In this document: piece by piece, positions 1 through 64,000 of the stretch
How the letters are laid out: every line of letters begins with the position of its first letter
How positions within the stretch are numbered: position 1 is the stretch's first letter
Assembly (NCBI RefSeq): GCF_900100345.1
Contig: NZ_FMTT01000004.1
Coordinates: forward strand, 62,001 to 126,000
Direction of reading: 5' to 3'
From: Paenibacillus tianmuensis
GTDB lineage: Bacteria > Bacillota > Bacilli > Paenibacillales > NBRC-103111
DNA: 64,000 nt
Notes under the pieces: model-generated
Database searches by the model: none
The model's input: the letters and a program-made list of their open reading frames with translations, nothing else
What the model was told of the DNA's origin: nothing
Translations under genes and position numbers: made by a program

Positions 1-59
1 TTCATTTGGGATAACCCGGCCGGCAGAAAATAATAGCGGCAACTCCGAGGGCATGACGA

Positions 60-200
60 TGCCGCCTTACGGGGTTGCCGCTTTTGCGTCGGGCTTGACC
101 TTCCTGCTTGCACAGGACAGAGCCGAAGCCCGAGCCATGTAGCGCCTTCTTCAATCGCGACTTCAAAATCGCCGGACATGCATGCCCATTGACAGGTACC
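60..200 (-). pseudogene. Remnant of YggS/YlmE-family PLP-binding protein (C-terminal part)
   Basis: Read on the minus strand, this stretch encodes fragments matching the conserved C-terminus of the YggS family (PLP homeostasis): LSMGM, then SGDFEVAIEEGAT, then LGSVL in another frame. The first two pieces are split by what looks like a 4-bp duplication (GCATGCATG near 177-187), and a second frameshift lies near 135-145. No start codon or intact N-terminal part is present up to 333. I infer a decayed gene copy rather than a functional small ORF. The family match is from memory of the motif, so the call is moderate. Confidence 0.5.
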
Positions 201-351
201 GGACTCACAGCCGAGCGCCCCCGCTTCGTTCAGCTCCCCCTGCAGCAGCCTTGCCGTCCGGGCGTCGTTTGACCTCGCGAGCGTTGTTGCAGTATCATGA
301 TATATTGTAATTAAAAGAATAGGGTTAATCGGAATGAATGGAGGAATACAG

Positions 352-1290
352 ATGAGCCGTATCGCGAAAAACTTAACGGATCTGATCGGAAATACCCCTT
401 TGCTGGAATTGTCCAATTATCATAAAAAACAAGAACTAAAAGCGACCTTGCTGGCCAAGCTGGAATTTTTCAACCCGGCCGGGAGCGTCAAAGACCGGAT
501 CGGCTACGCCATGATCATCGACGCAGAGGAGCGGGGACTTATTCGTCCGCAGGAATCCGTCATCATCGAGTCGACAAGCGGTAATACCGGCATCGCCCTC
601 GCTTCCGTAGCGGCCGCCCGGGGCTATAAGCTGATCCTGACCATGCCGGATACGATGAGCCGGGAACGGATCAATCTGCTGAAGGCGCTCGGCGCAAAGG
701 TCGTGCTGACGCCGGGCGGCGAAGGGATGCCGGGCGCGATCCGCAAAGCGGACGAGCTGGCGGCGGAAACCCCGCATTCGTTCATCCCCCAGCAGTTTAA
801 TAACCCGGCCAATCCGGCGATCCACCGGAAGACGACGGCAGAGGAAATATGGGCGGACACGGACGGCAAAGTCGATATTTTTGTCGCAGGCGTCGGGACC
901 GGCGGAACGGTGACGGGCGTCGGCGAAGTGCTGAAGCGCCACAATCCGGCCGTACGCATCGTTGCGGTGGAGCCGCACGATTCGCCCGTACTGTCCGGCG
1001 GCAAGCCCGGGCCTAACCAGATCCAGGGGCTGGGCGCGGGCTTCGTACCCGAAGTATTCGACCGGTCCGTCATCGACGAGATCGTCAAAGTGCGCACGGA
1101 CGATGCTTACCGGACTTCCAGGCTGCTGGGGCAGCAGGAAGGACTGCTGGTCGGCATGTCGTCGGGCGCCGCAGCCTTTGCCGCTACGGAGCTGGCGATC
1201 CGGCCCGAGAATGAGGGAAAAACGATCGTCGTGCTGCTGCCGGATTCGGGCGAGCGGTACTTGTCGACCGACCTGTATCAGGATGAATAA
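352..1290 (+). CDS. cysK: Cysteine synthase (O-acetylserine sulfhydrylase), CysK type
   Basis: Makes L-cysteine from O-acetylserine and sulfide in the cytoplasm, using PLP. The 312-residue product has the family's usual length. It shows the PLP lysine in NPAGSVKDR (Lys47), the substrate loop TSGNTG (75-80), the phosphate-binding GTGGT loop, and the C-terminal MSSGAA motif. I chose ATG 352 because GGAGG sits 7-8 nt before it; the upstream in-frame ATG at 334 has no ribosome site. A short ATCGGAAT at 328-335 resembles a CymR half-site, but the full CymR consensus is not met. The gene stands alone. Confidence 0.93.
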
Positions 1291-1314
1291 CTGCGCGGCG
1301 GCGCTGTACCCCGG

Positions 1315-1358
1315 AATAAAAAAGAGACCTGGCAGCCTTCATCTCAGGCTCCGGTCTC
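1315..1358 (-). terminator. Intrinsic terminator of the usp gene
   Basis: Arms GAGACC (1324-1329) and GGTCTC (1353-1358) with further imperfect pairing. On the minus strand they are followed by a run of T (A-run at 1318-1323 on plus). It lies downstream of the stress-protein gene and may also slow transcription arriving from cysK. Confidence 0.7.
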
Positions 1359-1471
1359 CGGCGATCCGGTAGATTTCCGATAAATTAAATATGAAGAATG
1401 TGTACTCCTATTGTCCCGGTCTATCAAAAGCTTTATTTCTCACAACTGCCGGTCATGAACGCGTTTTGCCC

Positions 1472-1897
1472 CTATTTAATGACAAGGACGGGAATCTGGG
1501 CATGCTGCACGACATGATGGCTCACGCTTCCAAGCACCCACTCGTTGAGGCCGGACAAACCTCGGCTTCCGATCACGATGAGATCCGCCCCGATCTCCCC
1601 TGCATAATCCAAAACAGAGTCCGCGGGTTGACCTTGCAGCAAGCTGGCTTTCGCGTTCGGAAGCCCGGCGATTTCCCGGTCCGCTTGGTCGATGAGTGAT
1701 TGGGCTTGCTGTATGTACTCAGCCACGTAGCTTCGCGGAGGAGATACGACCGCTTCGCCGATGACGACAACGGGATGATGCAGAACATGTACGACCTCAA
1801 GCTTGGCGTTCGACTCTCCCGCCAGCTCTTTCGCTTTAGTCAAGGCTCTTTGGGACAACTCAGAACCGTCGTAAGCAACCAATATACTTGTAAACAT
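1472..1897 (-). CDS. Universal stress protein, UspA family
   Basis: A 141-residue single-domain Usp, the standard length. It begins MFTSILVAYDGS, with the ATP-binding aspartate, and carries the nucleotide loop GxxG-9x-GS (GSRG...VLGS) near residues 110-125, so it belongs to the ATP-binding subclass. Such proteins form dimers and respond to stress or growth arrest; the exact role is not readable from sequence. ATG 1897 is preferred because AAAGGA lies 8 nt upstream; the frame remains open to 2020 but that extension has no ribosome site. It is monocistronic. Confidence 0.88.
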   Translation of the reverse strand: MFTSILVAYDGSELSQRALTKAKELAGESNAKLEVVHVLHHPVVVIGEAVVSPPRSYVAEYIQQAQSLIDQADREIAGLPNAKASLLQGQPADSVLDYAGEIGADLIVIGSRGLSGLNEWVLGSVSHHVVQHAQIPVLVIK

Positions 1898-1938
1898 GGT
1901 AACCATCCTTTCGGAAATCGATAGCAGGCAATATAACA

Positions 1939-1969
1939 AGTATAGCACACCTGACGGACAAATAAACGA
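1939..1969 (-). promoter_or_regulatory. Probable extended -10 promoter for usp
   Basis: On the minus strand TATACT (1939-1944) is preceded by TG one base upstream, an extended -10 element. The -35 region (GTTTAT) is poor. It lies about 40 nt upstream of the usp start. The 1898-2240 gap otherwise holds only the terminator at 2026-2058. Confidence 0.4.
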
Positions 1970-2025
1970 AAGCTTGCCCGACGCGCGTTGACCGTCCGGC
2001 GTTCTTCCATTCGCCAACACAAACC

Positions 2026-2058
2026 AAAAACGCCAACCGTCATATCGGCTGGCGTTTT
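2026..2058 (-). terminator. Bidirectional intrinsic terminator
   Basis: AACGCCAACCG (2029-2039) pairs with CGGCTGGCGTT (2046-2056) with one mismatch, with TTTTT following on the minus strand and TTTT on the plus. It sits downstream of the minus-strand gene ending at 2241. Confidence 0.75.
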
Positions 2059-2240
2059 GCCATTGAAACGATTCAAAAAATAGCGGGACACGAATGCGTT
2101 AATCCATACGGGCGGTCAGGTCTGTAGCGATTAGTATTTTGCGCCCGTCGGTTAGTTCCCTGCCCCGCCTTCCCACATGGAATATGCTGCATGAGAAGCT
2201 GCCATCCCGCCTTCATAAGCGACGGACACATTCGCGAGGA

Positions 2241-3416
2241 TCAGCTTTCTTTCAATTTGCGCACTTCCTCGATGCTCGGATAAAAATCCGGGCTCGCGCT
2301 CAACAGCCAGTTGCGGTGCTGCTTCGCCGTTTCGTCCTGCTCCGGCTCGCCGTACGGCCACCCTTCCCCGATGCCGACGGCATAATCCTTCATCAGCATG
2401 AGCAGGGCGGCGCTCCATTGACTCGTGCCGCTGATCGTCGGCACCAGCGGGTAGTATTCGTCGTGGGCCGCGCGTATGAGCGCATGCGACACTTCCTGCA
2501 GAAGCGGCGGAACCTCCGCTTCTTCCATCTTTTCGACGATCTCGGGCGGCAGTTGGACCTCGTCCGTCGAAGCGTACCGCTCGTACACTTCGGACGTCAC
2601 GAGCCCCTTCTCTTTGGCCGCCCACAGCTTCACGCGGTCCAGCGCAGGCTTGTAAACGGCCGGAACGGAAATGGTCAGCTCCGGCTTCGGGTTGTCCAAG
2701 TCAATAACGAACGACTCGTTGAACTTGTACAGCCGCGCGTTGCCTCGGACGCCGAGCCAGCGGAGCGCCAGAAGCGCGTGCGTCCGCACCTTCGGCTCGA
2801 TGGCGACGTTCCGGCAGACGCGGCGCAGGAGCTTTTCGCTTCGCGTGTCGGGCAGCATGCAAAGCAGGCGCACCGCAGCGAGCGCCGAATCCTTATCCTC
2901 AAGCCACCACTGCAGCTGCTCGTAAATCGTATCGACCGGCGCTTCCAGCAGCCAGTCCAACTGAATTGGACGCACCGCATACTCTTCAAGCGTCAGCATG
3001 CCGCCACTGTGCAACGATTCCGCACCGTATTTCGCGACCAGATCCACGTAAGCCTGTTCGGCGTCCTCCGCAATTTCCGTGAACGCCAGCTTGTCCTTTT
3101 CGGGGATGCCGTTGAACTGCACGACGCGGCGAAGCCATTCGGCCAAAGCGCGCGGATTTTGCTGCCACATCATGAAGACGAAGGTCAGCAGGTCGCGGTC
3201 GAAATCCAGTCCCGGCTGCAGGGCGAAGCGGGCGAGCGCCGTGCGGATCTCTTCCTCCCGGCGCATCAGACTCAGCGAAAGAATCAATCCGTTCCACGCG
3301 TTTCCGTTGAATTCGTTTTCTTTTGTAGCCCGATAAAAGCAAAAGGCGGCCGCTCCGTACGATTCCATCTGGAGATGATGGCGGCCATACCCGGTAAGTT
3401 CGTCGTTTCGACTCAT
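2241..3416 (-). CDS. Helical-repeat (TPR/HEAT-like) protein of unknown function
   Basis: A 391-residue cytoplasmic-looking protein with no signal peptide or membrane segment. The N-terminal 40 residues (ending in YRATKENEFNGNAWNGL) look like a TPR-type helical hairpin. The rest is rich in amphipathic helices with leucine-tryptophan pairs such as ALLALRWLG, suggesting an alpha-solenoid. I do not recognise a catalytic motif and give no function. ATG 3416 follows a GGGGGGAG run three nt away; the frame is open to 3590 but has no ribosome site there. It ends in the terminator at 2026-2058. Confidence 0.7.
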   Translation of the reverse strand: MSRNDELTGYGRHHLQMESYGAAAFCFYRATKENEFNGNAWNGLILSLSLMRREEEIRTALARFALQPGLDFDRDLLTFVFMMWQQNPRALAEWLRRVVQFNGIPEKDKLAFTEIAEDAEQAYVDLVAKYGAESLHSGGMLTLEEYAVRPIQLDWLLEAPVDTIYEQLQWWLEDKDSALAAVRLLCMLPDTRSEKLLRRVCRNVAIEPKVRTHALLALRWLGVRGNARLYKFNESFVIDLDNPKPELTISVPAVYKPALDRVKLWAAKEKGLVTSEVYERYASTDEVQLPPEIVEKMEEAEVPPLLQEVSHALIRAAHDEYYPLVPTISGTSQWSAALLMLMKDYAVGIGEGWPYGEPEQDETAKQHRNWLLSASPDFYPSIEEVRKLKES

Positions 3417-3654
3417 GTTCTCCCCCCGTGAAATATGGATATCCCCAATATACTGGGAAACGGGCGCAGACTCAAGTTTTTTTGCAAACTCAGCCGATCT
3501 CAATCGTCGTAAAAGCGTGCGGCAGCTCCCGTGCGGCACAACATGCGTCGCCAGAATGACCCGGTTGCTCTTAAACCATTTAAGCTGCACTTGAAAAACG
3601 CCGCTGCTTTCTTTTCCGCCTTTGCCGCGTAAGGTTTACACAGCAAATTTGGCA

Positions 3655-3683
3655 TTGACAACCAAAACAAGCACAGATATGAT
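3655..3683 (+). promoter_or_regulatory. Sigma-A promoter for the PadR gene
   Basis: TTGACA (3655-3660), 17-nt spacer, TATGAT (3678-3683): a near-consensus promoter. It leaves a 5' leader of about 150 nt. Just past the -10, ATAC-N9-GTAT (3682-3698) with a central CATATG is an imperfect palindrome of the kind PadR proteins bind, so autorepression is plausible. Nothing else is seen in 3417-3838. Confidence 0.75.
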
Positions 3684-3838
3684 ACATATGAATCGTATTC
3701 CAACTTTTTACATCGAAATTATGAATTATCTACCAATCCATTGGAGAGACATAATTGCGCCCTGCCCTCGAAGCTTACTCCGTTTCGGCGCCTGGCGCAT
3801 TGATGTCTTTTTTATTTTGTTAACGGAGGACACGAATC

Positions 3839-4396
3839 ATGTCGTCAACCCGTCTGCTTATTTTGGGCGTTCTGCTTAAACGTCAACCGATTCACGGATA
3901 CGATGTGCGCAAGGAGTTAGAAATTTGGCATGCCGGCAAGTGGGCGAACATCGCTTACGGGTCCATCTATTTTGCGCTGAATAAAATGGCTTCCGAAGGG
4001 CTTGCGGAAACGGCCTCCTCCGAGAAAACCATCGAAAATAAAAAAGGACCTGCCCGAATCGCTTACCAAGTAACCGAGAAGGGAAGGCAGGAATTCGAGC
4101 GGCTGCTGGACAAGGCCATATGGGAATACAAGCCGGAGTGCGATTCGTTCCATATCGCGCTGATGTTCATGAACCGCATTTCGAAGGATCATCTGCTCGG
4201 TGCCTTCCGTCATCGAATTAACCTGCTCCGCGCCGATATCGAGAGCTTTAAAGCCACCGCCGAATTCAACCTTTTTCCCGCCAATTCTCCGCATTATTTA
4301 AGCGAAAATTTGCGGCTCTTCTCGGCGCGGCTGGAAGCCGAACTGCGGTGGATCGAAGGCATGGTCGGCAAAGTCGAGCAAGGCTTGCTGTTCTGA
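3839..4396 (+). CDS. PadR-family transcriptional regulator
   Basis: A 185-residue PadR regulator. The N-terminal winged helix-turn-helix (residues 4-80) contains LGVLLKRQPIHGYDVRKEL and the wing segment YQVTEKGR. The C-terminal half (90-180) is the helical dimerisation domain of the longer PadR_C type. GGAGG lies 9 nt before ATG 3839. Such proteins often repress a neighbouring efflux or detoxification gene, but the next gene (eutC) is the convergent end of another operon, so its target is unknown. The near-consensus promoter with an overlapping palindrome suggests it represses itself. Confidence 0.88.
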   Translation: MSSTRLLILGVLLKRQPIHGYDVRKELEIWHAGKWANIAYGSIYFALNKMASEGLAETASSEKTIENKKGPARIAYQVTEKGRQEFERLLDKAIWEYKPECDSFHIALMFMNRISKDHLLGAFRHRINLLRADIESFKATAEFNLFPANSPHYLSENLRLFSARLEAELRWIEGMVGKVEQGLLF

Positions 4397-4426
4397 ACCT
4401 GTCGAAATGATTGAAAAGGAACGGCT

Positions 4427-4452
4427 GCGATGCCGAATCGCTTTTTATTTTT
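4427..4452 (+). terminator. Weak intrinsic terminator after the PadR gene
   Basis: GCGAT (4427-4431) pairs with ATCGC (4437-4441), followed by TTTTTATTTTT. The stem is short but the U-tract is good. It lies between padR and the convergent eutC. Confidence 0.45.
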
Positions 4453-4483
4453 CATCTGCGGCAGATACGGGACGCCGGATTTG

Positions 4484-5470
4484 TTAGATTTCTAAGCGGA
4501 CTCCGCTTGCCTGCTGTTCAATCATTTTCTTCAGGATCGTGCCGATATGCGCGCCCGCTTCGACCGGAGGCGTGCCGCCGCGGTGAATGTTGGAGACGAC
4601 GGTGCGATCGCTTTCCACCGTTCCCTGCCGGGGCCGGAAGCACATATAGGCGCTCATCGATTTCGACGACACGAGTCCGGGCCGCTCGCCGATCAAGAGA
4701 ACGAGCACCTCCGGCTGCAGCAGCTCGCCGATCTGGTCCATGACGGCAACGCGCCCGCCGCGCACGAAAAACGGGGTGCCGGTTTTCAAGCCGTAAGCCT
4801 CGAGCGAATCCAGCAAGGACGGATAGACGTCGTGCAAATTGGCATCGACCGCGTTGGCGCTCAAGCCGTCCGAGACGACCACCTGCACCTGCGGCTTCAT
4901 GACGCACTTTTTGCGGATAAGCTCTACGCCCTCGTCCGTCACGATACGGCCCATGTCCGGGCGCTTCAAATAATTTTCGATGTTCCCGTAGCGCGTCTCC
5001 ACGGTAAACATGCCGAATTCGTCCAGCACCGCTTGATTGACCTCGCCGTAAATGGAATCGACGGCAGCGGCGTGATCGCAGCGGAATTTGAGCATTTCCC
5101 GGGTCAGCGGCCGCGTTCCCGCCCGCCATACGCCAATCCGCGCGGGCGTGTTGGCCAGCAGTTCGTTCATGCCCTCAGCCCACTTGGGGTTCGGGACATT
5201 ATACGCCGCCGCATCGCCGAAGCCAAGGGCGCCCGGTTCCTCCGCGAGGGAACCGTTGTCCATCGCAGGAGATTGGCGAGCATGCTCCTTGCTTCCACTA
5301 ACCGTGCTTGAGCCCATGTCTTCCTTCGTCTGCCTTGAATCGACGGCGTCCGATGTGCCTTTATAAGCCAGCGCATCTTTTTCGCCTGGCAGGCCGACCG
5401 TGCCCGCTCCAAGCTTCTTCTCCAGCTCCGCCATCACTTGGTCGACAAGTCGGTCTAATGAAATGGTCAT
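4484..5470 (-). CDS. eutC: Ethanolamine ammonia-lyase, small subunit (EutC)
   Basis: The small subunit of adenosylcobalamin-dependent ethanolamine ammonia-lyase; with EutB it splits ethanolamine into acetaldehyde and ammonia inside the microcompartment. The 328 residues exceed the roughly 295 of enteric EutC because residues 1-95 hold an amphipathic helix (LDRLVDQVMAELEKKL) followed by a low-complexity linker. The catalytic body (96-328) has the conserved ARIGVWRAGTRP, LKFRCDHAAAVDSI, SDGLSANA and ERPGLVSSKSMSAY segments. The N-terminal helix resembles BMC targeting peptides. Last gene of the eut operon, 36 nt after eutB. Confidence 0.95.
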   Translation of the reverse strand: MTISLDRLVDQVMAELEKKLGAGTVGLPGEKDALAYKGTSDAVDSRQTKEDMGSSTVSGSKEHARQSPAMDNGSLAEEPGALGFGDAAAYNVPNPKWAEGMNELLANTPARIGVWRAGTRPLTREMLKFRCDHAAAVDSIYGEVNQAVLDEFGMFTVETRYGNIENYLKRPDMGRIVTDEGVELIRKKCVMKPQVQVVVSDGLSANAVDANLHDVYPSLLDSLEAYGLKTGTPFFVRGGRVAVMDQIGELLQPEVLVLLIGERPGLVSSKSMSAYMCFRPRQGTVESDRTVVSNIHRGGTPPVEAGAHIGTILKKMIEQQASGVRLEI

Positions 5471-5506
5471 CGCTTCTCTCCTCCTCTCGCAGCGCTGTAC
5501 GAATGG

Positions 5507-6868
5507 TTACATAAACAGTGTCGGGTCCCCGGCCAGCGGGGTCAGGCGTCCGTTTTCCATAATGCCCATCTTGACCAGCCAGCGTTCGAATTCCGGCGCG
5601 GGGCGCCGCCCCATCATTTCCCGCAGCGTGGCGATATCATGAAAGCTCGTGGACTGGTAATTCAGCATGCAGTCGTCCGCCATAGCCACGCCGATGACGA
5701 AGTTGACGCCGGCGGCGGTCAGCAGCACGGACAAATTTTCCATATCGTTCTGATCCGCTTTCATATGGTTCGTGTAGCAGACGTCCACGCCCATCGGCAG
5801 CTGCTGCAGCTTGCCCATGAAATGGTCTTCCAGTCCGGCGCGGATGACCTGCTTCGAATCGTACAAATATTCCGGTCCGATGAAGCCGACAACCGTGTTG
5901 ACCATAAAAGGGTTATATTTCTTGGCAAGTGCGTAGCACCGCGATTCGAGCGTCACCTGGTCGATGCCGTAATGCGCCTCGGCGGACAGTTCGGAGCCTT
6001 GCCCCGTCTCGAAGTACCACAGATTCGGACCGGTTCCCGTTCCGTCGCGCCGGATCAGGTCGTCTGCCTCGTCGAGCAGCGCCACGTCGATACCGAACGC
6101 TTTGTTGCCCGCTTCGGTGCCCGCCAGGCTTTGGAACATCATGTCGGCGGGAGCGCCCTGCCGGATCGCCCGGATCTGCGTTTTCACATGTGCGAGCACA
6201 CAGTTTTGGGTCGGAATTTGCCACTTGGTCATCACTTCTTTGGTCGCGTTCAATAGCTCCTTCACACTGTCCGCCGAATCGATGACGGGATTGATGCCAA
6301 GAACGGCATCCCCGATTCCGTAGCTTAGCGCTTCGAACAAAGACGCTTTCATGCCTTGGATGTTATCCGTCGGGTGATTCGGCTGGGCCCGGCCGGCGAG
6401 AACGCCCTTCTGCCCGATCGTAATGTTGCAGTGGGTTGTCACTTCCATCTTGGACGCCGCCTGCATCAAATCGAGGTTGCTCATCAGCTTGGCGGCGGCC
6501 GCCACCATTTCGCTGGTAAGCCCCCGGCTGATGCGGCGTATTTCGGAGTTGCCCGTCTCGTGCCGCAGCAGCGTTTCGCGCAGCTCGGCTACGGTCCAGT
6601 TGCGGATTTCCATAAAGATTTTCTCGTTGACGCCTTCCTCGATGATCCGTGACACTTCATCGGTTTCCGGCGGCAGCAGCGGATGGTTGCGAATGTCCGC
6701 CAGCGTCAGCTCGGACAGCACCATCTTGGCCGCCATCCGTTCCTTGGCATCCTCGGCCGCAATACCGGCAAGCTGATCTCCGGATTTTTCTTCGTTAGCC
6801 TTGGCCATCACGTCTTTTAAATCGCGAAATTGAAATGTTTTGCCGAGTAAAGCGGTTTTCAGCTTCAA
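5507..6868 (-). CDS. eutB: Ethanolamine ammonia-lyase, large subunit (EutB)
   Basis: The catalytic TIM-barrel subunit that binds B12 with EutC. The 453 residues match the family length (about 453-455). Conserved segments include KANEEKSGDQLAGIAA near the N-terminus, TTHCNITIGQKG, NLWYFETGQGSELSA and GVDVCYTNHMKADQND. The reading frame stays open far upstream (to 7444), but homologues begin with LKLKT. A TTG at 6868 has GAGAGGGGG 7-8 nt before it and overlaps the eutA stop codon (TTGA), so I choose the TTG start with translational coupling. Confidence 0.95.
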   Translation of the reverse strand: MKLKTALLGKTFQFRDLKDVMAKANEEKSGDQLAGIAAEDAKERMAAKMVLSELTLADIRNHPLLPPETDEVSRIIEEGVNEKIFMEIRNWTVAELRETLLRHETGNSEIRRISRGLTSEMVAAAAKLMSNLDLMQAASKMEVTTHCNITIGQKGVLAGRAQPNHPTDNIQGMKASLFEALSYGIGDAVLGINPVIDSADSVKELLNATKEVMTKWQIPTQNCVLAHVKTQIRAIRQGAPADMMFQSLAGTEAGNKAFGIDVALLDEADDLIRRDGTGTGPNLWYFETGQGSELSAEAHYGIDQVTLESRCYALAKKYNPFMVNTVVGFIGPEYLYDSKQVIRAGLEDHFMGKLQQLPMGVDVCYTNHMKADQNDMENLSVLLTAAGVNFVIGVAMADDCMLNYQSTSFHDIATLREMMGRRPAPEFERWLVKMGIMENGRLTPLAGDPTLFM

Positions 6869-8343
6869 CGTCGGTCCCCCTCTCTGCCGTGAAACGCCAG
6901 CGTCTTGACGACCACGGGAATCATAATGCCCGCAATCGGTTCCCCTAAATCGATGTAGTCGCCATGCTCGACCTTGATCTGATCGATGCACACGATCTTC
7001 GTCCGTTCCTTTAACCGTTTTTCGAGCGATTGGCCGAGCGCCTTGGCGATGTCGGTATCGCAAACAACGACCATCACCCGGCTGTCCGGAAAATAGTCCG
7101 TGAAGCTTGCGGTCAACTGGTCGGCCAATCGCTGGAGCGAAGCGTAGCCGCAATGCTCGAGCCCGGCCAAAGCCAGCGCGAACGGCGGCGAAGCGTCCCG
7201 CTCGAACAAGGCTGCGCCGCTCTGCATCGTCTGCCCGACGGCCGCGGCAAGCGAGGCCGGCTGTTCGAGCAGCGAAAGCGTCAGCTCCAGCTTGCTCACC
7301 GGGAGGTTGCGGATCGGCAGCAGCGAAGGGTCCAAATGGACGGTAGCTCCGCTGATTTCCGTGCTCTGCATGCCCGCTCCGATGACCGTCGCCCGGACGG
7401 TTTGATCGGGCGCCGCCAACCGGATCGGGTATCGCGCGGCGCATGCTTTAAGCGTATGCGCCAGCAGCGGTCCGATATCGCCGTGCTTGGCGGCTTCGGC
7501 CAAGCTCTGCGGCTTCGCTTCTTCCATCAGCCGCCCGATGCCGCCGGATACCGTCCATTCTTCAATCGGCGGCACCTGCGACAGCGGAGCGCCGAGCGTC
7601 AGCTTGCGAACCGCATCGCGCTCTTCGGGAGCCGTCATGCCCGCCAAATCGTCGAGCATGGCGAGGCTCATTGCCCGGCACAGGTCCTCAAGCAGCGCAT
7701 AGCTGACGGTATGCCCCGGCTCCAGCCGGTATCCGGCAGCCGCCAGCCACGGGCGGATCGATGGCGAAACGCTCGTCACCGTTCCCCCGGCGTTCAGCTC
7801 GATCAGGCGTCCGCCGATATGATACGTCACCGTGCCGACCGCTTTTCCCCGGTAAAACACGGCCGCATTGGCCGTCCCTCCGCCGATATCAATATTGGCG
7901 ACGGCGCCGCGCACCTCCAGCGAGCGTCGGTCCGCTCCGGCGCCTTTGCCGGCAAGCAGCCCTTCGAGATCGGCCCCGGCCGTCGCGACGACAAAATCCC
8001 CGGACCGCTCGGCCAACAGGTGCACGATCCGGCGCGCGTTCGATTTCGTCGCCGTCTCGCCGGTGATGATCACCGCGCCCGATTTCAACTCTTCCGGCCG
8101 GACACCTGCCCGCTCGTATTCCTCGGTCAAAATGGCCCAGATCCGATCCGCGTCTACCTCGTCTTCGCCGAGCAGCGGCGTGCTGTGGATCGGGCTCGCG
8201 TAGATCAATTCCCGCTGTGCGATGTCAAAGCGGGGAAGACTGAGCGCGCCTGACGTCCGCACCAGCTTCAGACGGCTGACGATCATTTTGGTCGTGCTCG
8301 TGCCGATATCGATGCCTACGCTGGTAATCCATTGTGGCTCCAT
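6865..8343 (-). CDS. eutA: Ethanolamine ammonia-lyase reactivating factor (EutA)
   Basis: An actin/Hsp70-fold ATPase that exchanges damaged cobalamin in EutBC for fresh AdoCbl. The 492-residue product has the first phosphate loop GIDIGTSTTK (residues 10-19) and the second DIGGGTANAAVF near 180. ATG 8343 is chosen because it gives the family N-terminus MEPQWITSVGIDIG. A TTG at 8373 inside the end of eutV is an alternative. The stop overlaps the eutB start. Confidence 0.93.
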   Translation of the reverse strand: MEPQWITSVGIDIGTSTTKMIVSRLKLVRTSGALSLPRFDIAQRELIYASPIHSTPLLGEDEVDADRIWAILTEEYERAGVRPEELKSGAVIITGETATKSNARRIVHLLAERSGDFVVATAGADLEGLLAGKGAGADRRSLEVRGAVANIDIGGGTANAAVFYRGKAVGTVTYHIGGRLIELNAGGTVTSVSPSIRPWLAAAGYRLEPGHTVSYALLEDLCRAMSLAMLDDLAGMTAPEERDAVRKLTLGAPLSQVPPIEEWTVSGGIGRLMEEAKPQSLAEAAKHGDIGPLLAHTLKACAARYPIRLAAPDQTVRATVIGAGMQSTEISGATVHLDPSLLPIRNLPVSKLELTLSLLEQPASLAAAVGQTMQSGAALFERDASPPFALALAGLEHCGYASLQRLADQLTASFTDYFPDSRVMVVVCDTDIAKALGQSLEKRLKERTKIVCIDQIKVEHGDYIDLGEPIAGIMIPVVVKTLAFHGREGDRR

Positions 8344-8362
8344 GCGTCCGCTCACCGCTCTT

Positions 8363-8956
8363 TCAAGGACCAAGCCAGCGCTTCGGCCCGTCCTTCAATA
8401 TTCCATCCGCCAGCTTGATCAGCGGCATGCTTTCCGCCATCGAGACGGCGCGCATTTTCCGGTACGCTTCTTCTTCATCCAGGTCGAAGGTTTTCATGAC
8501 GATCCCTTTCGCCTTCTCGATCCGTTTCCGCTCCTCAATCGACTGCTTGAGCTGCTCCAGGTCTTTTTTGAGCGAGTCGATTCTTTCTTTCTGGCTGAGC
8601 GCAATCTCGACCGCCGGGATCAAATCCTCCTCCGACACCGGTTTGACCAAATAGGCGGCAACCCCCGCACTGCGGGCATCCTGCACAAGCTCCTTCTGGC
8701 TGTACGCCGTCAGCAGCAGGACGGACGTTTCCGTGTCATGCAGACTGCGAATGATGCGGGACGCTTTGATGCCGTTCATCACCGGCATTTTCACATCCAT
8801 GATAACTAGGTCGGGCTTGAGCGCGGCGACGAGCTCGATCGCTTCCTCGCCGTTCTTCGCTTCCCCTGCCACCGCATAACCTTCTTCCTCCAGCATTTCG
8901 CGGATATCCATTCGAATGATCGGGTCGTCATCCACGACGACGATCGAGTTCTTCAT
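8363..8956 (-). CDS. eutV: ANTAR-domain response regulator EutV
   Basis: A 197-residue RNA-binding response regulator. The receiver domain (1-120) has the acidic pair DDD, the phosphoacceptor in IMDVKMP, and conserved T and K (LLLTAYS, VKPVS). The C-terminal ANTAR domain (128-190) contains KAKGIVMKTFDLDEEEAYRKMR. In Enterococcus and Listeria, phosphorylated EutV binds paired hairpins in eut mRNA leaders and prevents termination. The leader of this operon contains a hairpin and terminator of that kind (16488-16551), so an antitermination role is well supported by context. Confidence 0.95.
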   Translation of the reverse strand: MKNSIVVVDDDPIIRMDIREMLEEEGYAVAGEAKNGEEAIELVAALKPDLVIMDVKMPVMNGIKASRIIRSLHDTETSVLLLTAYSQKELVQDARSAGVAAYLVKPVSEEDLIPAVEIALSQKERIDSLKKDLEQLKQSIEERKRIEKAKGIVMKTFDLDEEEAYRKMRAVSMAESMPLIKLADGILKDGPKRWLGP

Positions 8957-9011
8957 CCTGACACCTCCTTAATAAGTCCGGCGAATAAGACGCCGCTTGT
9001 GGGGCGGGCGC

Positions 9012-10457
9012 TTAGACCGGTTTCGGCTCCGCCGGGAAAAGCGGAAACGTAATCGTGACCTGTGTGCCTTCCCCGGTGGAAGCCATCTGCAGGAGGCCTC
9101 CGAGATTTTCGCGCACGAGCGTTTCCGTAATTTTCAAGCCGAGATGGCCTTTCCGGTCGGCGCTATCGCCTGCAGCGGGCAGCCCGATGCCGTTATCCGC
9201 TACCTCCATGCGGACGATCTGCCCACTGCCATACAGCGAGATCCGAATGTCTCCCTGTTCGCGGTCGACGAACGCATGTGTCACGCAATTTTGCACAAGC
9301 TCGTTGGAGACGAGCGCCAGCGTGGTGGCGATGTCGGACGGCAGCGTCAGGGTGTCCCCCGAAATGGCGATGCGGATCACTTGATCCGGCTTGGCCGTGG
9401 AGGAGACGACGTTTTTGGCGATGCGATCCAGCACATCGTTGAATTGGATCGTTTCCAGCCCGTCATAGGCCAGCATCTCGTGGATAACGGCGATGCTGTT
9501 GATGCGGTTGATGCTGTCGCGATATATTTTCTCGACCTCGTCCAGCTTCGTGCGGCGCATTTGCAGCCGGAGCAGGCTGGAAACGGTCTGCAGATTGTTT
9601 TTGACCCGATGGTGAATCTCCTTGATGACAACCGATTTAATAACAAGCTGCTTCTCTTTTTCCTTCAAGTCCGAGATGTCCCGGATCAGCATCAGCCCGA
9701 GGGCGCCCTGCTGCTGCCGGTTGATCGAGACGGTTTTCAGCTCCAGCGCGACATGCCCGATCACAAGCTCTTGACGGACGATTCCGGCTGGCGCAAGCAG
9801 CGAAGCGTGATCGAGCCTGCCGTAAAACAGCTCGACCAGACTTGAGCCTTCCGGAGCGCCGCTGTGCCCGATCTCCTGCAGCATTTTCCGGGCGCGCGGG
9901 TTCGCATAGGTCACATGCGCCTGTCCGTCGAACAGCACAATGCCCTCGTGCATGAGCGACTGGACGCTGCTTTCTGATAAAGCGACCGCAAGCAGCGTTT
10001 CGCTGAGCTGCTCCGTCGTTTCACGAAGCCGCTCCACATTTTTTTCCTGCTCGACGATCTCCGAAATGTCCTGCTCCATGATCAGCACACCGATCACGCG
10101 GCCGGTTTTGGCGCGGATCGGAACGACATTTTGCCGCATCGCGATCTGCTCCTGGGATATCCCCCGGGAACCGATGACCGGCTGGCCGGAAAGCAGGCAA
10201 AACATGACGGCCGGCTCGTTGTGCGCATAAGCGTGCAGACCGACCACCGACGAATGGTAAAGCGACGGGGCCGTTGTCGGCTTGGCCTCGGCTACGACAA
10301 GCGCCGTACCCTGATCCGCAAGCGGACAGTCGATGAACACGTCCGACTGGAACACGTCGGCGAACAATTGCAAATGTTGCGACAAATCTATAATAACTTT
10401 CACTTCTTCTACAGATAACAGGGTGCGCTCCGCGCACAGTTCGGCAATCGATGGCAT
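9012..10457 (-). CDS. eutW: Ethanolamine-sensing histidine kinase EutW
   Basis: A 481-residue cytosolic kinase with no membrane segment. The N-terminal sensor region (1-130), a central PAS-like domain (150-250) and a HisKA_2 dimerisation domain with the phosphohistidine in KEIHHRVKNNLQT (near 275-290) are followed by a HATPase with NELVQNCVTHAF and VADNGIGLP. ATG 10457 is preceded by GAGGG at 7 nt; an upstream ATG at 10490 has no ribosome site. It has its own predicted promoter, so it can be made before the operon is induced. Partner of EutV, 55 nt downstream. Confidence 0.93.
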   Translation of the reverse strand: MPSIAELCAERTLLSVEEVKVIIDLSQHLQLFADVFQSDVFIDCPLADQGTALVVAEAKPTTAPSLYHSSVVGLHAYAHNEPAVMFCLLSGQPVIGSRGISQEQIAMRQNVVPIRAKTGRVIGVLIMEQDISEIVEQEKNVERLRETTEQLSETLLAVALSESSVQSLMHEGIVLFDGQAHVTYANPRARKMLQEIGHSGAPEGSSLVELFYGRLDHASLLAPAGIVRQELVIGHVALELKTVSINRQQQGALGLMLIRDISDLKEKEKQLVIKSVVIKEIHHRVKNNLQTVSSLLRLQMRRTKLDEVEKIYRDSINRINSIAVIHEMLAYDGLETIQFNDVLDRIAKNVVSSTAKPDQVIRIAISGDTLTLPSDIATTLALVSNELVQNCVTHAFVDREQGDIRISLYGSGQIVRMEVADNGIGLPAAGDSADRKGHLGLKITETLVRENLGGLLQMASTGEGTQVTITFPLFPAEPKPV

Positions 10458-10481
10458 AAGCAATCCCTCACGACGTATTGA

Positions 10482-10509
10482 TTTATACATGCACCGATTT
10501 TATTGTCAC
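10482..10509 (-). promoter_or_regulatory. Internal promoter for eutWV
   Basis: On the minus strand GTGACA (10504-10509), 16-nt spacer, TATAAA (10482-10487), five of six matches in each hexamer. It lies in the 156-nt gap between eutP and eutW, the widest gap of the operon. Confidence 0.6.
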
Positions 10510-10613
10510 ACAAACCGCGCTGCGAAGAAAGCCCTTACACATGGTAAATTTCTTCCGGTATGTTGCGCTTCCCGGCAGGTTTTCCTTTTGTACCCGTTGC
10601 TACACGCTCGAAG

Positions 10614-11054
10614 CTATCGGTTCACGATGCCCAGCAGCAGCTCCTTCAGCTCTGCGATGCCATCGCCGCCGGCCGCCGACGTCAAGAGGATCTCCCCTTT
10701 AGGCAGCGATGACCGGAGCAGCGAGACTGCCCGGTCCGGATCGGCCTTCGGGTGATCGATTTTCGTGACGGCCCCGATGGCGCGAATCGGAAAGCCCTCG
10801 GCAAAGCCGGGCGGAAAATAGTTCCGGTTGCGGGTCGCATCCTGTATGAGCAAAATCGCCGCCGCTTGATACGATGTCGCCATCAGCGAACGATAGTAGA
10901 GCGGATTCTCGCTGTACTCGCCGGGCGTATCGATCAGCCAGTCGCGGAACACGAGGCTTTGCGTTTTGACCGCCGGCTCCTGCTCGCCCATCAGCGCTTT
11001 GACCAACGTCGATTTGCCGGCGCCGACGGCGCCGATGATCATGACTTTACGCAT
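10614..11054 (-). CDS. eutP: EutP/PduV-family P-loop protein
   Basis: A 146-residue Ras-like NTPase of the EutP/PduV family found in ethanolamine and propanediol operons. Visible motifs are the P-loop GAVGAGKST (residues 8-16), the G3 motif DTPGEY, and TKID as G4. Reported roles of relatives range from microcompartment positioning to acetate kinase activity; the sequence does not decide. It starts 3 nt after the eutS stop and is the last gene before the eutWV promoter. Confidence 0.93.
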   Translation of the reverse strand: MRKVMIIGAVGAGKSTLVKALMGEQEPAVKTQSLVFRDWLIDTPGEYSENPLYYRSLMATSYQAAAILLIQDATRNRNYFPPGFAEGFPIRAIGAVTKIDHPKADPDRAVSLLRSSLPKGEILLTSAAGGDGIAELKELLLGIVNR

Positions 11055-11057
11055 GGC

Positions 11058-11399
11058 TTACGACCTCGTCAAAGGAGCGATGGAAAATTTCAGCTTCTCG
11101 TGCAAAAAGTTGTTGACCGATTCGATCGCCATTTCGACCGCGGATACGTCTCCCACGATAACCAGAGAGCCGGTGAAGCGGTCCAAATAGCCGATATCGA
11201 TATTCGCGGCTTTCGTGGCAATATCCGCTGCGATGATCGCCGTTTCCGTCGGCGTCAACGTCAGAATGCCGATCGCGCTCGCCTTCTCGATCCCGAGCTT
11301 CGTATACAGCACGGGATCGGGGTTAGCGATGACATGTGCCAGGGTGAGCTGCTTACCCGGCACGTATTCCTGAATGACCCGCTGTTTGTCCTGTTCCAT
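11058..11399 (-). CDS. eutS: BMC shell protein EutS
   Basis: A 113-residue BMC-domain hexamer of the EutS/PduU type (circularly permuted, with a bent hexamer in known structures). The start region [22 protein letters not shown] is typical of the subfamily, followed by the BMC core [24 protein letters not shown] 11399 has AGGAGG 6 nt upstream; an upstream in-frame start at 11450 lies inside eutN without a ribosome site. It forms facets of the ethanolamine compartment. Confidence 0.93.
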
Positions 11400-11409
11400 A
11401 CGTCCCCTC

Positions 11410-11691
11410 CTAACCTCCGCTGTCGTCGCCGACCTCGAAGCTGTCCACAATACCGACGATCATGGCGTCGATGGGCACCATTTTGCCGCTGAACAGCACG
11501 CGGGCCGGACTTCCCCGGGATATAATCACCTTCTCGCCGACGCCCGCTCCGATGCGGTCTGCGGCGATGACTGGCTGCCCCGCTTCGCGGTCCTTGAAAT
11601 CGATCGGCTGGACGACCATCAGCTTCAGGTTGTCCATGCCTTCTTCCTTCTGTGTGGCCCACACGCTGCCGATCACTTTCCCCATAAACAT
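11410..11691 (-). CDS. eutN: BMC vertex protein EutN (CcmL/CsoS4 family)
   Basis: A 93-residue OB-fold protein that caps the vertices of microcompartment shells as a pentamer. The N-terminus [13 protein letters not shown], the [17 protein letters not shown] segment and the end [15 protein letters not shown] are diagnostic. Two starts are possible (ATG 11691 or 11685); GGGTGAG favours 11691. It lies six nt after the flavoprotein-like gene. Confidence 0.93.
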
Positions 11692-11697
11692 AGGAAC

Positions 11698-12564
11698 TCA
11701 CCCTTTATCCGCATACTGGACCGTGACATCTTTTTCCTTCAGCAAATCCGCTGCCAGCGGCGAAACGATCGTTCCCTTGCTAAGGATCAGCTTCCGCACG
11801 TCCGGCGCAGTATCCGTCTGCCGCTTCACCCATTCGGCGGTCAGCAGCTTGCCTTCGAACACGGCGCTGCCTGCCGCTGCCGCACGGCCGTTCGCGGCTC
11901 CAGCGTGAGCGCTGGCCGCTTCCGGCAACGATGAGCCCTTAGCCGACGCATCGTTGCCCGTCTGGCGCTGCGCCGCGCCGCATTTGCGCACGACCGCTTC
12001 CGCCAGCAGCTTCTGCGGAGCGAACTCCGCGCCGAGGGCCGCAAGCTCGCGCTTGTACCGCTCGAACAGCTTGACGTAAGGCTTCGGCAGCGTCAGCGTT
12101 TTCAGCGTACGCCGGTCCGCCCGTTTCAATCCGGGTATATCGTCCCCGATCAGCACGAACTTATTCAAGACGAGCGCGGAAAACAAAATCTCCGCCTTCA
12201 CCGTCCCTTTCAGCCCCTGCGCAGCCCGTGCGGCGTTATCCACATCGATCTCGGGAATGACGATTCCATCGTATTCAAGCGGCAGCTCCAGCGGCGCGGG
12301 CGCATACTCGTCGGCGGCAATAATTTTGCCAGGACCGCTGCTTTCGATTTTGTGCAGGCCGAGCCATGCAGATGTTTCTCCGTCTAGAAACAGCAGATCG
12401 TAGCAGATTCCGCTGTTTTTGAGCAATATAAAATGGTCCGTGAACGCCTCGTGCGCGGTGCTGTCGCAAAACAGATACAGCACTTTGGGCTTTTTCATCT
12501 GCTCCGCCTGCATCGCCTGCACCAGCTCACGGACGATCGATTCGATCATCGGTTTGATCTCCAT
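11698..12564 (-). CDS. Flavoprotein-like protein of the ethanolamine operon, function unknown
   Basis: A 288-residue protein of a type I associate with Firmicutes eut operons, not biochemically assigned. Residues 1-18 form an amphipathic helix (MIESIVRELVQAMQAE) like BMC cargo tags. Residues 25-175 look like a Rossmann/flavoprotein fold: VLYLFCDST near the start and VIPEIDVDNAARAAQG and ALVLNKFVLIGDDI further on. A low-complexity alanine-rich linker (about 195-225) leads to a tail (230-288) with KGTIVSPLAADLLKEKDV, echoing the N-terminal TPAANDFLKSRGI of PduL. No cysteine cluster for iron-sulfur is visible. It sits between pduL and eutN with gaps of six nt. Confidence 0.75.
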   Translation of the reverse strand: MEIKPMIESIVRELVQAMQAEQMKKPKVLYLFCDSTAHEAFTDHFILLKNSGICYDLLFLDGETSAWLGLHKIESSGPGKIIAADEYAPAPLELPLEYDGIVIPEIDVDNAARAAQGLKGTVKAEILFSALVLNKFVLIGDDIPGLKRADRRTLKTLTLPKPYVKLFERYKRELAALGAEFAPQKLLAEAVVRKCGAAQRQTGNDASAKGSSLPEAASAHAGAANGRAAAAGSAVFEGKLLTAEWVKRQTDTAPDVRKLILSKGTIVSPLAADLLKEKDVTVQYADKG

Positions 12565-12570
12565 CCTTCG

Positions 12571-13359
12571 CTACCCCCTTTCCGCACGCGTGAACACGCC
12601 GTTTTTGCCGATCATTTGCACCGTATCTCCGGTGTTCAGTTGAGCGGCGTTCGCTTCGTCCGTATCGAGATGAACGTCAAGCGCGTAACGCGGATTCACC
12701 CGGACCACAACGTCCGTAAACGCCAGCGGCCGGTCGCCGCGGGTTTGCAGAATAATGCGGTCCCCCTCGGACACCTGAAACCTCTGAGCGTCGTCAGGCG
12801 ACATATGGACATGGTTTTTGGCGACGATCAAGCCCTGCGCCAGCACGACCGCGCCCTTCGGGCCGGCCACTGTGATACCGGGTGTGCCTTCCAGATCGCC
12901 CGACAGCCGGACCGGGGGCTTCACGCCGAGCGCAAAGCCGTCCGTCTGGGATATCTCCACCTGGGACGCCCCGCGCGAAGGCCCGAGAATGCGCACGTTC
13001 TGCAAAACGCCCTTCGGACCGATCAGCGTAACCGTTTCCTGTGCGGCAAATTGTCCGGGCTGCGACAGCTCCTTCAGCGGGGTAAGCTGGTACCCTTCGC
13101 CGAACAGCGCCTCGACATGCTCCGGCGACAAATGCACGTGCCGGCCCGAGACGCCGACGGGAAGGAGCAGCGCTTCGGGCGCCGGCTCCGCAGGCAAGGC
13201 CGCCGGAGCTTCGGCCTTCAGACGCTGGATGGCGATGCCCCGGCTTTTCAGAAAATCATTGGCCGCCGGCGTCAGCAGGTCCCCGGCCGCAATCGGATAC
13301 GGATTTGGGAGCCCCTGCGCCAGCCGGCTGCGCAGACTCGTTTCCGTAATCAGCGCCAT
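12571..13359 (-). CDS. pduL: Phosphate propanoyl/acetyltransferase, PduL type
   Basis: Converts acetyl-CoA to acetyl phosphate inside the compartment, recycling CoA. The 262-residue product has the two zinc-histidine motifs of the family, VSGRHVHLS (near residue 72) and AKNHVHMSP (near 178), and no resemblance to classical Pta. The first 65 residues precede the catalytic body and contain LLTPAANDFLKSRGI plus a Pro/Ala-rich linker, consistent with a targeting extension. It follows eutM by five nt. Confidence 0.93.
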   Translation of the reverse strand: MALITETSLRSRLAQGLPNPYPIAAGDLLTPAANDFLKSRGIAIQRLKAEAPAALPAEPAPEALLLPVGVSGRHVHLSPEHVEALFGEGYQLTPLKELSQPGQFAAQETVTLIGPKGVLQNVRILGPSRGASQVEISQTDGFALGVKPPVRLSGDLEGTPGITVAGPKGAVVLAQGLIVAKNHVHMSPDDAQRFQVSEGDRIILQTRGDRPLAFTDVVVRVNPRYALDVHLDTDEANAAQLNTGDTVQMIGKNGVFTRAERG

Positions 13360-13364
13360 AGGGA

Positions 13365-13652
13365 TTAGCCTTCAAGCTTCGGCAGAATGAATTCAATATC
13401 CGTGTGAGGACGCGGAATAACGTGTACGGAGACCAGCTCGCCGATTTTTTCCGCGGCTGCCGCCCCGGCATCCGTTGCCGCTTTCACTGCGCCTACATCG
13501 CCGCGTACCATCACCGTCACCAAACCGCCGCCGACATGCACTTTTCCGATCAGCTTGACATTGGCCGCTTTCACCATGGCATCCGCCGCTTCAATCGATC
13601 CTACGAGTCCTTTCGTTTCTACCATTCCGAGTGCCGCCATTTCTCCTGCCAT
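13365..13652 (-). CDS. eutM: BMC hexameric shell protein EutM (PduA-like)
   Basis: A 95-residue single BMC domain, the main facet tile. It shows [20 protein letters not shown], then [25 protein letters not shown], and ends [13 protein letters not shown], all hallmark segments. The first gene of the second half of the operon, after a 78-nt gap from eutE. Confidence 0.95.
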
Positions 13653-13695
13653 TGTCTATTCCTCCCTGGAATAAAATTTTAGTCGATGATTCAAA

Positions 13696-13734
13696 ATTGA
13701 ACTTATCGGATTGAACTTACCGGATTAAATTTAC
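13696..13734. repeat. Short imperfect tandem repeat in the eutE-eutM gap
   Basis: ATTGAACTTATCGG (13696-13709), ATTGAACTTACCGG (13710-13723) and a diverged partial copy ATTAAATTTAC (13724-13734). The last copy covers the eutE stop codon. No role is evident. Confidence 0.6.
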
Positions 13735-15227
13735 TTGGCTTCCAGTTGCAATTCAGACAGCACGCTGCGGACGATCTGCAGAACATCCTCCCGCGAAATC
13801 CCCGGATTGCCGGAGGCTTCCGGCTGAAGCTTTTCCATCGTCCGCTCTACCGCCTGCGCCGCCGCAGGGGCAATATCCATCTCGCGGATGCCGAAGGCGA
13901 CACGCTTGATGTTGAGCAGATGCTGCGGACCGATGTTGTCCGACGTAATATTGTTGCCGAACGAGCCGCAGCCCAGCGTAAACGACGGCGTAATGCCGGT
14001 CGTAGCGCCGATGCCGCCGAACGTCGTGCCCGAGTTGACGACGATGCGCGAGGCCGGCTTCTCCAGCCCGAACGCTTCGATAACGGATTCGTTCTCGCAG
14101 TGAATGCCGAGCGTATGCCCGAGTCCGCCGAGCTCTAGCAGCTCCATACAGCGGCTGCAGCCCTCCAGCCAATCCTTTACGGTGTAGAGCGCCAGCACCG
14201 GGCTTAATTTCTCCACGGAGAACGGGTACTCATGTCCGACGTTCGTTTCTTCCGCAATCAATACCCGCGCCTCCGGCGGAACGGTAAAGCCCGCCATCTC
14301 TGCGATCACCTGCGGCGACCGGCCGACGACCTTCGGGTTCAACCCTTTGCCGATCGTCAAAATCGAGCCGACCTTGCGCTTCTGCTCCTCGTCCAGAAAA
14401 TAAGCGCCCTGCCGCTTCAGCTCTTCGACGAGCTGCGGCTTGATCGACGCGTCGGCGACAATCGCTTGCTCCGAAGCGCAAATCGTGCCGTAATCGAACG
14501 TCTTGCTTTGCAAAATCAAGCTGACCGCGCGGGACAGGTTCGCGCTGTGGTGCACGTACACCGGGACGTTGCCCGGCCCGACGCCATACGCGGGCTTGCC
14601 CGAGCTGTAAGCGGCCTTGACCATCGCCGTGCCGCCGGTCGCCAGGATCACATCCGTCCGCTTGTGCCGCATGAGCTCGTTGCTCGCCTCGACCGAGGGC
14701 TTCGACAAACAGTGGATCAAACCGGCGGGAGCCCCCGCCTTTTCTGCCGCCAGACGCATCACCTTGGCCGCTTCCTGCGAGCAGCGCAGCGCCGACGGAT
14801 GCGGGCTGATGACGATCGCATTGCGCGCCTTCAGCGCGATCATGCACTTGAACATAACGGTCGACGTCGGATTGGTCGACGGGATGATCGCGGCGACAAC
14901 GCCGACCGGCTGCGCCACCTCCCACACCTTGCGCTCGTCATCCTTGCGCACGATCCCGACTGTCTTCATGTCTTTCATCGACTCGTAAACGTTTCGGGCG
15001 ACGAAAAGATTTTTAGCTGTCTTATCGGCAACTTTGCCGTACCCGGTCTCTTCCACAGCCATTTCGGCCAGCCGTACGGCTTCCGCCTTGGCCGCCCGGG
15101 CCAGCGCAGCGACGATGTCGTCAATCTGCGACTGGGTCATTTTTTCCAGCAGCTTCTGGGCCTGACTCGCTTCCTGCAGAAGGCTGCGCACATCCTGTAT
15201 CGCCTGCAAATCGGCGTCCAGCTTCAT
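13731..15227 (-). CDS. eutE: CoA-acylating acetaldehyde dehydrogenase (EutE)
   Basis: Oxidises acetaldehyde to acetyl-CoA with NAD and CoA inside the compartment. The 498 residues show the aldehyde-dehydrogenase fold with the catalytic cysteine in DYGTICASEQ (near residue 250), the nucleotide segment IIPSTNPTSTVMFK and the C-terminal NSGTTFGGIGATTG. A C-terminal helix (EDVLQIVRSVLSELQLE, about 478-497) follows a Pro/Gly linker and looks like an encapsulation peptide. It follows the SAP-tailed shell gene by 18 nt. Confidence 0.95.
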   Translation of the reverse strand: MKLDADLQAIQDVRSLLQEASQAQKLLEKMTQSQIDDIVAALARAAKAEAVRLAEMAVEETGYGKVADKTAKNLFVARNVYESMKDMKTVGIVRKDDERKVWEVAQPVGVVAAIIPSTNPTSTVMFKCMIALKARNAIVISPHPSALRCSQEAAKVMRLAAEKAGAPAGLIHCLSKPSVEASNELMRHKRTDVILATGGTAMVKAAYSSGKPAYGVGPGNVPVYVHHSANLSRAVSLILQSKTFDYGTICASEQAIVADASIKPQLVEELKRQGAYFLDEEQKRKVGSILTIGKGLNPKVVGRSPQVIAEMAGFTVPPEARVLIAEETNVGHEYPFSVEKLSPVLALYTVKDWLEGCSRCMELLELGGLGHTLGIHCENESVIEAFGLEKPASRIVVNSGTTFGGIGATTGITPSFTLGCGSFGNNITSDNIGPQHLLNIKRVAFGIREMDIAPAAAQAVERTMEKLQPEASGNPGISREDVLQIVRSVLSELQLEAK

Positions 15228-15245
15228 ATCGGGTTCTCACTCCCT

Positions 15246-15788
15246 TCAGTCCTTCTTCTCCGTAAGCAGCCGGATCAGCTCGGCCTTCGCCGCCGTGCCG
15301 ATGCCGGAAGCGTTCAACGGGAATCCGGGGGTATTGCGGGCAAGCTCCCGCAGCTGCTGGAGCGAAAGCTTGGCCAACGCCTCTGCGGATACTGCATCCC
15401 CGTCTCCCGTCCCGGAAAGGCCCGCCGCTTCGTCCGCTGCCGCCTCGTCGGCAGACGGCTCCGCAGACGGCTTCGGCTCCGCCGGGGCGTTCTTTCGCCA
15501 TATGCTTTCCAGCATCGCTGAAACGGAAAGATCCGGCCGCGGAATCACGTGCGTCCCGACCAGCTTGCCTACCCTGCGGGCTTCTTCTCCGCCTGCCTCT
15601 ACGGCCGCCCGGACGGAAGCGACATCTCCTACGATATATACGGTAATGAGTCCTGCATCCGCTTTTTCAAACGTCATAACTCGGACGTCCGCCGTCTTCG
15701 CCGCAGCATCGGCCGCAGCGATCAAGGCGGGTACGCCGATCGTCTCAATCAGTCCCAGCGCTGTTCTCGACTGTGTCATCTCCATCAC
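15246..15788 (-). CDS. BMC shell protein with C-terminal SAP/Rho-N-like domain
   Basis: A 180-residue protein. Residues 8-95 are a BMC domain (ALGLIETIGVPALIAAADAA ... GTHVIPRPDLS). A linker rich in Ala, Pro, Ser, Glu and Asp (98-135) leads to a 45-residue tail with LSLQQLRELARNTPG and KAELIRLLTEKK, the helix-extended-helix pattern of SAP/Rho-N nucleic-acid-binding domains. Enteric EutK also has a BMC domain with a C-terminal nucleic-acid-binding-like domain, but of a different fold, so this is a functional analogue rather than a clear orthologue. It lies between eutL and eutE. Confidence 0.85.
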   Translation of the reverse strand: MMEMTQSRTALGLIETIGVPALIAAADAAAKTADVRVMTFEKADAGLITVYIVGDVASVRAAVEAGGEEARRVGKLVGTHVIPRPDLSVSAMLESIWRKNAPAEPKPSAEPSADEAAADEAAGLSGTGDGDAVSAEALAKLSLQQLRELARNTPGFPLNASGIGTAAKAELIRLLTEKKD

Positions 15789-15806
15789 CCGCTTTCGTTA
15801 ACCAGA

Positions 15807-16472
15807 TTATTTCGGCTCTCGCGCGACGCTGAGAACCGCATCGGCAAAAGCGCTCGCCGCCGCGGTACAAGCGGACTGGCTGCCCGTCAGCAAACCGCCG
15901 CCGAAGTTCGTCTCCGTCGGCGGGCCGTAAAATTGGCACAGTCTGACGTCCGCCGCCTTCAATGCAGCATCCAAGCCGTACACCGCTTCGAGCGGCGGCG
16001 CGATTAAATATGCGAGCGGCTCGCCTTCGGCGATGCCCGCCACCTGGGACAAGTAGGAACCCGTTCTCGAAATGACGTGAGCGTAGTACGCATGCGTACC
16101 CTCGCTGTTCAGGGAATAAAAGCACGCGCCGTTTTCCATCAAAGCGATCGCCGCGTCCAACCCGCTTTTTACCTCGTCCGGCGTCCGGCCGCCCAGCATC
16201 CCGATAAATTCCCCCGACAGCGGGCCCGAGGCATGCGCCGACCCCGCGTAAAAGGAACGGGCATATACCACTTCCACCGCCGCTTTCTTGGTCGCCTCGT
16301 CCAGCGCCGTATAGCCGACGTCGTCGATACTCGACGTTAGTATCCCCAAACTTCGGATGTCCGGCTTCAGCTCCAGCTTCCGGGCCAGCTCCGGGTCCAC
16401 ATTCGGAATGATGCGGACGGCCAGCGGCACGGCTCGAATCGGCTGCTTCACTAGGTTCACCTCCGCTGTCAT
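15807..16472 (-). CDS. eutL: BMC trimeric shell protein EutL
   Basis: A 221-residue tandem-BMC protein that forms trimers with a gated central pore in known structures. Typical segments are VRIIPNVDPELARKL near the N-terminus, LGILTSSIDDVGYTALDEAT, AHASGPLSGEFIGML and CQFYGPPTETNFGGGLL. First gene of the operon, about 105 nt after the predicted transcription start and behind the attenuator. GGAGG precedes ATG 16472. Confidence 0.95.
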   Translation of the reverse strand: MTAEVNLVKQPIRAVPLAVRIIPNVDPELARKLELKPDIRSLGILTSSIDDVGYTALDEATKKAAVEVVYARSFYAGSAHASGPLSGEFIGMLGGRTPDEVKSGLDAAIALMENGACFYSLNSEGTHAYYAHVISRTGSYLSQVAGIAEGEPLAYLIAPPLEAVYGLDAALKAADVRLCQFYGPPTETNFGGGLLTGSQSACTAAASAFADAVLSVAREPK

Positions 16473-16487
16473 ACATCAAAAGACGAC

Positions 16488-16543
16488 AAAAAGGCGCCCC
16501 GGACCAAAGAACGTGCGAAAGCGTTCTCCAATCCAAAGGCACC
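16488..16543 (-). terminator. Leader terminator of the eut operon (attenuator)
   Basis: In the transcript GGUGCCUUUGGA (16543-16532) pairs with UCCGGGGCGCC (16503-16493) with one bulge and wobble pairs. Inside it AGAACG pairs with CGUUCU, and UUUUU follows at 16492-16488. It lies between the promoter and eutL. Its 5' arm overlaps the ANTAR hairpin at 16536-16551, so the two cannot form together. Confidence 0.7.
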
Positions 16544-16551
16544 GTTGCCTT
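16536..16551 (-). promoter_or_regulatory. ANTAR-type antitermination hairpin in the eut leader
   Basis: AAGGC-AACGGU-GCCUU: a five-pair stem with a six-base loop having A at position 1 and G at position 4, the loop rule known for EutV/NasR/AmiR substrates. EutV substrates normally consist of two such hairpins; only one fits strictly here. Confidence 0.6.
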
Positions 16552-16582
16552 CATGCTATTTTTTTATGGTTTTCATAATCGA

Positions 16583-16611
16583 ATTGTAAATCAAATCACA
16601 CGATTTCGCAA
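16583..16611 (-). promoter_or_regulatory. Promoter of the eut operon
   Basis: On the minus strand TTGCGA (16606-16611), 17-nt spacer, TACAAT (16583-16588). The predicted start is near 16576, leaving a leader of about 105 nt before eutL that contains the attenuator. Confidence 0.72.
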
Positions 16612-16642
16612 GCGCTGTCATTGAAGTAGGTCATCACAATTT

Positions 16643-16876
16643 TTACCTTGATCGCTCGAACCGGCTTGTACGGCCCTCTTTCTTCTCACGTTCAGCCGCC
16701 TCGTCTTCAAGCTCGGACATCCACAACAGGCCCATAGATAGCGCAAACGTTATGCCCACCAGCGCGATTCCAAACATCAGCTCGCCTATGATTTGAAGAT
16801 ACAGCAACACGGCGGCGGAGGCCAGCATGCAGCCAAAGATGACCCATCCGATCCGCCGTGCCGTGATTCGCTTCAT
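16643..16876 (-). CDS. Small two-span membrane protein, unknown
   Basis: A 77-residue protein with a basic start (MKRITARRIGW), two hydrophobic segments (about 11-33 and 36-55) and a charged tail (ELEDEAAEREKKEGRTSRFERSR). GGAGG lies 7 nt before ATG 16876; another ATG at 16882 is too close. I do not recognise the family. It reads away from the Fur-box gene and towards the eut promoter. Confidence 0.55.
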   Translation of the reverse strand: MKRITARRIGWVIFGCMLASAAVLLYLQIIGELMFGIALVGITFALSMGLLWMSELEDEAAEREKKEGRTSRFERSR

Positions 16877-17127
16877 TTTCATTCCTCCCCGTTCCGAATA
16901 CTCCACACTACAGCTTATTCGGGAAAAAGGGGCTTTAGAATCTTTAAGCGTCCGGAGGAGACCGCCGACGCCGTTCCTTTGGACGTTTCGTTCACGCCCA
17001 TTTCCATCGAGGCGACCGCCCGCTTCGTGTTGGCTTCGGGGCCAGCGCAAAAAACCACCGGTTTCCCGGTGGCAGCGATTTATTGTTGTTCTATGGTCAA
17101 GTGTAAGACCAAAGCTTCCGGATCGGC

Positions 17128-17304
17128 TTAAGCGAAGCTCTCGTTGCTTCGTTTGGACGGATCGTCCGATTCCCGCATCCGCCGCGAGGTGAGTCCGTTC
17201 GAGCGGAATTCGCGGACGCGCCGGTCATTTTCAATGGAGATGAACAAGCAGACGCTTCCCAAGATAACCAACACGGCCGTAATGATCGGAAGTAACAGAT
17301 CCAT
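17128..17304 (-). CDS. Small single-span membrane protein behind a Fur box
   Basis: A 58-residue protein: hydrophobic segment MDLLLPIITAVLVILGSVC (1-24), then a charged, serine- and arginine-rich cytoplasmic tail. AGGGAGAG precedes ATG 17304 by 7-8 nt. No family recognised. Its promoter is followed directly by a perfect Fur box, so it is predicted to be made under iron limitation. Confidence 0.6.
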   Translation of the reverse strand: MDLLLPIITAVLVILGSVCLFISIENDRRVREFRSNGLTSRRMRESDDPSKRSNESFA

Positions 17305-17338
17305 CCTTTTTCTCTCCCTTGTCTTCCCGTTGTAAAAA

Positions 17339-17353
17339 TGATAATCATTATCA
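17339..17353. promoter_or_regulatory. Fur box (perfect 7-1-7)
   Basis: TGATAATCATTATCA matches the B. subtilis consensus TGATAATNATTATCA at every position. It lies two nt downstream of the -10 of the promoter at 17356-17383, a repressing position. Confidence 0.9.
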
Positions 17354-17355
17354 TC

Positions 17356-17383
17356 ATTGTAGCGCATTTTTTCAAAAATACAA
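17356..17383 (-). promoter_or_regulatory. Promoter of the Fur-box membrane peptide
   Basis: TTGTAT (17378-17383), 16-nt spacer, TACAAT (17356-17361) on the minus strand, adjacent to the Fur box. Confidence 0.7.
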
Positions 17384-17432
17384 TTGTTTTTTACGATCGT
17401 CGGAAAGAAGGCACGAATTCGCTAGAAAGGCA

Positions 17433-17460
17433 ACAAAAAACCCCCTGCTTTCGCAGGGGG
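17433..17460 (-). terminator. Intrinsic terminator after the metal-efflux ATPase
   Basis: CCCCCTGC-TTTC-GCAGGGGG hairpin (17441-17460), followed on the minus strand by six T (17435-17440). It ends the transcript of the gene at 17511. Confidence 0.9.
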
Positions 17461-17510
17461 CGACGGTCCGGCCGCAGCCCGGATCACACCATTGCATCCA
17501 TTGCAGCCGC

Positions 17511-19442
17511 TTAGGAGCGCAGGAGCCGTAGTCCGTTCAAAATGACCAGAATCGTGCTTCCTTCATGGCCTACGACCCCGAGCGGCAGTGGAATTCCTTT
17601 GAAAAAATTGGCGGCAATCAGGAAGGCGATCACCGTAACGGCAAAAGCGATGTTCTGCTTGATGATTCGCGTCGTGCGTCTTCCCAAAACAATCGCTTCC
17701 TTGATTTTGTCCAAATCGTCGTTCATCAGCACCAAATCGGCCGTTTCCAGCGCCGCATCGCTGCCTGCCGCCCCCATCGCTATGCCGACGGATGCCGCGG
17801 CCAAGGCCGGAGCGTCGTTGATCCCGTCTCCAACCATGGCGACGTGCGTATACTTCTCTTTCAAGGTTTTGACGATGTTCAATTTGTCTTCCGGGAGCAG
17901 CCCGGCATACACCTGATCGATTCCAGCCTCTCTGGCAATCGCCTCTGCCGTCAGCCGTTGGTCCCCCGTCAGCATGACGACTTGCACGCCCAGTTCCTTC
18001 AGCTTGGCGACGGTCTCTCTGGCTTGCGGCCTGATGGCGTCCTGAAGAGCGATAATCCCAGCAATGCCGGCGGCGTTTTGAATCAAGACGACGGTTTTTC
18101 CTTCCTGCTCAAGCTTGCAGACATCGGAGAGAACCTGCCCGTCAATCCCGGCTTCTTCAAAGAAGCCCGGCTTTCCGATTTTCCAGAATTCCCCGGCCAA
18201 CCCGGCTTGAACGCCCCACCCGGCCAGCGCCTGAAAATCGGAAGGCCGCTCCAGTTCCAGCGACAATTGTTCGGCCTTGTCTACAATGGCTTTGGCAATC
18301 GGATGCGTGGATAAGCTTTCAACGGAAGCTGCTATCCGCAGCAGTTCCTCTTCGCTCCACGCCTGGTAAGTCAGGAAATCCGTCACCGACGGTTTGCCGT
18401 ACGTTAAGGTGCCGGTTTTGTCGAACGCAATGGCGCGAATGTGCGATGCACGCTCCAAATGGGCGCCGCCTTTAAACAGCAGCCCTTTTCTTGCGCTGTT
18501 GGATATCGCGGAGAGCATCGCCGGCATGATGGAAGCGACCAGCGCGCACGGCGAGGCTACGACCAAAAACACCATCGCCCGGTAAAGCGTATCGTTCCAG
18601 CTCCAGCCGAACAGCCACGGCGGGAGCGCAATGAGAAGCAGCGTCGCCAAAATGATAACTCTGGCATACATGCGTTCGAAGCGTTCGATAAACCGCTGGG
18701 ATTTCGGCATTTCGCTTTGCGCTTCTTGAACCAGACGGATGATCTTCGAGAAAAGCGTCGACTCGCTGGATTTTGTCACTTGCACAAACAACGCGCCCTG
18801 ACCGTTCAGGGTGCCGGCGAACACTTCGTCTCCCGCCGTTTTATCCACCGGAATGCTCTCGCCGGTAATCGAAGCCTGGTTGACGGCCGAGCTTCCTTCT
18901 TGGACGATCCCGTCGGCGGGAAGGCGCTCGCCCGGTTTGACCAGCACCAGATCGCCAATCCGCAGCTGTTCGACGGGAACCCGCTTTTCCGCCCCTTCTT
19001 CCCACACGATGGCCGTTTCCGGCTTCAAATCCATTAAGGACGAAATATCTCTGGAGCTCTTCTCCATCGTGAATGTCTCCAAGGCGCCGCTGAGCGAGAA
19101 GATAAAGATCAATACCGCTCCTTCCATCCAGTAACCGATGCTGGCTGCGCCGATGGCCGCGACGATCATGAGTAGGTTGACATCCAGATCCTTTTCGCGG
19201 ACAAGCGTGAGCCATCCTTCCTTGGCCTTGACGAATCCTCCAATAAGAAACGCGAAGCAATAAAGCCATATCGAGAAGGACGGGGACGAGTGCCCCGCGA
19301 CCCAGGCGGCCGCAATCAATACGCCGCTTGCCAAAGCGGCGATCGCCTCGCCGTAACGCGACAGCACGGAAACGATATGGCCTTTCTTCCTCTTTACTTC
19401 CGGCTTGTCGATAGGTTGGGCTGTATCTACCGAGTGGATCAT
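17511..19442 (-). CDS. pfeT: P1B-4-type metal-transporting ATPase (PfeT/ZosA-like)
   Basis: A 643-residue P-type ATPase for metal-ion export across the membrane. Motifs: SPCALVAS in the transport helix, the phosphorylated aspartate in AFDKTGTLT, STHPIA in the nucleotide domain, MLTGD, and GDGINDAPALA. The end GHEGSTILVILNGLRLL is the P1B-4 signature; with SPC this points to the Fe(II)/Co(II)/Zn(II) subgroup, as in B. subtilis PfeT. There is no N-terminal metal domain, only a short basic leader. ATG 19442 has AAAGGAG 9 nt upstream. Fur/PerR-like boxes lie upstream. Confidence 0.88.
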   Translation of the reverse strand: MIHSVDTAQPIDKPEVKRKKGHIVSVLSRYGEAIAALASGVLIAAAWVAGHSSPSFSIWLYCFAFLIGGFVKAKEGWLTLVREKDLDVNLLMIVAAIGAASIGYWMEGAVLIFIFSLSGALETFTMEKSSRDISSLMDLKPETAIVWEEGAEKRVPVEQLRIGDLVLVKPGERLPADGIVQEGSSAVNQASITGESIPVDKTAGDEVFAGTLNGQGALFVQVTKSSESTLFSKIIRLVQEAQSEMPKSQRFIERFERMYARVIILATLLLIALPPWLFGWSWNDTLYRAMVFLVVASPCALVASIMPAMLSAISNSARKGLLFKGGAHLERASHIRAIAFDKTGTLTYGKPSVTDFLTYQAWSEEELLRIAASVESLSTHPIAKAIVDKAEQLSLELERPSDFQALAGWGVQAGLAGEFWKIGKPGFFEEAGIDGQVLSDVCKLEQEGKTVVLIQNAAGIAGIIALQDAIRPQARETVAKLKELGVQVVMLTGDQRLTAEAIAREAGIDQVYAGLLPEDKLNIVKTLKEKYTHVAMVGDGINDAPALAAASVGIAMGAAGSDAALETADLVLMNDDLDKIKEAIVLGRRTTRIIKQNIAFAVTVIAFLIAANFFKGIPLPLGVVGHEGSTILVILNGLRLLRS

Positions 19443-19463
19443 GTTCAGCAACTCCTTTTTCAT

Positions 19464-19478
19464 TGAGAATGACTATCG
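19464..19478. promoter_or_regulatory. Fur/PerR-like box, weak
   Basis: TGAGAATGACTATCG matches 12 of 15 positions of the 7-1-7 Fur consensus. It lies about 20 nt upstream of the ATPase start. It could equally serve PerR, whose box is similar. Confidence 0.4.
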
Positions 19479-19501
19479 TTTTTATTCCCCTAAAAATGAC
19501 T

Positions 19502-19531
19502 CATGCTGTTCCCTAATTAGGGAACAGCATG
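19502..19531. repeat. Perfect 30-bp palindrome in the ATPase leader
   Basis: A 15+15 bp palindrome without spacer, each arm reading CATGCTGTTCCCTAA. It lies between two Fur/PerR-like boxes. No U-tract follows, so it is not a simple terminator; an operator or RNA stem is possible. Confidence 0.8.
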
Positions 19532-19535
19532 GTAG

Positions 19536-19550
19536 TGAGAATGATTTTCA
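19536..19550. promoter_or_regulatory. Fur/PerR-like box upstream of the ATPase
   Basis: TGAGAATGATTTTCA matches 13 of 15 positions of the Fur 7-1-7 consensus and is itself nearly symmetrical. Confidence 0.55.
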
Positions 19551-19598
19551 TTTTTGTATTGGCGCATCATTTTTGCGCTGGGGCAACATTTTAAAGTT

Positions 19599-19627
19599 AT
19601 TATACGGCTGCGACCTTAAAAAGTAAA
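19599..19627 (-). promoter_or_regulatory. Candidate promoter of the ATPase gene
   Basis: TTTACT (19622-19627), 17-nt spacer, TATAAT (19599-19604) on the minus strand. It would give a leader of about 150 nt containing both Fur-like boxes and the palindrome; a closer promoter cannot be excluded. Confidence 0.5.
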
Positions 19628-19669
19628 GCGGATATTTTGCCTTCTTGCTCCCTTTGCGGGAGGCGGCGC

Positions 19670-20836
19670 TCAGCTTTGGTTCACGTAATTATTCAGCACA
19701 AGCGATGCCGCGCCAATGACGATGGACTGCTCCTTCAAATCGGAAGCGAGGATTTTGAACCCGCCCCGGAACGGCTCCCAGACGACCTGTGCGCACTGCT
19801 CCTCGATCAGAGGGACAATATCGCTATAATTCTCCACCATGTTGCCGCTCAAAATGACGGCGTCGGGGTTGTACATGCACACGATGTTGTTGATCGCAAT
19901 GCCGATATACAGCGAAGTCCGCGATATAATTTCCTTTGCCCAGCTCTCGTCGCTGCGGGCCGCTTCGAACAGTTGTCCGATATCGCCGATCTCGACGATC
20001 CGGTTCGCTTCGTGCAAAATCGCCGATTCATCGATGTACGTCTGCAGGCAGCCCCGCTTGCCGCATTCGCATAAATTGCCGTTCGGATCGAGCGTCGTAT
20101 GTCCGAGCTCCCCGGCACTATTGGAGCCGCCGCGAAAAATCTCCCCGTCGATGATGAGCGAAGAGCCGACCCCGGTGCCAAGCTCGATCAACGCCGTTTT
20201 CTTGGAGCCCCGGGCGGAGCCGCACAAGTACTCGGCCAATATTTTGACCTTCAGGTCGTTGTCGATCACCGTGTCGATCCCCGTCCGCTCCTTCATATGG
20301 CGGGCAAGCAGCACATTTCTCCAACCAAGGGTCGACGAAAACTGCACGACACCCCGCTCGTGATCGATAACGCCGGGCACGCCGATGCCGATGCCGATCA
20401 ATTTCGAACTTTCCAGTCCCTGCTCCTTCACCAGCCGGTTGATCGTGTCGGCAATGAGATCGATCGTGCGTCCGGCTTCCGTGTCGATGGCGGTATGCCC
20501 GACCAGAAGCTCATACAGCAGCTTGCCGCTAAACTCCATGATGCCGAAGCGTACGATATTTTTGCCGATATCGATGCCAATGGAAAAGACGGCCTGCGGA
20601 TCGATATCGAGCATAATCGCCTTGCGCCCGACACCGCCGGACGAAAGCTCCGTTTCCCGGACGAGCCCCTGCTCGCACAGTTCGCCGACAATGCGCCCGA
20701 CGGAGGTCGGACTGAGCTTGGTAATCTTCGTGATTTCCGCCCGCGAAATGGGCCGTTTTTCCTTGATAATATCAAGGATCATCTGCTTGTTATGCTGTCG
20801 GATGACGTCTTGATCGTGCTTCACAATTTTTTTCAT
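19670..20836 (-). CDS. ROK-family transcriptional regulator
   Basis: A 388-residue regulator: winged helix (residues 10-65, RPISRAEITKITKLSPTSVGRIV) followed by a ROK kinase-like sugar-binding domain with IGIDIGKN, ELGTGVGSSL, the glucose-contacting GELGH, and the zinc motif CECGKRGCL. Such proteins usually repress sugar or amino-sugar genes; no such gene is adjacent, so the target is unknown. ATG 20836 has AGAGG 9 nt before it. The upstream frame is open to 20929 but lacks a ribosome site. Confidence 0.88.
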   Translation of the reverse strand: MKKIVKHDQDVIRQHNKQMILDIIKEKRPISRAEITKITKLSPTSVGRIVGELCEQGLVRETELSSGGVGRKAIMLDIDPQAVFSIGIDIGKNIVRFGIMEFSGKLLYELLVGHTAIDTEAGRTIDLIADTINRLVKEQGLESSKLIGIGIGVPGVIDHERGVVQFSSTLGWRNVLLARHMKERTGIDTVIDNDLKVKILAEYLCGSARGSKKTALIELGTGVGSSLIIDGEIFRGGSNSAGELGHTTLDPNGNLCECGKRGCLQTYIDESAILHEANRIVEIGDIGQLFEAARSDESWAKEIISRTSLYIGIAINNIVCMYNPDAVILSGNMVENYSDIVPLIEEQCAQVVWEPFRGGFKILASDLKEQSIVIGAASLVLNNYVNQS

Positions 20837-21085
20837 ACGCCGAAACCTCTTTATTCCACCCATGTTAATTAAAGTCTTGACAAGCTCTAATCCTTGATCA
20901 TCGTTAGGCATAAAAATGCGGATCACCAAACTGAAAGCGGTTAAAATGAATTGAACATCTATAATTAATCCAATGGTGTTAATAATTGAATCATAGCATG
21001 GATTTTTCTTTTGTCAATATTTGTTTGTAAATCATGGAAGATGTCAAAAGGCCCTGGCCCTAAGAAATGATGCCTACGGCAAATA

Positions 21086-21114
21086 TTGAACGTTATCATT
21101 TGCGCTGATATAAT
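21086..21114 (+). promoter_or_regulatory. Sigma-A promoter of patB
   Basis: TTGAAC (21086-21091), 17-nt spacer, TATAAT (21109-21114). The rest of the 20837-21154 gap is AT-rich with no other feature recognised. Confidence 0.75.
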
Positions 21115-21154
21115 TGATTTTTATATGAATCCTAAACACGAAAAAGGAGCTATC

Positions 21155-22333
21155 ATGACAACGTATAACTTCGATGAAATTATTGACCGCAGAGAAACCG
21201 ATTCCATCAAATGGTCAAAGAAGTATTTAGAAGAGAACTTCGGAGACGAAGATAGCCTTCCGATGTGGATAGCAGATATGGACTTTAAAGTTCCGCAGCC
21301 GATAATTGATGCAATTATAAAGCGGGCACAGCATGGAATTTTTGGATATGGGCATAAAAGCGATGCTTTTTTGGAGGCTGCCGTTCATTGGCAACAAAAG
21401 AGAAATGGTTGGAGCATACAGAAGGAATGGATTCTTTTTACTCCAGGAATCATACCCGCACTTAATTTTATTGTAGAAACGTTTTGCCGGCCTGGCGATA
21501 AAGTGATCCTTCAAAGCCCTGTCTATTACCCTTTTGCCAAGATTATCACCAACAATGGCTGTCAAATCGCAAACAATCCGCTAGTGCTCACCGATGGCGA
21601 GTACAAAATGAACTTTGAAGAATTAGAAAAAATCGCTCAAGACTCTCGCACGAAACTAATGTTTCTTTGCAGCCCCCATAACCCGGTCGGACGTGTATGG
21701 TCATATGACGAACTAAAACGGGTGGGTGAAATTTGTTTAAAACATAATGTGCTGGTCATTTCGGATGAAATTCATTCAGACTTAATTTACCTTCCTCATC
21801 GTCACATTCCGTTCGCCAGCATTTCTGAAGATTTTAAAATGAACTCTATCGTTTGCACTTCACCCTCGAAAACATTCAACCTGGCAGGTTTGCATATTTC
21901 CGACATCATTATTCCTAATAAAACGATTCGAGAAGAGTTGAACCATAAGCTTGCAGCAATTGATATTGACCCGGGAGTCTTCGCATCCGTAGCTCAAATT
22001 GCAGCTTATCATGATGGGGAAGAATGGTTGGAACAATTACTTCACTATCTTCAAGCGAATTTAGAGTTTATTGAGAAGTTCCTGAGGGAGCGAATGCCTA
22101 AAGTGAAGCTTATACCGACTGAAGGGACCTATCTGGCATGGCTGGATTTTAGAGCCCTTGGCTATACTGACTCGGAGCTGCAGCAGCTCATGCAAAAAAA
22201 TGCAAAAATAGCATTGGATGACGGATATATTTTCGGTTCCGGCGGCGAAAGCTTTCAACGGCTTAATTTTGCATGTCCCAGAGAGACTTTAGCAAAGGCT
22301 TTGGAGCGCATAGAAAAAAGCTTGAACGGATAA
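21155..22333 (+). CDS. patB: MalY/PatB-type PLP-dependent C-S lyase (cystathionine beta-lyase)
   Basis: A 392-residue fold-type I aminotransferase family member; PatB/MalY enzymes cleave cystathionine and related thioethers to homocysteine or thiols plus pyruvate and ammonia. Diagnostic segments are the start YNFDEIIDRRETDSIKWSK, LPMWIADMDF, SPHNPVGRVW, VISDEIHSDL and the PLP lysine in SPSKTFNLAGL. ATG 21155 follows AAAAGGAG by 6 nt. Its base composition is clearly more AT-rich than its surroundings. A terminator follows. Confidence 0.9.
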   Translation: MTTYNFDEIIDRRETDSIKWSKKYLEENFGDEDSLPMWIADMDFKVPQPIIDAIIKRAQHGIFGYGHKSDAFLEAAVHWQQKRNGWSIQKEWILFTPGIIPALNFIVETFCRPGDKVILQSPVYYPFAKIITNNGCQIANNPLVLTDGEYKMNFEELEKIAQDSRTKLMFLCSPHNPVGRVWSYDELKRVGEICLKHNVLVISDEIHSDLIYLPHRHIPFASISEDFKMNSIVCTSPSKTFNLAGLHISDIIIPNKTIREELNHKLAAIDIDPGVFASVAQIAAYHDGEEWLEQLLHYLQANLEFIEKFLRERMPKVKLIPTEGTYLAWLDFRALGYTDSELQQLMQKNAKIALDDGYIFGSGGESFQRLNFACPRETLAKALERIEKSLNG

Positions 22334-22358
22334 ATGCATACCGCGTATCCGGCGGTTC

Positions 22359-22404
22359 AGGGATTCGCATATTGGTTATCTCCAACTATGTGAATCCCTT
22401 TTTT
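22359..22404 (+). terminator. Intrinsic terminator of patB
   Basis: AGGGATTCGCATATTGG pairs with CCAACTATGTGAATCCCT with small mismatches, followed by TTTTTT. It separates patB from the convergent transporter gene. Confidence 0.85.
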
Positions 22405-22449
22405 ACTACGACCGCTTAGCTTTCGTTATGTCCGTAGCTGGCTGGTTTG

Positions 22450-23361
22450 CTAATGAGCAAGATCGTGCCGTTTATTGCTTTCCGGGACCGCTTTTGTTTT
22501 AAAGGCTGAGAACAAATAGCATCCGATGATCACCATGCAGCCCCCGATCCCTTGGTTCCACGTCATTTGTTCTCCTAAAAATATAAACGCCAACACCGCC
22601 GTGAATACCGGATTAAAATTCAAAAACATTCCGGCTGTTGTCGCGCCTAATTTTTGGACCCCGATGTTCCAAAATACGATACAAACTACGGTAGAGATTA
22701 CGCCTGTATATAAAATCGATTGAATAAACGAAAGGTTTATGTCGGACACGGTGAAGTCGGAGAAGTTAAACGGAAGAAGAACGATAAGTCCGAATATCCC
22801 GGAGTAAAGTGTAGACTTCATGGGCGATGTCTTGTTCATGACCCATCTGCTGCAAACGGAATAGATTCCCCACACACATACGGAACCCATCATCCATAAA
22901 TCGCCCGTATTAAAATGAAGAGACAGAAGCAGATCGAGATTTCCTTTGGTAAGAACAAGAATCACGCCAACAAGCGAAAAAAGCATAGAAAATATTTGAA
23001 GAACATTGATTCTTTCTTTTAGAAACAAAAAGGAACAAACGGAAATCGAAATCATATTCAATGTGGAAATTAACCCCGCATTCGTCGCGGTTGTCCGTTC
23101 CAACGCCATAAATTGAAAGAGGTTAAATAGCACAACGCCTGTAACTCCCATCAAAAACAACGGAAGAAGGGCGGCCCGCGAGGGGAATATTGTTTTTTCT
23201 TTCCACCAGACGAGTGGGAACAGACACAAAACGGCAATCATCCATCGGATGCTCGTCAAAGTCATCGGTGAAGCATGACCAACAAGCGATTTTCCAACTA
23301 CAAAATTTCCTCCCCACAGCAAGCTTGTTAAAAGCAGCAGCAACACATACTTATTCGGCAT
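22450..23361 (-). CDS. EamA-family (DMT superfamily) transporter
   Basis: A 303-residue integral membrane protein with about ten hydrophobic helices arranged as two EamA repeats. The first begins LLTSLLWGGNFVVGKSLVG and the second near residue 155 (GSVCVWGIYSVCSRWVM). Family members export amino acids or other metabolites. AAAGGAG lies 8 nt before ATG 23361. It is divergent from an Lrp/AsnC regulator, a common pairing for amino-acid exporters, so control by that regulator is likely. Confidence 0.88.
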   Translation of the reverse strand: MPNKYVLLLLLTSLLWGGNFVVGKSLVGHASPMTLTSIRWMIAVLCLFPLVWWKEKTIFPSRAALLPLFLMGVTGVVLFNLFQFMALERTTATNAGLISTLNMISISVCSFLFLKERINVLQIFSMLFSLVGVILVLTKGNLDLLLSLHFNTGDLWMMGSVCVWGIYSVCSRWVMNKTSPMKSTLYSGIFGLIVLLPFNFSDFTVSDINLSFIQSILYTGVISTVVCIVFWNIGVQKLGATTAGMFLNFNPVFTAVLAFIFLGEQMTWNQGIGGCMVIIGCYLFSAFKTKAVPESNKRHDLAH

Positions 23362-23461
23362 GTCATTAGCTCCTTTAAATTTTCACCGTTACAGCGAAAA
23401 ATGGAAGCCATTGTGCACAATGACATTTACATTGAATTCACTAATAATCATACCATTTTTA

Positions 23462-23491
23462 TTGATTGAAAAGCGTATCATTTTGTAAGAT
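23462..23491 (+). promoter_or_regulatory. Candidate promoter of the Lrp-type regulator
   Basis: TTGATT (23462-23467), 18-nt spacer, TAAGAT (23486-23491), in a very AT-rich divergent gap suited to Lrp-type binding. Confidence 0.45.
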
Positions 23492-23603
23492 GTAGTTAAT
23501 TCAAAATAATACAAGTCAAAGATGCCATTTTATTGAATTATATTCGTTTTCCAAATTGAATCCGTCCTGTTTTCCGAATAATTGTAAAGGGAGAGAAGAC
23601 TGC

Positions 23604-24083
23604 GTGGAATCTTTTGTAAGTAAAGTCTTGGATGATGTCGATATTCAAATTTTGGATACGATGCAAAAAGAAGCACAACTTAGTAATGCCGAGCTTGCAA
23701 GACGGGTGAACTTGTCTCCGCCAGCTACACATGCAAGGGTAAAACGTTTAGAAAGTGAAGGGTTTATCAAGCGCCAAGTTGCAATCTTAAATCAGGAGAA
23801 GCTCGGCTTTGATTTATTGTGCTTTATTTTTATGAGTACGAATATCCATCAAGCCGAACAACTGGAAGTTCTGGAGAAGGCATTAAGCTCCATGCCTGAA
23901 GTATTGGAGTGTCATTGTTTAACAGGCGAGTATGACTATCTTTTAAAGGTAACGAACAAAGACCGCAAGGAATTGGAAAGCTTTATCCGAAAGCTAAATA
24001 AGCTCGGCATAGCGCGAATTCAAACGAGTCTGGCGTTAAGAGAAATTAAATATTCTACCGTTCTGCCTATATCGGAAAAATAA
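23604..24083 (+). CDS. Lrp/AsnC-family transcriptional regulator
   Basis: A 159-residue feast/famine regulator. Helix-turn-helix at residues 20-60 (LSNAELARRVNLSPPATHARVKRLE), then the RAM ligand/oligomerisation domain with LTGEYDYLLKV. I choose GTG 23604 because AAAGGGAG sits about 10 nt upstream; the ATG at 23556 has no site. It most likely controls the divergent EamA transporter. A hairpin shared with the convergent SCP2 gene follows. Confidence 0.88.
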   Translation: MESFVSKVLDDVDIQILDTMQKEAQLSNAELARRVNLSPPATHARVKRLESEGFIKRQVAILNQEKLGFDLLCFIFMSTNIHQAEQLEVLEKALSSMPEVLECHCLTGEYDYLLKVTNKDRKELESFIRKLNKLGIARIQTSLALREIKYSTVLPISEK

Positions 24084-24090
24084 GAGATGT

Positions 24091-24127
24091 AAAGAAAGCC
24101 GCCTCCCGGTGAAATGCCGGGGGCGGC
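24091..24127 (-). terminator. Terminator of the fad operon (after the SCP2 gene)
   Basis: GCCGCC-CCCGG arms (24098-24109 with 24116-24127) form a strong stem; on the minus strand TTTCTTT follows (24091-24097). It may stop the Lrp transcript as well. Confidence 0.75.
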
Positions 24128-24134
24128 CGCCGAT

Positions 24135-24455
24135 TCAATACGCCTTCAAAATTTCCTGAAGCTTCAAAGCCAAGCCTACACGTCCGTCCACTTTGAGCGA
24201 TCCGAGCATAAACGCCATCGTCGTGTTCAAATCGTTGCGAAGCAGCTTAACGAAATTGGACGCCGACAGCTTCAGCGTGCAGTCGGCCGGATGGGGCGTT
24301 CCTTCCAGCACTTCGACGGTGCCGGAATCGAAGCGGACCTGAAACGGCTCGTTTTCGTCCAGATCGAACTGATACACGTAATGAAGCGGCTGGATCGGCT
24401 CCGGATTCGCCTGCATCCGCTCTACCATCTCCTTTAAACATTCCTTAACCGACAT
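24135..24455 (-). CDS. SCP2 sterol-binding-domain protein
   Basis: A 106-residue single SCP2 domain that can bind fatty acyl chains or acyl-CoA in a hydrophobic tunnel. Visible: YVYQFDLDENEPFQVRFDSG, CTLKLSASNFVKLL, FMLGSLKVDGRVGLALKLQEI. The start ATG 24455 has AGGA 6 nt upstream; the longer frame to 24524 overlaps the thioesterase gene. Last gene of a beta-oxidation operon, so a role in acyl-chain handling is likely but inferred. Confidence 0.82.
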   Translation of the reverse strand: MSVKECLKEMVERMQANPEPIQPLHYVYQFDLDENEPFQVRFDSGTVEVLEGTPHPADCTLKLSASNFVKLLRNDLNTTMAFMLGSLKVDGRVGLALKLQEILKAY

Positions 24456-24505
24456 TTGCCGTCCTACTCTCCTTCCTCCCAAATGATAGGGCCGTACCGA
24501 TCCGG

Positions 24506-24931
24506 TTACTGGTTCCCCCGCCATTCGACGATACGGAACGTTCCGGTGCCGAAGGCACAGAGCTGCCCATCTTCGTCATACACATGCCCTTGCATGGTGA
24601 TCATCCGTCCCGAGCTGTGTAGGATCTCGGCGGTGACTCTCATCTCCCCCTGGGCGATCGGGGCCAAATAATGCAGATTCAGGTTCGTCGTGACGACGTT
24701 CTCGTTCGGCTTCACTGCCATGGCGACCAGCCCCATGGCGGAATCGAGCAGCGTAGCGTGAACGCCGCCGTGAGCAATGCCAATCAAATTATGATGATGC
24801 GGCTGGATGCTCAGCGATACGGACGCCCGATCCGGAGCGAACGTATCGATCCGGGCTCCGATATGTTCCCAGAACGATCCGCGTGCCGCTTGTTCCAGGC
24901 GGTTGAGAAATGCCGATGCTTGATTGTCCAT
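24506..24931 (-). CDS. PaaI-type hotdog-fold acyl-CoA thioesterase
   Basis: A 141-residue hotdog enzyme of the PaaI/YdiI group that hydrolyses acyl- or aryl-CoA thioesters. It shows the family segment LIGIAHGGVHATLLDSAMG with the conserved HGG and following acidic residue, and NLNLHYLAPI. It lies between the acyl-CoA ligase and SCP2 genes, so it may release CoA from stalled intermediates of beta-oxidation. Confidence 0.85.
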   Translation of the reverse strand: MDNQASAFLNRLEQAARGSFWEHIGARIDTFAPDRASVSLSIQPHHHNLIGIAHGGVHATLLDSAMGLVAMAVKPNENVVTTNLNLHYLAPIAQGEMRVTAEILHSSGRMITMQGHVYDEDGQLCAFGTGTFRIVEWRGNQ

Positions 24932-24964
24932 ACCAGGCCCTCCCGGAAAATAAAATGTAGCGTC

Positions 24965-26662
24965 CTAGCCGTTTTTCTTGAGCTTCTCCGCTTCTTCCTC
25001 CGCCAGCTTGTGGCGAAGCACTTTTCCGACGATCGTTTTCGGCAAGCTGTCCCGGAACTCGTACTGCTTCGGCACCTTGTACGCCGCAAGCCGCTCCTTG
25101 CACCAAGCCTTGAACGCATCGGCATCGCCCTTCGCCCCGGGCTTGAGCACGATATACGCCTTGACCGTTTCTCCGCGGTAGGTGTCGATGATTCCGGCGA
25201 CGACCGCCTCTTCGACATCGGGATGCTCGTACAATACCTCTTCTACCTCACGCGGATAAATATTGTAACCGCTCGCAATAATCATGTCCTTGCGCCGGTC
25301 CAAAATGTAAAAATACCCTTCCTCGTCCATTCGGCCCAAATCTCCCGTATACAGCCAGCCGTCCTTCAATACTTTCGCGGTTTCCTCCGGCTTGTTCCAG
25401 TAGCCCTTCATGACCTGCGGGCCGCGGACCGTCAGCTCTCCGATTTCGCCTACCAGCAGTTCCTCGCCTGTCTCCGGGTTCACGATCCGGGCCTCCGTAT
25501 CAGGGAACGGAATCCCGATGGAGCCCAGCTTCCGCTTCTCCCAAATGTTATTGGCATGCGTCACAGGGGACGCTTCGGTCAAGCCGTACCCTTCGATCAG
25601 CTTGCCGTCCGTAATCGATTCGAACGATTCCTGCACTTCCAGCGGCAAAGCAGCCGAGCCGCTGATACAGAACTGGATGGACGACAAGTCGAAACGCTTA
25701 ATATTCTGATGATGAATGAGCGAAATATACATCGTCGGCGCGCCGGGAAAAATGGTCGGCCTCAGCTTGTCGATCGTTTGCAGCACTTGATTGACCTCGT
25801 AGCGGGGAAGCAAAATCAAGGTGCCTGCCATATAAATGGACTGATTCAGCAGCACCGTCATCCCAAACACATGGAAAAAGGGCAGGACCGCCAAATACGT
25901 TTCTTTCGCAATTTGCGAACGGTACGACCAAAGCCGGCTTTGCATCGTATTGGCGATCAGATTCGTGTGCGTCAGCATGACGCCCTTCGGAATACCGGTC
26001 GTGCCGCCGGTATATTGAAGCAGCGCCAGATCGCGGTCGGCATCGACCTTCGCCTCCTGAGGCGTTACCGTCGCCTGCTCCAGCAGCTCCATAAACGCAA
26101 CGACGCCGTTTCCATAGACAACGTCGCGTTTCAGATTGTCTTTTTTGGCCTTTAACGGATAAAGCACGTTCTTGGGAAAAGGAAGATAGTCTTTGATGGA
26201 AGTGACGATCACATGCTTGATCCCGATCAGCGGGACCACCTTCGCGACGCGTTCATACAGCAGATCGAGCGTAACGATGGCCTGGGCGCCGGAGTCCTTC
26301 ATCTGGTACTCCAGCTCCCGCGGCATATACATCGGATTGGTCATGACGACGATGCCGCCCATCAGCATCGTTCCGTAGTAGGCGATAACCGCCTGTGGGC
26401 AATTGGGCAGCATTACCGCGACCCGGTCCCCCCTGCGAACGCCCAGGTTCGCAAGGGCGTTCGCAAAGCGGTAAACGGATTGAAGCAGTTGACGGTACGA
26501 TATTTTTTTGCCCAAAAAGTATAAGGCCGTATGGTTCGGATAGTCCGAAGCCGTTTGTACCAAAAAATGCGCTAAATTTTGCTTCGGGTATTCGCAGGTC
26601 GATGGTACTTCGACAGGATAATGTCTTAACCATGGCTTGTCGGACAAGTTCGACCACCCCAT
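24965..26662 (-). CDS. lcfA: Long-chain fatty-acid--CoA ligase
   Basis: A 565-residue AMP-forming ligase that activates fatty acids for beta-oxidation. The ATP loop is YTGGTTGIPKG (near 215), then GYGLTEASP, YTGDLGRMDEEGYF and DRRKDMI, with the C-terminal catalytic lysine in PKTIVGKVLR. The N-terminus (WLRHYPVEVPSTCEYP) matches Bacillus LcfA-type enzymes. Sixteen nt after fadE. Confidence 0.92.
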   Translation of the reverse strand: MGWSNLSDKPWLRHYPVEVPSTCEYPKQNLAHFLVQTASDYPNHTALYFLGKKISYRQLLQSVYRFANALANLGVRRGDRVAVMLPNCPQAVIAYYGTMLMGGIVVMTNPMYMPRELEYQMKDSGAQAIVTLDLLYERVAKVVPLIGIKHVIVTSIKDYLPFPKNVLYPLKAKKDNLKRDVVYGNGVVAFMELLEQATVTPQEAKVDADRDLALLQYTGGTTGIPKGVMLTHTNLIANTMQSRLWSYRSQIAKETYLAVLPFFHVFGMTVLLNQSIYMAGTLILLPRYEVNQVLQTIDKLRPTIFPGAPTMYISLIHHQNIKRFDLSSIQFCISGSAALPLEVQESFESITDGKLIEGYGLTEASPVTHANNIWEKRKLGSIGIPFPDTEARIVNPETGEELLVGEIGELTVRGPQVMKGYWNKPEETAKVLKDGWLYTGDLGRMDEEGYFYILDRRKDMIIASGYNIYPREVEEVLYEHPDVEEAVVAGIIDTYRGETVKAYIVLKPGAKGDADAFKAWCKERLAAYKVPKQYEFRDSLPKTIVGKVLRHKLAEEEAEKLKKNG

Positions 26663-26678
26663 TTGTCAGGTTTCAAGC

Positions 26679-28460
26679 TTAAACTACGTATTTTTCAGCT
26701 TCGATGACGCGAGAAGCGATTTCACGCTTGATCTCGATCGCATTGATCGGGGTTTTGCGGGTCAGTTTTTTCAGGACGGACAATTGGGTGCGCAGCATGT
26801 CGCCGGATTCCATCGCGGCCAGCGCTTCTTTCGCCCATTCCTCAATCCGCGCGAACGATTCGTGGAAGAAGACGGTCGTCATGTCGATGGCGTTCAGGGC
26901 TTTTCCTTCGCCGCCTGCGGCGATCAGCTTCTTCGTGCGCAGCAGCGCGCTTTCCATCGTGAAGACGGAAATCATGATATCGGCCAGGCGGCTCAAAATT
27001 TCCTGCTCCTGGTCCAGCTTCGTTTGATATTTTTGCACCGCTTGCGCACCGACCATAAGAAATATTTTTTTCGCCATAGCCAGCAAGTGGTTCTCCTGCT
27101 CCAGCGTTCCTTCGAACGTCTGCCCCGGCACCAGAGACAGCAGCTCGGACTGCAGCCCCATCGCTTTTTGCATCAAAGGCAGTTCCCCCTTCATGGCGCG
27201 CTTGATCAGCGTTCCGGGGATCAGCAGCCGGTTAATTTCGTTCGTGCCTTCGAAAATGCGGTTAATGCGGGAATCCCGGTAAATGCGCTCGATCCGGTAT
27301 TCCTGAGTAAACCCGTAGCCGCCGTGAATCTGCACGCCCTCGTCGGCCACGAAGTCCAGCGTCTCGGAGCCGAACACTTTGTTGATCGAGCATTCCAGCG
27401 CATACTCGGCGATCGCCTTGGCCGATTGCTGCCCAACGTTGGCGCTGCCATGATCGACTTCACTCAAGCCTTCGTCGAACAAGCCTGCGGTCCGGTACAC
27501 CATGCTTTCCAGCACGTACGTACGGGTGTTCATGTCGGCCAGCTTGGCTCCGATGAGCGGGAAGGACGAAATTTTGCGTCCGAACTGCGTCCGCTCGTTG
27601 GCATATTTGGCCGAAAGCTCAATCGAATCCTTGGCGGCTCCGACGCAGCCTGCGGCAAGCTTGAAGCGGCCGATGTTCAAGATGTTAAAGGCGATCAGGT
27701 GGCCCTTGCCAGCCTCCCACAGCAGGTTTTCTACCGGCACCTTCACATCTTCCAGAATGAGCGGGCATGTGGACGAGCCTTTGATACCCATCTTCTTCTC
27801 TTCCGGTCCGATGCTCACGCCTTCCATCGTCCGCTCGACGATGAACGTGCTGAAGTCGGTTCCGTTCACTTTCGCGTACACGATGAACACGTCGGCAAAG
27901 CCGGCGTTCGTAATAAACTGCTTCGTCCCGTTCAAAATATAATGGCTGCCGTCCTCGGACAAGACTGCCGTCGCCTTGGCGCCCAGCGCGTCGGAGCCGG
28001 AGGATGGCTCCGTCAGGCAGTAGGCGGCGACTTTCTGGCCGGTCGAAAGCTGCGGCAAATATTTTTTCTTCTGCGCTTCGGTGCCGAAATACACGATTGG
28101 CAGCGTGCCGATTCCGACGTGCGCGCCTACGGTCAGCGCGAAAGCAGAAGCCTTGGTCAGCCGTTCGTTGATTAGCGTCGAGCTGACCTTGTCAAGGCCG
28201 AGCCCGCCGTACGCTTCCGGCACGTCGGCGCCGAGCAGGCCGAGCTCCCCGGCCTTGCGCAGCATTTTTACGGACAACTCGTAATCGAGCTTCTCGATCT
28301 CCTCGTCGTGAGGAGCAACGTCGCCGGCGACGAAGTCTTCCGTTGTCTGCGCGATCATCCGATGCTCTTCCGTAAAGTCCTCCGGGGTCACGACCCGGGT
28401 AAAATCGATATCTTCGATAATAAAGCTTCCGCCGACCACTTTGCTGATCATTTTGCTCAT
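26679..28460 (-). CDS. fadE: Acyl-CoA dehydrogenase (FadE)
   Basis: FAD enzyme making the 2-enoyl-CoA; electrons go to EtfAB. The 593-residue product is longer than the usual 380 because of a C-terminal helical extension (about 405-593), as in B. subtilis FadE. Motifs: CLTEPSSGSDALGAKA, the adenine/FAD region RTQFGRKIS, and the catalytic glutamate near RIYRDSRINRIFEGTNEI. ATG 28460 has AAGGAGAG 8 nt upstream. Confidence 0.93.
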   Translation of the reverse strand: MSKMISKVVGGSFIIEDIDFTRVVTPEDFTEEHRMIAQTTEDFVAGDVAPHDEEIEKLDYELSVKMLRKAGELGLLGADVPEAYGGLGLDKVSSTLINERLTKASAFALTVGAHVGIGTLPIVYFGTEAQKKKYLPQLSTGQKVAAYCLTEPSSGSDALGAKATAVLSEDGSHYILNGTKQFITNAGFADVFIVYAKVNGTDFSTFIVERTMEGVSIGPEEKKMGIKGSSTCPLILEDVKVPVENLLWEAGKGHLIAFNILNIGRFKLAAGCVGAAKDSIELSAKYANERTQFGRKISSFPLIGAKLADMNTRTYVLESMVYRTAGLFDEGLSEVDHGSANVGQQSAKAIAEYALECSINKVFGSETLDFVADEGVQIHGGYGFTQEYRIERIYRDSRINRIFEGTNEINRLLIPGTLIKRAMKGELPLMQKAMGLQSELLSLVPGQTFEGTLEQENHLLAMAKKIFLMVGAQAVQKYQTKLDQEQEILSRLADIMISVFTMESALLRTKKLIAAGGEGKALNAIDMTTVFFHESFARIEEWAKEALAAMESGDMLRTQLSVLKKLTRKTPINAIEIKREIASRVIEAEKYVV

Positions 28461-28495
28461 GTCCGAATCTCTCCTTCGTTTCTTGGGATTTTCGT

Positions 28496-29680
28496 TTAGC
28501 CTGCATGAACCTCGAACACACCGGCCGCGCCCATGCCGCCGCCGATGCACATGGAGACGACGCCGATGCCGCCGCCCCGACGGCGCAGCTCGTGAATCAG
28601 CGTCGCGGTCAGCTTCGTGCCCGTGCATCCAAGCGGGTGACCCAGCGCGATCGCGCCGCCGTTCACATTGACCTTCTCTTCGTCCAAGCCGAGCTGACGG
28701 ATGATGTGCACGCATTGGGACGCGAACGCCTCGTTGATTTCGAACAAATCGACGTCGCCGATCGAAAGGCCAGCCATCTGGAGCGCTTTAGGAATCGCCT
28801 CCACTGGCCCGACGCCCATAATTTCCGGGTCCACCCCGGCCAGCGCGAACGAACGGAACGTCGCGAGCGGCTTCAAGCCGAGCGCTTCCGCGCGCTCCTT
28901 GCTCATCACTACGGCTGCGGCCGCGCCGTCGCTCATTTGCGACGAGTTGCCTGCCGTTACCGTACCGTTCAGCTTGAAGGACGGCTTCAGCTTGCCCAGC
29001 ACTTGGGCCGTCGTTTCGGCGCGGACGCCTTCGTCCGTATCAAACGCGAACGCCTCGCTTTTGACCTTCCCGTTGTCGCCCACTTGCGTCCATTGCGTCT
29101 GCACCGGAACGATTTCGTCACGGAATTTCCCGTCGCGGATTGCAGCCGCCGCTTTTTCGTGGGAACGCGCGGAGAACCGGTCCTGATCCTCACGGGAAAT
29201 GCCGAACTGTTCGGCGACATTTTCGGCCGTATGGCCCATGCCGATATAGACCTCCGGCATTTGTTCCACGATCTTCGGATTCGGCGAAAGCTTGAATCCG
29301 GTCATTGGCACGTGGCTCATGCTCTCGACGCCGCCGGCAACGATCACGTCGGCTGAACCGAGCATAATCCGCTCTGCCGCGAAGGCGATCGATTGCAGGC
29401 CGGACGAGCAGAACCGGTTGACTGTGAGCGCCGGAACGGTCACCGGAAAACCGGCATAGAGCGACATGATGCGGGCAAAGTTCAGCCCTTGCTCGCCCTC
29501 CGGCATCGCGCAGCCGATAATGATATCCTCGACATCCTCTTTCTTCAGACCAGGCGCCCGCTCCACGGCGGCTTCGAGCACGGCCTTGCCCATATCCTCC
29601 GCGCGCGTTTGGGCCAACTGGCCTTTTTTCGCTTTGCCGACCGCGGTGCGGGCAACCGATACGATTACAGCTTCTCTCAT
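28496..29680 (-). CDS. fadA: Acetyl-CoA C-acyltransferase (3-ketoacyl-CoA thiolase, FadA)
   Basis: The 394-residue thiolase cleaves 3-ketoacyl-CoA, releasing acetyl-CoA. The nucleophilic cysteine is in [10 protein letters not shown] (near 88), the catalytic histidine in GHPLGCTG and the second cysteine in [12 protein letters not shown] 29680 is preceded by GAGAGGTG. It follows fadN by 23 nt; a FadN plus FadA pair forms the classical Bacillus trifunctional set. Confidence 0.95.
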
Positions 29681-29703
29681 GGGTTTCACCTCTCCCGGGA
29701 TTA

Positions 29704-32100
29704 TTAATTGCGCAGCGCTTTGCCTTTGGACAACATGTGCTGTATGCGCTGCCGCGTTTTCTGCTCGCCGCACAAGCTCAGGAACGCCTCGCGCTCCAGA
29801 TCGAGCATGTACTGCTCCGTCACCAGCGAGCCTGCGGGCACATCGCCTCCGGCCAGCACGTGCGCCAGCTTATTGGCAATTTTCACATCGTGATCGCTGA
29901 TATAGCCACTCTGCCGCATCGAATAAGCGCCGAGCTGCAGCACCGCTTTGCCGTCGGCTCCCGCGACGCGGATTTTTTCTTCGCGAACCGGCTCGTAGCC
30001 TGCCTTCACCATACCCAGAACGGACTGCTTCGCTTCGTGAATCAAGTGGTCCTGATTGATGACGACCCGGTCCGCCGGCTTGAACAGCCCCAGCTTGAAC
30101 GCATCGTGGCCGCTGGCCGATACCTTCGCCGTGCCGATCGTCTCGAACGCTTGGTTCAAGTACGGCTGCAGATCGGCGTCCGGATGCGCGGCATGCTGGC
30201 TTATGCGAAGCGCCATCTCCTTGCAGCCGCCCCCGGCCGGAATCAGGCCAACGCCGACCTCCACCAGGCCGAAGTACGTCTCCGCCGAAGCGACGATCTG
30301 ATCCGCCGGCATGCACGCCTCCACGCCGCCGCCAAGCGCCATCCGGTGCGGCGCCGCCACGACCGGCTTTTCGAACCGTTTTACCTTGTACATCGTGTTC
30401 TGGAACTGGTGGATGATGCTGTCGATTTCATCCCATTCCTCGTCCTGCGCTTCCATAAGCAAAATCATCAGATTCGCGCCCACGCAGAAGTTCCGCCCCT
30501 GGTTGGCGATGACAAGCCCGTCGTAGTTGCTTCGCACTTCGTTCAGGCTTTGCTGGATCATCGTCAAAATGTCCGCCCCGATCGCATTGTTCGGCGAGTG
30601 GAATTCGAGGCACGCGACCCCGTCGCCAAGATCGATCAGGCTGGCGCCGCTGTTGGATTTCACGACGCGGTTCTGTTCCTTCAGGCTGCGCAGCGAGATG
30701 ACCTCCGGCGCCGTTTCCAGCTCCTTATGCTGCCCGCCGTGTACATAGAACGTTGCGCCTTCCTGCTTCTTGTAGAACGACGTGTTGCCCTGCGCGATCC
30801 ACTCCTTCACCCAGCCGGGAACGGTCGTACCTTCCGCTTCCATCCGCTCGACCGACCGGACCAGTCCAATGGCGTCCCACGTTTCGAACGGACCGAGCTC
30901 CCAACCGAAGCCCCATTTCATCGCTTCGTCGATTTCGCGGATCGAATCGGCAATTTCACCGAGCTTGGCGGCCGAGTACACAAGCACCTTCTTCAAAATG
31001 TTCCACGCCAGCTCGGAATAACGGTCGCCCGCTCCGAGCAGCGCCTTCGTTTTCTCCCGCGCGCCCTTCGCCAGCTTCGCCGCTTCCAGCGAGGCGGATG
31101 CCGCTTTTTTCTGCGGCACATAGTCCATGGTCGAGAAGTCGAGCGACAAAATTTCGCTGCCGTTCGGCCCTTTTTTCTTCAAATAAAAGCCTTGTCCCGA
31201 CTTCTCGCCGAGCCAGCCTTTGTCCACCATGCCGCGCAGCACGGGCGATTCGGCAAACACGGCCTTTTCGGCTTCGTCCGAGACGTTCTCATATACGTTA
31301 TTCGCCACGTGCACGAAGGTGTCGAGTCCAACGAGATCGAGCGTTCGGAACGTCGCGCTTTTCGGGCGGCCGAGCGCCGGACCCGTCACGGCGTCCACCT
31401 CTTCGACGCGGTACCCCTTCTCCTGCATTTCCTGCAGCGTGACGAGCAGCCCGTACGTACCGATCCGGTTGGCAATGAAGTTCGGCGTATCTTTAGCCAG
31501 TACGACGCCTTTGCCGAGGCGGTTCTCGCAAAATTGCTTCATGCCGCTGACGATGGCCGGGTCGGTATGCTTGCCTGGAATCACCTCTAGCAGCTTCATA
31601 TAACGCGGAGGATTGAAAAAGTGCGTGCCGAGAAAATGGCGCTTGAACGCTTCGCCGCATTCGGCGGACATGGCATTGATCGAAATGCCGGACGTATTCG
31701 AGCTGACGACGGTGCCTTCTTTCCAGTGCGCCTCAATCTTTCTGAGCAGTTGTTTCTTGGCGTCCAAATTTTCGACGATCACTTCAATGACCCAGTCGAC
31801 GTCCGCAATTTGCGCCAAATGATCCTCCAGATTGCCCGGCGTGATGCGCTCTGCGAAAGTAGCGTCGTACAGCGGCGCGGGCTTCGTCTTTTTCAGCTTG
31901 GCTATCGCTTGAACAGCCAATCGGCTGCGCACGGCAGGATGCTCCAGCGTGAGCCCTTTGGCCGCTTCCTCTTCCGTCAGCTGCTTCGGAACGATGTCGA
32001 GCAGCAGGCAGGGAATTCCAGCGTTTGCCAGATGAGCGGCAATGCCGGAGCCCATGACACCCGACCCGATGACGGCTGCTTTGCGTATCGATCTCATCAT
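29704..32100 (-). CDS. fadN: 3-hydroxyacyl-CoA dehydrogenase / enoyl-CoA hydratase (FadN)
   Basis: A 798-residue bifunctional enzyme. The N-terminal dehydrogenase has the NAD loop [13 protein letters not shown] (residues 9-21) and [15 protein letters not shown]. The C-terminal part holds the crotonase domain with [10 protein letters not shown] and [17 protein letters not shown]. Domain order (dehydrogenase first) is the Bacillus FadN type rather than enteric FadB. GGGAGG lies 11 nt before ATG 32100. First of fadN-fadA-fadE-lcfA-thioesterase-SCP2; no FadR box was seen directly upstream, so read-through from etfD is possible. Confidence 0.95.
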
Positions 32101-32268
32101 GATATTGCTTACCTCCCAATACGTTTTTGATATAGATTGCTTGAACAAACGTGTGAGTAAAGCATTCGGCGGCGTCTTGCAGCCGGGCAGGCGAATTTCA
32201 TTGCGTAACCTATCAGCACCCGCCGTCCCCACTAAGCATTCGCCTTGCGGGGACAGCGGAGGCCGGTC

Positions 32269-34449
32269 TTATGATCCGCCCACGCCGATTGCATCGTTCG
32301 CCGGTTGTATATGGGATTCGCCGAATACGGATTGCTCCAGTATTTCGGCGATATCTCTCGCCTTGACGCGGTCTTCCGCTTCCTTCATCTTCGTGCCGTC
32401 CTCCATCATCGTCAGACAGAACGGGCACGCGCTGCTGATGACCGTCGGGTTCGTTTCGAGCGCCTGCTCGGTCCGCGCCAGATTGACGCGCTTGCCCGAC
32501 GTTTCCTCCATCCACATCATGCCGCCGCCCGCTCCGCAGCACATCCCGTTCTCGCGGGTGCGCTCCATCTCGACGAGCTCGACGCCGGGGATCGCACGCA
32601 GCACGTTGCGGGGCTGCTCGTAAACGTTGTTGTAGCGGCCTAGGTAACACGAATCGTGATACGTGATCCGCTCGTTCACCGCATGGCGCGGCGTCAGCTT
32701 GCCCGACCGGATAAGCCGGTCCAGCAGCTCCGTATGGTGAAGCACCTCCACGCCCTCCAGCCCGAAGTCCGGGTACTCGTTTTTGAGCGTGTTGTACGTA
32801 TGCGGACAAGCGGTGACGATTTTTTTGACGCCATATTTCTCGAAAACGGCGATATTTTCCGCGCACAATTGCTGGAACAGCATTTCGTTGCCAAGCCTGC
32901 GCGGCGTGTCGCCGGAATTTTTCTCCTCGTTGCCGAGAATCGCGAAGCTGACGCCGGCCTCGTGAAGCAGCCGGACAAACGCCCGCGATATTTTGCGGCT
33001 GCGCAAATCATAGGAGCCCATCGAGCCGACGAAGAACAAGTACTCGAAATCCGGGTTTTCCTTGACCGTCGGAACCGCAATGCCGTCGATTTCCCCGGTC
33101 CACTTCACCCGGTCGCTGCGGCTGAGTCCCCACGGGTTGCCCTGCCGCTCGATATTTTGCATCGCGCGCTGGCCTTCATGCGGCATGCTGCCCTGCATCA
33201 GGACGAGATGCCTGCGCAGATCGATAATTTTGTCCACGTGCTCGTTGCCGACCGGACATTGGTCTTCGCAGTTGCGGCATGTCGTACAGGACCAGATCTC
33301 GTCCTCGGTCATCACATCGCCGATCAGCTCGGCTTCCTCTGCCGGCTTCTCCCGCACCTTCCATGCGTTCTGCTGCCATGCCAGCGTCGGACGAATATCG
33401 GTGATCCCTTCGGTCTCCCACCGGACGCCCGGCTCGGCCGCCGCCATCGAATGGGCCCCCGCAGCGGAGAACGCGTATTCCGGCACCCACGGGGACTTGG
33501 ACGTCACCGCCGTGCCTTTTTCCGTCAGATGATCGCGCAGCTTGACGATCAAGTGCATCGGCGAAAGCGTCTTGCCGGTGTTCGAGGCCGGGCACACATT
33601 CGTACAGCGCCCGCATTCGACGCAGGCGTAGAAGTCCAGCATCTGCTTCTGCGTAAAATCCTCGATCTTGCCGACGCCGAACGACTCGGCTTCTTCGTCT
33701 TCCAGATCCAGCTTTTTCAGCCGCCCTACCGGCTCCTTGCGGCGGAACCATATATTAATAGGCGCGGTCAAAATATGAAAATGCTTCGATTGCGGCACAT
33801 ATACGAGAAATGCCAGCAAAATCAGCAGGTGGAGCCACCAGCATACATAGAACAGCACCGCCGCCGTCTGGCCGGATAAGCCTTCGAACGCCGCCGCAAT
33901 CGCGGAGGAGATCGGCGTGTAGGCTGCGCTTGTATGCGAGCCAAGCCAGAGCCGCTCGAAGGCGAGCGACAGCAACACGGACAGCATCAAGCCGAAAATA
34001 AAGAAGACGACGATGCTCGGCTTCCAGCCTTTTTTCAGGCGGGGCAGGTTCTCCACATAGCGGCGGTAGACTGCATACCCCATCGCCACGAGGATCGAGA
34101 ATACCGTAATTTCCTGCAGCAGACCGAAGACGGCGTACCCGGGGAAGGATACGCTTGCCCCTCCGCGCAGCCCCTTCACGATCAGATCCAGAGCACCGAA
34201 CTGCAGGATGATGAAGCCGTAAAAAATAACAAAGTGCATGATTCCGCTTTTTTTGTCCTTCAGCAGCTTCTTCTGGCCGAATATTTCGGCCATAAACTCG
34301 CCCAGCCGCTCCTTGCCCTGCTGCCGGAAATCTACGGGCTGCCCGAGCTTCATATAAACGTAGCGGTGAGACACGGCTTTCCAAAACAGGCGGATTGCGT
34401 ACGCTGTTACAGCAAGAAAGGCAAGCAGGTTCACGATGAGCCACATCAT
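32269..34449 (-). CDS. etfD: Membrane (Fe-S) electron-transfer protein EtfD/FadF
   Basis: A 726-residue heterodisulfide-reductase-like protein that passes electrons from EtfAB to menaquinone. The first 225 residues hold about five membrane helices (NarI-like). Two 4Fe-4S clusters follow (CVECGRCTNVCP, CTTCRNCEDQCP). The C-terminal CCG domains contain CYLGRYNN, GMCCGAGGGMMW and ACPFCLTMM. B. subtilis FadF has this layout. It is divergent from fadR-etfBA. Confidence 0.93.
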   Translation of the reverse strand: MMWLIVNLLAFLAVTAYAIRLFWKAVSHRYVYMKLGQPVDFRQQGKERLGEFMAEIFGQKKLLKDKKSGIMHFVIFYGFIILQFGALDLIVKGLRGGASVSFPGYAVFGLLQEITVFSILVAMGYAVYRRYVENLPRLKKGWKPSIVVFFIFGLMLSVLLSLAFERLWLGSHTSAAYTPISSAIAAAFEGLSGQTAAVLFYVCWWLHLLILLAFLVYVPQSKHFHILTAPINIWFRRKEPVGRLKKLDLEDEEAESFGVGKIEDFTQKQMLDFYACVECGRCTNVCPASNTGKTLSPMHLIVKLRDHLTEKGTAVTSKSPWVPEYAFSAAGAHSMAAAEPGVRWETEGITDIRPTLAWQQNAWKVREKPAEEAELIGDVMTEDEIWSCTTCRNCEDQCPVGNEHVDKIIDLRRHLVLMQGSMPHEGQRAMQNIERQGNPWGLSRSDRVKWTGEIDGIAVPTVKENPDFEYLFFVGSMGSYDLRSRKISRAFVRLLHEAGVSFAILGNEEKNSGDTPRRLGNEMLFQQLCAENIAVFEKYGVKKIVTACPHTYNTLKNEYPDFGLEGVEVLHHTELLDRLIRSGKLTPRHAVNERITYHDSCYLGRYNNVYEQPRNVLRAIPGVELVEMERTRENGMCCGAGGGMMWMEETSGKRVNLARTEQALETNPTVISSACPFCLTMMEDGTKMKEAEDRVKARDIAEILEQSVFGESHIQPANDAIGVGGS

Positions 34450-34532
34450 TTGTTATATCCATCCTTTCCGTCCGATTAGGTCCAAGCTGTGGCATGCTTG
34501 TTTGAAAGCGATAACATTAGGCCCCCATAAAA

Positions 34533-34580
34533 ATCTTATGAGCAAAACACATTGACAAGCAGCAGCGTTTCTCATAAGAT
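34533..34580. repeat. Inverted repeat spanning the fadR/etfD promoter region
   Basis: ATCTTATGAG (34533-34542) and CTCATAAGAT (34571-34580) are perfect 10-bp inverted copies. The right arm contains the fadR -10 TAAGAT; the left arm offers the same -10 to the opposite strand for etfD. Confidence 0.75.
34552..34580 (+). promoter_or_regulatory. Promoter of fadR-etfBA
   Basis: TTGACA (34552-34557), 17-nt spacer, TAAGAT (34575-34580). The FadR operator begins 10 nt after the -10. Confidence 0.8.
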
Positions 34581-34590
34581 GAAATTGAAA

Positions 34591-34608
34591 TGAATGAATA
34601 CTCATTCA
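34591..34608. promoter_or_regulatory. FadR operator
   Basis: TGAATGAATACTCATTCA matches the B. subtilis FadR consensus TGAATGAMTANTCATTCA. It covers the predicted start of the fadR transcript, so FadR should repress its own operon and, at a distance, etfD. Confidence 0.92.
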
Positions 34609-34642
34609 GTTTCTGACTGAATAATAACATGGTGGTGATTGG

Positions 34643-35227
34643 ATGGCAAGCAAAAAAATGGAGAAGCACAATTTGATACTGGATGCGGCGCTGAAAGTCA
34701 TCGCCGAAAACGGCTATCATAACGCGCAGGTTTCCCGGATTGCCAAGGAAGCCGGCGTAGCAGACGGAACGATTTATTTATATTTTAAAAACAAGGAAGA
34801 CATTCTTATTTCTCTCTTCCAAAAAAAATTGGGCGACCTAGTCGGTCAATTTCACAGCAGCATCAAGGAGACGGACTCTGCGGACGAGGCGCTGCGCAAA
34901 ATTTGCGAGATCCACTACACGATGCTGGAGCAAAACGTCGATCTGGCGTTCGTCACCCAAATCGAGCTGCGGCAAAGCTCGCTGGCGCTGCGCAAGGAAA
35001 TCGGCCTTGTCGTCAAAACGTATATCGAGCTGATCGAAAAGATGCTGCGCCAAGGCATCGAACAAGGCATCTTCCGGGCCAACCTGGACGTCAAGCTGAC
35101 GCGCCTGCTCGTGTTTGGCTCCATGGACGAGGTAGTCACTTCATGGTTGATCGCCGGCCGTAAATATTCGCTCACGGCGCAGGTCGATAAAACCGTAGAG
35201 TTTTTCATACAAGGGTTGAAGGCTTAA
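34643..35227 (+). CDS. fadR: TetR-family fatty-acid degradation regulator FadR
   Basis: A 194-residue TetR regulator: helix-turn-helix at residues 8-52 (VIAENGYHNAQVSRIAKEAG, then DGTIYLYFKNKEDIL) and a C-terminal ligand domain that in B. subtilis binds long-chain acyl-CoA. The operator at 34591-34608 and the neighbouring fad and etf genes identify it as FadR. The start codon has GGTGG-type pairing 8 nt upstream (ggtggtgattgg). Confidence 0.93.
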   Translation: MASKKMEKHNLILDAALKVIAENGYHNAQVSRIAKEAGVADGTIYLYFKNKEDILISLFQKKLGDLVGQFHSSIKETDSADEALRKICEIHYTMLEQNVDLAFVTQIELRQSSLALRKEIGLVVKTYIELIEKMLRQGIEQGIFRANLDVKLTRLLVFGSMDEVVTSWLIAGRKYSLTAQVDKTVEFFIQGLKA

Positions 35228-35271
35228 TACGTTATATTGTCTTTATTTTGTATGGGAGGGGCATTGGACTT

Positions 35272-36039
35272 ATGAACATTTATGTATTGATGAAGCAAAC
35301 GTTCGATACGGAGGAAAAAATCGTTATCCGTGACGGCGAGGTATCCGAGGACGGGGCGAAATTCGTCATCAATCCGTACGACGAATATGCCGTAGAGGAA
35401 GCGATCCGGCTGAAGGAAGAGCATGGCGGCAGCATTATCGTCGTCTCGATCGGTCCGGAGCGCTGCGCCGAAGCGCTCCGGACTGCGCTGGCGATGGGCG
35501 CGGACGAAGCGGTGCTGATCTCGGACGAGCGCATCTCCGGCGACGAGTTCGCCGTGTCCAAGGTGCTTGCGGCTTACCTCGGGAAGCAATCGTACGATCT
35601 TGTGCTCGGCGGCAATTTCTCCGTCGATCACGGCGCAGGACAGGTTGCGATCCGCGTCGCCCACCTGCTGAACATCCCGCACGTCTCCTCCGTCGTGAAG
35701 CTGGAACTGAGCGGCGGCCGAGCGGCGGCGCAGCGTGACGCCGAAGGGGACACCGAGACGCTGGAGGTCGCGCTGCCTGCCTTGTTCACGGCGCAGCAAG
35801 GCTTGAACGAGCCCCGCTATCCTTCCTTGCCCGGCATCATGAAAGCGAAGAAAAAGCCGTTCCAGCAGCTAACGCTGGATGACTTGGGCTTAACCGAAGC
35901 GGACATCGCCTCGAAGACGGCGCGCGATACCCTCTCACTCCCGCCGGAGCGCAAAGCGGGACAAGTGCTGCAGGGCGATCCGCAGCAGCAAGTCGCGCAG
36001 CTCGTTCACCTGCTTCGTACGGAAGCCAAAGCGCTTTAA
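35272..36039 (+). CDS. etfB: Electron transfer flavoprotein beta subunit
   Basis: A 255-residue EtfB that binds AMP and, with EtfA, carries electrons from FadE to EtfD. It shows NPYDEYAVEEAIRLKE, the MGADEAVLI segment and the recognition loop GIMKAKKKP with the following LTLDDLGL. GGGAGGGG lies 10 nt before ATG 35272, 44 nt after fadR. Confidence 0.95.
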   Translation: MNIYVLMKQTFDTEEKIVIRDGEVSEDGAKFVINPYDEYAVEEAIRLKEEHGGSIIVVSIGPERCAEALRTALAMGADEAVLISDERISGDEFAVSKVLAAYLGKQSYDLVLGGNFSVDHGAGQVAIRVAHLLNIPHVSSVVKLELSGGRAAAQRDAEGDTETLEVALPALFTAQQGLNEPRYPSLPGIMKAKKKPFQQLTLDDLGLTEADIASKTARDTLSLPPERKAGQVLQGDPQQQVAQLVHLLRTEAKAL

Positions 36040-36061
36040 TGCCAAAGGGAGGGAAATCGAT

Positions 36062-37039
36062 ATGAGCAAAACCTATGTGATCTTTGCGGAAATCCGGGGC
36101 GGCAAGCTCCGTCAAGTTACCTTTGAAACGATTCAAGCGGCCCGGCTGGCCAAAGACGACGGCGACCGGATCGTGGCGGCGCTTCTCGGCCACGGACTGT
36201 CCGCGTTTGCCCAGGAACTGTCGGGCTATGGCGTCGACCAGGTCGTGTCCGTCGACCACGCAGAGCTCGCTCACTATAATCCGGAGACCTATTTCTCCGC
36301 ATTGGCTGGCATTCTTGACACGACGAATCCGCACGCCGTTCTGTTCGGCCACACCGCCATCGGCCGCGACCTGGCGCCCAAGATCGCCGCACACTTGCAG
36401 GCCGGGCAAATTTCCGACGTCATCGCGCTGGAGAAGACGGGCGACGGCCTTTCCTTCACGCGTCCGCTTTACGCAGGCAAAGCGTTCGAGAAGAAACGGT
36501 TTACCCAAGGCCCGATGGTCATGACGATTCGGCCGAATAACGTGCCCGCCGCCGAGGCCGTCTCCGGCTCGCAAGCGGAAATGGCGGCCACTCCATTCTC
36601 CCCCGCTGCCGACCTGCGTTCCGTCGTGAAGGACGTGGTGCACAAAGCGTCGGGGAAAGTCGATCTGACGGAAGCGAAAATCGTTATATCCGGCGGCCGA
36701 GGCGTGAAGAGCGCCGACGGGTTCCGCACGCTTGAACCGCTGGCCGAAGCGCTGAACGCCGCCGTCGGTGCCTCCCGCGGCGCTTGCGACGCAGGCTACT
36801 GCGACTACGCGCTGCAGATCGGACAGACCGGCAAAGTCGTAACGCCGGAGGTTTATATCGCCTGCGGCATCAGCGGCGCCATCCAGCATTTGGCCGGGAT
36901 GAGCCAGTCGCGCGTCATTATCGCGATCAATAAAGACCCGGAAGCGCCGATCTTCAAAATCGCCGATTACGGCATCGTCGGCGATCTGTTCGAGATCGTC
37001 CCGCTGCTCACTCAAGAGTTCAAGAAAGTGCTCGCTTAA
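36062..37039 (+). CDS. etfA: Electron transfer flavoprotein alpha subunit
   Basis: A 325-residue EtfA. The C-terminal FAD domain is clear: [39 protein letters not shown] and [15 protein letters not shown]. It follows etfB by 22 nt with its own GGGAGG site. Last gene before a bidirectional terminator. Confidence 0.95.
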
Positions 37040-37062
37040 AACGACAGGCCCAGACCTCTGCC

Positions 37063-37107
37063 AAAAAAAGCAAGCCCCTTAACCTGAATTACGGTCAAGG
37101 GGCTTGC
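37063..37107 (-). terminator. Strong terminator between etfA and ytoI
   Basis: GCAAGCCCCTT (37070-37080) pairs with AAGGGGCTTGC (37097-37107). Seven T follow on the minus strand (37063-37069), so it primarily ends ytoI but should block both directions. Confidence 0.9.
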
Positions 37108-37120
37108 ATGTTCATAACCT

Positions 37121-38443
37121 TCAATCCGTCAAACGGCAAGTAAACGTCGACTTCGCCATTCGTTTCCCGTCGCAAAAAATGTCCACTTCAATCTTCCCGT
37201 ACTTGCGGCTCATCTCCAGCACGTTCGGCACGCATTCGATCACGCTATCGATCGGGATCGGCAGCAGAAAATAATTCGAGGAGCTGTCCACGATCAAGTC
37301 GCCTCTTTTTTGTTCCCGGATCGTGCGGATCGCAACCTGGCTCATCAGGGTCGTCAAAATGCCTTCCGACACCGTCCCGACCGGATTGGTCATTTGGGCG
37401 GTTACGGTTCCCCGGTAATAAAATTCGCCGTCCTTGCCCCGCGCCTTCTCCATCCCGGACCAGATTTGATCCTCAAGAGTTTCCCCATGCTGCGGCTGCG
37501 TTTGCAAATACTGCATCGCTTTAAGCACATCGTCACGGCTGATCACGCCGACCATTTTTCCGTCCTTGTCTACTACGGGCAGCAGCTCGATGCCTTCCCA
37601 CACCATCGTATGGCTGACCGAAGCGACGGGCGCCTGGTCGCCCACGGTGAGCGGGTCCAGCGTCATGAGCTGGTGAATCGGCTGTCCCGCTTCGGCTCCG
37701 ACGACGTCCTTCGCCGTCACCATGCCGATCGGCTTGTTCCGTTCGTCCACGACCGGAAAGCGGGTATGCCCGGTTTCGTCCATCCAATGCTGCATGTCCG
37801 AGACGGTATCCTCGGCACGCAGCGAATAGACCCGGGCATCGGTCCGGATAATGTCGTGGACGAGCATGATTTTTTTCTTGATCAGCTGGTCGTAAATCGC
37901 GCGGTTGATCATCGTCGCCACGGTAAACGTATCGTAGCTGGTGCTGATAATCGGCAGCTCGAGCTCGTCGGCCAGCTCCTTCGCCTCGTCCAGCGTCTGG
38001 AAGCCGCCCGTCACGAGTATGCCCGCGCCCTGCCCCAACGCATAGAGATGCGCCTGGGTACGGTTGCCGACAATGAGCAGATTGCCCGGCTCGATGTAGC
38101 GTTTCATCGCTTCGAGCTGCATCGCCCCGATCACGAATTTATTCAAAGACTTATGAAGGCCGCTCGTGCCGCCGAGCACCTCGCCGTCCACAATGTTGAC
38201 TACCTCGGCGAACGTCAGCTTGTCGATCGGCTGCGGTTCTTTTTTCTCCACCCGCACCGTGCCCGTACGGTCCTTCGTGTTGACATAGCCCAACGTCTCC
38301 GCTTCCTTCATCGCGCGGTAGGCCGTTCCCTCGCTGACTTCGAGGGCCTGAGCAATTTTACGGACGGAGATGTGCGTTCCTATGCTCAATTCCTCAATAT
38401 ATCGAATGATCTGTTCATGCTTGGTCAGCGTCTCTTCCTGCAT
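37121..38443 (-). CDS. ytoI: YtoI-type regulator-like protein (HTH, DRTGG, two CBS, hotdog)
   Basis: A 440-residue multidomain protein. Residues 1-65 are a winged helix (HISVRKIAQALEVSEGTAYRAMKEA), 70-180 a DRTGG domain, 190-310 two CBS repeats (GHTRFPVVDERNKPIGMVT, LLPVVDKDGKMVGVISRDDV), and 330-440 a hotdog (MaoC-like) domain. The CBS pair probably binds adenine nucleotides; the hotdog may bind an acyl-CoA. B. subtilis YtoI has the same layout and no settled function. It is convergent with etfA. Confidence 0.85.
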   Translation of the reverse strand: MQEETLTKHEQIIRYIEELSIGTHISVRKIAQALEVSEGTAYRAMKEAETLGYVNTKDRTGTVRVEKKEPQPIDKLTFAEVVNIVDGEVLGGTSGLHKSLNKFVIGAMQLEAMKRYIEPGNLLIVGNRTQAHLYALGQGAGILVTGGFQTLDEAKELADELELPIISTSYDTFTVATMINRAIYDQLIKKKIMLVHDIIRTDARVYSLRAEDTVSDMQHWMDETGHTRFPVVDERNKPIGMVTAKDVVGAEAGQPIHQLMTLDPLTVGDQAPVASVSHTMVWEGIELLPVVDKDGKMVGVISRDDVLKAMQYLQTQPQHGETLEDQIWSGMEKARGKDGEFYYRGTVTAQMTNPVGTVSEGILTTLMSQVAIRTIREQKRGDLIVDSSSNYFLLPIPIDSVIECVPNVLEMSRKYGKIEVDIFCDGKRMAKSTFTCRLTD

Positions 38444-38626
38444 CGCTTCACCCGCCTAGTTGACAACGTAACAATCTTTAACAATTATACTATAAGCGGA
38501 TACACAAAAATAGAGCCCCGGCTGATCCGGGACCACCTTGTCTTTATGAACAAGCACGGGCATACCGTCACCGCTGCGGATTTTGCAGCCCAAACGCGGT
38601 TTTTCCTCGGCGACGACTTTCATCTT

Positions 38627-38671
38627 CACACAAAGCAGCTCCCTTCCGCGCAGGAAAGGAGCTGCTTTGTG
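38627..38671. repeat. Long hairpin between ytoI and the YhfH-like gene
   Basis: CACAAAGCAGCTCC (38627-38640) and GGAGCTGCTTTGTG (38658-38671) are perfect 14-bp inverted copies, with further pairing inside. No U-tract lies on either side. Downstream of the YhfH-like gene, it may protect or end its transcript. Confidence 0.7.
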
Positions 38672-38688
38672 CGAGTCGATACGGCCCG

Positions 38689-38871
38689 CTACTCTTGAAT
38701 CGCCGAATTGTACATGCTCAGAAAGATGGGCGACAGCGGATAAAATACCGTTTCCGAGCATTTATAGCACTCCGTGTGATGGCAGTCCGCCATCTCCTCT
38801 ACCGTTTCGCCGCAGCGGCTGCAGCATTTGGCGGGAAGCTGCTCGTAAAACTTCGTCGATGATTGAAGCAT
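38689..38871 (-). CDS. YhfH-like small zinc-ribbon protein
   Basis: A 60-residue protein beginning MLQSSTKFYEQLPAKCCSRCG, with two cysteine pairs (CSRC and CYKC) in a likely zinc ribbon. The start resembles the short YhfH family of Bacillales, whose role is unknown; a hydrophobic tail (VFYPLSPIFLSMYN) extends beyond that family. AGGAG lies shortly before ATG 38871. It is 18 nt after aceB and probably co-transcribed. Confidence 0.6.
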   Translation of the reverse strand: MLQSSTKFYEQLPAKCCSRCGETVEEMADCHHTECYKCSETVFYPLSPIFLSMYNSAIQE

Positions 38872-38889
38872 ATTCCTTCTCCTCCATTC

Positions 38890-40491
38890 TTATAAATGCG
38901 CATAGCTTGGGATCGTTAAAAAGTCCTCAAAGGCCGGGGACGACGTCATATCGCTAAACAGCGTCTTCGCCAGCATGTATTGTCCTTGCTCGAACCGGTC
39001 GGCGCCAATGCGTTCCCGAATCGCCTTCAGCTCTTCTTCAAGCAGCTCTCGGAACAGATCGGCCGTTACTTTGCGCCCGTCCTCCAGAATGCCCTTTGGA
39101 TGATGAATCCACTGCCACAACTGCGCCCGCGAAATTTCCGCGGTGGCTACGTCCTCCATCAGGTTGCGGATCGGCACCGCGCCGTAGCCCCGCAGCCACG
39201 CTTCCAAATAGTGAAGACCGACATGAATGTTCGTACGAACGCCGGCTTCCGTAATCGGCCCCTGCGGAACTTCGAGCAGGTCGGCGGCGGTCACTTCGAT
39301 GTCCGTCAGCTGCCGGTCGATCTGGTTGGACGCCGGCATTAGGCGGTCGAACACTTCCCGGGCGACCGGCACAAGGCCCGGATGGGCGACCCAGGTTCCG
39401 TCATGCCCTTGCGTCGCTTCGCGCGTCTTATCCGCACGGACCTTCCGCATGGCCTCCTCGTTGGCTTCGGGATCGTCCTTGATCGGAATTTGCGCGGCCA
39501 TACCTCCGATGCAGGGCGCTCCCCGCTTGTGGCACGTCTGGATCGCGAGCAGCGAATAGGCCCGCATGAACGGCGATTCCATCGTCACCAGGCCGCGGTC
39601 CGGCAAAATGACATGCTCCTGGTTTCTGAGCTTTTTAATGTAGCTGAAAATATAGTCCCAACGTCCGCAGTTGAGGCCTGCGCTGTGCTCCCGCAGCTCA
39701 TACAAAATTTCGTCCATCTCAAAAGCCGCCAGAATCGTCTCGATCAGCACCGTCGCTTTGATCGTGCCTGCGGGGATGCCCAGCTTCTGCTCGGCAAAGG
39801 TGAAGACATCGTTCCACAATCTCGCTTCCAGATGGCTTTCCAGCTTCGGCAAGTAGAAGTACGGGGCGCTCCCCCGATCCAGCAGTTCCTGCGCGTTGTG
39901 GAAGAAGAACAAGCCGAAATCGAATAGTCCCGCCGACATTGGACGCTGATCGATCCATACGTGCTTCTCTTCCAAATGCCAGCCCCGTGGGCGGACCTTC
40001 AGTACGGCCGTCTGTTCGTTCAACGCATACGTTTTGCCTTCCGGGGACTCGTAGCGAATCGTTCGCTGCACGGCGTCCCGCATGTTGATTTGTCCTTCGA
40101 TGCAATTGCTCCACTGCGGCGAGTTTGCATCTTCAAAATCCGCCATATACAGCTTCGCGCCGGAATTCAGCGCGTTAATGACCATTTTCCGGTCGCCGGC
40201 AGGCCCGGTGATCTCGACTCTGCGGTCGGCCAGATCGGGCGGGATCGGCGCAATGCGCCAATCCCCGCTGCGAACATCCCCCGTCTCCTTCAAAAAATCG
40301 GGCAGCTCTCCCGCATCGATCCTCTCCTGCCGCTCTTCCCGCTGTTTCAGCAAGGAGAGACGCCGATGACCGAACTTCTTCTCCAGTTCCGCCACAAATG
40401 CCAGCGCGTCCGGAGTCAAGATTTCAAAATAAGCCGGGTTATGCATTCGGCCCTTCAGCAGCACGCCTTGTGAAACCGCATGATAAGTCAT
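38890..40491 (-). CDS. aceB: Malate synthase (A type)
   Basis: Condenses glyoxylate with acetyl-CoA to malate. The 533 residues fit the A isoform. Segments: [20 protein letters not shown]-like [43 protein letters not shown] and the late [17 protein letters not shown] 40491 has AAGGAGG 8 nt upstream, 13 nt after aceA; with it forms the glyoxylate shunt. Confidence 0.95.
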
Positions 40492-40504
40492 CGCCTTGGC
40501 CTCC

Positions 40505-41791
40505 TTAGCCCGCAAACTGTTCCGCTTCGGTAGAACCCGTGAGCGCCGTCGTCACGGAATCGCCTCCGGACAGGACAAGCGACACTTCATCGAAGTAGCC
40601 GGTTCCGACCTCGCGCTGGTGCCGGGTCGCTTCGTAGCCGTAACGCTCACTGGCGAACTCCGACTGCTGCAGCTCCGAGTAGGCGGCCATTCCGCGGTCG
40701 CGGTACCCTCTGGCCAATTCGAACATGCTGTGGTTCAACGAATGGAAGCCCGCCAGCGTCACGAATTGGAATTTGTAGCCCATCTTTCCTAATTCCTGCT
40801 GGAACGCCGCGATCGTCGTATCGTCCAGCTTTCGCTTCCAGTTGAACGAAGGCGAGCAGTTGTACGCCAGCAGCTTGCCGGGGTACTTCGCGTGGATCGC
40901 TTCCGCAAACCGCCGTGCTTCCTCCAGATTCGGCTCGGCCGTTTCGCACCAGACCATATCGGCATAAGGAGCGTACGCGAGGCCTCGGGAAATGGCTTGG
41001 TCCAGCCCGTCTTTGACATAATAGAAGCCTTCCGGCGAACGCTCGCCTGTCAGGAACGGCTTGTCGTTATCGTCGATATCGCTGGTCAGCAGCTTGGCCG
41101 CATTTGCATCCGTTCTGGCGATGATCATCGTATCGACGCCCATAACGTCGGCGGCAAGTCTGGCGGCGATCAGATGGCGGACCGCCTGCCGGGTAGGCAG
41201 CAGCACCTTGCCGCCCATATGTCCGCATTTCTTCTCCGAGGAGAGCTGATCCTCGAAGTGAATAGCCGCCGCCCCCGCTTCGATCATCGCTTTCATTAAT
41301 TCGAAGACGTTGAGCGGTCCGCCGAAGCCCGCTTCGGCGTCGGCCACGATCGGCAGGAAAAAGTCGATGTTCTCTTTCCCCTCCGCGTGCTGGATCTGAT
41401 CCGCTCTTTGCAGCGTCTGATTGATCCGCTTGACTACGGCAGGTACGCTGTTCGCGGGATACAGGCTTTGGTCGGGATACATCTGGCCGCTCAGGTTGGC
41501 GTCCGCCGCCACCTGCCAGCCGCTGAGATAAATGGCCTTCAGTCCGGCCTTCGCCTGCTGGAGAGCTTGATTGCCTGTCAGGGCGCCAAGGGCATGAACG
41601 TAATCCTCCGTATGAACCAGCTTCCACAGCTTCTCCGCTCCCCGCTGCGCCAGCGTGTGCTCGATCAGTACCGAGCCTCGCAAGCGAAGTACGTCTTCCG
41701 GACTATAAGGGCGCCGTACTCCCTCATACCGTTTGGAACTCCATTTTTGCCGAAGCTGTTCCGATTGCGTTTTACGATTAGTGGTTGTCAT
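40505..41791 (-). CDS. aceA: Isocitrate lyase
   Basis: Splits isocitrate to succinate and glyoxylate. The 428 residues carry the active-site loop [12 protein letters not shown] (near 190), [17 protein letters not shown], and [17 protein letters not shown] precedes the ATG. It allows growth on the acetyl-CoA made by the eut and fad pathways. A small inverted repeat AACGAT-TGAA-ATCGTT (41847-41862) lies upstream. Confidence 0.95.
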
Positions 41792-41867
41792 CCCTTTTGC
41801 CCTCCTGAAATTGGTTATGAGTCATATGAGTGATTACGATGTAATAAACGATTGAAATCGTTGCGGA

Positions 41868-42041
41868 CTACTCGTGGCTTTCTACGTAGCCGTTGCCGCA
41901 GCACCAGAAGCAAATGGTAACCTTCGTGCCGAAAGCGTCCCGGTATTCCGGAGTTTGCTTTTCGTCGTTCTTAGATACGCCGCCGGAATGAAAATTAGGG
42001 GATTCAATTTCGCCATGACCGTGACATATCGGACAATTCAT
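41868..42041 (-). CDS. Small zinc-finger-like protein
   Basis: A 57-residue protein with two cysteine knuckles: CPICHGHGEIE at the start and CFWCCGNGYVE at the end, like half of a DnaJ-type CxxCxGxG zinc domain. GGAGG lies 8 nt before ATG 42041. Function unknown. It precedes aceA by 76 nt on the same strand and may share its promoter. Confidence 0.65.
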   Translation of the reverse strand: MNCPICHGHGEIESPNFHSGGVSKNDEKQTPEYRDAFGTKVTICFWCCGNGYVESHE

Positions 42042-42064
42042 GTGAACTACCTCCATTTGTTATT

Positions 42065-42164
42065 ATTATAGTACAGTGTTTTTGTTTGATGAGATTATTA
42101 TATAACAACATACCAAACTGTTCAATACTGTTTTTTAAATTTTTTATCTGTTTTATAACAGTAT
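42065..42164 (-). promoter_or_regulatory. AT-rich control region upstream of the zinc-finger gene and aceA
   Basis: On the minus strand a TATAAT (42065-42070) lies upstream of the gene, with no good -35. Around and beyond it are several ACTGT/ACAGT half-sites, including ATACTGTT (42125-42132) inverted to AACAGTAT (42157-42164) and CTGTTTTATAACAG (42148-42161). This looks like a multi-site operator. Confidence 0.45.
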
Positions 42165-42211
42165 ATGCAAAATAGGCTTTGCTGCATGCTCCAAACCCGC
42201 GATAAAACGCG

Positions 42212-42244
42212 AAAAAAACGGCTCCTCCCTTTCGGGAAAAGCCG
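42212..42244 (-). terminator. Terminator of the small acidic-protein gene
   Basis: CGGCT-CCC arms (42219-42230 with 42234-42244) around TTTC, followed on the minus strand by seven T (42212-42218). Confidence 0.85.
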
Positions 42245-42271
42245 CTTTCGCGGACGTGTATTGAACCTATG

Positions 42272-42457
42272 TTACTCCGACGACGAGTGCGCCCGCTCCG
42301 AACTGGAATTGTCCGCTTCCCCGGCGAGGCTGTCCATCACCTGCTCCACGAATTCGCTGATACCATCGGTCGCTGCCATATCCTCCTGATCCGGAGGCGT
42401 CGTAATGCTGTTATTCGTAAAATGTTCGAAATACCCTTCTTCTTCTTCCCGGTTCAT
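42272..42457 (-). CDS. Small acidic protein, unknown
   Basis: A 61-residue hydrophilic protein starting MNREEEEGYFEHFTNNS and ending in a Ser/Glu-rich tail. Strongly acidic, no membrane segment or cysteine. GGTGGAGG lies 7 nt before ATG 42457 and a good terminator follows, which supports a real gene. No family recognised. Confidence 0.6.
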   Translation of the reverse strand: MNREEEEGYFEHFTNNSITTPPDQEDMAATDGISEFVEQVMDSLAGEADNSSSERAHSSSE

Positions 42458-42526
42458 CGCCAAACCTCCACCTGCCAAGATGAAGATAGGGTTGACGCCC
42501 GGCACTATAATTATTCACTTAACAGC

Positions 42527-42566
42527 ACAAACTCCCTTATCGCCGGTGGCAACAAAGGGAGTTTGT
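42527..42566. terminator. Hairpin downstream of the siderophore-binding gene
   Basis: ACAAACTCCCTT (42527-42538) and AAGGGAGTTTGT (42555-42566) are perfect 12-bp inverted copies. The U-tract is poor in both directions, so termination is likely but not certain. Confidence 0.5.
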
Positions 42567-42597
42567 TCATGCTGCAGTGTTATGGCGGCGGGCGCGG

Positions 42598-43593
42598 TTA
42601 TTGCACCGCTTTTTCCGCTTCTTTCACCATCTCGGCCACGGAAAGCAAGCCGCCGCCGGACAGGTACCAGTAGTTCGAATCCAAATAAATGATTTTGCCG
42701 TTTTTGTAGGCTTTCGTTTTCTTCGTCAGCTCATTTTCCACGACCTGCTTCGCCGGCGTTCCTTTGCCAACAACGGCGTCGCGGTCGACGACAAACAGAT
42801 AGTCCGGGTCTTTCTGCGCCACGTACTCGAACGTTACGCTTTGACCGTGCGTCTCCACCTTGATATCTTTGTCTGCAGGCGTGAAGCCGAATACGTCGTG
42901 GATAATGCCGAATCGCGAGCCTTGGCCGTAAGCGCTGGTCTTGCCACCGGTCGTCAAGATGACCAATGCGGTTTTGCCGCCAGCGGACGCTTTTTCTTTC
43001 AGCTTCTTAATGGAGTCGCCGATGGCGGCGAACTCCTTCTCCGCTGCCGCTTCCTTGCCGAAAATTTGGCCGAGCAGCTTCACATTGTCTTCGAACGATT
43101 TCATGTAGCTTTTGTCGTCTACGCCCATAAAGATCGTCGGAGCGATCGCTTTGAACTCATCGTATTTGGACGATTGCCGTCCGGAGATGATAATCAGATC
43201 GGGCTTGAGCTGGTTGATCTTCTCGAAGTCCGGCTCCATCAGGCCGCCTACGTTCGTATACTTGCTGTCCTTGTATTTGGACAAATAGGATGGCAGGTTT
43301 TTCGACGGAACGCCGGTCACATCAACGCCCAATTTATCCAGTGAATCCAGTGTGCCGAAGTCGAACACAACGACCTTTTTCGGGTTTTTCTTGACTTTCG
43401 TTTCCCCAAGCTTATGTTTAACCGTCAGCTCTTCGTTGTCTTTCGTTGCGGCGGCCGTGTTCGCGTTCTTCGCATCGCCGCCGCTGTTGGCGCCCCCTGC
43501 CGCATTATTGGAGCTGCCCGAACCGTTCGTTCCGCACGCCGCAACCATAACGGCCAGCAGCACGATCATGAGCATCCATGAAAATTTTTTCAT
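42598..43593 (-). CDS. yclQ: Siderophore-binding lipoprotein (YclQ-like)
   Basis: A 331-residue extracytoplasmic binding protein for a ferric siderophore. Signal peptide with lipobox MVAAC (lipid cysteine 20), a Gly/Asn/Ala-rich spacer, then the FecB fold. Segments such as KKVVVFDFGTLDSLDKLG, LPSYLSKYKD, PDLIIISGRQS, THGQSVTFEY and IYLDSNYWYLSGGG are very close to B. subtilis YclQ, which binds petrobactin; the exact ligand here is inferred. Last gene of the operon. Confidence 0.92.
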   Translation of the reverse strand: MKKFSWMLMIVLLAVMVAACGTNGSGSSNNAAGGANSGGDAKNANTAAATKDNEELTVKHKLGETKVKKNPKKVVVFDFGTLDSLDKLGVDVTGVPSKNLPSYLSKYKDSKYTNVGGLMEPDFEKINQLKPDLIIISGRQSSKYDEFKAIAPTIFMGVDDKSYMKSFEDNVKLLGQIFGKEAAAEKEFAAIGDSIKKLKEKASAGGKTALVILTTGGKTSAYGQGSRFGIIHDVFGFTPADKDIKVETHGQSVTFEYVAQKDPDYLFVVDRDAVVGKGTPAKQVVENELTKKTKAYKNGKIIYLDSNYWYLSGGGLLSVAEMVKEAEKAVQ

Positions 43594-43659
43594 CTTTGAC
43601 CACCTCGATAATCGTAATATTTATTGCAAAGGACGGTATGGCGTCCCTTGGACAATCGG

Positions 43660-44418
43660 CTAAGCAAAATACACACAAATCCTGTTCTCGTTGATATCCT
43701 CGATATGGATATCCATATCGTAAATGTCCTTGAGCACGGACTCCTCGATGATCTCCGCCGTCGGGCCTTCGCGGACCAGCTTCCCGTCCTTGAGCGCCAC
43801 GATGTAATCAGCATGGCAGGAGGCAAAATTGATGTCATGGATCACGATGACAATCGTCTTGCCCAGCTCGTCGACCAGCCGCCGCAGCACCTTCATAATC
43901 TGGACCGAATGCTTCATGTCCAGATTGTTGAGCGGCTCATCCAGCAAAATGTACTCGGTATTCTGCGCGATGACCATGGCGATGTAAGCCCGCTGCCGCT
44001 GGCCGCCGCTCAATTGATCGATATACTTGTGCTGCATGTCTTCGAGCTCCATGTAGCGGATAGCCTCATCGACAAACGTCCAATCCTCCTTCGTCAGCTT
44101 GCCCTGCGAATAAGGAAAGCGGCCGAAGCTGACAAGCTCGCGAACCGTCAAGCGGATGCCGATGTGGTTGGACTGCTTCAGAATCGAGATTTTTTTGGCC
44201 AGCTCGCCGCTCTTGTACTGCCCAATTTCTTTGCCTTCGATCCACACTTCTCCCTCATCCCTAGTCAGAAGGCGGCTCATCATGGACAGCAGCGTGCTTT
44301 TGCCGGCGCCGTTCGGCCCGATAAAAGCGGTGATGCTTCCTTTGTTGACCTTGACGGAGACTTGATCGACGACGCGCTTGTTCCCGTAGGTTTTCGTTAC
44401 GTTGCGTACTTCTACCAC
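43660..44418 (-). CDS. yclP: Siderophore ABC transporter ATPase (YclP-like)
   Basis: A 252-residue ATPase of the FepC group. Walker A is GPNGAGKSTL (near 34), signature LSGGQRQRAYIAM, Walker B YILLDEPLNNLD, and the H-loop IVIHD. It energises import through YclNO. The start overlaps the preceding permease stop by seven nt. Confidence 0.95.
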   Translation of the reverse strand: MVEVRNVTKTYGNKRVVDQVSVKVNKGSITAFIGPNGAGKSTLLSMMSRLLTRDEGEVWIEGKEIGQYKSGELAKKISILKQSNHIGIRLTVRELVSFGRFPYSQGKLTKEDWTFVDEAIRYMELEDMQHKYIDQLSGGQRQRAYIAMVIAQNTEYILLDEPLNNLDMKHSVQIMKVLRRLVDELGKTIVIVIHDINFASCHADYIVALKDGKLVREGPTAEIIEESVLKDIYDMDIHIEDINENRICVYFA

Positions 44419-45362
44419 GATTTGTTCTCCTTCAACAGAAGATATAGAAAGTAAGACCCGCCGATGAAATTCACGATGACGCTGAGCGTGGTCGTAAAGG
44501 TGAACACCCGTTCCACCATCAACTGTCCGCCGACCAAGGCGATCATCCCGATCAGGACCGCTCCGAGAATAAGCTGACTGTGCCGGTACGTGCGCAAAAA
44601 TTGGTGTGTGACGTTGGCGACAAGCAGACCGAAGAACGTAATCGGCCCGACCAGAGCGGTAGCGATCGAAGCCAAAATCGCAACGACAATCAGCAGCCGT
44701 TTCACGATGCTGTCGTAAGGCACGCCCAGATTGATCGCATGCTCTTTGCCTAACGAGATCACATCCAAATAGGTCAGAAGCTTCTTGAAATACAGCGTAA
44801 TGACCAGCACCGCGACGACCGAGATCGTCAAAAGATCCGAGTTGACGCTGCTGAAGCTGGCAAACAGCTTGCCTTGCAAAACCATGAACGCGTTGGGATT
44901 GATCAGCATCTGCATGAACGAAGACGAGCTTTGAAACAACGTTCCAAGAACAAGTCCGACCAGCAGCAAATAATAAATGTTCGTTCCCTCTCTGCGGAAC
45001 ATCAGCTTATGGAGCAGAAGCGCGAACAGCACCATCAATCCGACGGACAGAACGAAGTTCCATTGATTGCTGATCATCGTTATGCTAGCTGCGCCGAAAA
45101 TAAAGACGATCGCGGTTTGGAGCAACATATAGAGCCAATCGAGCCCGATCATGCTGGGCGTCAAAATCCGGTTGTTCGTAATCGTCTGAAACACCATCGT
45201 CGAGAAGGCGATACAGAAGCCGGTAAGCAGCAGCGCGAGCACCTTCCTGCCTCGGCTGGGAAGAATGTAATCCCAGTTGCCACCCGACTGTATGACCATA
45301 AACAGCACAACCAAAGCCACCGCGACCACGGCAAGCAAGGTTAACTTGACTTTATTGCTCAT
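44412..45362 (-). CDS. yclO: Siderophore ABC transporter permease (YclO-like)
   Basis: A 316-residue FecCD-type permease with about eight to nine membrane helices. Conserved: LTGFCIAFSTMVFQTITNNRILTP near 45-65 and the coupling region VGPITFFGLLVANVTHQFL. It overlaps the first permease gene by 11 nt, a sign of coupled translation. Confidence 0.93.
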   Translation of the reverse strand: MSNKVKLTLLAVVAVALVVLFMVIQSGGNWDYILPSRGRKVLALLLTGFCIAFSTMVFQTITNNRILTPSMIGLDWLYMLLQTAIVFIFGAASITMISNQWNFVLSVGLMVLFALLLHKLMFRREGTNIYYLLLVGLVLGTLFQSSSSFMQMLINPNAFMVLQGKLFASFSSVNSDLLTISVVAVLVITLYFKKLLTYLDVISLGKEHAINLGVPYDSIVKRLLIVVAILASIATALVGPITFFGLLVANVTHQFLRTYRHSQLILGAVLIGMIALVGGQLMVERVFTFTTTLSVIVNFIGGSYFLYLLLKENKSW

Positions 45363-46305
45363 ATTTCTTTCTCCTCATAAGCAGGTAAAGAAAAATCCCG
45401 CTTCCGATAACCCCCACGGTCAATCCAATCGAAATCTCATACGGATAAATGATCACCCGCCCGAAAATGTCGCAGGCCAGAACGAAGACGGCTCCGAGCA
45501 AAGCGGTATGGGGAAGATTTTTTTTCAGGTTGTCCCCTTGATAAATCGTGACGATGTTCGGAATGATCAAGCCCAGAAACGGAATCATGCCGACCGTCAG
45601 CACGACCACCGAAGTCACCAGGGCCGCAATCACAAGTCCGATATTGACCACCTGTCTGTAATTCAATCCGAGGTTGACGGAGAAATCCTCGCCCATCCCC
45701 GCGACCGTAAACTTATTGGCGAACAAGTAAGCCAGCACCGTGGCGGGAATGCTGATGTACAGCAGCTCGTAGCGGCCTTTCAGCACAACCGAGAAGTCTC
45801 CGTGCAGCCACGACGACATGCTTTGAATCAGATCGTATTTATAGGCGAAAAAGGTCGTCATCGATTCGATGAGATTGCCGAGCATAAGACCGACGAGCGG
45901 AATGAAGATCGCATCCTTAAATTTCACCCGGTCGAGAATTTTCATAAACAGGTATGTACCGGCCAGCGAAAATATAAAAGCGACGGACATCCTCTGCAGC
46001 GGAGTCGCCTCCGTAAAGATCAGCAGGGCGACCAGGATGCCCAGACTGGCCGAATCCATCGTGCCCGCGGTCGACGGGGAGACGAATTTGTTGCGGCTGA
46101 GCTGCTGCATAATGAGGCCCACGATGCTCATGCTCATGCCGGCGATCAGAATGCTGATCAAACGCGGGAACCGGCTGATCATCAGCACCTCGACCTTCTC
46201 CTCGTTCCACTGCACGATATCGGTTAGCGTCAAATCTTTCACGCCGATGAATAAAGAAGCAACGGATAAAACAATCAGGGCAAGGACCAAATAAGTTTTT
46301 CTCAT
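45352..46305 (-). CDS. yclN: Siderophore ABC transporter permease (YclN-like)
   Basis: A 317-residue FecCD permease, first gene of the operon. It shows LISILIAGMSMSIVGLIMQQ, LSRNKFVSPSTAG and VGMIPFLGLIIPNIV. ATG 46305 has AGGA six nt upstream; the frame runs to 46320 without a site. Two Fur boxes upstream imply repression by iron. Confidence 0.93.
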   Translation of the reverse strand: MRKTYLVLALIVLSVASLFIGVKDLTLTDIVQWNEEKVEVLMISRFPRLISILIAGMSMSIVGLIMQQLSRNKFVSPSTAGTMDSASLGILVALLIFTEATPLQRMSVAFIFSLAGTYLFMKILDRVKFKDAIFIPLVGLMLGNLIESMTTFFAYKYDLIQSMSSWLHGDFSVVLKGRYELLYISIPATVLAYLFANKFTVAGMGEDFSVNLGLNYRQVVNIGLVIAALVTSVVVLTVGMIPFLGLIIPNIVTIYQGDNLKKNLPHTALLGAVFVLACDIFGRVIIYPYEISIGLTVGVIGSGIFLYLLMRRKKYEQ

Positions 46306-46342
46306 GACGTTTCCTAACAATAAGTTTAGTAGTAAATAATTC

Positions 46343-46361
46343 GATAATGATTTTCATTATC
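46343..46361. promoter_or_regulatory. Fur box upstream of yclN
   Basis: GATAATGATTTTCATTATC matches 18 of 19 positions of the classical Fur consensus GATAATGATAATCATTATC. It lies 38 nt upstream of yclN. Confidence 0.88.
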
Positions 46362-46374
46362 AATCAAACGATAT

Positions 46375-46389
46375 TGAGAATCATTCTTA
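46375..46389. promoter_or_regulatory. Second Fur-like box
   Basis: TGAGAATCATTCTTA is a nearly symmetrical 7-1-7 element, 14 nt beyond the first box. It lies in the divergent region shared with the lactonase-like gene. Confidence 0.6.
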
Positions 46390-46532
46390 ATAAACAATCT
46401 TAAACTATATTAGACAATAAGAATGCGTCAGTCAAGATTTTTTTCAAAATTTACTGGAAACGCTCCCCTCATACAGAAAGCATGAGCGAGTAAACAAGCG
46501 AATATATTTCTTTAAGAATGGGAGGAATGAAC

Positions 46533-47381
46533 ATGTCAAATCGAATGAAAGCCCGGCCCAAGCTGTATGTGATGGACAACGGCCGGATGAGCATGGACAA
46601 AAACTGGCTGATATCCATGCACAATCCGGCGACGATCAGCAATCCCAACGCGCAGACGCAGTTCGTGGAATTTCCAATCTATACCGTATTGATCGATCAT
46701 CCGGAAGGGAAAATTTTGTTCGATACGTCCTGTAACCCGAACTCGATGGGCACTGAAGGACGCTGGACCCGCTCGACCCAGCAGTTGTTCCCTTGGACGG
46801 CAAGCGAGGAATGCTATCTGCACAACCGGCTGGAGCAGCTGAAAGTAAGACCCGAGGACATCAAGTACGTCATTGCTTCCCACCTGCATCTGGATCATGC
46901 CGGATGCCTGGAGATGTTCACGAACGCTACGATTATCGTTCATGAGGACGAGCTGAACGGCGCGCTGCAGTCCTATGCCCGCAACGAAAAAAAAGGCGGC
47001 TATATTTGGGCAGACATCGACGCGTGGATCAAAAACCACTTGCAGTGGAAAACGGTCAAGCGCAGTGAAGATAACCTGGAGTTGGCCGAAGGCATCAAGA
47101 TTCTTAACTTTGGAAGCGGCCATGCCTGGGGCATGCTAGGCTTGCACGTCGATATGCCGGAAACGGGCGGGATCATCCTCGCTTCCGATGCCGTCTATAC
47201 GGCGGAAAGCTTCGGCCCGCCGGTCAAGCCGCCGGGCATTTTGTACGATTCGCTCGGTTACCGGAGCGCGGTGGAGAAAATCCGCACGCTGGCCAACCGA
47301 ACGAAGTCCCAAGTATGGTTCGGGCATGATGCGAATCAGTTCAAAACATTCCGCAAATCGACCGAAGGATGCTACGAGTAA
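46533..47381 (+). CDS. Metallo-beta-lactamase-fold hydrolase, N-acyl homoserine lactonase family
   Basis: A 282-residue MBL-fold enzyme of the AttM/AhlD type that may open the lactone ring of acyl-homoserine lactone signals. The two-zinc motif SHLHLDHAGC (near residue 115), a further zinc histidine in GSGHAWGMLGL, the aspartate in LASDAVY, and a late FGHDANQF are visible. GGGAGG lies 7 nt before ATG 46533. No signal peptide, so it acts inside the cell. It is divergent from the siderophore operon. Substrate is inferred from family. Confidence 0.85.
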   Translation: MSNRMKARPKLYVMDNGRMSMDKNWLISMHNPATISNPNAQTQFVEFPIYTVLIDHPEGKILFDTSCNPNSMGTEGRWTRSTQQLFPWTASEECYLHNRLEQLKVRPEDIKYVIASHLHLDHAGCLEMFTNATIIVHEDELNGALQSYARNEKKGGYIWADIDAWIKNHLQWKTVKRSEDNLELAEGIKILNFGSGHAWGMLGLHVDMPETGGIILASDAVYTAESFGPPVKPPGILYDSLGYRSAVEKIRTLANRTKSQVWFGHDANQFKTFRKSTEGCYE

Positions 47382-47423
47382 AATATTTTTGGACGTTTGA
47401 AAGGAAATGTCCTGTTTGTAGCG

Positions 47424-47449
47424 AATAGTTTTGTAGCGAACTATTTTTT
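47424..47449 (+). terminator. Terminator of the lactonase-like gene
   Basis: AATAGTT (47424-47430) pairs with AACTATT (47439-47445), followed by TTTTC. The stem is AU-rich but the position and U-tract fit. Confidence 0.6.
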
Positions 47450-47483
47450 CTTCAAGCATCGATACAACCGCATAACGAAATCG

Positions 47484-47648
47484 ATAAGGTGCCTTTGCGC
47501 AGAGCAAAGGGTAACAGGGAATCGGGTGCAAATCCCGAGCGGTCCCGCCACTGTATTCGGGGAGTTTTCTTTCCATGACGTCACTCGATTCACCGTCGGG
47601 GAAGGCGAAAGAACACGACGATCCGAGAGCCAGGAGACCTACCTTATG
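47484..47648 (+). ncRNA. Cobalamin riboswitch (cbiMNQO leader)
   Basis: P1 pairs ATAAGGT (47484-47490) with ACCTTAT (47642-47648). The conserved core is present: GGGTGCAAATCCC, GCGGTCCCGCCACTGT (the B12 box region) and GCCAGGAGACCT near the 3' end. It binds adenosylcobalamin or a relative. A terminator downstream (47741-47772) gives a transcriptional off-switch for cobalt uptake when B12 is plentiful. Confidence 0.95.
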
Positions 47649-47740
47649 GATGCACCCGAAGCCCTTCGCGGAAAGGAGAGGTGTACGAACATAGCCGAAC
47701 AATGACCTGCGCGCATTGTCGTTTATCGGCGTGCGTACCC

Positions 47741-47772
47741 AAGACCCATCCTACAGGATCGGTCTTTTTTTT
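47741..47772 (+). terminator. Riboswitch-controlled terminator before cbiM
   Basis: AAGACC-CATCC-TACA-GGAT-C-GGTCTT hairpin followed by a run of T to 47772. It stands between the riboswitch aptamer and cbiM. Confidence 0.88.
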
Positions 47773-47804
47773 GATTACCTTAGTATCGTTCAGGAGGAAG
47801 GATT

Positions 47805-48572
47805 ATGAACAAGAAAAAGACGATCGGCACCCTGCTTTTGGTAAGCGGTTTAACGCTGTATTTGTCGTTGAACGCGCCCAAATCCGCATACGCCATGCAT
47901 ATTATGGAAGGATTTCTGCCGTTCAGCTGGGCCGTTTTCTGGTGGGCCGCCTTTCTGCCCTTCTTCATTCTCGGGCTGCGGGCGCTCAGAAAAATAACGA
48001 AGGAAACGCCGGAGCTGAAAATTATGCTCGGTCTGGCCGCCGCCTTTACCTTCGTGCTGTCGGCGCTGAAAATTCCATCTGTGACGGGAAGCAGCTCGCA
48101 TCCGACGGGCACGGGACTCGGAGCGGTCATGTTCGGTCCGCTGCCGATGAGCGTGCTGGGCTCCATCGTGCTGTTGTTTCAGTCGCTGCTGCTTGCCCAC
48201 GGCGGGCTGACGACCCTCGGGGCCAACGCATTCTCCATGGCCGTCGCGGGTCCGTTCGTAGGCTACATGGTGTACAAGGGAATGATGAAGTCGACCGGCA
48301 AGCAGAAGCTGTCCATCTTCACGGCGGCGGCGCTCGCCGACCTGTCCACCTATATCGTAACGTCGCTTCAGCTGGCGCTCGCTTTTCCCGCCGAGCAAGG
48401 CGGCGTGGCGGCCTCGCTGCTCAAATTCGGCGGCATCTTCGCCGTAACGCAAATTCCGCTGGCGATCAGCGAAGGGCTGCTGACCGTATTAATCTGGAAC
48501 TGGCTGCAGGCCCACAACTCGGAAGAGCTGTCGCTGCTGCAGCGCAAAATGAAAGGAGCGCGCGAGCTGTGA
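47805..48572 (+). CDS. cbiM: Cobalt ECF transporter substrate-specific component CbiM
   Basis: A 255-residue membrane protein that binds Co(II). A signal-like leader (1-30) ends at AYA, so the mature protein would begin MHIMEGFLP, whose N-terminal Met-His chelates the metal in CbiM/NikM. Five to six further helices; [17 protein letters not shown] is a family hallmark. GGAGG lies about 7 nt upstream of ATG 47805. First gene of cbiMNQO, under the cobalamin riboswitch. Confidence 0.95.
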
Positions 48573-48853
48573 AAACCGGAACCAAAAACATCCTGCTGCT
48601 TGCCGGCGTCGTCCTGCTGGCCGTACTGCCGCTGCTCTTCGTGAATGCGGAGTTCGGCGGCGCGGATGGCGCCGCCGAAGAAATGATCAAGACGATCCAG
48701 CCGTCCTACGAGCCCTGGTTCTCGTCGCTGCTGGAGCCGCCGCCCGAAACCGAAAGCATGCTGTTCGCACTGCAGGCCGCCATCGGAGCCGGATTTATCG
48801 GGTACGTGATCGGCCTGTTCCGGGGTAAGGCATCCAAGTCGAAACCGCAATGA
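48569..48853 (+). CDS. cbiN: Cobalt ECF transporter accessory component CbiN
   Basis: A 94-residue protein with two membrane helices (about 6-26 and 67-85) flanking an outside loop with [22 protein letters not shown], the CbiN signature. GTG start at 48569 overlaps the cbiM stop; AAAGGAG lies 10 nt upstream inside cbiM. Confidence 0.93.
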
Positions 48854-49653
48854 TCCGACTCATTGATTCGCTTTCTTACGGCAACCGGCTGCGCGGCATG
48901 TCCCCGATGTGGAAATGCGGCTTCGCGGCCGCGCTGTTCATGCTGTCGTACGGGTCGCATCCCCCCGTCCAAGCGGCAATCTTTGCTTGGATGATCGTGT
49001 GGGTCGTCCGGTATGCCCGAATTCCGCTGAAAGCTCATCTGGTTATGCTGGGAACGGCCTGCTTGTTTTTTATCGCCAGCCTGCCTGCCCTGCTCTTCGA
49101 GATCCAGCCGGGAAGCGCCGCCGCTCCCGGCTCCTCTGTGTTCGTTCTCTGGTCCCGGCCGTACGGGTCGGTCTACGTCACGGAGACAGGACTGCATACG
49201 GCTGCGGCATTGTTCATGCGGGCGGCGGCCTGCTTGTCGGCCGTGTCGTTCGTCATGTTTACAACCCCAGTGGCCGAACTGTTTCAAGTGATGAAACGGC
49301 TGCGGGTTCCGGCTCTGGCGCTTGAGCTTATGATGATCACCTACCGCTTCCTGTTTATTTTGACGGAGACGGCGCACGATCTGTATACCGCGCAGCGGGC
49401 CCGCGGAGGACACAACGGCTTTCGCGGCAGGCTGAACGACACGGCGCTGCTGATCGTCCGGCTGTTCGCCAAGACGATGCACCGCTACAAAGGATTGTCG
49501 CACGGTCTCGTCTCCAGAGGATTTACCGAGGAAATCCGTCCGGCCCCTTACCGGGCCGGCGCGGTTCCCGTCCGATACCGCCTCGAAAGCGGCATCGGCG
49601 TCGCGATCTTATTGCTGCTGGAGTGTTGGCTCCGCTGGAGGGGAATCGAATGA
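48850..49653 (+). CDS. cbiQ: Cobalt ECF transporter transmembrane component CbiQ
   Basis: A 267-residue T component linking CbiM to the ATPase. Membrane helices in the first half; the coupling helix motifs AQRARGG and LSHGLVSRGF near the end are typical. ATGA overlap with cbiN. Confidence 0.92.
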   Translation: MIRLIDSLSYGNRLRGMSPMWKCGFAAALFMLSYGSHPPVQAAIFAWMIVWVVRYARIPLKAHLVMLGTACLFFIASLPALLFEIQPGSAAAPGSSVFVLWSRPYGSVYVTETGLHTAAALFMRAAACLSAVSFVMFTTPVAELFQVMKRLRVPALALELMMITYRFLFILTETAHDLYTAQRARGGHNGFRGRLNDTALLIVRLFAKTMHRYKGLSHGLVSRGFTEEIRPAPYRAGAVPVRYRLESGIGVAILLLLECWLRWRGIE

Positions 49654-50501
49654 AACCGATTTTGGAAGCGCTGGACCTCCGGTACAGTTATCCGGGCACC
49701 CGGGAGGAAGCGCTGCGCAGCTTGACCTTAACGATACCACAAGGAAAAAAGACGGCGATCTGCGGCCATAACGGATCCGGCAAATCGACCTTTTTCCTGC
49801 ATGCGATTGGCATCCACCGCCCCGCTTCGGGACAGCTGAAGCTGAAGGGCGCGCCTCTATCGTACCGCCGCGACGACCTACTGCAGCTTCGCCGGCAGGT
49901 TGGTCTTGTATTCCAGGACCCGGAGCAGCAGCTGATTTTGAATACGCCATACGAAGACGTTTCCTACGGTTTGCGCAATGCCCGACTCCCGGAGGACGAG
50001 ATTGCCGTCCGCACGGAGCGGATGCTGCTCTCTATGGGGCTGAAGCCTCTCGCCGACACCCCGCTCCACCAGCTGAGTCTGGGGCAAAAGAAGCGCGTCG
50101 CGCTGGCGGGCGTGCTCGTGCTGGAGCCCGAACTGCTGCTGCTGGACGAGCCGACGGCTTACCTCGACCGCTTGTCCGAGCGGCAGCTGCTGGAGGAGTT
50201 GGACCTTGCCCAAGAACAGGGAATTACGGTAGCGATGGCGACCCACGATATGAATCTCGCCTACGCTTGGGCGGATTGGGTGCTGGTCATGGACCAAGGC
50301 GCATGCTGTATGGCGGGACCGCCGCACGAAGTGTTTGCCGACGAAGCGAAGCTCCGCCGCCTCGGACTGGAGCCGCCTATGCTGCTGGAGCTTTGGCAAG
50401 CGCTCCCGGCCGCCGTCCGCAAAAGCCATGCCCCACCCCGCAGCATCGAAGCGATGAAAGCTTTTTTGCAATCCGGCTATATGTCCGCAGGCGCTCTTTA
50501 G
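49650..50501 (+). CDS. cbiO: Cobalt ECF transporter ATPase CbiO
   Basis: A 283-residue ATPase. Walker A GHNGSGKST, Q-loop FQDPEQQL (with the ECF-type doubled Gln), signature LSLGQKKRVALAG, Walker B LLLLDEPTAYLD, H-loop MATHD. ATG 49650 overlaps the cbiQ stop and has GGAGG 8 nt before it; the frame from 49623 is inside cbiQ without a site. Confidence 0.95.
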   Translation: MKPILEALDLRYSYPGTREEALRSLTLTIPQGKKTAICGHNGSGKSTFFLHAIGIHRPASGQLKLKGAPLSYRRDDLLQLRRQVGLVFQDPEQQLILNTPYEDVSYGLRNARLPEDEIAVRTERMLLSMGLKPLADTPLHQLSLGQKKRVALAGVLVLEPELLLLDEPTAYLDRLSERQLLEELDLAQEQGITVAMATHDMNLAYAWADWVLVMDQGACCMAGPPHEVFADEAKLRRLGLEPPMLLELWQALPAAVRKSHAPPRSIEAMKAFLQSGYMSAGAL

Positions 50502-50555
50502 CAGTAAACAAGCGGCCCCGTCGTCGCCAGAACTATCGCCGCTTAAAAATAATAC

Positions 50556-50585
50556 TTGTCTCATCGATCGGTTTAGTTGTATATT
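50556..50585 (+). promoter_or_regulatory. Promoter of the metE transcript
   Basis: TTGTCT (50556-50561), 18-nt spacer, TATATT (50580-50585), about 25 nt before the aptamer. Confidence 0.65.
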
Positions 50586-50613
50586 GATACAGAATCACAA
50601 GTGAATATCGTGG

Positions 50614-50786
50614 GAACAGGTGCTCCTCTACGTTCGCGTATCGGAGCTTAAAAGGGAAGCCGGTGAAATACCGGCGCGGTCCCGCCACTGTAACGGAGGA
50701 GTCTTACGCCATACTTAGCCACTGATCTTCGGATTGGGAAGGCCGGCGCAAGACCATGATTCCGGAGCCAGGAGACCTGCCTGTTC
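50614..50786 (+). ncRNA. Cobalamin riboswitch (metE leader)
   Basis: P1 pairs GAACAGG (50614-50620) with CCTGTTC (50780-50786). The core contains AAGCCGGTGAAATACCGGC, GCGGTCCCGCCACTGTAACGG and GGAGCCAGGAGACCTGCC. It should turn off metE when cobalamin, and hence MetH activity, is available. Confidence 0.96.
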
Positions 50787-50858
50787 TGACAGCACTGCTT
50801 TTACCTACGGGAGATAGGGATGTGTTAAAGATGGCAGCCGCCGTGGGTATTAGACGAG

Positions 50859-50904
50859 GGGCATCTTTATCCTTTTTCGCTTCAGGGTAAAGATGCCTTT
50901 TTTT
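50859..50904 (+). terminator. Riboswitch-controlled terminator before metE
   Basis: GGCATCTTTA (50860-50869) pairs with TAAAGATGCC (50888-50897), followed by seven T. Placed between the aptamer and metE. Confidence 0.93.
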
Positions 50905-50955
50905 GTATGTTCATAATTAACATGGAAGTCAAAAAACTTGAGGGGGCTTTTAAAC

Positions 50956-53250
50956 ATGAGTCGGATCGTAAGCAGCAATATCGGGTACCCGCGCATCGGC
51001 GCGAAACGGGAATGGAAAAAGCTTCTGGAATCGTTCTGGGCGGGCAAATTGCCGGAGGAGCAGTTTGTAAGCGGGCTGGAAACGCTCCGCTTGGCGCATC
51101 TCAAGGTTCAGCAGGAAAAAGGAATCGGGCTGATTCCGGTAGGCGATTTTTCGTTATACGACCATATGCTCGATACGGCGACGATGTTCGGGCTCGTTCC
51201 GAAGCGTTTTGCTTACGACGGAGGTCCTGTTCCGCTTCAAACCTATTATGCCATGGCCCGCGGAACGCAAGGCGCTCCGGCGTGCGAGATGACCAAATGG
51301 TTCAATACAAACTATCACTACATCGTGCCCGAATTGAACGGTCTGACCCCGGTACTGACCGTGAACAAGCCGCTGGAGGCTTACCGCGAAGCGAAGCGTA
51401 AGCTCGGCATCGACGGGAAGCCGGTCCTGATTGGACCGTATACGTTCCTGAAGCTGTCCAAAGGGTATGCGCCGGAGCAGCTGGACGCCTTGATCGAATT
51501 GTTCCTGCCGTTGTACAAACAAATTTTGACTGAGCTGGAGCGGGAAGGCGCCGTATGGGTACAGATCGACGAGCCGATTCTGGTTACGTCTTTATCCGAG
51601 ACCGATATGGAGCGAATCGCAGACATTTATGCGCAGCTGCACGCAGCCGCTCCCGGACTGAAGCTGATGCTGCAGACGTATTTCGATTCTGTCGAGCAGT
51701 ACGAGCAGACGGTCGCCCTGCCGGTGCAAGGCATCGGACTCGATTTCGTCCACGGGGCGGACCGGAATATCGCCGCCCTGCGCGCGCATGGATTCCCGGC
51801 CGACAAAGCGCTGGGCGTCGGATTGATCGACGGACGCAACGTATGGCTGGCTGACCTCGAAGCTAAACTGCAGCTGCTGGATGAGGTGTCCGCTCTCGTC
51901 CCGTCGGGGACGTTGATCGTTCAGCCTTCCAGCAGCTTGCTGCACGTTCCGGTGACGACCCGGACGGAAGAGCAGGCGAACGCCGACCTTCTGCCCTTCC
52001 TGGCCTTCGCCGACGAGAAGCTGGACGAAGTCGTTCTGCTGAGCAAGGCGGCGGCCGGAGATCGAACGGACACCGTACGGTCCGGTCTGGAAGCAAGCGC
52101 ACGGCTCGTTCGGGAGCTGAACGCCTCTTCGTTCCGCAACCGGTCAACCGTCCGTGCGGCTACCCGACATATTGCCGGGGGATCATCGGCCAGACAGAGC
52201 CCTTATTCCGTGCGCCATATTCTCCAGCAAAATAAATTCCAGCTTCCGCTCCTGCCGACAACAACGATCGGCAGCTTCCCGCAGACGCCGGAAGTGAGAC
52301 AAGCGCGCAAACACTGGAGAACCGGGGAATGGAACGAAGCGCAGTACCGGACCTTCGTTCAGGAGCAAATTCAAACCTGGATCAAGATTCAGGAAGAGCT
52401 CGGCTTGGACGTGCTGGTACACGGCGAATTCGAACGGACGGACATGGTGGAGTTTTTCGGCGAGAAGCTGGACGGCTTCCTGTTCACCCGGAACGGCTGG
52501 GTTCAATCGTACGGCTCCCGCTGCGTCAAGCCGCCGGTCATCTACGGCGACGTCGAATTCGTCCGACCGATGACGGTGGAAGAAACGGTCTATGCGCAGT
52601 CGCTGACGGGCAAGCCCGTCAAAGGCATGCTCACCGGTCCGGTCACCATCCTGAACTGGTCGTTCGTCCGCGACGATATTTCCCGGGAGCAAGTCTCCTA
52701 TCAGATCGCCTTGGCGCTGCGCCAGGAGGTGGAAGCGTTGGAGAACGCGGGCATCGGCATGATCCAGATCGACGAGCCTGCGCTGCGCGAAGGCTTGCCG
52801 TTGAAACAGCAGGATTGGCAGCATTACCTGGACTGGTCGGTTCATGCCTTCCGCTTGACTTCCGCCGCCGTGAAGGATACGACGCAAATTCACACGCATA
52901 TGTGCTACTGTGAGTTTCATGACATTATCGACGCGATCCGCGCTCTCGATGCGGACGTCATTTCCATCGAAACGTCGCGCAGCCACGGCGAGCTGATGCA
53001 GAGCTTCGACGAGCACACGTACGATCAGGGCATCGGTCTGGGCGTGTACGACATTCACAGCCCGAGGGTGCCGGCCGTTGACGAGATGGCCCGCACGATC
53101 GAACGCGCACTGTCCGTTTTGGAGCCGGAGCTGTTCTGGATCAACCCGGATTGCGGGCTCAAGACGAGAGGCGTCGAAGAAACAGTCGCTTCCCTGCGCA
53201 ACATGGTCGCTGCCGCCGAACAGTTCAGAGCGCGCTGCGCCGAAGCGTAA
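50956..53250 (+). CDS. metE: Cobalamin-independent methionine synthase
   Basis: Transfers the methyl group of 5-methyltetrahydropteroyl-triglutamate to homocysteine without B12. The 764 residues have the family's double-barrel: the N-terminal half begins SSNIGYPRIGAKREWKK. The C-terminal half holds TTTIGSFPQT, MLTGPVTILNWSF and the zinc ligands HMCYC (His, Cys) and the late cysteine in NPDCGLKTR. ATG 50956 has GAGGGGG 8-9 nt upstream. Confidence 0.96.
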   Translation: MSRIVSSNIGYPRIGAKREWKKLLESFWAGKLPEEQFVSGLETLRLAHLKVQQEKGIGLIPVGDFSLYDHMLDTATMFGLVPKRFAYDGGPVPLQTYYAMARGTQGAPACEMTKWFNTNYHYIVPELNGLTPVLTVNKPLEAYREAKRKLGIDGKPVLIGPYTFLKLSKGYAPEQLDALIELFLPLYKQILTELEREGAVWVQIDEPILVTSLSETDMERIADIYAQLHAAAPGLKLMLQTYFDSVEQYEQTVALPVQGIGLDFVHGADRNIAALRAHGFPADKALGVGLIDGRNVWLADLEAKLQLLDEVSALVPSGTLIVQPSSSLLHVPVTTRTEEQANADLLPFLAFADEKLDEVVLLSKAAAGDRTDTVRSGLEASARLVRELNASSFRNRSTVRAATRHIAGGSSARQSPYSVRHILQQNKFQLPLLPTTTIGSFPQTPEVRQARKHWRTGEWNEAQYRTFVQEQIQTWIKIQEELGLDVLVHGEFERTDMVEFFGEKLDGFLFTRNGWVQSYGSRCVKPPVIYGDVEFVRPMTVEETVYAQSLTGKPVKGMLTGPVTILNWSFVRDDISREQVSYQIALALRQEVEALENAGIGMIQIDEPALREGLPLKQQDWQHYLDWSVHAFRLTSAAVKDTTQIHTHMCYCEFHDIIDAIRALDADVISIETSRSHGELMQSFDEHTYDQGIGLGVYDIHSPRVPAVDEMARTIERALSVLEPELFWINPDCGLKTRGVEETVASLRNMVAAAEQFRARCAEA

Positions 53251-53258
53251 CGAAATAT

Positions 53259-53300
53259 AGCCGGAGATAAGGGCTACGATGCCCGGTCTCCGGCTTTTTT
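53259..53300 (+). terminator. Terminator of metE
   Basis: AGCCGGAGA (53259-53267) pairs with TCTCCGGCT (53287-53295), followed by TTTTT. Confidence 0.88.
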
Positions 53301-53320
53301 CATTTGCGCAAGCAAGCTCC

Positions 53321-53968
53321 CTACCCCTTGAACCAGCCCTTCTCATAGGCATAGCGCATCAATTGCACCCGGTTGTCCAAATGCAGCTTATGCAAAATAT
53401 TTTTCAGATGGTTTTTCACCGTATGCTCGGAGATGGATAAAATTTCCGAAATCTCCCGGTTGGAGTTCCCTTTGGCCACGCACTCCAAAATCTCCTTTTC
53501 CCGCCGGGTGAGCGGCGAATGATCTGGAATGCTCTGCCTGACGGAGGAAAACTCCTGAAGCAGACGCACGGCGATCTCCCGGGACATCGGGGCTTCGTCG
53601 ATGGCGACCGCCCGTAAATATTCGTGCCACGAAGCGGGATGAAGGTTTTTCAGCAAATAGCCCTGCGCCCCTTTCTTCAGCGCCTCGAACAAATGCGTAA
53701 TATCGTCCGATACCGTAACCATAACAATTTTGACATACGGGAACCGTTCTTTAATCAGCTTGGTCGCTTCCAGACCGTCCAATTCGGGCATGCGGATGTC
53801 CATCAGAATGACATCGGGCATCCACTGCTCCGCCAGCAGCACCGCTTCTTTGCCGTTCGTCGCCTCGCATATGATCTCGAACTCCGGGTCCGCTTGAATA
53901 ATTTCCCGCATCGCCTGGCGCGCATGCGCATGGTCGTCGGCCAGCATAATTCGAATCGGTTGACTCAT
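53321..53968 (-). CDS. NarL/FixJ-family response regulator, orphan
   Basis: A 215-residue regulator: receiver domain (1-125) with ADDHAHARQAM, phosphoacceptor in ILMDIRMPELDG, and YLLKNL. LuxR-type helix-turn-helix (148-212) with LTRREKEILECVAKGNSNREI and SISEHTVKNHLKNILHKL. ATG 53968 follows AGAGGGGG. No histidine kinase is adjacent; the divergent genes encode a cytochrome c and Sco protein, so a link to respiration is possible but unproven. Confidence 0.88.
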   Translation of the reverse strand: MSQPIRIMLADDHAHARQAMREIIQADPEFEIICEATNGKEAVLLAEQWMPDVILMDIRMPELDGLEATKLIKERFPYVKIVMVTVSDDITHLFEALKKGAQGYLLKNLHPASWHEYLRAVAIDEAPMSREIAVRLLQEFSSVRQSIPDHSPLTRREKEILECVAKGNSNREISEILSISEHTVKNHLKNILHKLHLDNRVQLMRYAYEKGWFKG

Positions 53969-54227
53969 GGAAATCCCCCTCTCTTCCTTCCGGCGGCGAT
54001 CGCTGCGCTCCTTCTCGCCGTCCGGATCAACGATCGTACTCCTGTCATTCCATCTAACCATACCCGCCCGCAGCTCCCCATGACCCAGTCGGGCTATTTC
54101 CCGCCGGACGATCGACAATTTCGTGACAAATCCTCGGATGAAGCGCTTTAGTCTGACTCCAAAGTGCTATATACAAGCCGGAAACGAAAGTGCTAGGATT
54201 ATCGTGGAAATGAAAGGAGGAGCATGT

Positions 54228-54593
54228 ATGCATCGATGGATGATGGTGTCCCTGTGCGGAATTGCCTGCGTTCTGGGCATGGGGTTTTTGTTCTCTGAGG
54301 TGCAGCGGCATTCGAGCGAGGTCAAGCAAGAGGCGGCCGCTCCGGCCCTTCCCGATGCTCCGCTTAACGCCCAAGCCGCCGAAGCCGTCTACAAGCAGTC
54401 CTGTATCGCCTGTCACGGCAACGATCTGGAAGGCAAAATGGGACCGAATCTTCAGAAGATCGGCGAGAAGCTGTCGGCCGAGCAGCTGTACAAAGTGATC
54501 CAGAACGGACGCGGAGGCATGCCGGCGTTCAAGAGCAGCTTGAAGGACGAAGAGATTGCCAACGTCGCCCGCTGGCTCGCCGAAAAGAAATAA
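54228..54593 (+). CDS. Membrane-anchored c-type cytochrome (c550/c551-like)
   Basis: A 121-residue protein with one N-terminal hydrophobic anchor (about 4-22), a Pro/Ala-rich linker and a single haem domain: CIACH binds haem, with the distal methionine probably in GRGGMPAF. Such cytochromes carry electrons to the terminal oxidase outside the membrane. GGAGG lies 7 nt before ATG 54228. Followed by the sco and ctaG genes for oxidase assembly. Confidence 0.88.
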   Translation: MHRWMMVSLCGIACVLGMGFLFSEVQRHSSEVKQEAAAPALPDAPLNAQAAEAVYKQSCIACHGNDLEGKMGPNLQKIGEKLSAEQLYKVIQNGRGGMPAFKSSLKDEEIANVARWLAEKK

Positions 54594-54658
54594 CGCGCGC
54601 GGAATAGGCGAAATGAAATGCAAAAAGAACAACGAAACCGGAGGTTGAACGTTAACGG

Positions 54659-55270
54659 ATGAAGCCATGGATTCAAAAGAACGGGTTTAAATTGACGGTC
54701 GCCCTCCTGCTGGCTGCCCTTGCAATCTCGCTATTTACCTGGTTCAATCAAGGGCCGCCTCTGCCGGTGTTGAAGCAGGCGCCGAACTTTGAGCTGAGCG
54801 GGTTGGATGGCGGGAAGGTTTCTTTAAACGATTCGAACGGCAAAGTGCGTCTGGTTGAGTTCCTGTTCACCAATTGCCCGGACGTGTGCCCGGCCACGAC
54901 GTACAACATGGTCAAGCTGCAGAACGAATTAAAGAAAGACGGCATGTGGGGAAATAAGGTCCATTTTCTATCGGTCACCTTCGATCCCGAGCGCGATACG
55001 CCTCAAGTGTTCAAAACGTACGGAGACAAAATGGGAATGGATTACAGCGGGTGGACGCTGCTGACCGGGACGGAGAAAGAAACGGCGGCCGTCGCGAAAG
55101 ATTTTGGCGTGACGGTGCAAAAGATGAAGGACGGCGGGTTCGTGCATACGATGACCTCGTTGTTCCTGGTCGACCAGCAAGGACAAATCCGCAAAATTTA
55201 TACGATGGGCGAAGAGATGGACAACGACGAAATTCTAAAAATGATCCGGCAAATCGCCGGATCGAAATAA
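54659..55270 (+). CDS. SCO1/SenC-family copper chaperone for cytochrome oxidase
   Basis: A 203-residue thioredoxin-fold protein held by an N-terminal helix (11-31). The copper ligands are in NCPDVCPAT (Cys, Cys) and the histidine in GGFVHTMTSLF. It loads the CuA site of cytochrome c oxidase. An in-frame TAA 6 nt upstream fixes the start at ATG 54659, although the nearest GGAGG is an unusually distant 14 nt away. Confidence 0.9.
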   Translation: MKPWIQKNGFKLTVALLLAALAISLFTWFNQGPPLPVLKQAPNFELSGLDGGKVSLNDSNGKVRLVEFLFTNCPDVCPATTYNMVKLQNELKKDGMWGNKVHFLSVTFDPERDTPQVFKTYGDKMGMDYSGWTLLTGTEKETAAVAKDFGVTVQKMKDGGFVHTMTSLFLVDQQGQIRKIYTMGEEMDNDEILKMIRQIAGSK

Positions 55271-55273
55271 CGC

Positions 55274-56134
55274 TTACCGCGTCGGCTCAAGCAGGGGATC
55301 GGGAAGGTCCTCTGCTTTGTCTTTTTCTCTCCTGTACCACTGGAAGAATACGAGGCCAAGCAGGCAGCCGTACGAAATTTCCTGCATAATCTTCATGATC
55401 ACGCCCCCCAGCTGCTGGTCGGACAGCGGCGTAAGCCACGGACTGGAGAACGTCAACGGCTCCACCGGAATCGCATAGAACGGCATGCAAAGCATTTGCG
55501 CACCAGCGATGTAGGTCTCGTACATCGGCGCTTTGGCAAAGATGATGAGCGCGCATGCCGGCGTCAGTAAAATACCGTTCAAGAAGATGTACCCCATTTT
55601 TTTCAACTCGCTCATCGCATAGAGCGCCCCGACCGGACTGAACACGGACCACCATAAAGCGAACGCCGAGAAGAACAGCAGCAAATGCAGCGCATTATGA
55701 AGCGCAAAATTGGACATCGCGGCATCGAAAATCATCGGGATGTGATAGAAAGAAAAAGCGCCGTTGAACAAAAACATCGCAAAGATCGGATTACCGAAAA
55801 TAAGGATCACCCACCGGCTCCACCGATTGTCGCTAAGCGCCCGGAAAAAACCTTCCGGCATCCCCCGAAGCAGCAGCGGCGGAACGATCAGGTACATCAC
55901 AGACTGCTGAAGCATATGGAGGCTGAACCAGAAGTGCCCGCCCAGATTCAGCGGTCCTCCGAGCGCAATGTACAGCAAGAACAGCCCGATAAAAAAGCTC
56001 GCCGTCTGCTGTCCGGACACCGTGCTGCCCTTGTAGCGCATGTAAAATACGGCCACCAGCGCAACCGTCAGAAACATCTCCGGCCCCCACACCACCCGGA
56101 ATCCGTACGTTTCCATCATCAACAGAAAGTCCAA
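55274..56134 (-). CDS. ctaG: Cytochrome c oxidase assembly factor CtaG (caa3 type)
   Basis: A 286-residue membrane protein with about seven helices, needed in Bacillus for active caa3 oxidase. Family segments: HMLQQSVMYLIVPPLLLRGMP, FHIP-like FYHIPMIFDAAM, HNALHLLLFFSAFALWW and the late DQQLGGVIMKIMQE. I choose TTG 56134 because AAAGGAGG lies 8 nt upstream; an ATG at 56179 in the same frame gives 301 residues but has no ribosome site. Convergent with sco. Confidence 0.88.
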   Translation of the reverse strand: MDFLLMMETYGFRVVWGPEMFLTVALVAVFYMRYKGSTVSGQQTASFFIGLFLLYIALGGPLNLGGHFWFSLHMLQQSVMYLIVPPLLLRGMPEGFFRALSDNRWSRWVILIFGNPIFAMFLFNGAFSFYHIPMIFDAAMSNFALHNALHLLLFFSAFALWWSVFSPVGALYAMSELKKMGYIFLNGILLTPACALIIFAKAPMYETYIAGAQMLCMPFYAIPVEPLTFSSPWLTPLSDQQLGGVIMKIMQEISYGCLLGLVFFQWYRREKDKAEDLPDPLLEPTR

Positions 56135-56340
56135 GCTCAAAGCCTCCTTTACTTGTTCGTTTCTTGGCATCCCCTCCATCTTACCTAATTTCAGCCCCGG
56201 TTCCTATGACACGAAAGTGCCATCTCGTTGTCACAAAGGAGACAAGCTTTGTTCACTGGACCGACGACGAAATGACTCATTCGAGGCATGTCTCCCGGCC
56301 CGCCTAAGGCTACAATGAGAAGCATGAAGGAGGAACTGCC

Positions 56341-57090
56341 ATGACCTTAGCTTACAAGATGCTCATCGCCGACGACGAGGACCGGATCCGCCGCATACTG
56401 AACCTGTATTTGAATAAAGACGGCGCCGCCGTGGACGAAACCGGAGACGGAGTGCAGGCGCTGCAAATGGCTTTAGATCGCGACTACGATATTTTGCTGC
56501 TCGATTGGATGATGCCGGGTTTGAGCGGCCCCGAGATTTGCCGGCTGCTGAAACGAGTCAAGACGACGCCGGTGATCCTGCTCACGGCCAAAGGGGACGA
56601 AAGCGACCGCCTCCTCGGCTTCGAAGCCGGAGCCGACGATTATGTCCTGAAGCCATTCAGTCCGCGCGAACTGATCTGCCGCATCCATGCCATTCTGAAG
56701 CGCACCGCTCCGGGAAGGCTCCGGCTGGAGAACAAATCGCGCCACGACGTCGTGCTGCCGCATTTGGTCATCGAGCACCTGGCCCGGCGTGTGATGATTG
56801 ACGGTCACGAGATCACGCTGACTTTGAAAGAGTACGAACTACTGCGTTATTTTGCATTGAACGAGAACAAGACGCTGACTCGCGAAGAGCTGCTTAAGGA
56901 CGTATGGAAGTACGAGGTGATCGTCGATTTTCGGACGGTGGATTCCCATATCCGGCGCATCCGGGAAAAAATGCACGCCGTCTCGCCGTCTGCCGCCTCG
57001 ATGCTTCGCACCGTCTGGGGCATAGGCTACCGTTTGGATGTGCCCGCTTCCTTCGCCCTGAACAAGCAAAAAACCGTTATCGACAGATGA
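56341..57090 (+). CDS. OmpR/PhoB-family response regulator, orphan
   Basis: A 249-residue regulator: receiver (5-122) with IADDEDRIRR, ILLLDWMMPGLSGPE and VLKPFSPRELI. Winged helix (about 145-235) with LTLKEYELLRYFALNENKTLTREELLKDVW and RTVDSHIRRIREKM. GGAGG lies 7 nt before ATG 56341. No kinase follows. The terminator stem overlaps its last codons. Confidence 0.9.
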   Translation: MTLAYKMLIADDEDRIRRILNLYLNKDGAAVDETGDGVQALQMALDRDYDILLLDWMMPGLSGPEICRLLKRVKTTPVILLTAKGDESDRLLGFEAGADDYVLKPFSPRELICRIHAILKRTAPGRLRLENKSRHDVVLPHLVIEHLARRVMIDGHEITLTLKEYELLRYFALNENKTLTREELLKDVWKYEVIVDFRTVDSHIRRIREKMHAVSPSAASMLRTVWGIGYRLDVPASFALNKQKTVIDR

Positions 57091-57103
57091 CGATAACGGT
57101 TTT
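57070..57103. terminator. Bidirectional terminator
   Basis: AAAACCGTTATCG (57070-57082) pairs perfectly with CGATAACGGTTTT (57091-57103), T-rich on both outer sides. It covers the end of the response-regulator gene and precedes the convergent MFS gene stop. Confidence 0.88.
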
Positions 57104-57110
57104 ATCTCTG

Positions 57111-58334
57111 CTAAGCTTTGAAGTTCGTGTCCTTGGCCCGCGCTCCGATTGGCCTCGTGGCATGACTCAATAATCCGGCTACCACAACGCCGATCAACAC
57201 AATAATTAGGGCGCGAAGCAAGCCGATGGAATCGCCGACGACACCCAGAATAGGCGGCCCGACAAGGGAGGCGGCATATCCGGCCGTCGAAACGGCACCC
57301 ACCCTCGCAGCGACCCCGCGTGGATCGTCTCCTGCGGCAGACAAGCCGACGGGAAATCCGAAAGCTGAGCCGAGTCCCCACAGTACAACGCCGATGGCGG
57401 CAGCCGTGAAGCTTTGTCCCGAGATGACGATAAGCAGCCCCGCAATCGCGGATAACGCGGAAGCCCGCAGAACAATGACTCGTCCGAACCGGTCGAGCAG
57501 CCTCCCGCCTGCGGCGCGGCCGATGGTCATGGCGGCCACGAACAAGCCGAAAGCAAACGAGCCCATCGCCGGAGAGACCTGGTAGCCGTCTACGATGGCC
57601 AGCGGAAGCCAGTCGTTCGCAGAGCCTTCCGCAAACGACATGCCCAAGACAACGATACCGATCAAAATCGTGCGCGGCTCTTTCCACACGGCCATACGCT
57701 CCCGTGCGGTCATGGGCGGTTCGCCCGAATCCGCAGCACGCTCTTGCCCGGTTCCGGCAGGGACGAATCGGTATACATAGACGGCGCATAAAACCACGAC
57801 GACCGCCGCAAACGACAAATGTACGACGACGGACAGTCCCGCCTGAATGGCTGCCGAGCCCGCAACGGCGCCCACAAGCGTGCCCAGGCTGTATGCGGCA
57901 TGAAAGCCGGTCAGAAGCGACTTTTGAGCGGCACGCTCGACCGCCGTCCCCTCGACATTCATCGCCACGTCGCATATTCCGTTCCCGAAGCCGAAGACGG
58001 CCAGTCCCAGGAACACCGTTATTCCGTCGGTAAGCCATACCCCGCTCATCGCCACGATGCCGAGCCCCGCCGAGCTGACCGCAAGGCCGGTCATCATGAC
58101 AAATCGCCCTCCGCGGCTTGCAATAAGATGACTTGCGCTGAGCAGGCCGATGATGGAGCCGACGGCCAAGCCGAAAATAATCCATCCCATCTCGGCGATG
58201 GTGGCGCCTAGCGTATCCCGGATGGCCGGAGTACGCGAAACCCAGGTGGCCATCGCAAAGCCGGGCAGCGCAAAAATGATATAGATGGCCATGCGCCATT
58301 GTTGAATTTGGCGGCTGCTTAGTGAATGTTCCAT
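57111..58334 (-). CDS. MFS transporter
   Basis: A 407-residue membrane protein with about 12 helices. The N-terminus ALPGFAMATWVSRTPAIRDTL and the FGFGNGICDVAMNVEG segment place it with the YbjJ-like group of MFS carriers. The substrate is unknown. It lies 31 nt after a ROK regulator on the same strand, so a sugar or glycoside substrate is possible. Confidence 0.88.
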   Translation of the reverse strand: MEHSLSSRQIQQWRMAIYIIFALPGFAMATWVSRTPAIRDTLGATIAEMGWIIFGLAVGSIIGLLSASHLIASRGGRFVMMTGLAVSSAGLGIVAMSGVWLTDGITVFLGLAVFGFGNGICDVAMNVEGTAVERAAQKSLLTGFHAAYSLGTLVGAVAGSAAIQAGLSVVVHLSFAAVVVVLCAVYVYRFVPAGTGQERAADSGEPPMTARERMAVWKEPRTILIGIVVLGMSFAEGSANDWLPLAIVDGYQVSPAMGSFAFGLFVAAMTIGRAAGGRLLDRFGRVIVLRASALSAIAGLLIVISGQSFTAAAIGVVLWGLGSAFGFPVGLSAAGDDPRGVAARVGAVSTAGYAASLVGPPILGVVGDSIGLLRALIIVLIGVVVAGLLSHATRPIGARAKDTNFKA

Positions 58335-58365
58335 GCTAATTCCCCTTTTTAAACTGGCCGTGCAA

Positions 58366-59406
58366 TCAATCGATTCCGGTACCCAGCATCGTTTTTATCG
58401 TGAGTTGATTTAGCCCATGGAAATAATCTTCCTCCCAATCCCGGACGATCAGGGACGGCAGGTTGTCTGCCGGAACATAGAAGGCGCTTCCTTTCCGGAC
58501 ATCGGTAAGATCGTGTTCGGTCATATCCGTACTGCAAAAAATGATGGTATGCGGATTCAGGGTGGCCGTAAACACGGCGACCAAACGGCTCATCGCGTCG
58601 ATCAGCCTCAAGCGACTCTCCGTGCCGTTCTGTGCGGAAGCGCGGTCTTGTACCGCTTGTAAAAAATTCCGCGAATCGTAAAGCGGCAAAAAAGAAACCT
58701 CGCCCGAAAAAAAGCTGCTCCCTCTTACCACGTCGCCGTTCACCATAATCCCGGCGCCCGGACCGTTCTGTCCCAGATACAGGTATACAAGAGAGCGGTC
58801 TTGCTCGTCTCCCGAACGGTCATGATAGCCAAGAACAGTGGCATTCATATCATTTTCCACTTGAACCCGGAGCGGAAAGCGTTCCTGATAAAAGGCTTTG
58901 AAATCGAAGTTCTGGAACTTATCGTAATCGAGCATATAGAAGACACGCCCGTTATTTACCGCACCCGGTACTCCCAAGGTCAGAGCGCGCAAATGAGGAT
59001 ATCGCTTTACGAAGGTTCCAATCTGTTCGGTCAACCGCTCGGGTCCATCGTGCAAAACGCCGGGAAGCTTCTCCCGCCCGATCACCTCGCCCACATAATT
59101 AAGGAGCGCATAGGAAGAATAATCCTTTTCGAGTCCTACGGCGAGCCCCGCCATATGATCGGCATTTAACCGGTACTGTTTCGGACGCCGACCTCCGCTG
59201 GATACTCCCAGCCCCGTTAACAAAACCTCTCCTTGGTCGTTCATTTCATCCAGCGTTTTGCTAATCGTCGGAAAGCTGATGCCCGTTTTCTGCGCAAGCT
59301 CGGCCTTGGTCGATACCGAATCGCGACACAGCGCCGCACGAATTTGCTGACGAATCATCTCACCCATCATTTTGGGCTGAACGAAAGGAAGCTTCAAGGC
59401 ATTCAC
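58366..59406 (-). CDS. ROK-family transcriptional regulator
   Basis: A 346-residue regulator: winged helix (20-70, TKAELAQKTGISFPTISKTLDEM) plus a ROK domain with ALTLGVPGAV, VENDMNATVLGY and GQNGPGAGIMV. The zinc motif CxCGxxGC of typical ROK repressors is absent, as in a divergent ROK subgroup. It probably controls the downstream MFS gene and itself through the palindrome at 59416-59431. Confidence 0.86.
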   Translation of the reverse strand: MNALKLPFVQPKMMGEMIRQQIRAALCRDSVSTKAELAQKTGISFPTISKTLDEMNDQGEVLLTGLGVSSGGRRPKQYRLNADHMAGLAVGLEKDYSSYALLNYVGEVIGREKLPGVLHDGPERLTEQIGTFVKRYPHLRALTLGVPGAVNNGRVFYMLDYDKFQNFDFKAFYQERFPLRVQVENDMNATVLGYHDRSGDEQDRSLVYLYLGQNGPGAGIMVNGDVVRGSSFFSGEVSFLPLYDSRNFLQAVQDRASAQNGTESRLRLIDAMSRLVAVFTATLNPHTIIFCSTDMTEHDLTDVRKGSAFYVPADNLPSLIVRDWEEDYFHGLNQLTIKTMLGTGID

Positions 59407-59415
59407 CGCCTACTT

Positions 59416-59431
59416 ATTAAAGTTCTTTAAT
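59416..59431. promoter_or_regulatory. Candidate operator of the ROK regulator
   Basis: ATTAAAG-TT-CTTTAAT: perfect 7-bp arms, 9 nt upstream of the ROK gene start codon. Autorepression is an inference. Confidence 0.45.
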
Positions 59432-59522
59432 TACTTTTCGAGTGTATCATAGATTCATTCGGGACACAACGAATGATTTTTCGTGGGTCTGTTATTTTAT
59501 GTAAAAATTCGCGTAGATTAAT

Positions 59523-59559
59523 AAAAAAAACATTTCCAGAAACGATCCGAAAATGTTTT
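59523..59559 (-). terminator. Terminator of the peptide gene
   Basis: AAAACATTT (59527-59535) pairs with AAATGTTTT (59551-59559); on the minus strand a run of T follows to 59523. Confidence 0.75.
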
Positions 59560-59574
59560 AAGGGGTGCTGTTTT

Positions 59575-59700
59575 CTAATGTCCTACGCCATGCTCATCCA
59601 AGGTAACCATTACCGGTCCTTGTCCTGGTGTTAGAATTGTTGGGACAAAACCACTGCACAACCCAAATGCAATAAGCAACGAAAAGATAAGACCTTTCAT
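59575..59700 (-). CDS. Phr-like secreted peptide pheromone precursor
   Basis: A 41-residue precursor: a short basic start and hydrophobic segment (MKGLIFSLLIAFGLCSG), then a small exported tail ending TLDEHGVGH. GGAGGTG lies 8 nt before ATG 59700 and a terminator follows. The start overlaps the stop of the preceding TPR-type receptor frame (ATGA), the usual layout of receptor-pheromone pairs of the RRNPP group (Rap/Phr, NprR/NprX, AimR/AimP). The mature peptide is probably at the C-terminal end. No biochemical family can be named with certainty. Confidence 0.65.
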   Translation of the reverse strand: MKGLIFSLLIAFGLCSGFVPTILTPGQGPVMVTLDEHGVGH

Positions 59701-60275
59701 CTCAATTTCACCTCCTCCCCTCCTATCATAATAGCTTGAAAACGCTGAATTTGCTCCCCTGTTGCGTATTTCCGGTATTTTTCGAACAAGGCTGAATAAC
59801 AGAAACAATCCTCATATCGTCTCATCCTAAAGGCCAAAACCAAACAGCATAAAGTTTCCTCGATCCCGTCTTTAAAGTTTTCTTTGGAAAATTCATAAAT
59901 TGCTTTTTGATACCGGAATCGAACGTGCTGATCCATCCCGATCATATCTTGCAAAGAACAGAAACCGCCGATTTGATCGGAGAACAGCAGCAGTACCTTA
60001 TCGATGCAAAAACCATACTTATTGGCCGACTTCAAAATGGTTACTAAGCCTGGCAAAATTTCGTCCGGATGATCAACCAAGTAGGCGGCATATTCGGCAA
60101 TAACAGCTTCTTTTCCCATGAGTACGTCAAGGATATACAGATTGGCCTTCGCGTAAACCTTAAAATATTCAACCTCCTGCTTTCCTTCATAGTCGAGGCC
60201 TTCAAACCATCCTAAATCAGCATATTTCCGGAACTCCCTGTTGCTTTTCTGACCTCGTTCAAAAGAAGCTGCATC
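59697..60275 (-). pseudogene. Decayed RRNPP/TPR-type peptide receptor (5' part lost)
   Basis: An open frame of 192 codons runs from a TAG at 60276 to 59697. It encodes a purely helical protein with TPR-like hairpins such as YEFSKENFKDGIEETLCCLVLAFRMRRYEDC, fitting the C-terminal part of Rap/NprR-type receptors. There is no ATG, GTG or TTG before residue 53 (ATG 60119), and no helix-turn-helix. Upstream, another frame reads NEKIHEMCSWVSDIFSN before a stop at 60292-60294, suggesting frameshifts. If 60119 is used as a start the product would be 140 residues. Nothing else is recognised to 60456. Confidence 0.6.
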
Positions 60276-60456
60276 CTAATTACGATCATGGCTAGTTACT
60301 AAAGATATCACTGACCCAAGAACACATCTCATGAATTTTTTCGTTCGCACTGTATGTCCCGATATTGAAATCACAGAAAAGAGAACAGTATACTTAGGCT
60401 ACTTAGTTGTGATTTTGCATTTAAGCCAATACATTCAATATGCAATTTACGCAGGC

Positions 60457-60660
60457 CTATAAACCGGTCCATTCAAAGAACGCGGTGATCCAATCATTCA
60501 AATTAAATTTTCTTTCTAAGAATATACTCAACCATTCCGCAAAACCTATCAAAACAATGGTCACGAAAATCCCTATTTCCCTCGCGTTTTTTTGCTGTCT
60601 AATCATGAGAGCGGTGCTAAGGCCCAGTGAAACAGCAATAAAAATGATAAACCAAATCAT
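60457..60660 (-). CDS. Small two-span membrane protein of the ger operon
   Basis: A 67-residue protein: helix at 2-20, basic loop MIRQQKNAREIG, second helix at 30-48 and a charged end. The ATG overlaps the stop of the germination permease gene (ATGA), so it belongs to the operon. Small membrane proteins of this kind accompany some ger operons; role unknown. Confidence 0.65.
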   Translation of the reverse strand: MIWFIIFIAVSLGLSTALMIRQQKNAREIGIFVTIVLIGFAEWLSIFLERKFNLNDWITAFFEWTGL

Positions 60661-61757
60661 GATGAGCCTTCCTTTGGTTGTCTCTTAAGTCGTTTTATCC
60701 AAGTTATTACAAGAAGAAGCGTAGGGAAAATACAACCGAAAAACAACGAATATTCAAAATAAGAGCGTCTGGTAAACACAGTATTCTCTATAACATTATC
60801 AAACCCTAACGTAAGTCCGGATATAAGCAATATAAGCGATATTGCAAGCCACGATTTGTCGCGGACCTGAAATAATTGGCGGATTCCGTGCACGGCGCAA
60901 TAATAAGTAACGGACAGTTTTATAAAAATAGCGACGAGCAAAATAAGAGCAATTGTTGATTCCAAATGCTCGAAAAACGTTCCGATGTGGATCTCCTGCA
61001 CGATCACGAACATGGGGTACGTTTCGCGCGAAGCTCGAGTGACGCCGAGAACGCCTATGATAAAAAAAGTAATGCCGCTTAACGCCAGTGTCGCGACAAC
61101 AATAGCCATAATAAAACTTAATTTCTTTTTGCTTTGAACATACGGCAACAACATCAGGAAAATATGAGCATCCAGAAATGGAAAAGCGATCAGGGCTCGG
61201 GTTTCTTTTACCGTCTTCCATACATTCATTCGAAACATTCCCTGAAAACGATCCGAATTCCATTCGTAAAGCGCGGCTAGAAATATAAAAATAAACGTGA
61301 GAGTAACAATGGGAATCATTAGTTCTGCGGCTCTCGAAATCGTTTCGATTCCTTTGATTACAGCATAACAAATAATGAGAAGAAACATGACATGGAGCAC
61401 AGTTAAAGGAGTGCGCTGCATCATCGTTAGCTTTATGAAATCCCCAATAATTCGAATGACGAAGGCGGATAGATGCACAAAAAATACGACATAAAGCAGT
61501 GCTATCACCCTGCCAACCCCTTTTCCCGCGGCCTTGATACAAATCTGGATAAGGGTTTCTCCCGGGTAATGCTCGGCTAGTTTAATCCAAATCAAGGCCA
61601 TAAGAACTCCTGCGGCTCCCGCCCAGAGCGGGACCATCCATGCATCCTGTTTCGCCGTGAGAATAAGGCCGCCCGGCCAGAAGAAAAAAGAGGTCCCTAG
61701 CAAGTTACCGAAGAGCAAAACAAAAAACTGCCAAGTACTGATTTGAGCTTTCTCCAT
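60657..61757 (-). CDS. Spore germination permease, GerB family
   Basis: A 366-residue integral membrane protein of the APC-type fold with about ten helices. It begins ISTWQFFVLLFGNLLGT and has the family stretch WPGGLILTAKQDAW. GerB subunits form the nutrient-binding part of the germinant receptor in the inner spore membrane. Four nt after gerC. Confidence 0.9.
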   Translation of the reverse strand: MEKAQISTWQFFVLLFGNLLGTSFFFWPGGLILTAKQDAWMVPLWAGAAGVLMALIWIKLAEHYPGETLIQICIKAAGKGVGRVIALLYVVFFVHLSAFVIRIIGDFIKLTMMQRTPLTVLHVMFLLIICYAVIKGIETISRAAELMIPIVTLTFIFIFLAALYEWNSDRFQGMFRMNVWKTVKETRALIAFPFLDAHIFLMLLPYVQSKKKLSFIMAIVVATLALSGITFFIIGVLGVTRASRETYPMFVIVQEIHIGTFFEHLESTIALILLVAIFIKLSVTYYCAVHGIRQLFQVRDKSWLAISLILLISGLTLGFDNVIENTVFTRRSYFEYSLFFGCIFPTLLLVITWIKRLKRQPKEGSS

Positions 61758-61761
61758 GCTT

Positions 61762-62934
61762 TTAACTCCCTTGATACGGATTGTCGATCTCTCCGATATC
61801 GATAACTTTGCTTTGAACCGACAGTCGAAGTTTTGTTTGCTGCCAAGCGTTCCTCTGGTTTCGTATGCTCTCCCATGCTTTGCCGCGCTTGTACTTAATT
61901 GCTTCCTCTAAACCGAAAAAGTCCCATTTTTTCCTCATCGCGCTTTCAAAAAAATCAGTCACCTTCTTATCGACTTGTTGATTAAAAGCTTCTTTGATTT
62001 CCTTCATGTTCTCCAGAGTTAATTTATTCCTTTGTTCATTCTGCATGATGAGGAGATTCGTGCTGATATCCACTTTCCAGGTGACCCCCTCAGTGCCGAT
62101 GGAGAGACGTTTACGGACTTTCGTTTTAGTTGCTTGAATGTCAACCTCGCGCCCGTTAACTACCAACGATTCGAAGAGTACCTTGTTTTCCCCTTTCAAT
62201 AAGTAGTAATAAGTCATCTCACGCATCGGCAATTTTCCGATCATGCGGTCCTTTCTAAATACGGCCCCGCCGTTCAGTATGAAACTTCCTTTATTTGCAT
62301 TTATTTGTTCATAGCGATCTGTCGTGGACAATGGCTTCGATCCACTGATGCTCAGCACAGGCAAAACCGTTAGGATGGAAGATTCCATATTCTCCATCAA
62401 ATCTTTTATTCGCGATTTTTTGCTTACTCTCCCGGTCGTTTCCGACTCGAGCTCAATCAGGGAACGCAAATATCGTCCCGGTAATCTCTCTAGCGGGGTA
62501 TACGTCATCATGACATCGGAAAGCGGAGAATCCGTAACGAATAAATAAAGATCGGAACGTCTGTTGTACTGTCTCTCAAAAAAGTTAAGGAATGTTTGCA
62601 AGCCTTGTCTGGCGTACCGTTCGGTCACGATCTCCGACTGATAATGATCAGGAAACAAATTCCGCGGCATAATTTCTGCCGTTTTCAGTGATAAATCCCG
62701 AATGTTGAATCCCTCAACTTTATAGGTATACACTGGGGACTTGATGCCGCTGCTTTTTGTGGACGCAACCGCCTCCGGGTTAACTATTTGATAATAGACA
62801 ATAAATTTTCCGGTCTCCGGATCCGAATCTACGCCAATTAGCTCCGCAATCGCCAATTGAGTGATTTCTACTTTATCCCAGCAACCCGTTAGGCAAACCG
62901 AAAAAAAAATGATCAACATCATTTTCTTTAACAT
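61762..62934 (-). CDS. Spore germination lipoprotein, GerC family
   Basis: A 390-residue lipoprotein: signal peptide with lipobox LTGC (lipid cysteine 18) followed by the family start WDKVEITQLAIAELIGVD. Middle segments include AEIMPRNLFPDHYQSEIV and RSDLYLFVTDSPLSDVM. It is the outer-face subunit of the germinant receptor. One nt separates it from gerA. Confidence 0.9.
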   Translation of the reverse strand: MLKKMMLIIFFSVCLTGCWDKVEITQLAIAELIGVDSDPETGKFIVYYQIVNPEAVASTKSSGIKSPVYTYKVEGFNIRDLSLKTAEIMPRNLFPDHYQSEIVTERYARQGLQTFLNFFERQYNRRSDLYLFVTDSPLSDVMMTYTPLERLPGRYLRSLIELESETTGRVSKKSRIKDLMENMESSILTVLPVLSISGSKPLSTTDRYEQINANKGSFILNGGAVFRKDRMIGKLPMREMTYYYLLKGENKVLFESLVVNGREVDIQATKTKVRKRLSIGTEGVTWKVDISTNLLIMQNEQRNKLTLENMKEIKEAFNQQVDKKVTDFFESAMRKKWDFFGLEEAIKYKRGKAWESIRNQRNAWQQTKLRLSVQSKVIDIGEIDNPYQGS

Positions 62935-62935
62935 T

Positions 62936-64000
62936 TCATGGGTTACTCCTTCGTTTTTTCTTCGTTCGATTCATCCTGGGATACGAATTCATCCATAAAC
63001 GGGGTAATCGTACAAGAATATCTTTCCAGTCGGACGTTGTTATAGGAGCGATCGGAGTCAGATAAGGGACACCGAATGACTTTATAGAAGCCAGATGTAC
63101 CACCGTGAATAATACACCGCACAAAACACCATAAAATCCCACCGTCCCTGCCAAAATCATATAGAAAAATTGAAGAATCCGCTGAGTAATGCCGAAGTTG
63201 TACGTCGGTGCCACAAAATTGGATATCGCCGTGACCGAGACGACAATAACCATGACAGCCGAAACAAGTCCTGCTTGCACGGCCGCCTGACCCAATACCA
63301 GCGCGCCAACAATGGAGATGGTTTGTCCTGCAACTCTCGGCATGCGAAGGCCTGCTTCGTGCAACACCTCGAACGTGATCATCATGACTAATGCTTCAAT
63401 GATAGCGGGAAATGGCACCCCTTCTCGCTGAGCCGCGATGCTGATTAATAAAGAGTGGGGAAGTAGCTCTTGGTGATAAGAGACGACCGCAATATATAGC
63501 GCAGGTATTAACACGGCCATGAGAAAAGAGAGTACTCGCAGCCACCGCAGCAAAGTGGCAATATCGGCTCTTTGATAATAGTCTTCCGGCGAAATAAACA
63601 ATTGAAAAAAAGTAATAGGACCGATCAATGCATCCGGAGAACCGTCAACAAGCACGCCTACTCGCCCTTCCAGAAGGTGCGAAGCTACCACGTCTGGACG
63701 TTCAGTATCAAGTATTGTGGAGAACGGTGACATCGTCTTATCCTGAATCCATTCTTCAATATAGTTGCTATCGAGCACGCTATCGATCCGGATCGAATGA
63801 ATGCGGTTTCGGAACTCATCGACTACGCCTTCGGGAGCAAGATTTCCTAGATAAAGCAAGTTGACCTTCGTCTCCGTTTCTGTTCCAATCACAAACTGTT
63901 CTATACAAAAATGAGCATTTTTGATTCTTTTGCGCAAGAGAGATATGTTAGTAGCTAAATCTTCCGTAAATCCTTCCGCCGGTCCTTGGACAGTAGACTC
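62936..64000 (-). CDS. Spore germination protein, GerA family (5' end beyond window)
   Basis: The C-terminal 354 codons of a GerA subunit; the frame continues past the window edge. At the edge it reads ESTVQGPAEGFTEDLATN, the conserved GerA motif, so the missing part is the N-terminal soluble domain start. Later: GRVGVLVDGSPDALIGPITF, then membrane helices with PHSLLISIAAQREGVPFPA and EVLHEAGLRMPR, typical of the family. A basic tail (MNRTKKKRRSNP) ends it. Order gerA-gerC-gerB. Confidence 0.92.
   Translation of the reverse strand, partial: ESTVQGPAEGFTEDLATNISLLRKRIKNAHFCIEQFVIGTETETKVNLLYLGNLAPEGVVDEFRNRIHSIRIDSVLDSNYIEEWIQDKTMSPFSTILDTERPDVVASHLLEGRVGVLVDGSPDALIGPITFFQLFISPEDYYQRADIATLLRWLRVLSFLMAVLIPALYIAVVSYHQELLPHSLLISIAAQREGVPFPAIIEALVMMITFEVLHEAGLRMPRVAGQTISIVGALVLGQAAVQAGLVSAVMVIVVSVTAISNFVAPTYNFGITQRILQFFYMILAGTVGFYGVLCGVLFTVVHLASIKSFGVPYLTPIAPITTSDWKDILVRLPRLWMNSYPRMNRTKKKRRSNP

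Follow-up and report, generated by a model that had tools for sequence, protein, structure and literature searches.

The leader of the eut operon in the window (the whole 64,000-nucleotide stretch of Paenibacillus tianmuensis DNA analysed here) is probably a transcription switch controlled by EutV, in which, for the EutV clade of the window, a box, CAAGUGAAUAG, replaces the upstream hexaloop hairpin P1. At the level of sequence and predicted structure, P1 is absent, the box is present in the clade, the remaining hairpin and the terminator exclude each other, both folds are conserved, the leader type is associated with EutV, and a second copy of the element lies before a permease gene.

Hairpin and terminator in the eutL leader

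Along the minus strand, the leader carries the antiterminator hairpin AAGGC-[AACGGU]-GCCUU, with AAGGC at 16551-16547, the loop at 16546-16541, and GCCUU at 16540-16536. The loop AACGGU has both A1 and G4 and is closed by a C-G pair. The first-pass annotation had claimed this hairpin with its A1/G4 loop, and its sequence and coordinates on the minus strand are right. The 5' arm of the terminator, GGUGCC (16543-16538), can pair with GGCGCC (16499-16494), after which UUUUU follows (16493-16489); this arm comprises the last three loop positions (4-6) of the hairpin together with its 3' stem. The leader, the first gene, and the two regulatory genes contain the following features:

16536-16551, minus strand: antiterminator hexaloop hairpin, P2-like (sequence, comparison, folding)
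16494-16543, minus strand: intrinsic terminator stem with inner stem (folding, covariation)
16489-16493, minus strand: terminator U-run (sequence)
16583-16611, minus strand: predicted promoter TTGCGA-17-TACAAT, start expected near 16576 (predicted only, by consensus scan)
16607-16620, minus strand: cre-like sequence TGACAGCGCTTGCG overlapping the predicted -35 (sequence)
15807-16451, minus strand: eutL, first gene of the operon (profile match, TIGR04502, 365 bits)
9012-10490, minus strand: eutW, sensor histidine kinase with GAF_PdtaS and HisKA_2 (domain search)
8363-8956, minus strand: eutV, response regulator with an ANTAR domain (domain search)

Folding of the 104-nt leader, which had been proposed as a check, gave -35.8 kcal/mol against a mean of -24.84 (SD 3.09) for 200 shuffles (z = -3.55), and an equally good fold appeared in 1 of the 200. 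In minimum-energy folds of the growing transcript, begun at the predicted start 16576, the hairpin is present at lengths 42-81 and the terminator from 84 onward. Equilibrium favours the terminator, as enforcing the hairpin gives -29.1 rather than -35.8 kcal/mol. A1 pairs with U6 in the growing-transcript folds and leaves a tetraloop; the open hexaloop is thus not the minimum of the unbound RNA. The only other hairpin at the leader that fits the loop rule is a weak one of three pairs inside the terminator. A search with 4227 Rfam models returned no family match for the leader, only chance snoRNA matches.

The hairpin–terminator overlap recurs in relatives. From a scan of EutL relatives we took the best 80 of 243 loci, supplemented by 60 EutV or EutL regions of genomes belonging to the same class. 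A hairpin of the form (R)GC-[AANGRY]-GC(Y) overlapping a terminator was found in most leaders among those best 80 of 243 loci, including Paenibacillus, Cohnella, Brevibacillus, Geobacillus, Anoxybacillus, Neobacillus, and others. Filtering reduced 295 raw places to 181 strict ones, 160 with TTTTT, and 101 after de-duplication; the covariation set of 82 sites comprises the 91 P1-less sites minus 9 dropped by eye as chance or dual-type. When 3' sides were swapped between these 82 sites, the hairpin fell from 353 of 410 paired cells to 315 ± 5 (max 329), with the two innermost pairs invariant and uninformative because they are fixed by the site definition. Likewise, the terminator fell from 677 of 738 paired cells to 578 ± 7 (max 602), and loop positions 5 and 6 against the terminator arm from 163 of 164 to 135 ± 2.7. 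A1, A2, and G4 are fixed in 82/82 sites, A1 and G4 by the scanner rule and A2 by the strict filter. The mutual exclusion of the two folds, as first proposed, is backed by the shared 3' half, by the switch in the growing-transcript folds, and by covariation of both structures; absence of the overlap from relatives had been named as the finding that would count against it, and the overlap is conserved.

The hairpin string by itself is common. The strict pattern, RGCAANGRYGCY with TTTTT 15-45 nt downstream, is matched 8 times in the 6.03-Mb genome and its reversed control 9 times, which makes the bare string no rarer than expected by chance. In just 3 of the 8 matches can the 3' half pair with an arm before the T-run: the eut leader, an ethanolamine permease leader, and a boxless place within a 231-residue open frame. 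The inner stem of the terminator had been offered as a non-canonical second hairpin, a proposal that did not hold beyond the immediate relatives. We rejected GAG[AACGCU]UUC (16528-16517) and its variants as the missing hairpin, as they occur in only 10 of 55 eutL leaders, namely the window and its nine nearest relatives. Six other eutL leaders have terminator-internal hexaloops unrelated to it.

The operon has about 14 genes: eutL, microcompartment genes, eutE, pduL genes, eutP, eutW, eutV, eutA, eutB, and eutC. The claim of a single site at the head of a 14-gene operon stands, as an operon scan detected no further hexaloop–terminator place between the genes, and one at 7154 falls inside the eutA frame. 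Translation of eutL probably begins at GTG 16451, after GGAGGTGA, rather than at ATG 16472; the ATG precedes this ribosome site, and in most relatives the alignment begins at query residue 7-11 of the frame started at the ATG. By its likeness to the cre consensus, TGACAGCGCTTGCG at 16607-16620 (minus) is a candidate CcpA site. Among 81 eutL upstream regions, 15 contain the motif TGNNANCGCTTGCA; the window is not one of these strict matches. The cre-like sequence suggests carbon catabolite control added to EutV control.

The product of eutV matches PF00072 and PF03861 (receiver and ANTAR) above the cut-offs, and it is the only ANTAR match in the genome. A hexaloop with terminator stands before eutL in 54 of 67 eut operons with eutV and in 4 of 16 without (Fisher 4.6e-5, relatedness ignored), a table that excludes L081 and L094 (contig too short) and counts L108 among the 4/16 group though its eutV may be beyond the contig. 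Restricted to eutL-first loci, which drops L108 and 10 loci with eutL not first, the counts are 54/57 and 4/15 (Fisher 1.4e-7, again ignoring relatedness). We judge the independent losses of eutVW at about six or seven. The three misses despite eutV have G for A1 (L063, L087) or a poor U-run (L085). The four keepers without eutV are L070, L071, and L154, close relatives of each other, and L099 (loop [AUCGGU]); in L074 and L078 the loop is down to five bases. Some genomes without an operon eutV have an ANTAR gene elsewhere. Because the folds covary, EutV is the sole ANTAR protein found, and the hexaloop is usually gone without eutVW, EutV antitermination of the eut leader, the logic put forward in the first-pass annotation, is well supported by comparison. 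In the eut operons without eutVW (L074, L078, L089, L090, L095, L104, L110, L112, and L155-L157), eutA follows eutP wherever both were found.

A linear box at the place of P1 and two EutV clades

A scan with the published dual motif returned nothing at the eutL leaders apart from a few matches (L065, L086, L088) composed of a P2-like hairpin and a chance downstream hexaloop, and the window leader lacks a P1 hexaloop. Its logic is that of an ANTAR antiterminator, but since P1 was looked for there and not found, the window leader is not filed as a dual-hexaloop target. A P1 hexaloop hairpin of at least four pairs occurs at 10 of the 101 de-duplicated sites (shuffles: mean 1.45, max 5). Nine of the ten belong to dual-type loci (L124, L126, L151, L158, L163, L165, L168, L173), which serve as the positive control for the P1 scan, and the tenth, L106, is probably due to chance. 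That the window leader has a lone hairpin is correct in so far as it holds a single rule-fitting hexaloop, the weak three-pair one aside; the one-hairpin arrangement also occurs in other operons.

At all other sites a linear motif recurs instead; in most of the window's clade it is a box, CAAGUGAAUAG, located where P1 would be, some 6 nt upstream of the one terminator-overlapping hexaloop. A box model trained on 32 sites (L114-L153; threshold 5.34) learned the consensus (A/C)AAGTGAATAN. It scored 39 of 53 independent sites above threshold, compared with a mean of 2.65 (max 7) in shuffles, 1 of 53 in a segment further upstream, and 1 of 12 at dual-hairpin sites. The box mostly lies 3-9 nt before the inner stem, with a mode of 6. 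The 34 nt before the hairpin have a mean folding z of 0.17 in the box type (n = 82) and -1.59 in the dual type (n = 11); the box-type segment is no more structured than its shuffles, and we take the box to be unpaired. The window has a degenerate version:

16556-16566, minus strand: degenerate box UAAAAAAAUAG, at the place of P1 and 6 nt upstream of the inner stem (score of only 3.7 against a threshold of 5.34)

With such a box, EutV in this organism may rely almost on the hexaloop alone. A literature search, which took in PMC3369931 apart from its supplementary tables, where an earlier listing of some of these sites is possible, returned no description of the box or of a P1-less target, and passages of PMC6620236 contain nothing on the box.

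Leaders at the 123 EutV loci fall into two types, in line with a split of EutV into two clades; the textbook pair of hexaloop hairpins is found with relatives of E. faecalis EutV. Of the 24 loci in which eutV precedes eutW, 19 belong to the dual type and 3 carry the box, and 2 are without an assigned site. The reverse order (98 loci) includes 83 box leaders, 69 above threshold and 14 weaker ones including the window, together with one locus that is mixed through a chance P1 and 14 without an assigned type, six of them clostridial. One locus with eutV and eutW apart has the box. The clostridial-type eut clusters L092, L096, L098, L100, L103, and L113, with eutW before eutV, have no hexaloop–terminator site by the scan. 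Gene order was rejected as the cause of leader type: the three eutV-first loci with a box fall inside the box clade, indicating that leader type follows the protein clade. In the EutV tree, a quick tree with several long branches and weak deep forks, the dual-type proteins group together as a single clade (SH-aLRT 100), with only one change of leader type. Protein clade and RNA type thus coincide through one historical event, which is by itself no proof of co-evolution, and an independent-contrast test of clade against leader type was uninformative because of the single change.

For E. faecalis EutV (6WSH) the score is 245 bits against a dual-type EutV and 144 bits against the window EutV; the latter is just as similar to 1s8n (147 bits). 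The RNA contacts of E. faecalis EutV, according to PMC8934654, are K143, K147, R168, M172, N173, R175, and R177. The window EutV keeps K143, K147, R168, and M172 and has A, S, and P for N173, R175, and R177. M172 is present in all 117 proteins compared, and R175 is R in 20/20 dual-clade and 59/97 other EutV proteins; position 177 is P in 20/20 dual-clade proteins too. Separately, the dual-type loci L158, L162, L163, L165, L167, L171, and L173 have extra places with a P1 of the form AACAC-[AANGRC]-GTGTT (one AGCAC), followed by AAGC-[GAAGAG]-GCTT or a near variant, in which the P2-like loop starts with G.

A second element and the box pattern in other genomes

Another contig of the same genome (C40, 148087-148159) carries a second element, CAAGUGGAUAA-4 nt-GGC-[AACGGU]-GCC-terminator. 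Its box is canonical, and it lies 384 nt upstream of a predicted ethanolamine permease gene (TIGR00908, 484 bits vs cut-off 381.75). The first-pass annotation's picture of a single site holds at the operon itself; it had overlooked the box and this second element before the permease gene. All 9 of 9 sister genomes with the permease have the element, 1.2-1.5 kb upstream of the permease gene. There it precedes a gene encoding, in L202, a lipoprotein-like protein with a weak, below-cut-off HAD-IB phosphatase match. In the window genome this gene is reduced to an 87-residue frame with the same beginning (L189:7209-7472 vs L202:2738-4090). No element was found in the 4-6 kb searched in the more distant permease genomes G417 and G419.

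The combined pattern of box, hexaloop, and T-run is matched in 11 of the 99 relatives and in 34 of 398 genomes of the class, with 0 reversed matches in either set. Of the 11 matches in relatives, 10 fall at the permease leader and 1 at an eut leader. The window eut leader is not among the matches. A EutV homologue (E < 1e-38) is encoded in 34/34 pattern genomes and in 72 of the 398 overall; the strict box pattern is missing from 38 of those 72. At eut-poor EutV loci, elements precede genes for EutH (L114) and aldehyde dehydrogenase (L114, L117, L145). Moreover, box-type elements near EutVW-like regulators in L141 and L149 precede peptidase C26 (glutamine amidotransferase-like) and aldehyde dehydrogenase genes, a pair that possibly represents another ethanolamine pathway; no eut microcompartment genes were found at these two loci.

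Proposed mechanism, rival readings, and known systems

From these comparisons we infer EutV binding, a role for the box, and ethanolamine as the signal. When no signal is present, the nascent RNA would end at the terminator. By analogy with E. faecalis, ethanolamine would lead EutW to phosphorylate EutV, and the phospho-EutV dimer would capture the AAGGC-[AACGGU]-GCCUU hairpin as it emerges. With the 3' half of the hairpin held, the terminator stem could not start, and polymerase would continue into eutL and the genes behind it, eutW and eutV among them. The box would probably replace P1 in bringing EutV to the RNA, probably either as the first EutV contact or as a P1 loop without a stem. In its wider form, the proposal seems to us about evenly balanced between true and false: a second class of ANTAR target with no recruitment hairpin, in which EutV recognises an unpaired box of 11 nt before capturing a single terminator-overlapping hexaloop that lies roughly 6 nt further downstream. 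Protein clade and RNA class would have split together, and the class would control ethanolamine genes outside eut operons, including permeases, in many Bacilli (Paenibacillus, Cohnella, Brevibacillus, Bacillaceae, and others). Points against our main explanation are the degenerate box of the window, the 4 of 16 eutV-less operons that keep the hexaloop, and the 38 of 72 EutV genomes without the strict pattern. The two leaders with eutV but G for A1, the 14 eutW-first loci of unassigned type, the single change of leader type on the tree, the need for P1 in E. faecalis (PMC3369931), and the weaker binding of a lone hairpin by NasR (PMC7496416) also count against it.

It is rather unlikely that the leader is instead an ordinary dual-hexaloop target with an overlooked P1, the box being A[AGUGAA]U with a single A-U closing pair stabilised by EutV. 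A1 and G4 do occur in 51 of 67 boxes, the closing A-U in 62 of 67, and the spacing between box and hairpin is near the published 5-12 nt linker (PMC3369931). However, such a P1 would lack a second base pair and covariation, its A1/G4 rule is broken by 16 of the 67 boxes and also by the window's box, and the upstream 34 nt fold like shuffles in the box type and better in the dual type. In E. faecalis, moreover, both P1 and the pairing of its stem are required (PMC3369931). A reading in which another agent recognises the box, as a signal for pausing or for an elongation factor, as a DNA site, or as the target of another RNA-binding protein, while EutV uses the lone hexaloop, would fit the redefinition of the minimal ANTAR target as a single hexaloop (PMC8934654), and a pause would allow EutV time for binding; we nevertheless consider it unlikely, given that all 34 full-pattern genomes encode EutV and that the distance between box and hexaloop is fixed at unlinked genes too.

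The hairpin might also be a by-product of the terminator arm, with the leader a constitutive or otherwise regulated attenuator. Small hairpins are possible in any terminator arm, the string is no rarer in the genome than in the reversed control, and four eutV-less operons keep the hexaloop. Set against this, A1, A2, and G4 are fixed throughout the 82 sites (with the filter constraints given above), the 5' arm of the hairpin covaries though the terminator has no need for that arm, and without eutV the hexaloop is usually absent, which makes this explanation highly improbable.

Our preferred reading, a EutV switch with a box in place of P1, can be set beside several described systems. Like the window, the E. 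faecalis eut leaders (Ramesh 2012, PMC3369931; Walshe 2022, PMC8934654) are accompanied by a REC-ANTAR regulator and a kinase in the operon and have an A1/G4 hexaloop closed by C-G, with a P2 that overlaps an intrinsic terminator; the window P2 resembles the published 13-nt consensus AGCAANGRRGCUY (PMC3369931). In contrast to E. faecalis, the window has a linear box for P1, one operon site instead of four, and a EutV of the other clade. The NasR/nasF leader likewise pairs an ANTAR protein with an A1/G4 hexaloop and a C-G closing pair (selected in vitro), whereas NasR is a one-component nitrate sensor with a two-hairpin target (PMC7496416). In BglG/SacY RAT antiterminators, as in the window, an alternative hairpin excludes an overlapping terminator (PMC3369931); their protein and RNA motif are unrelated to those of the window, RAT having been compared via the Rfam search only.

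The EutX/Rli55 riboswitch-sRNA sequesters EutV and, like the second element in the window genome, places EutV sites outside the eut operon (PMC5821096); unlike EutX/Rli55, the second site here has a terminator and precedes a permease gene. A search for a EutX counterpart after the seven cobalamin riboswitches of the genome, in both orientations, returned weak hexaloops in L182, L183, and L186, none of them convincing. The hexaloop at 50888 (plus strand), which follows a cobalamin riboswitch, was rejected as a counterpart, because it forms the 3' arm of an ordinary terminator that precedes the next gene. Two of the seven riboswitches lie on the plus strand of the window, at 47470-47660 (122 bits) and 50601-50798 (125 bits), the second followed by a gene that looks like metE.

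The accepted model is that ANTAR proteins need two tandem hexaloop hairpins, and the published covariance search was built on this dual motif (PMC3369931); because the dual motif was its model, a P1-less EutV clade would escape it. The EutV dimer contacts one hexaloop at a time, with one hexaloop as the minimal motif (PMC8934654), and for NasR the binding of a lone hairpin is weaker by about tenfold (PMC7496416). A P1-less clade would explain how such a one-hexaloop dimer (PMC8934654) can be recruited in nature when no second hairpin is present; it also offers a direct test of the recruitment step. In addition, with 0 reversed matches in 398 genomes, the box pattern is a specific search tool for EutV regulons beyond eut operons.
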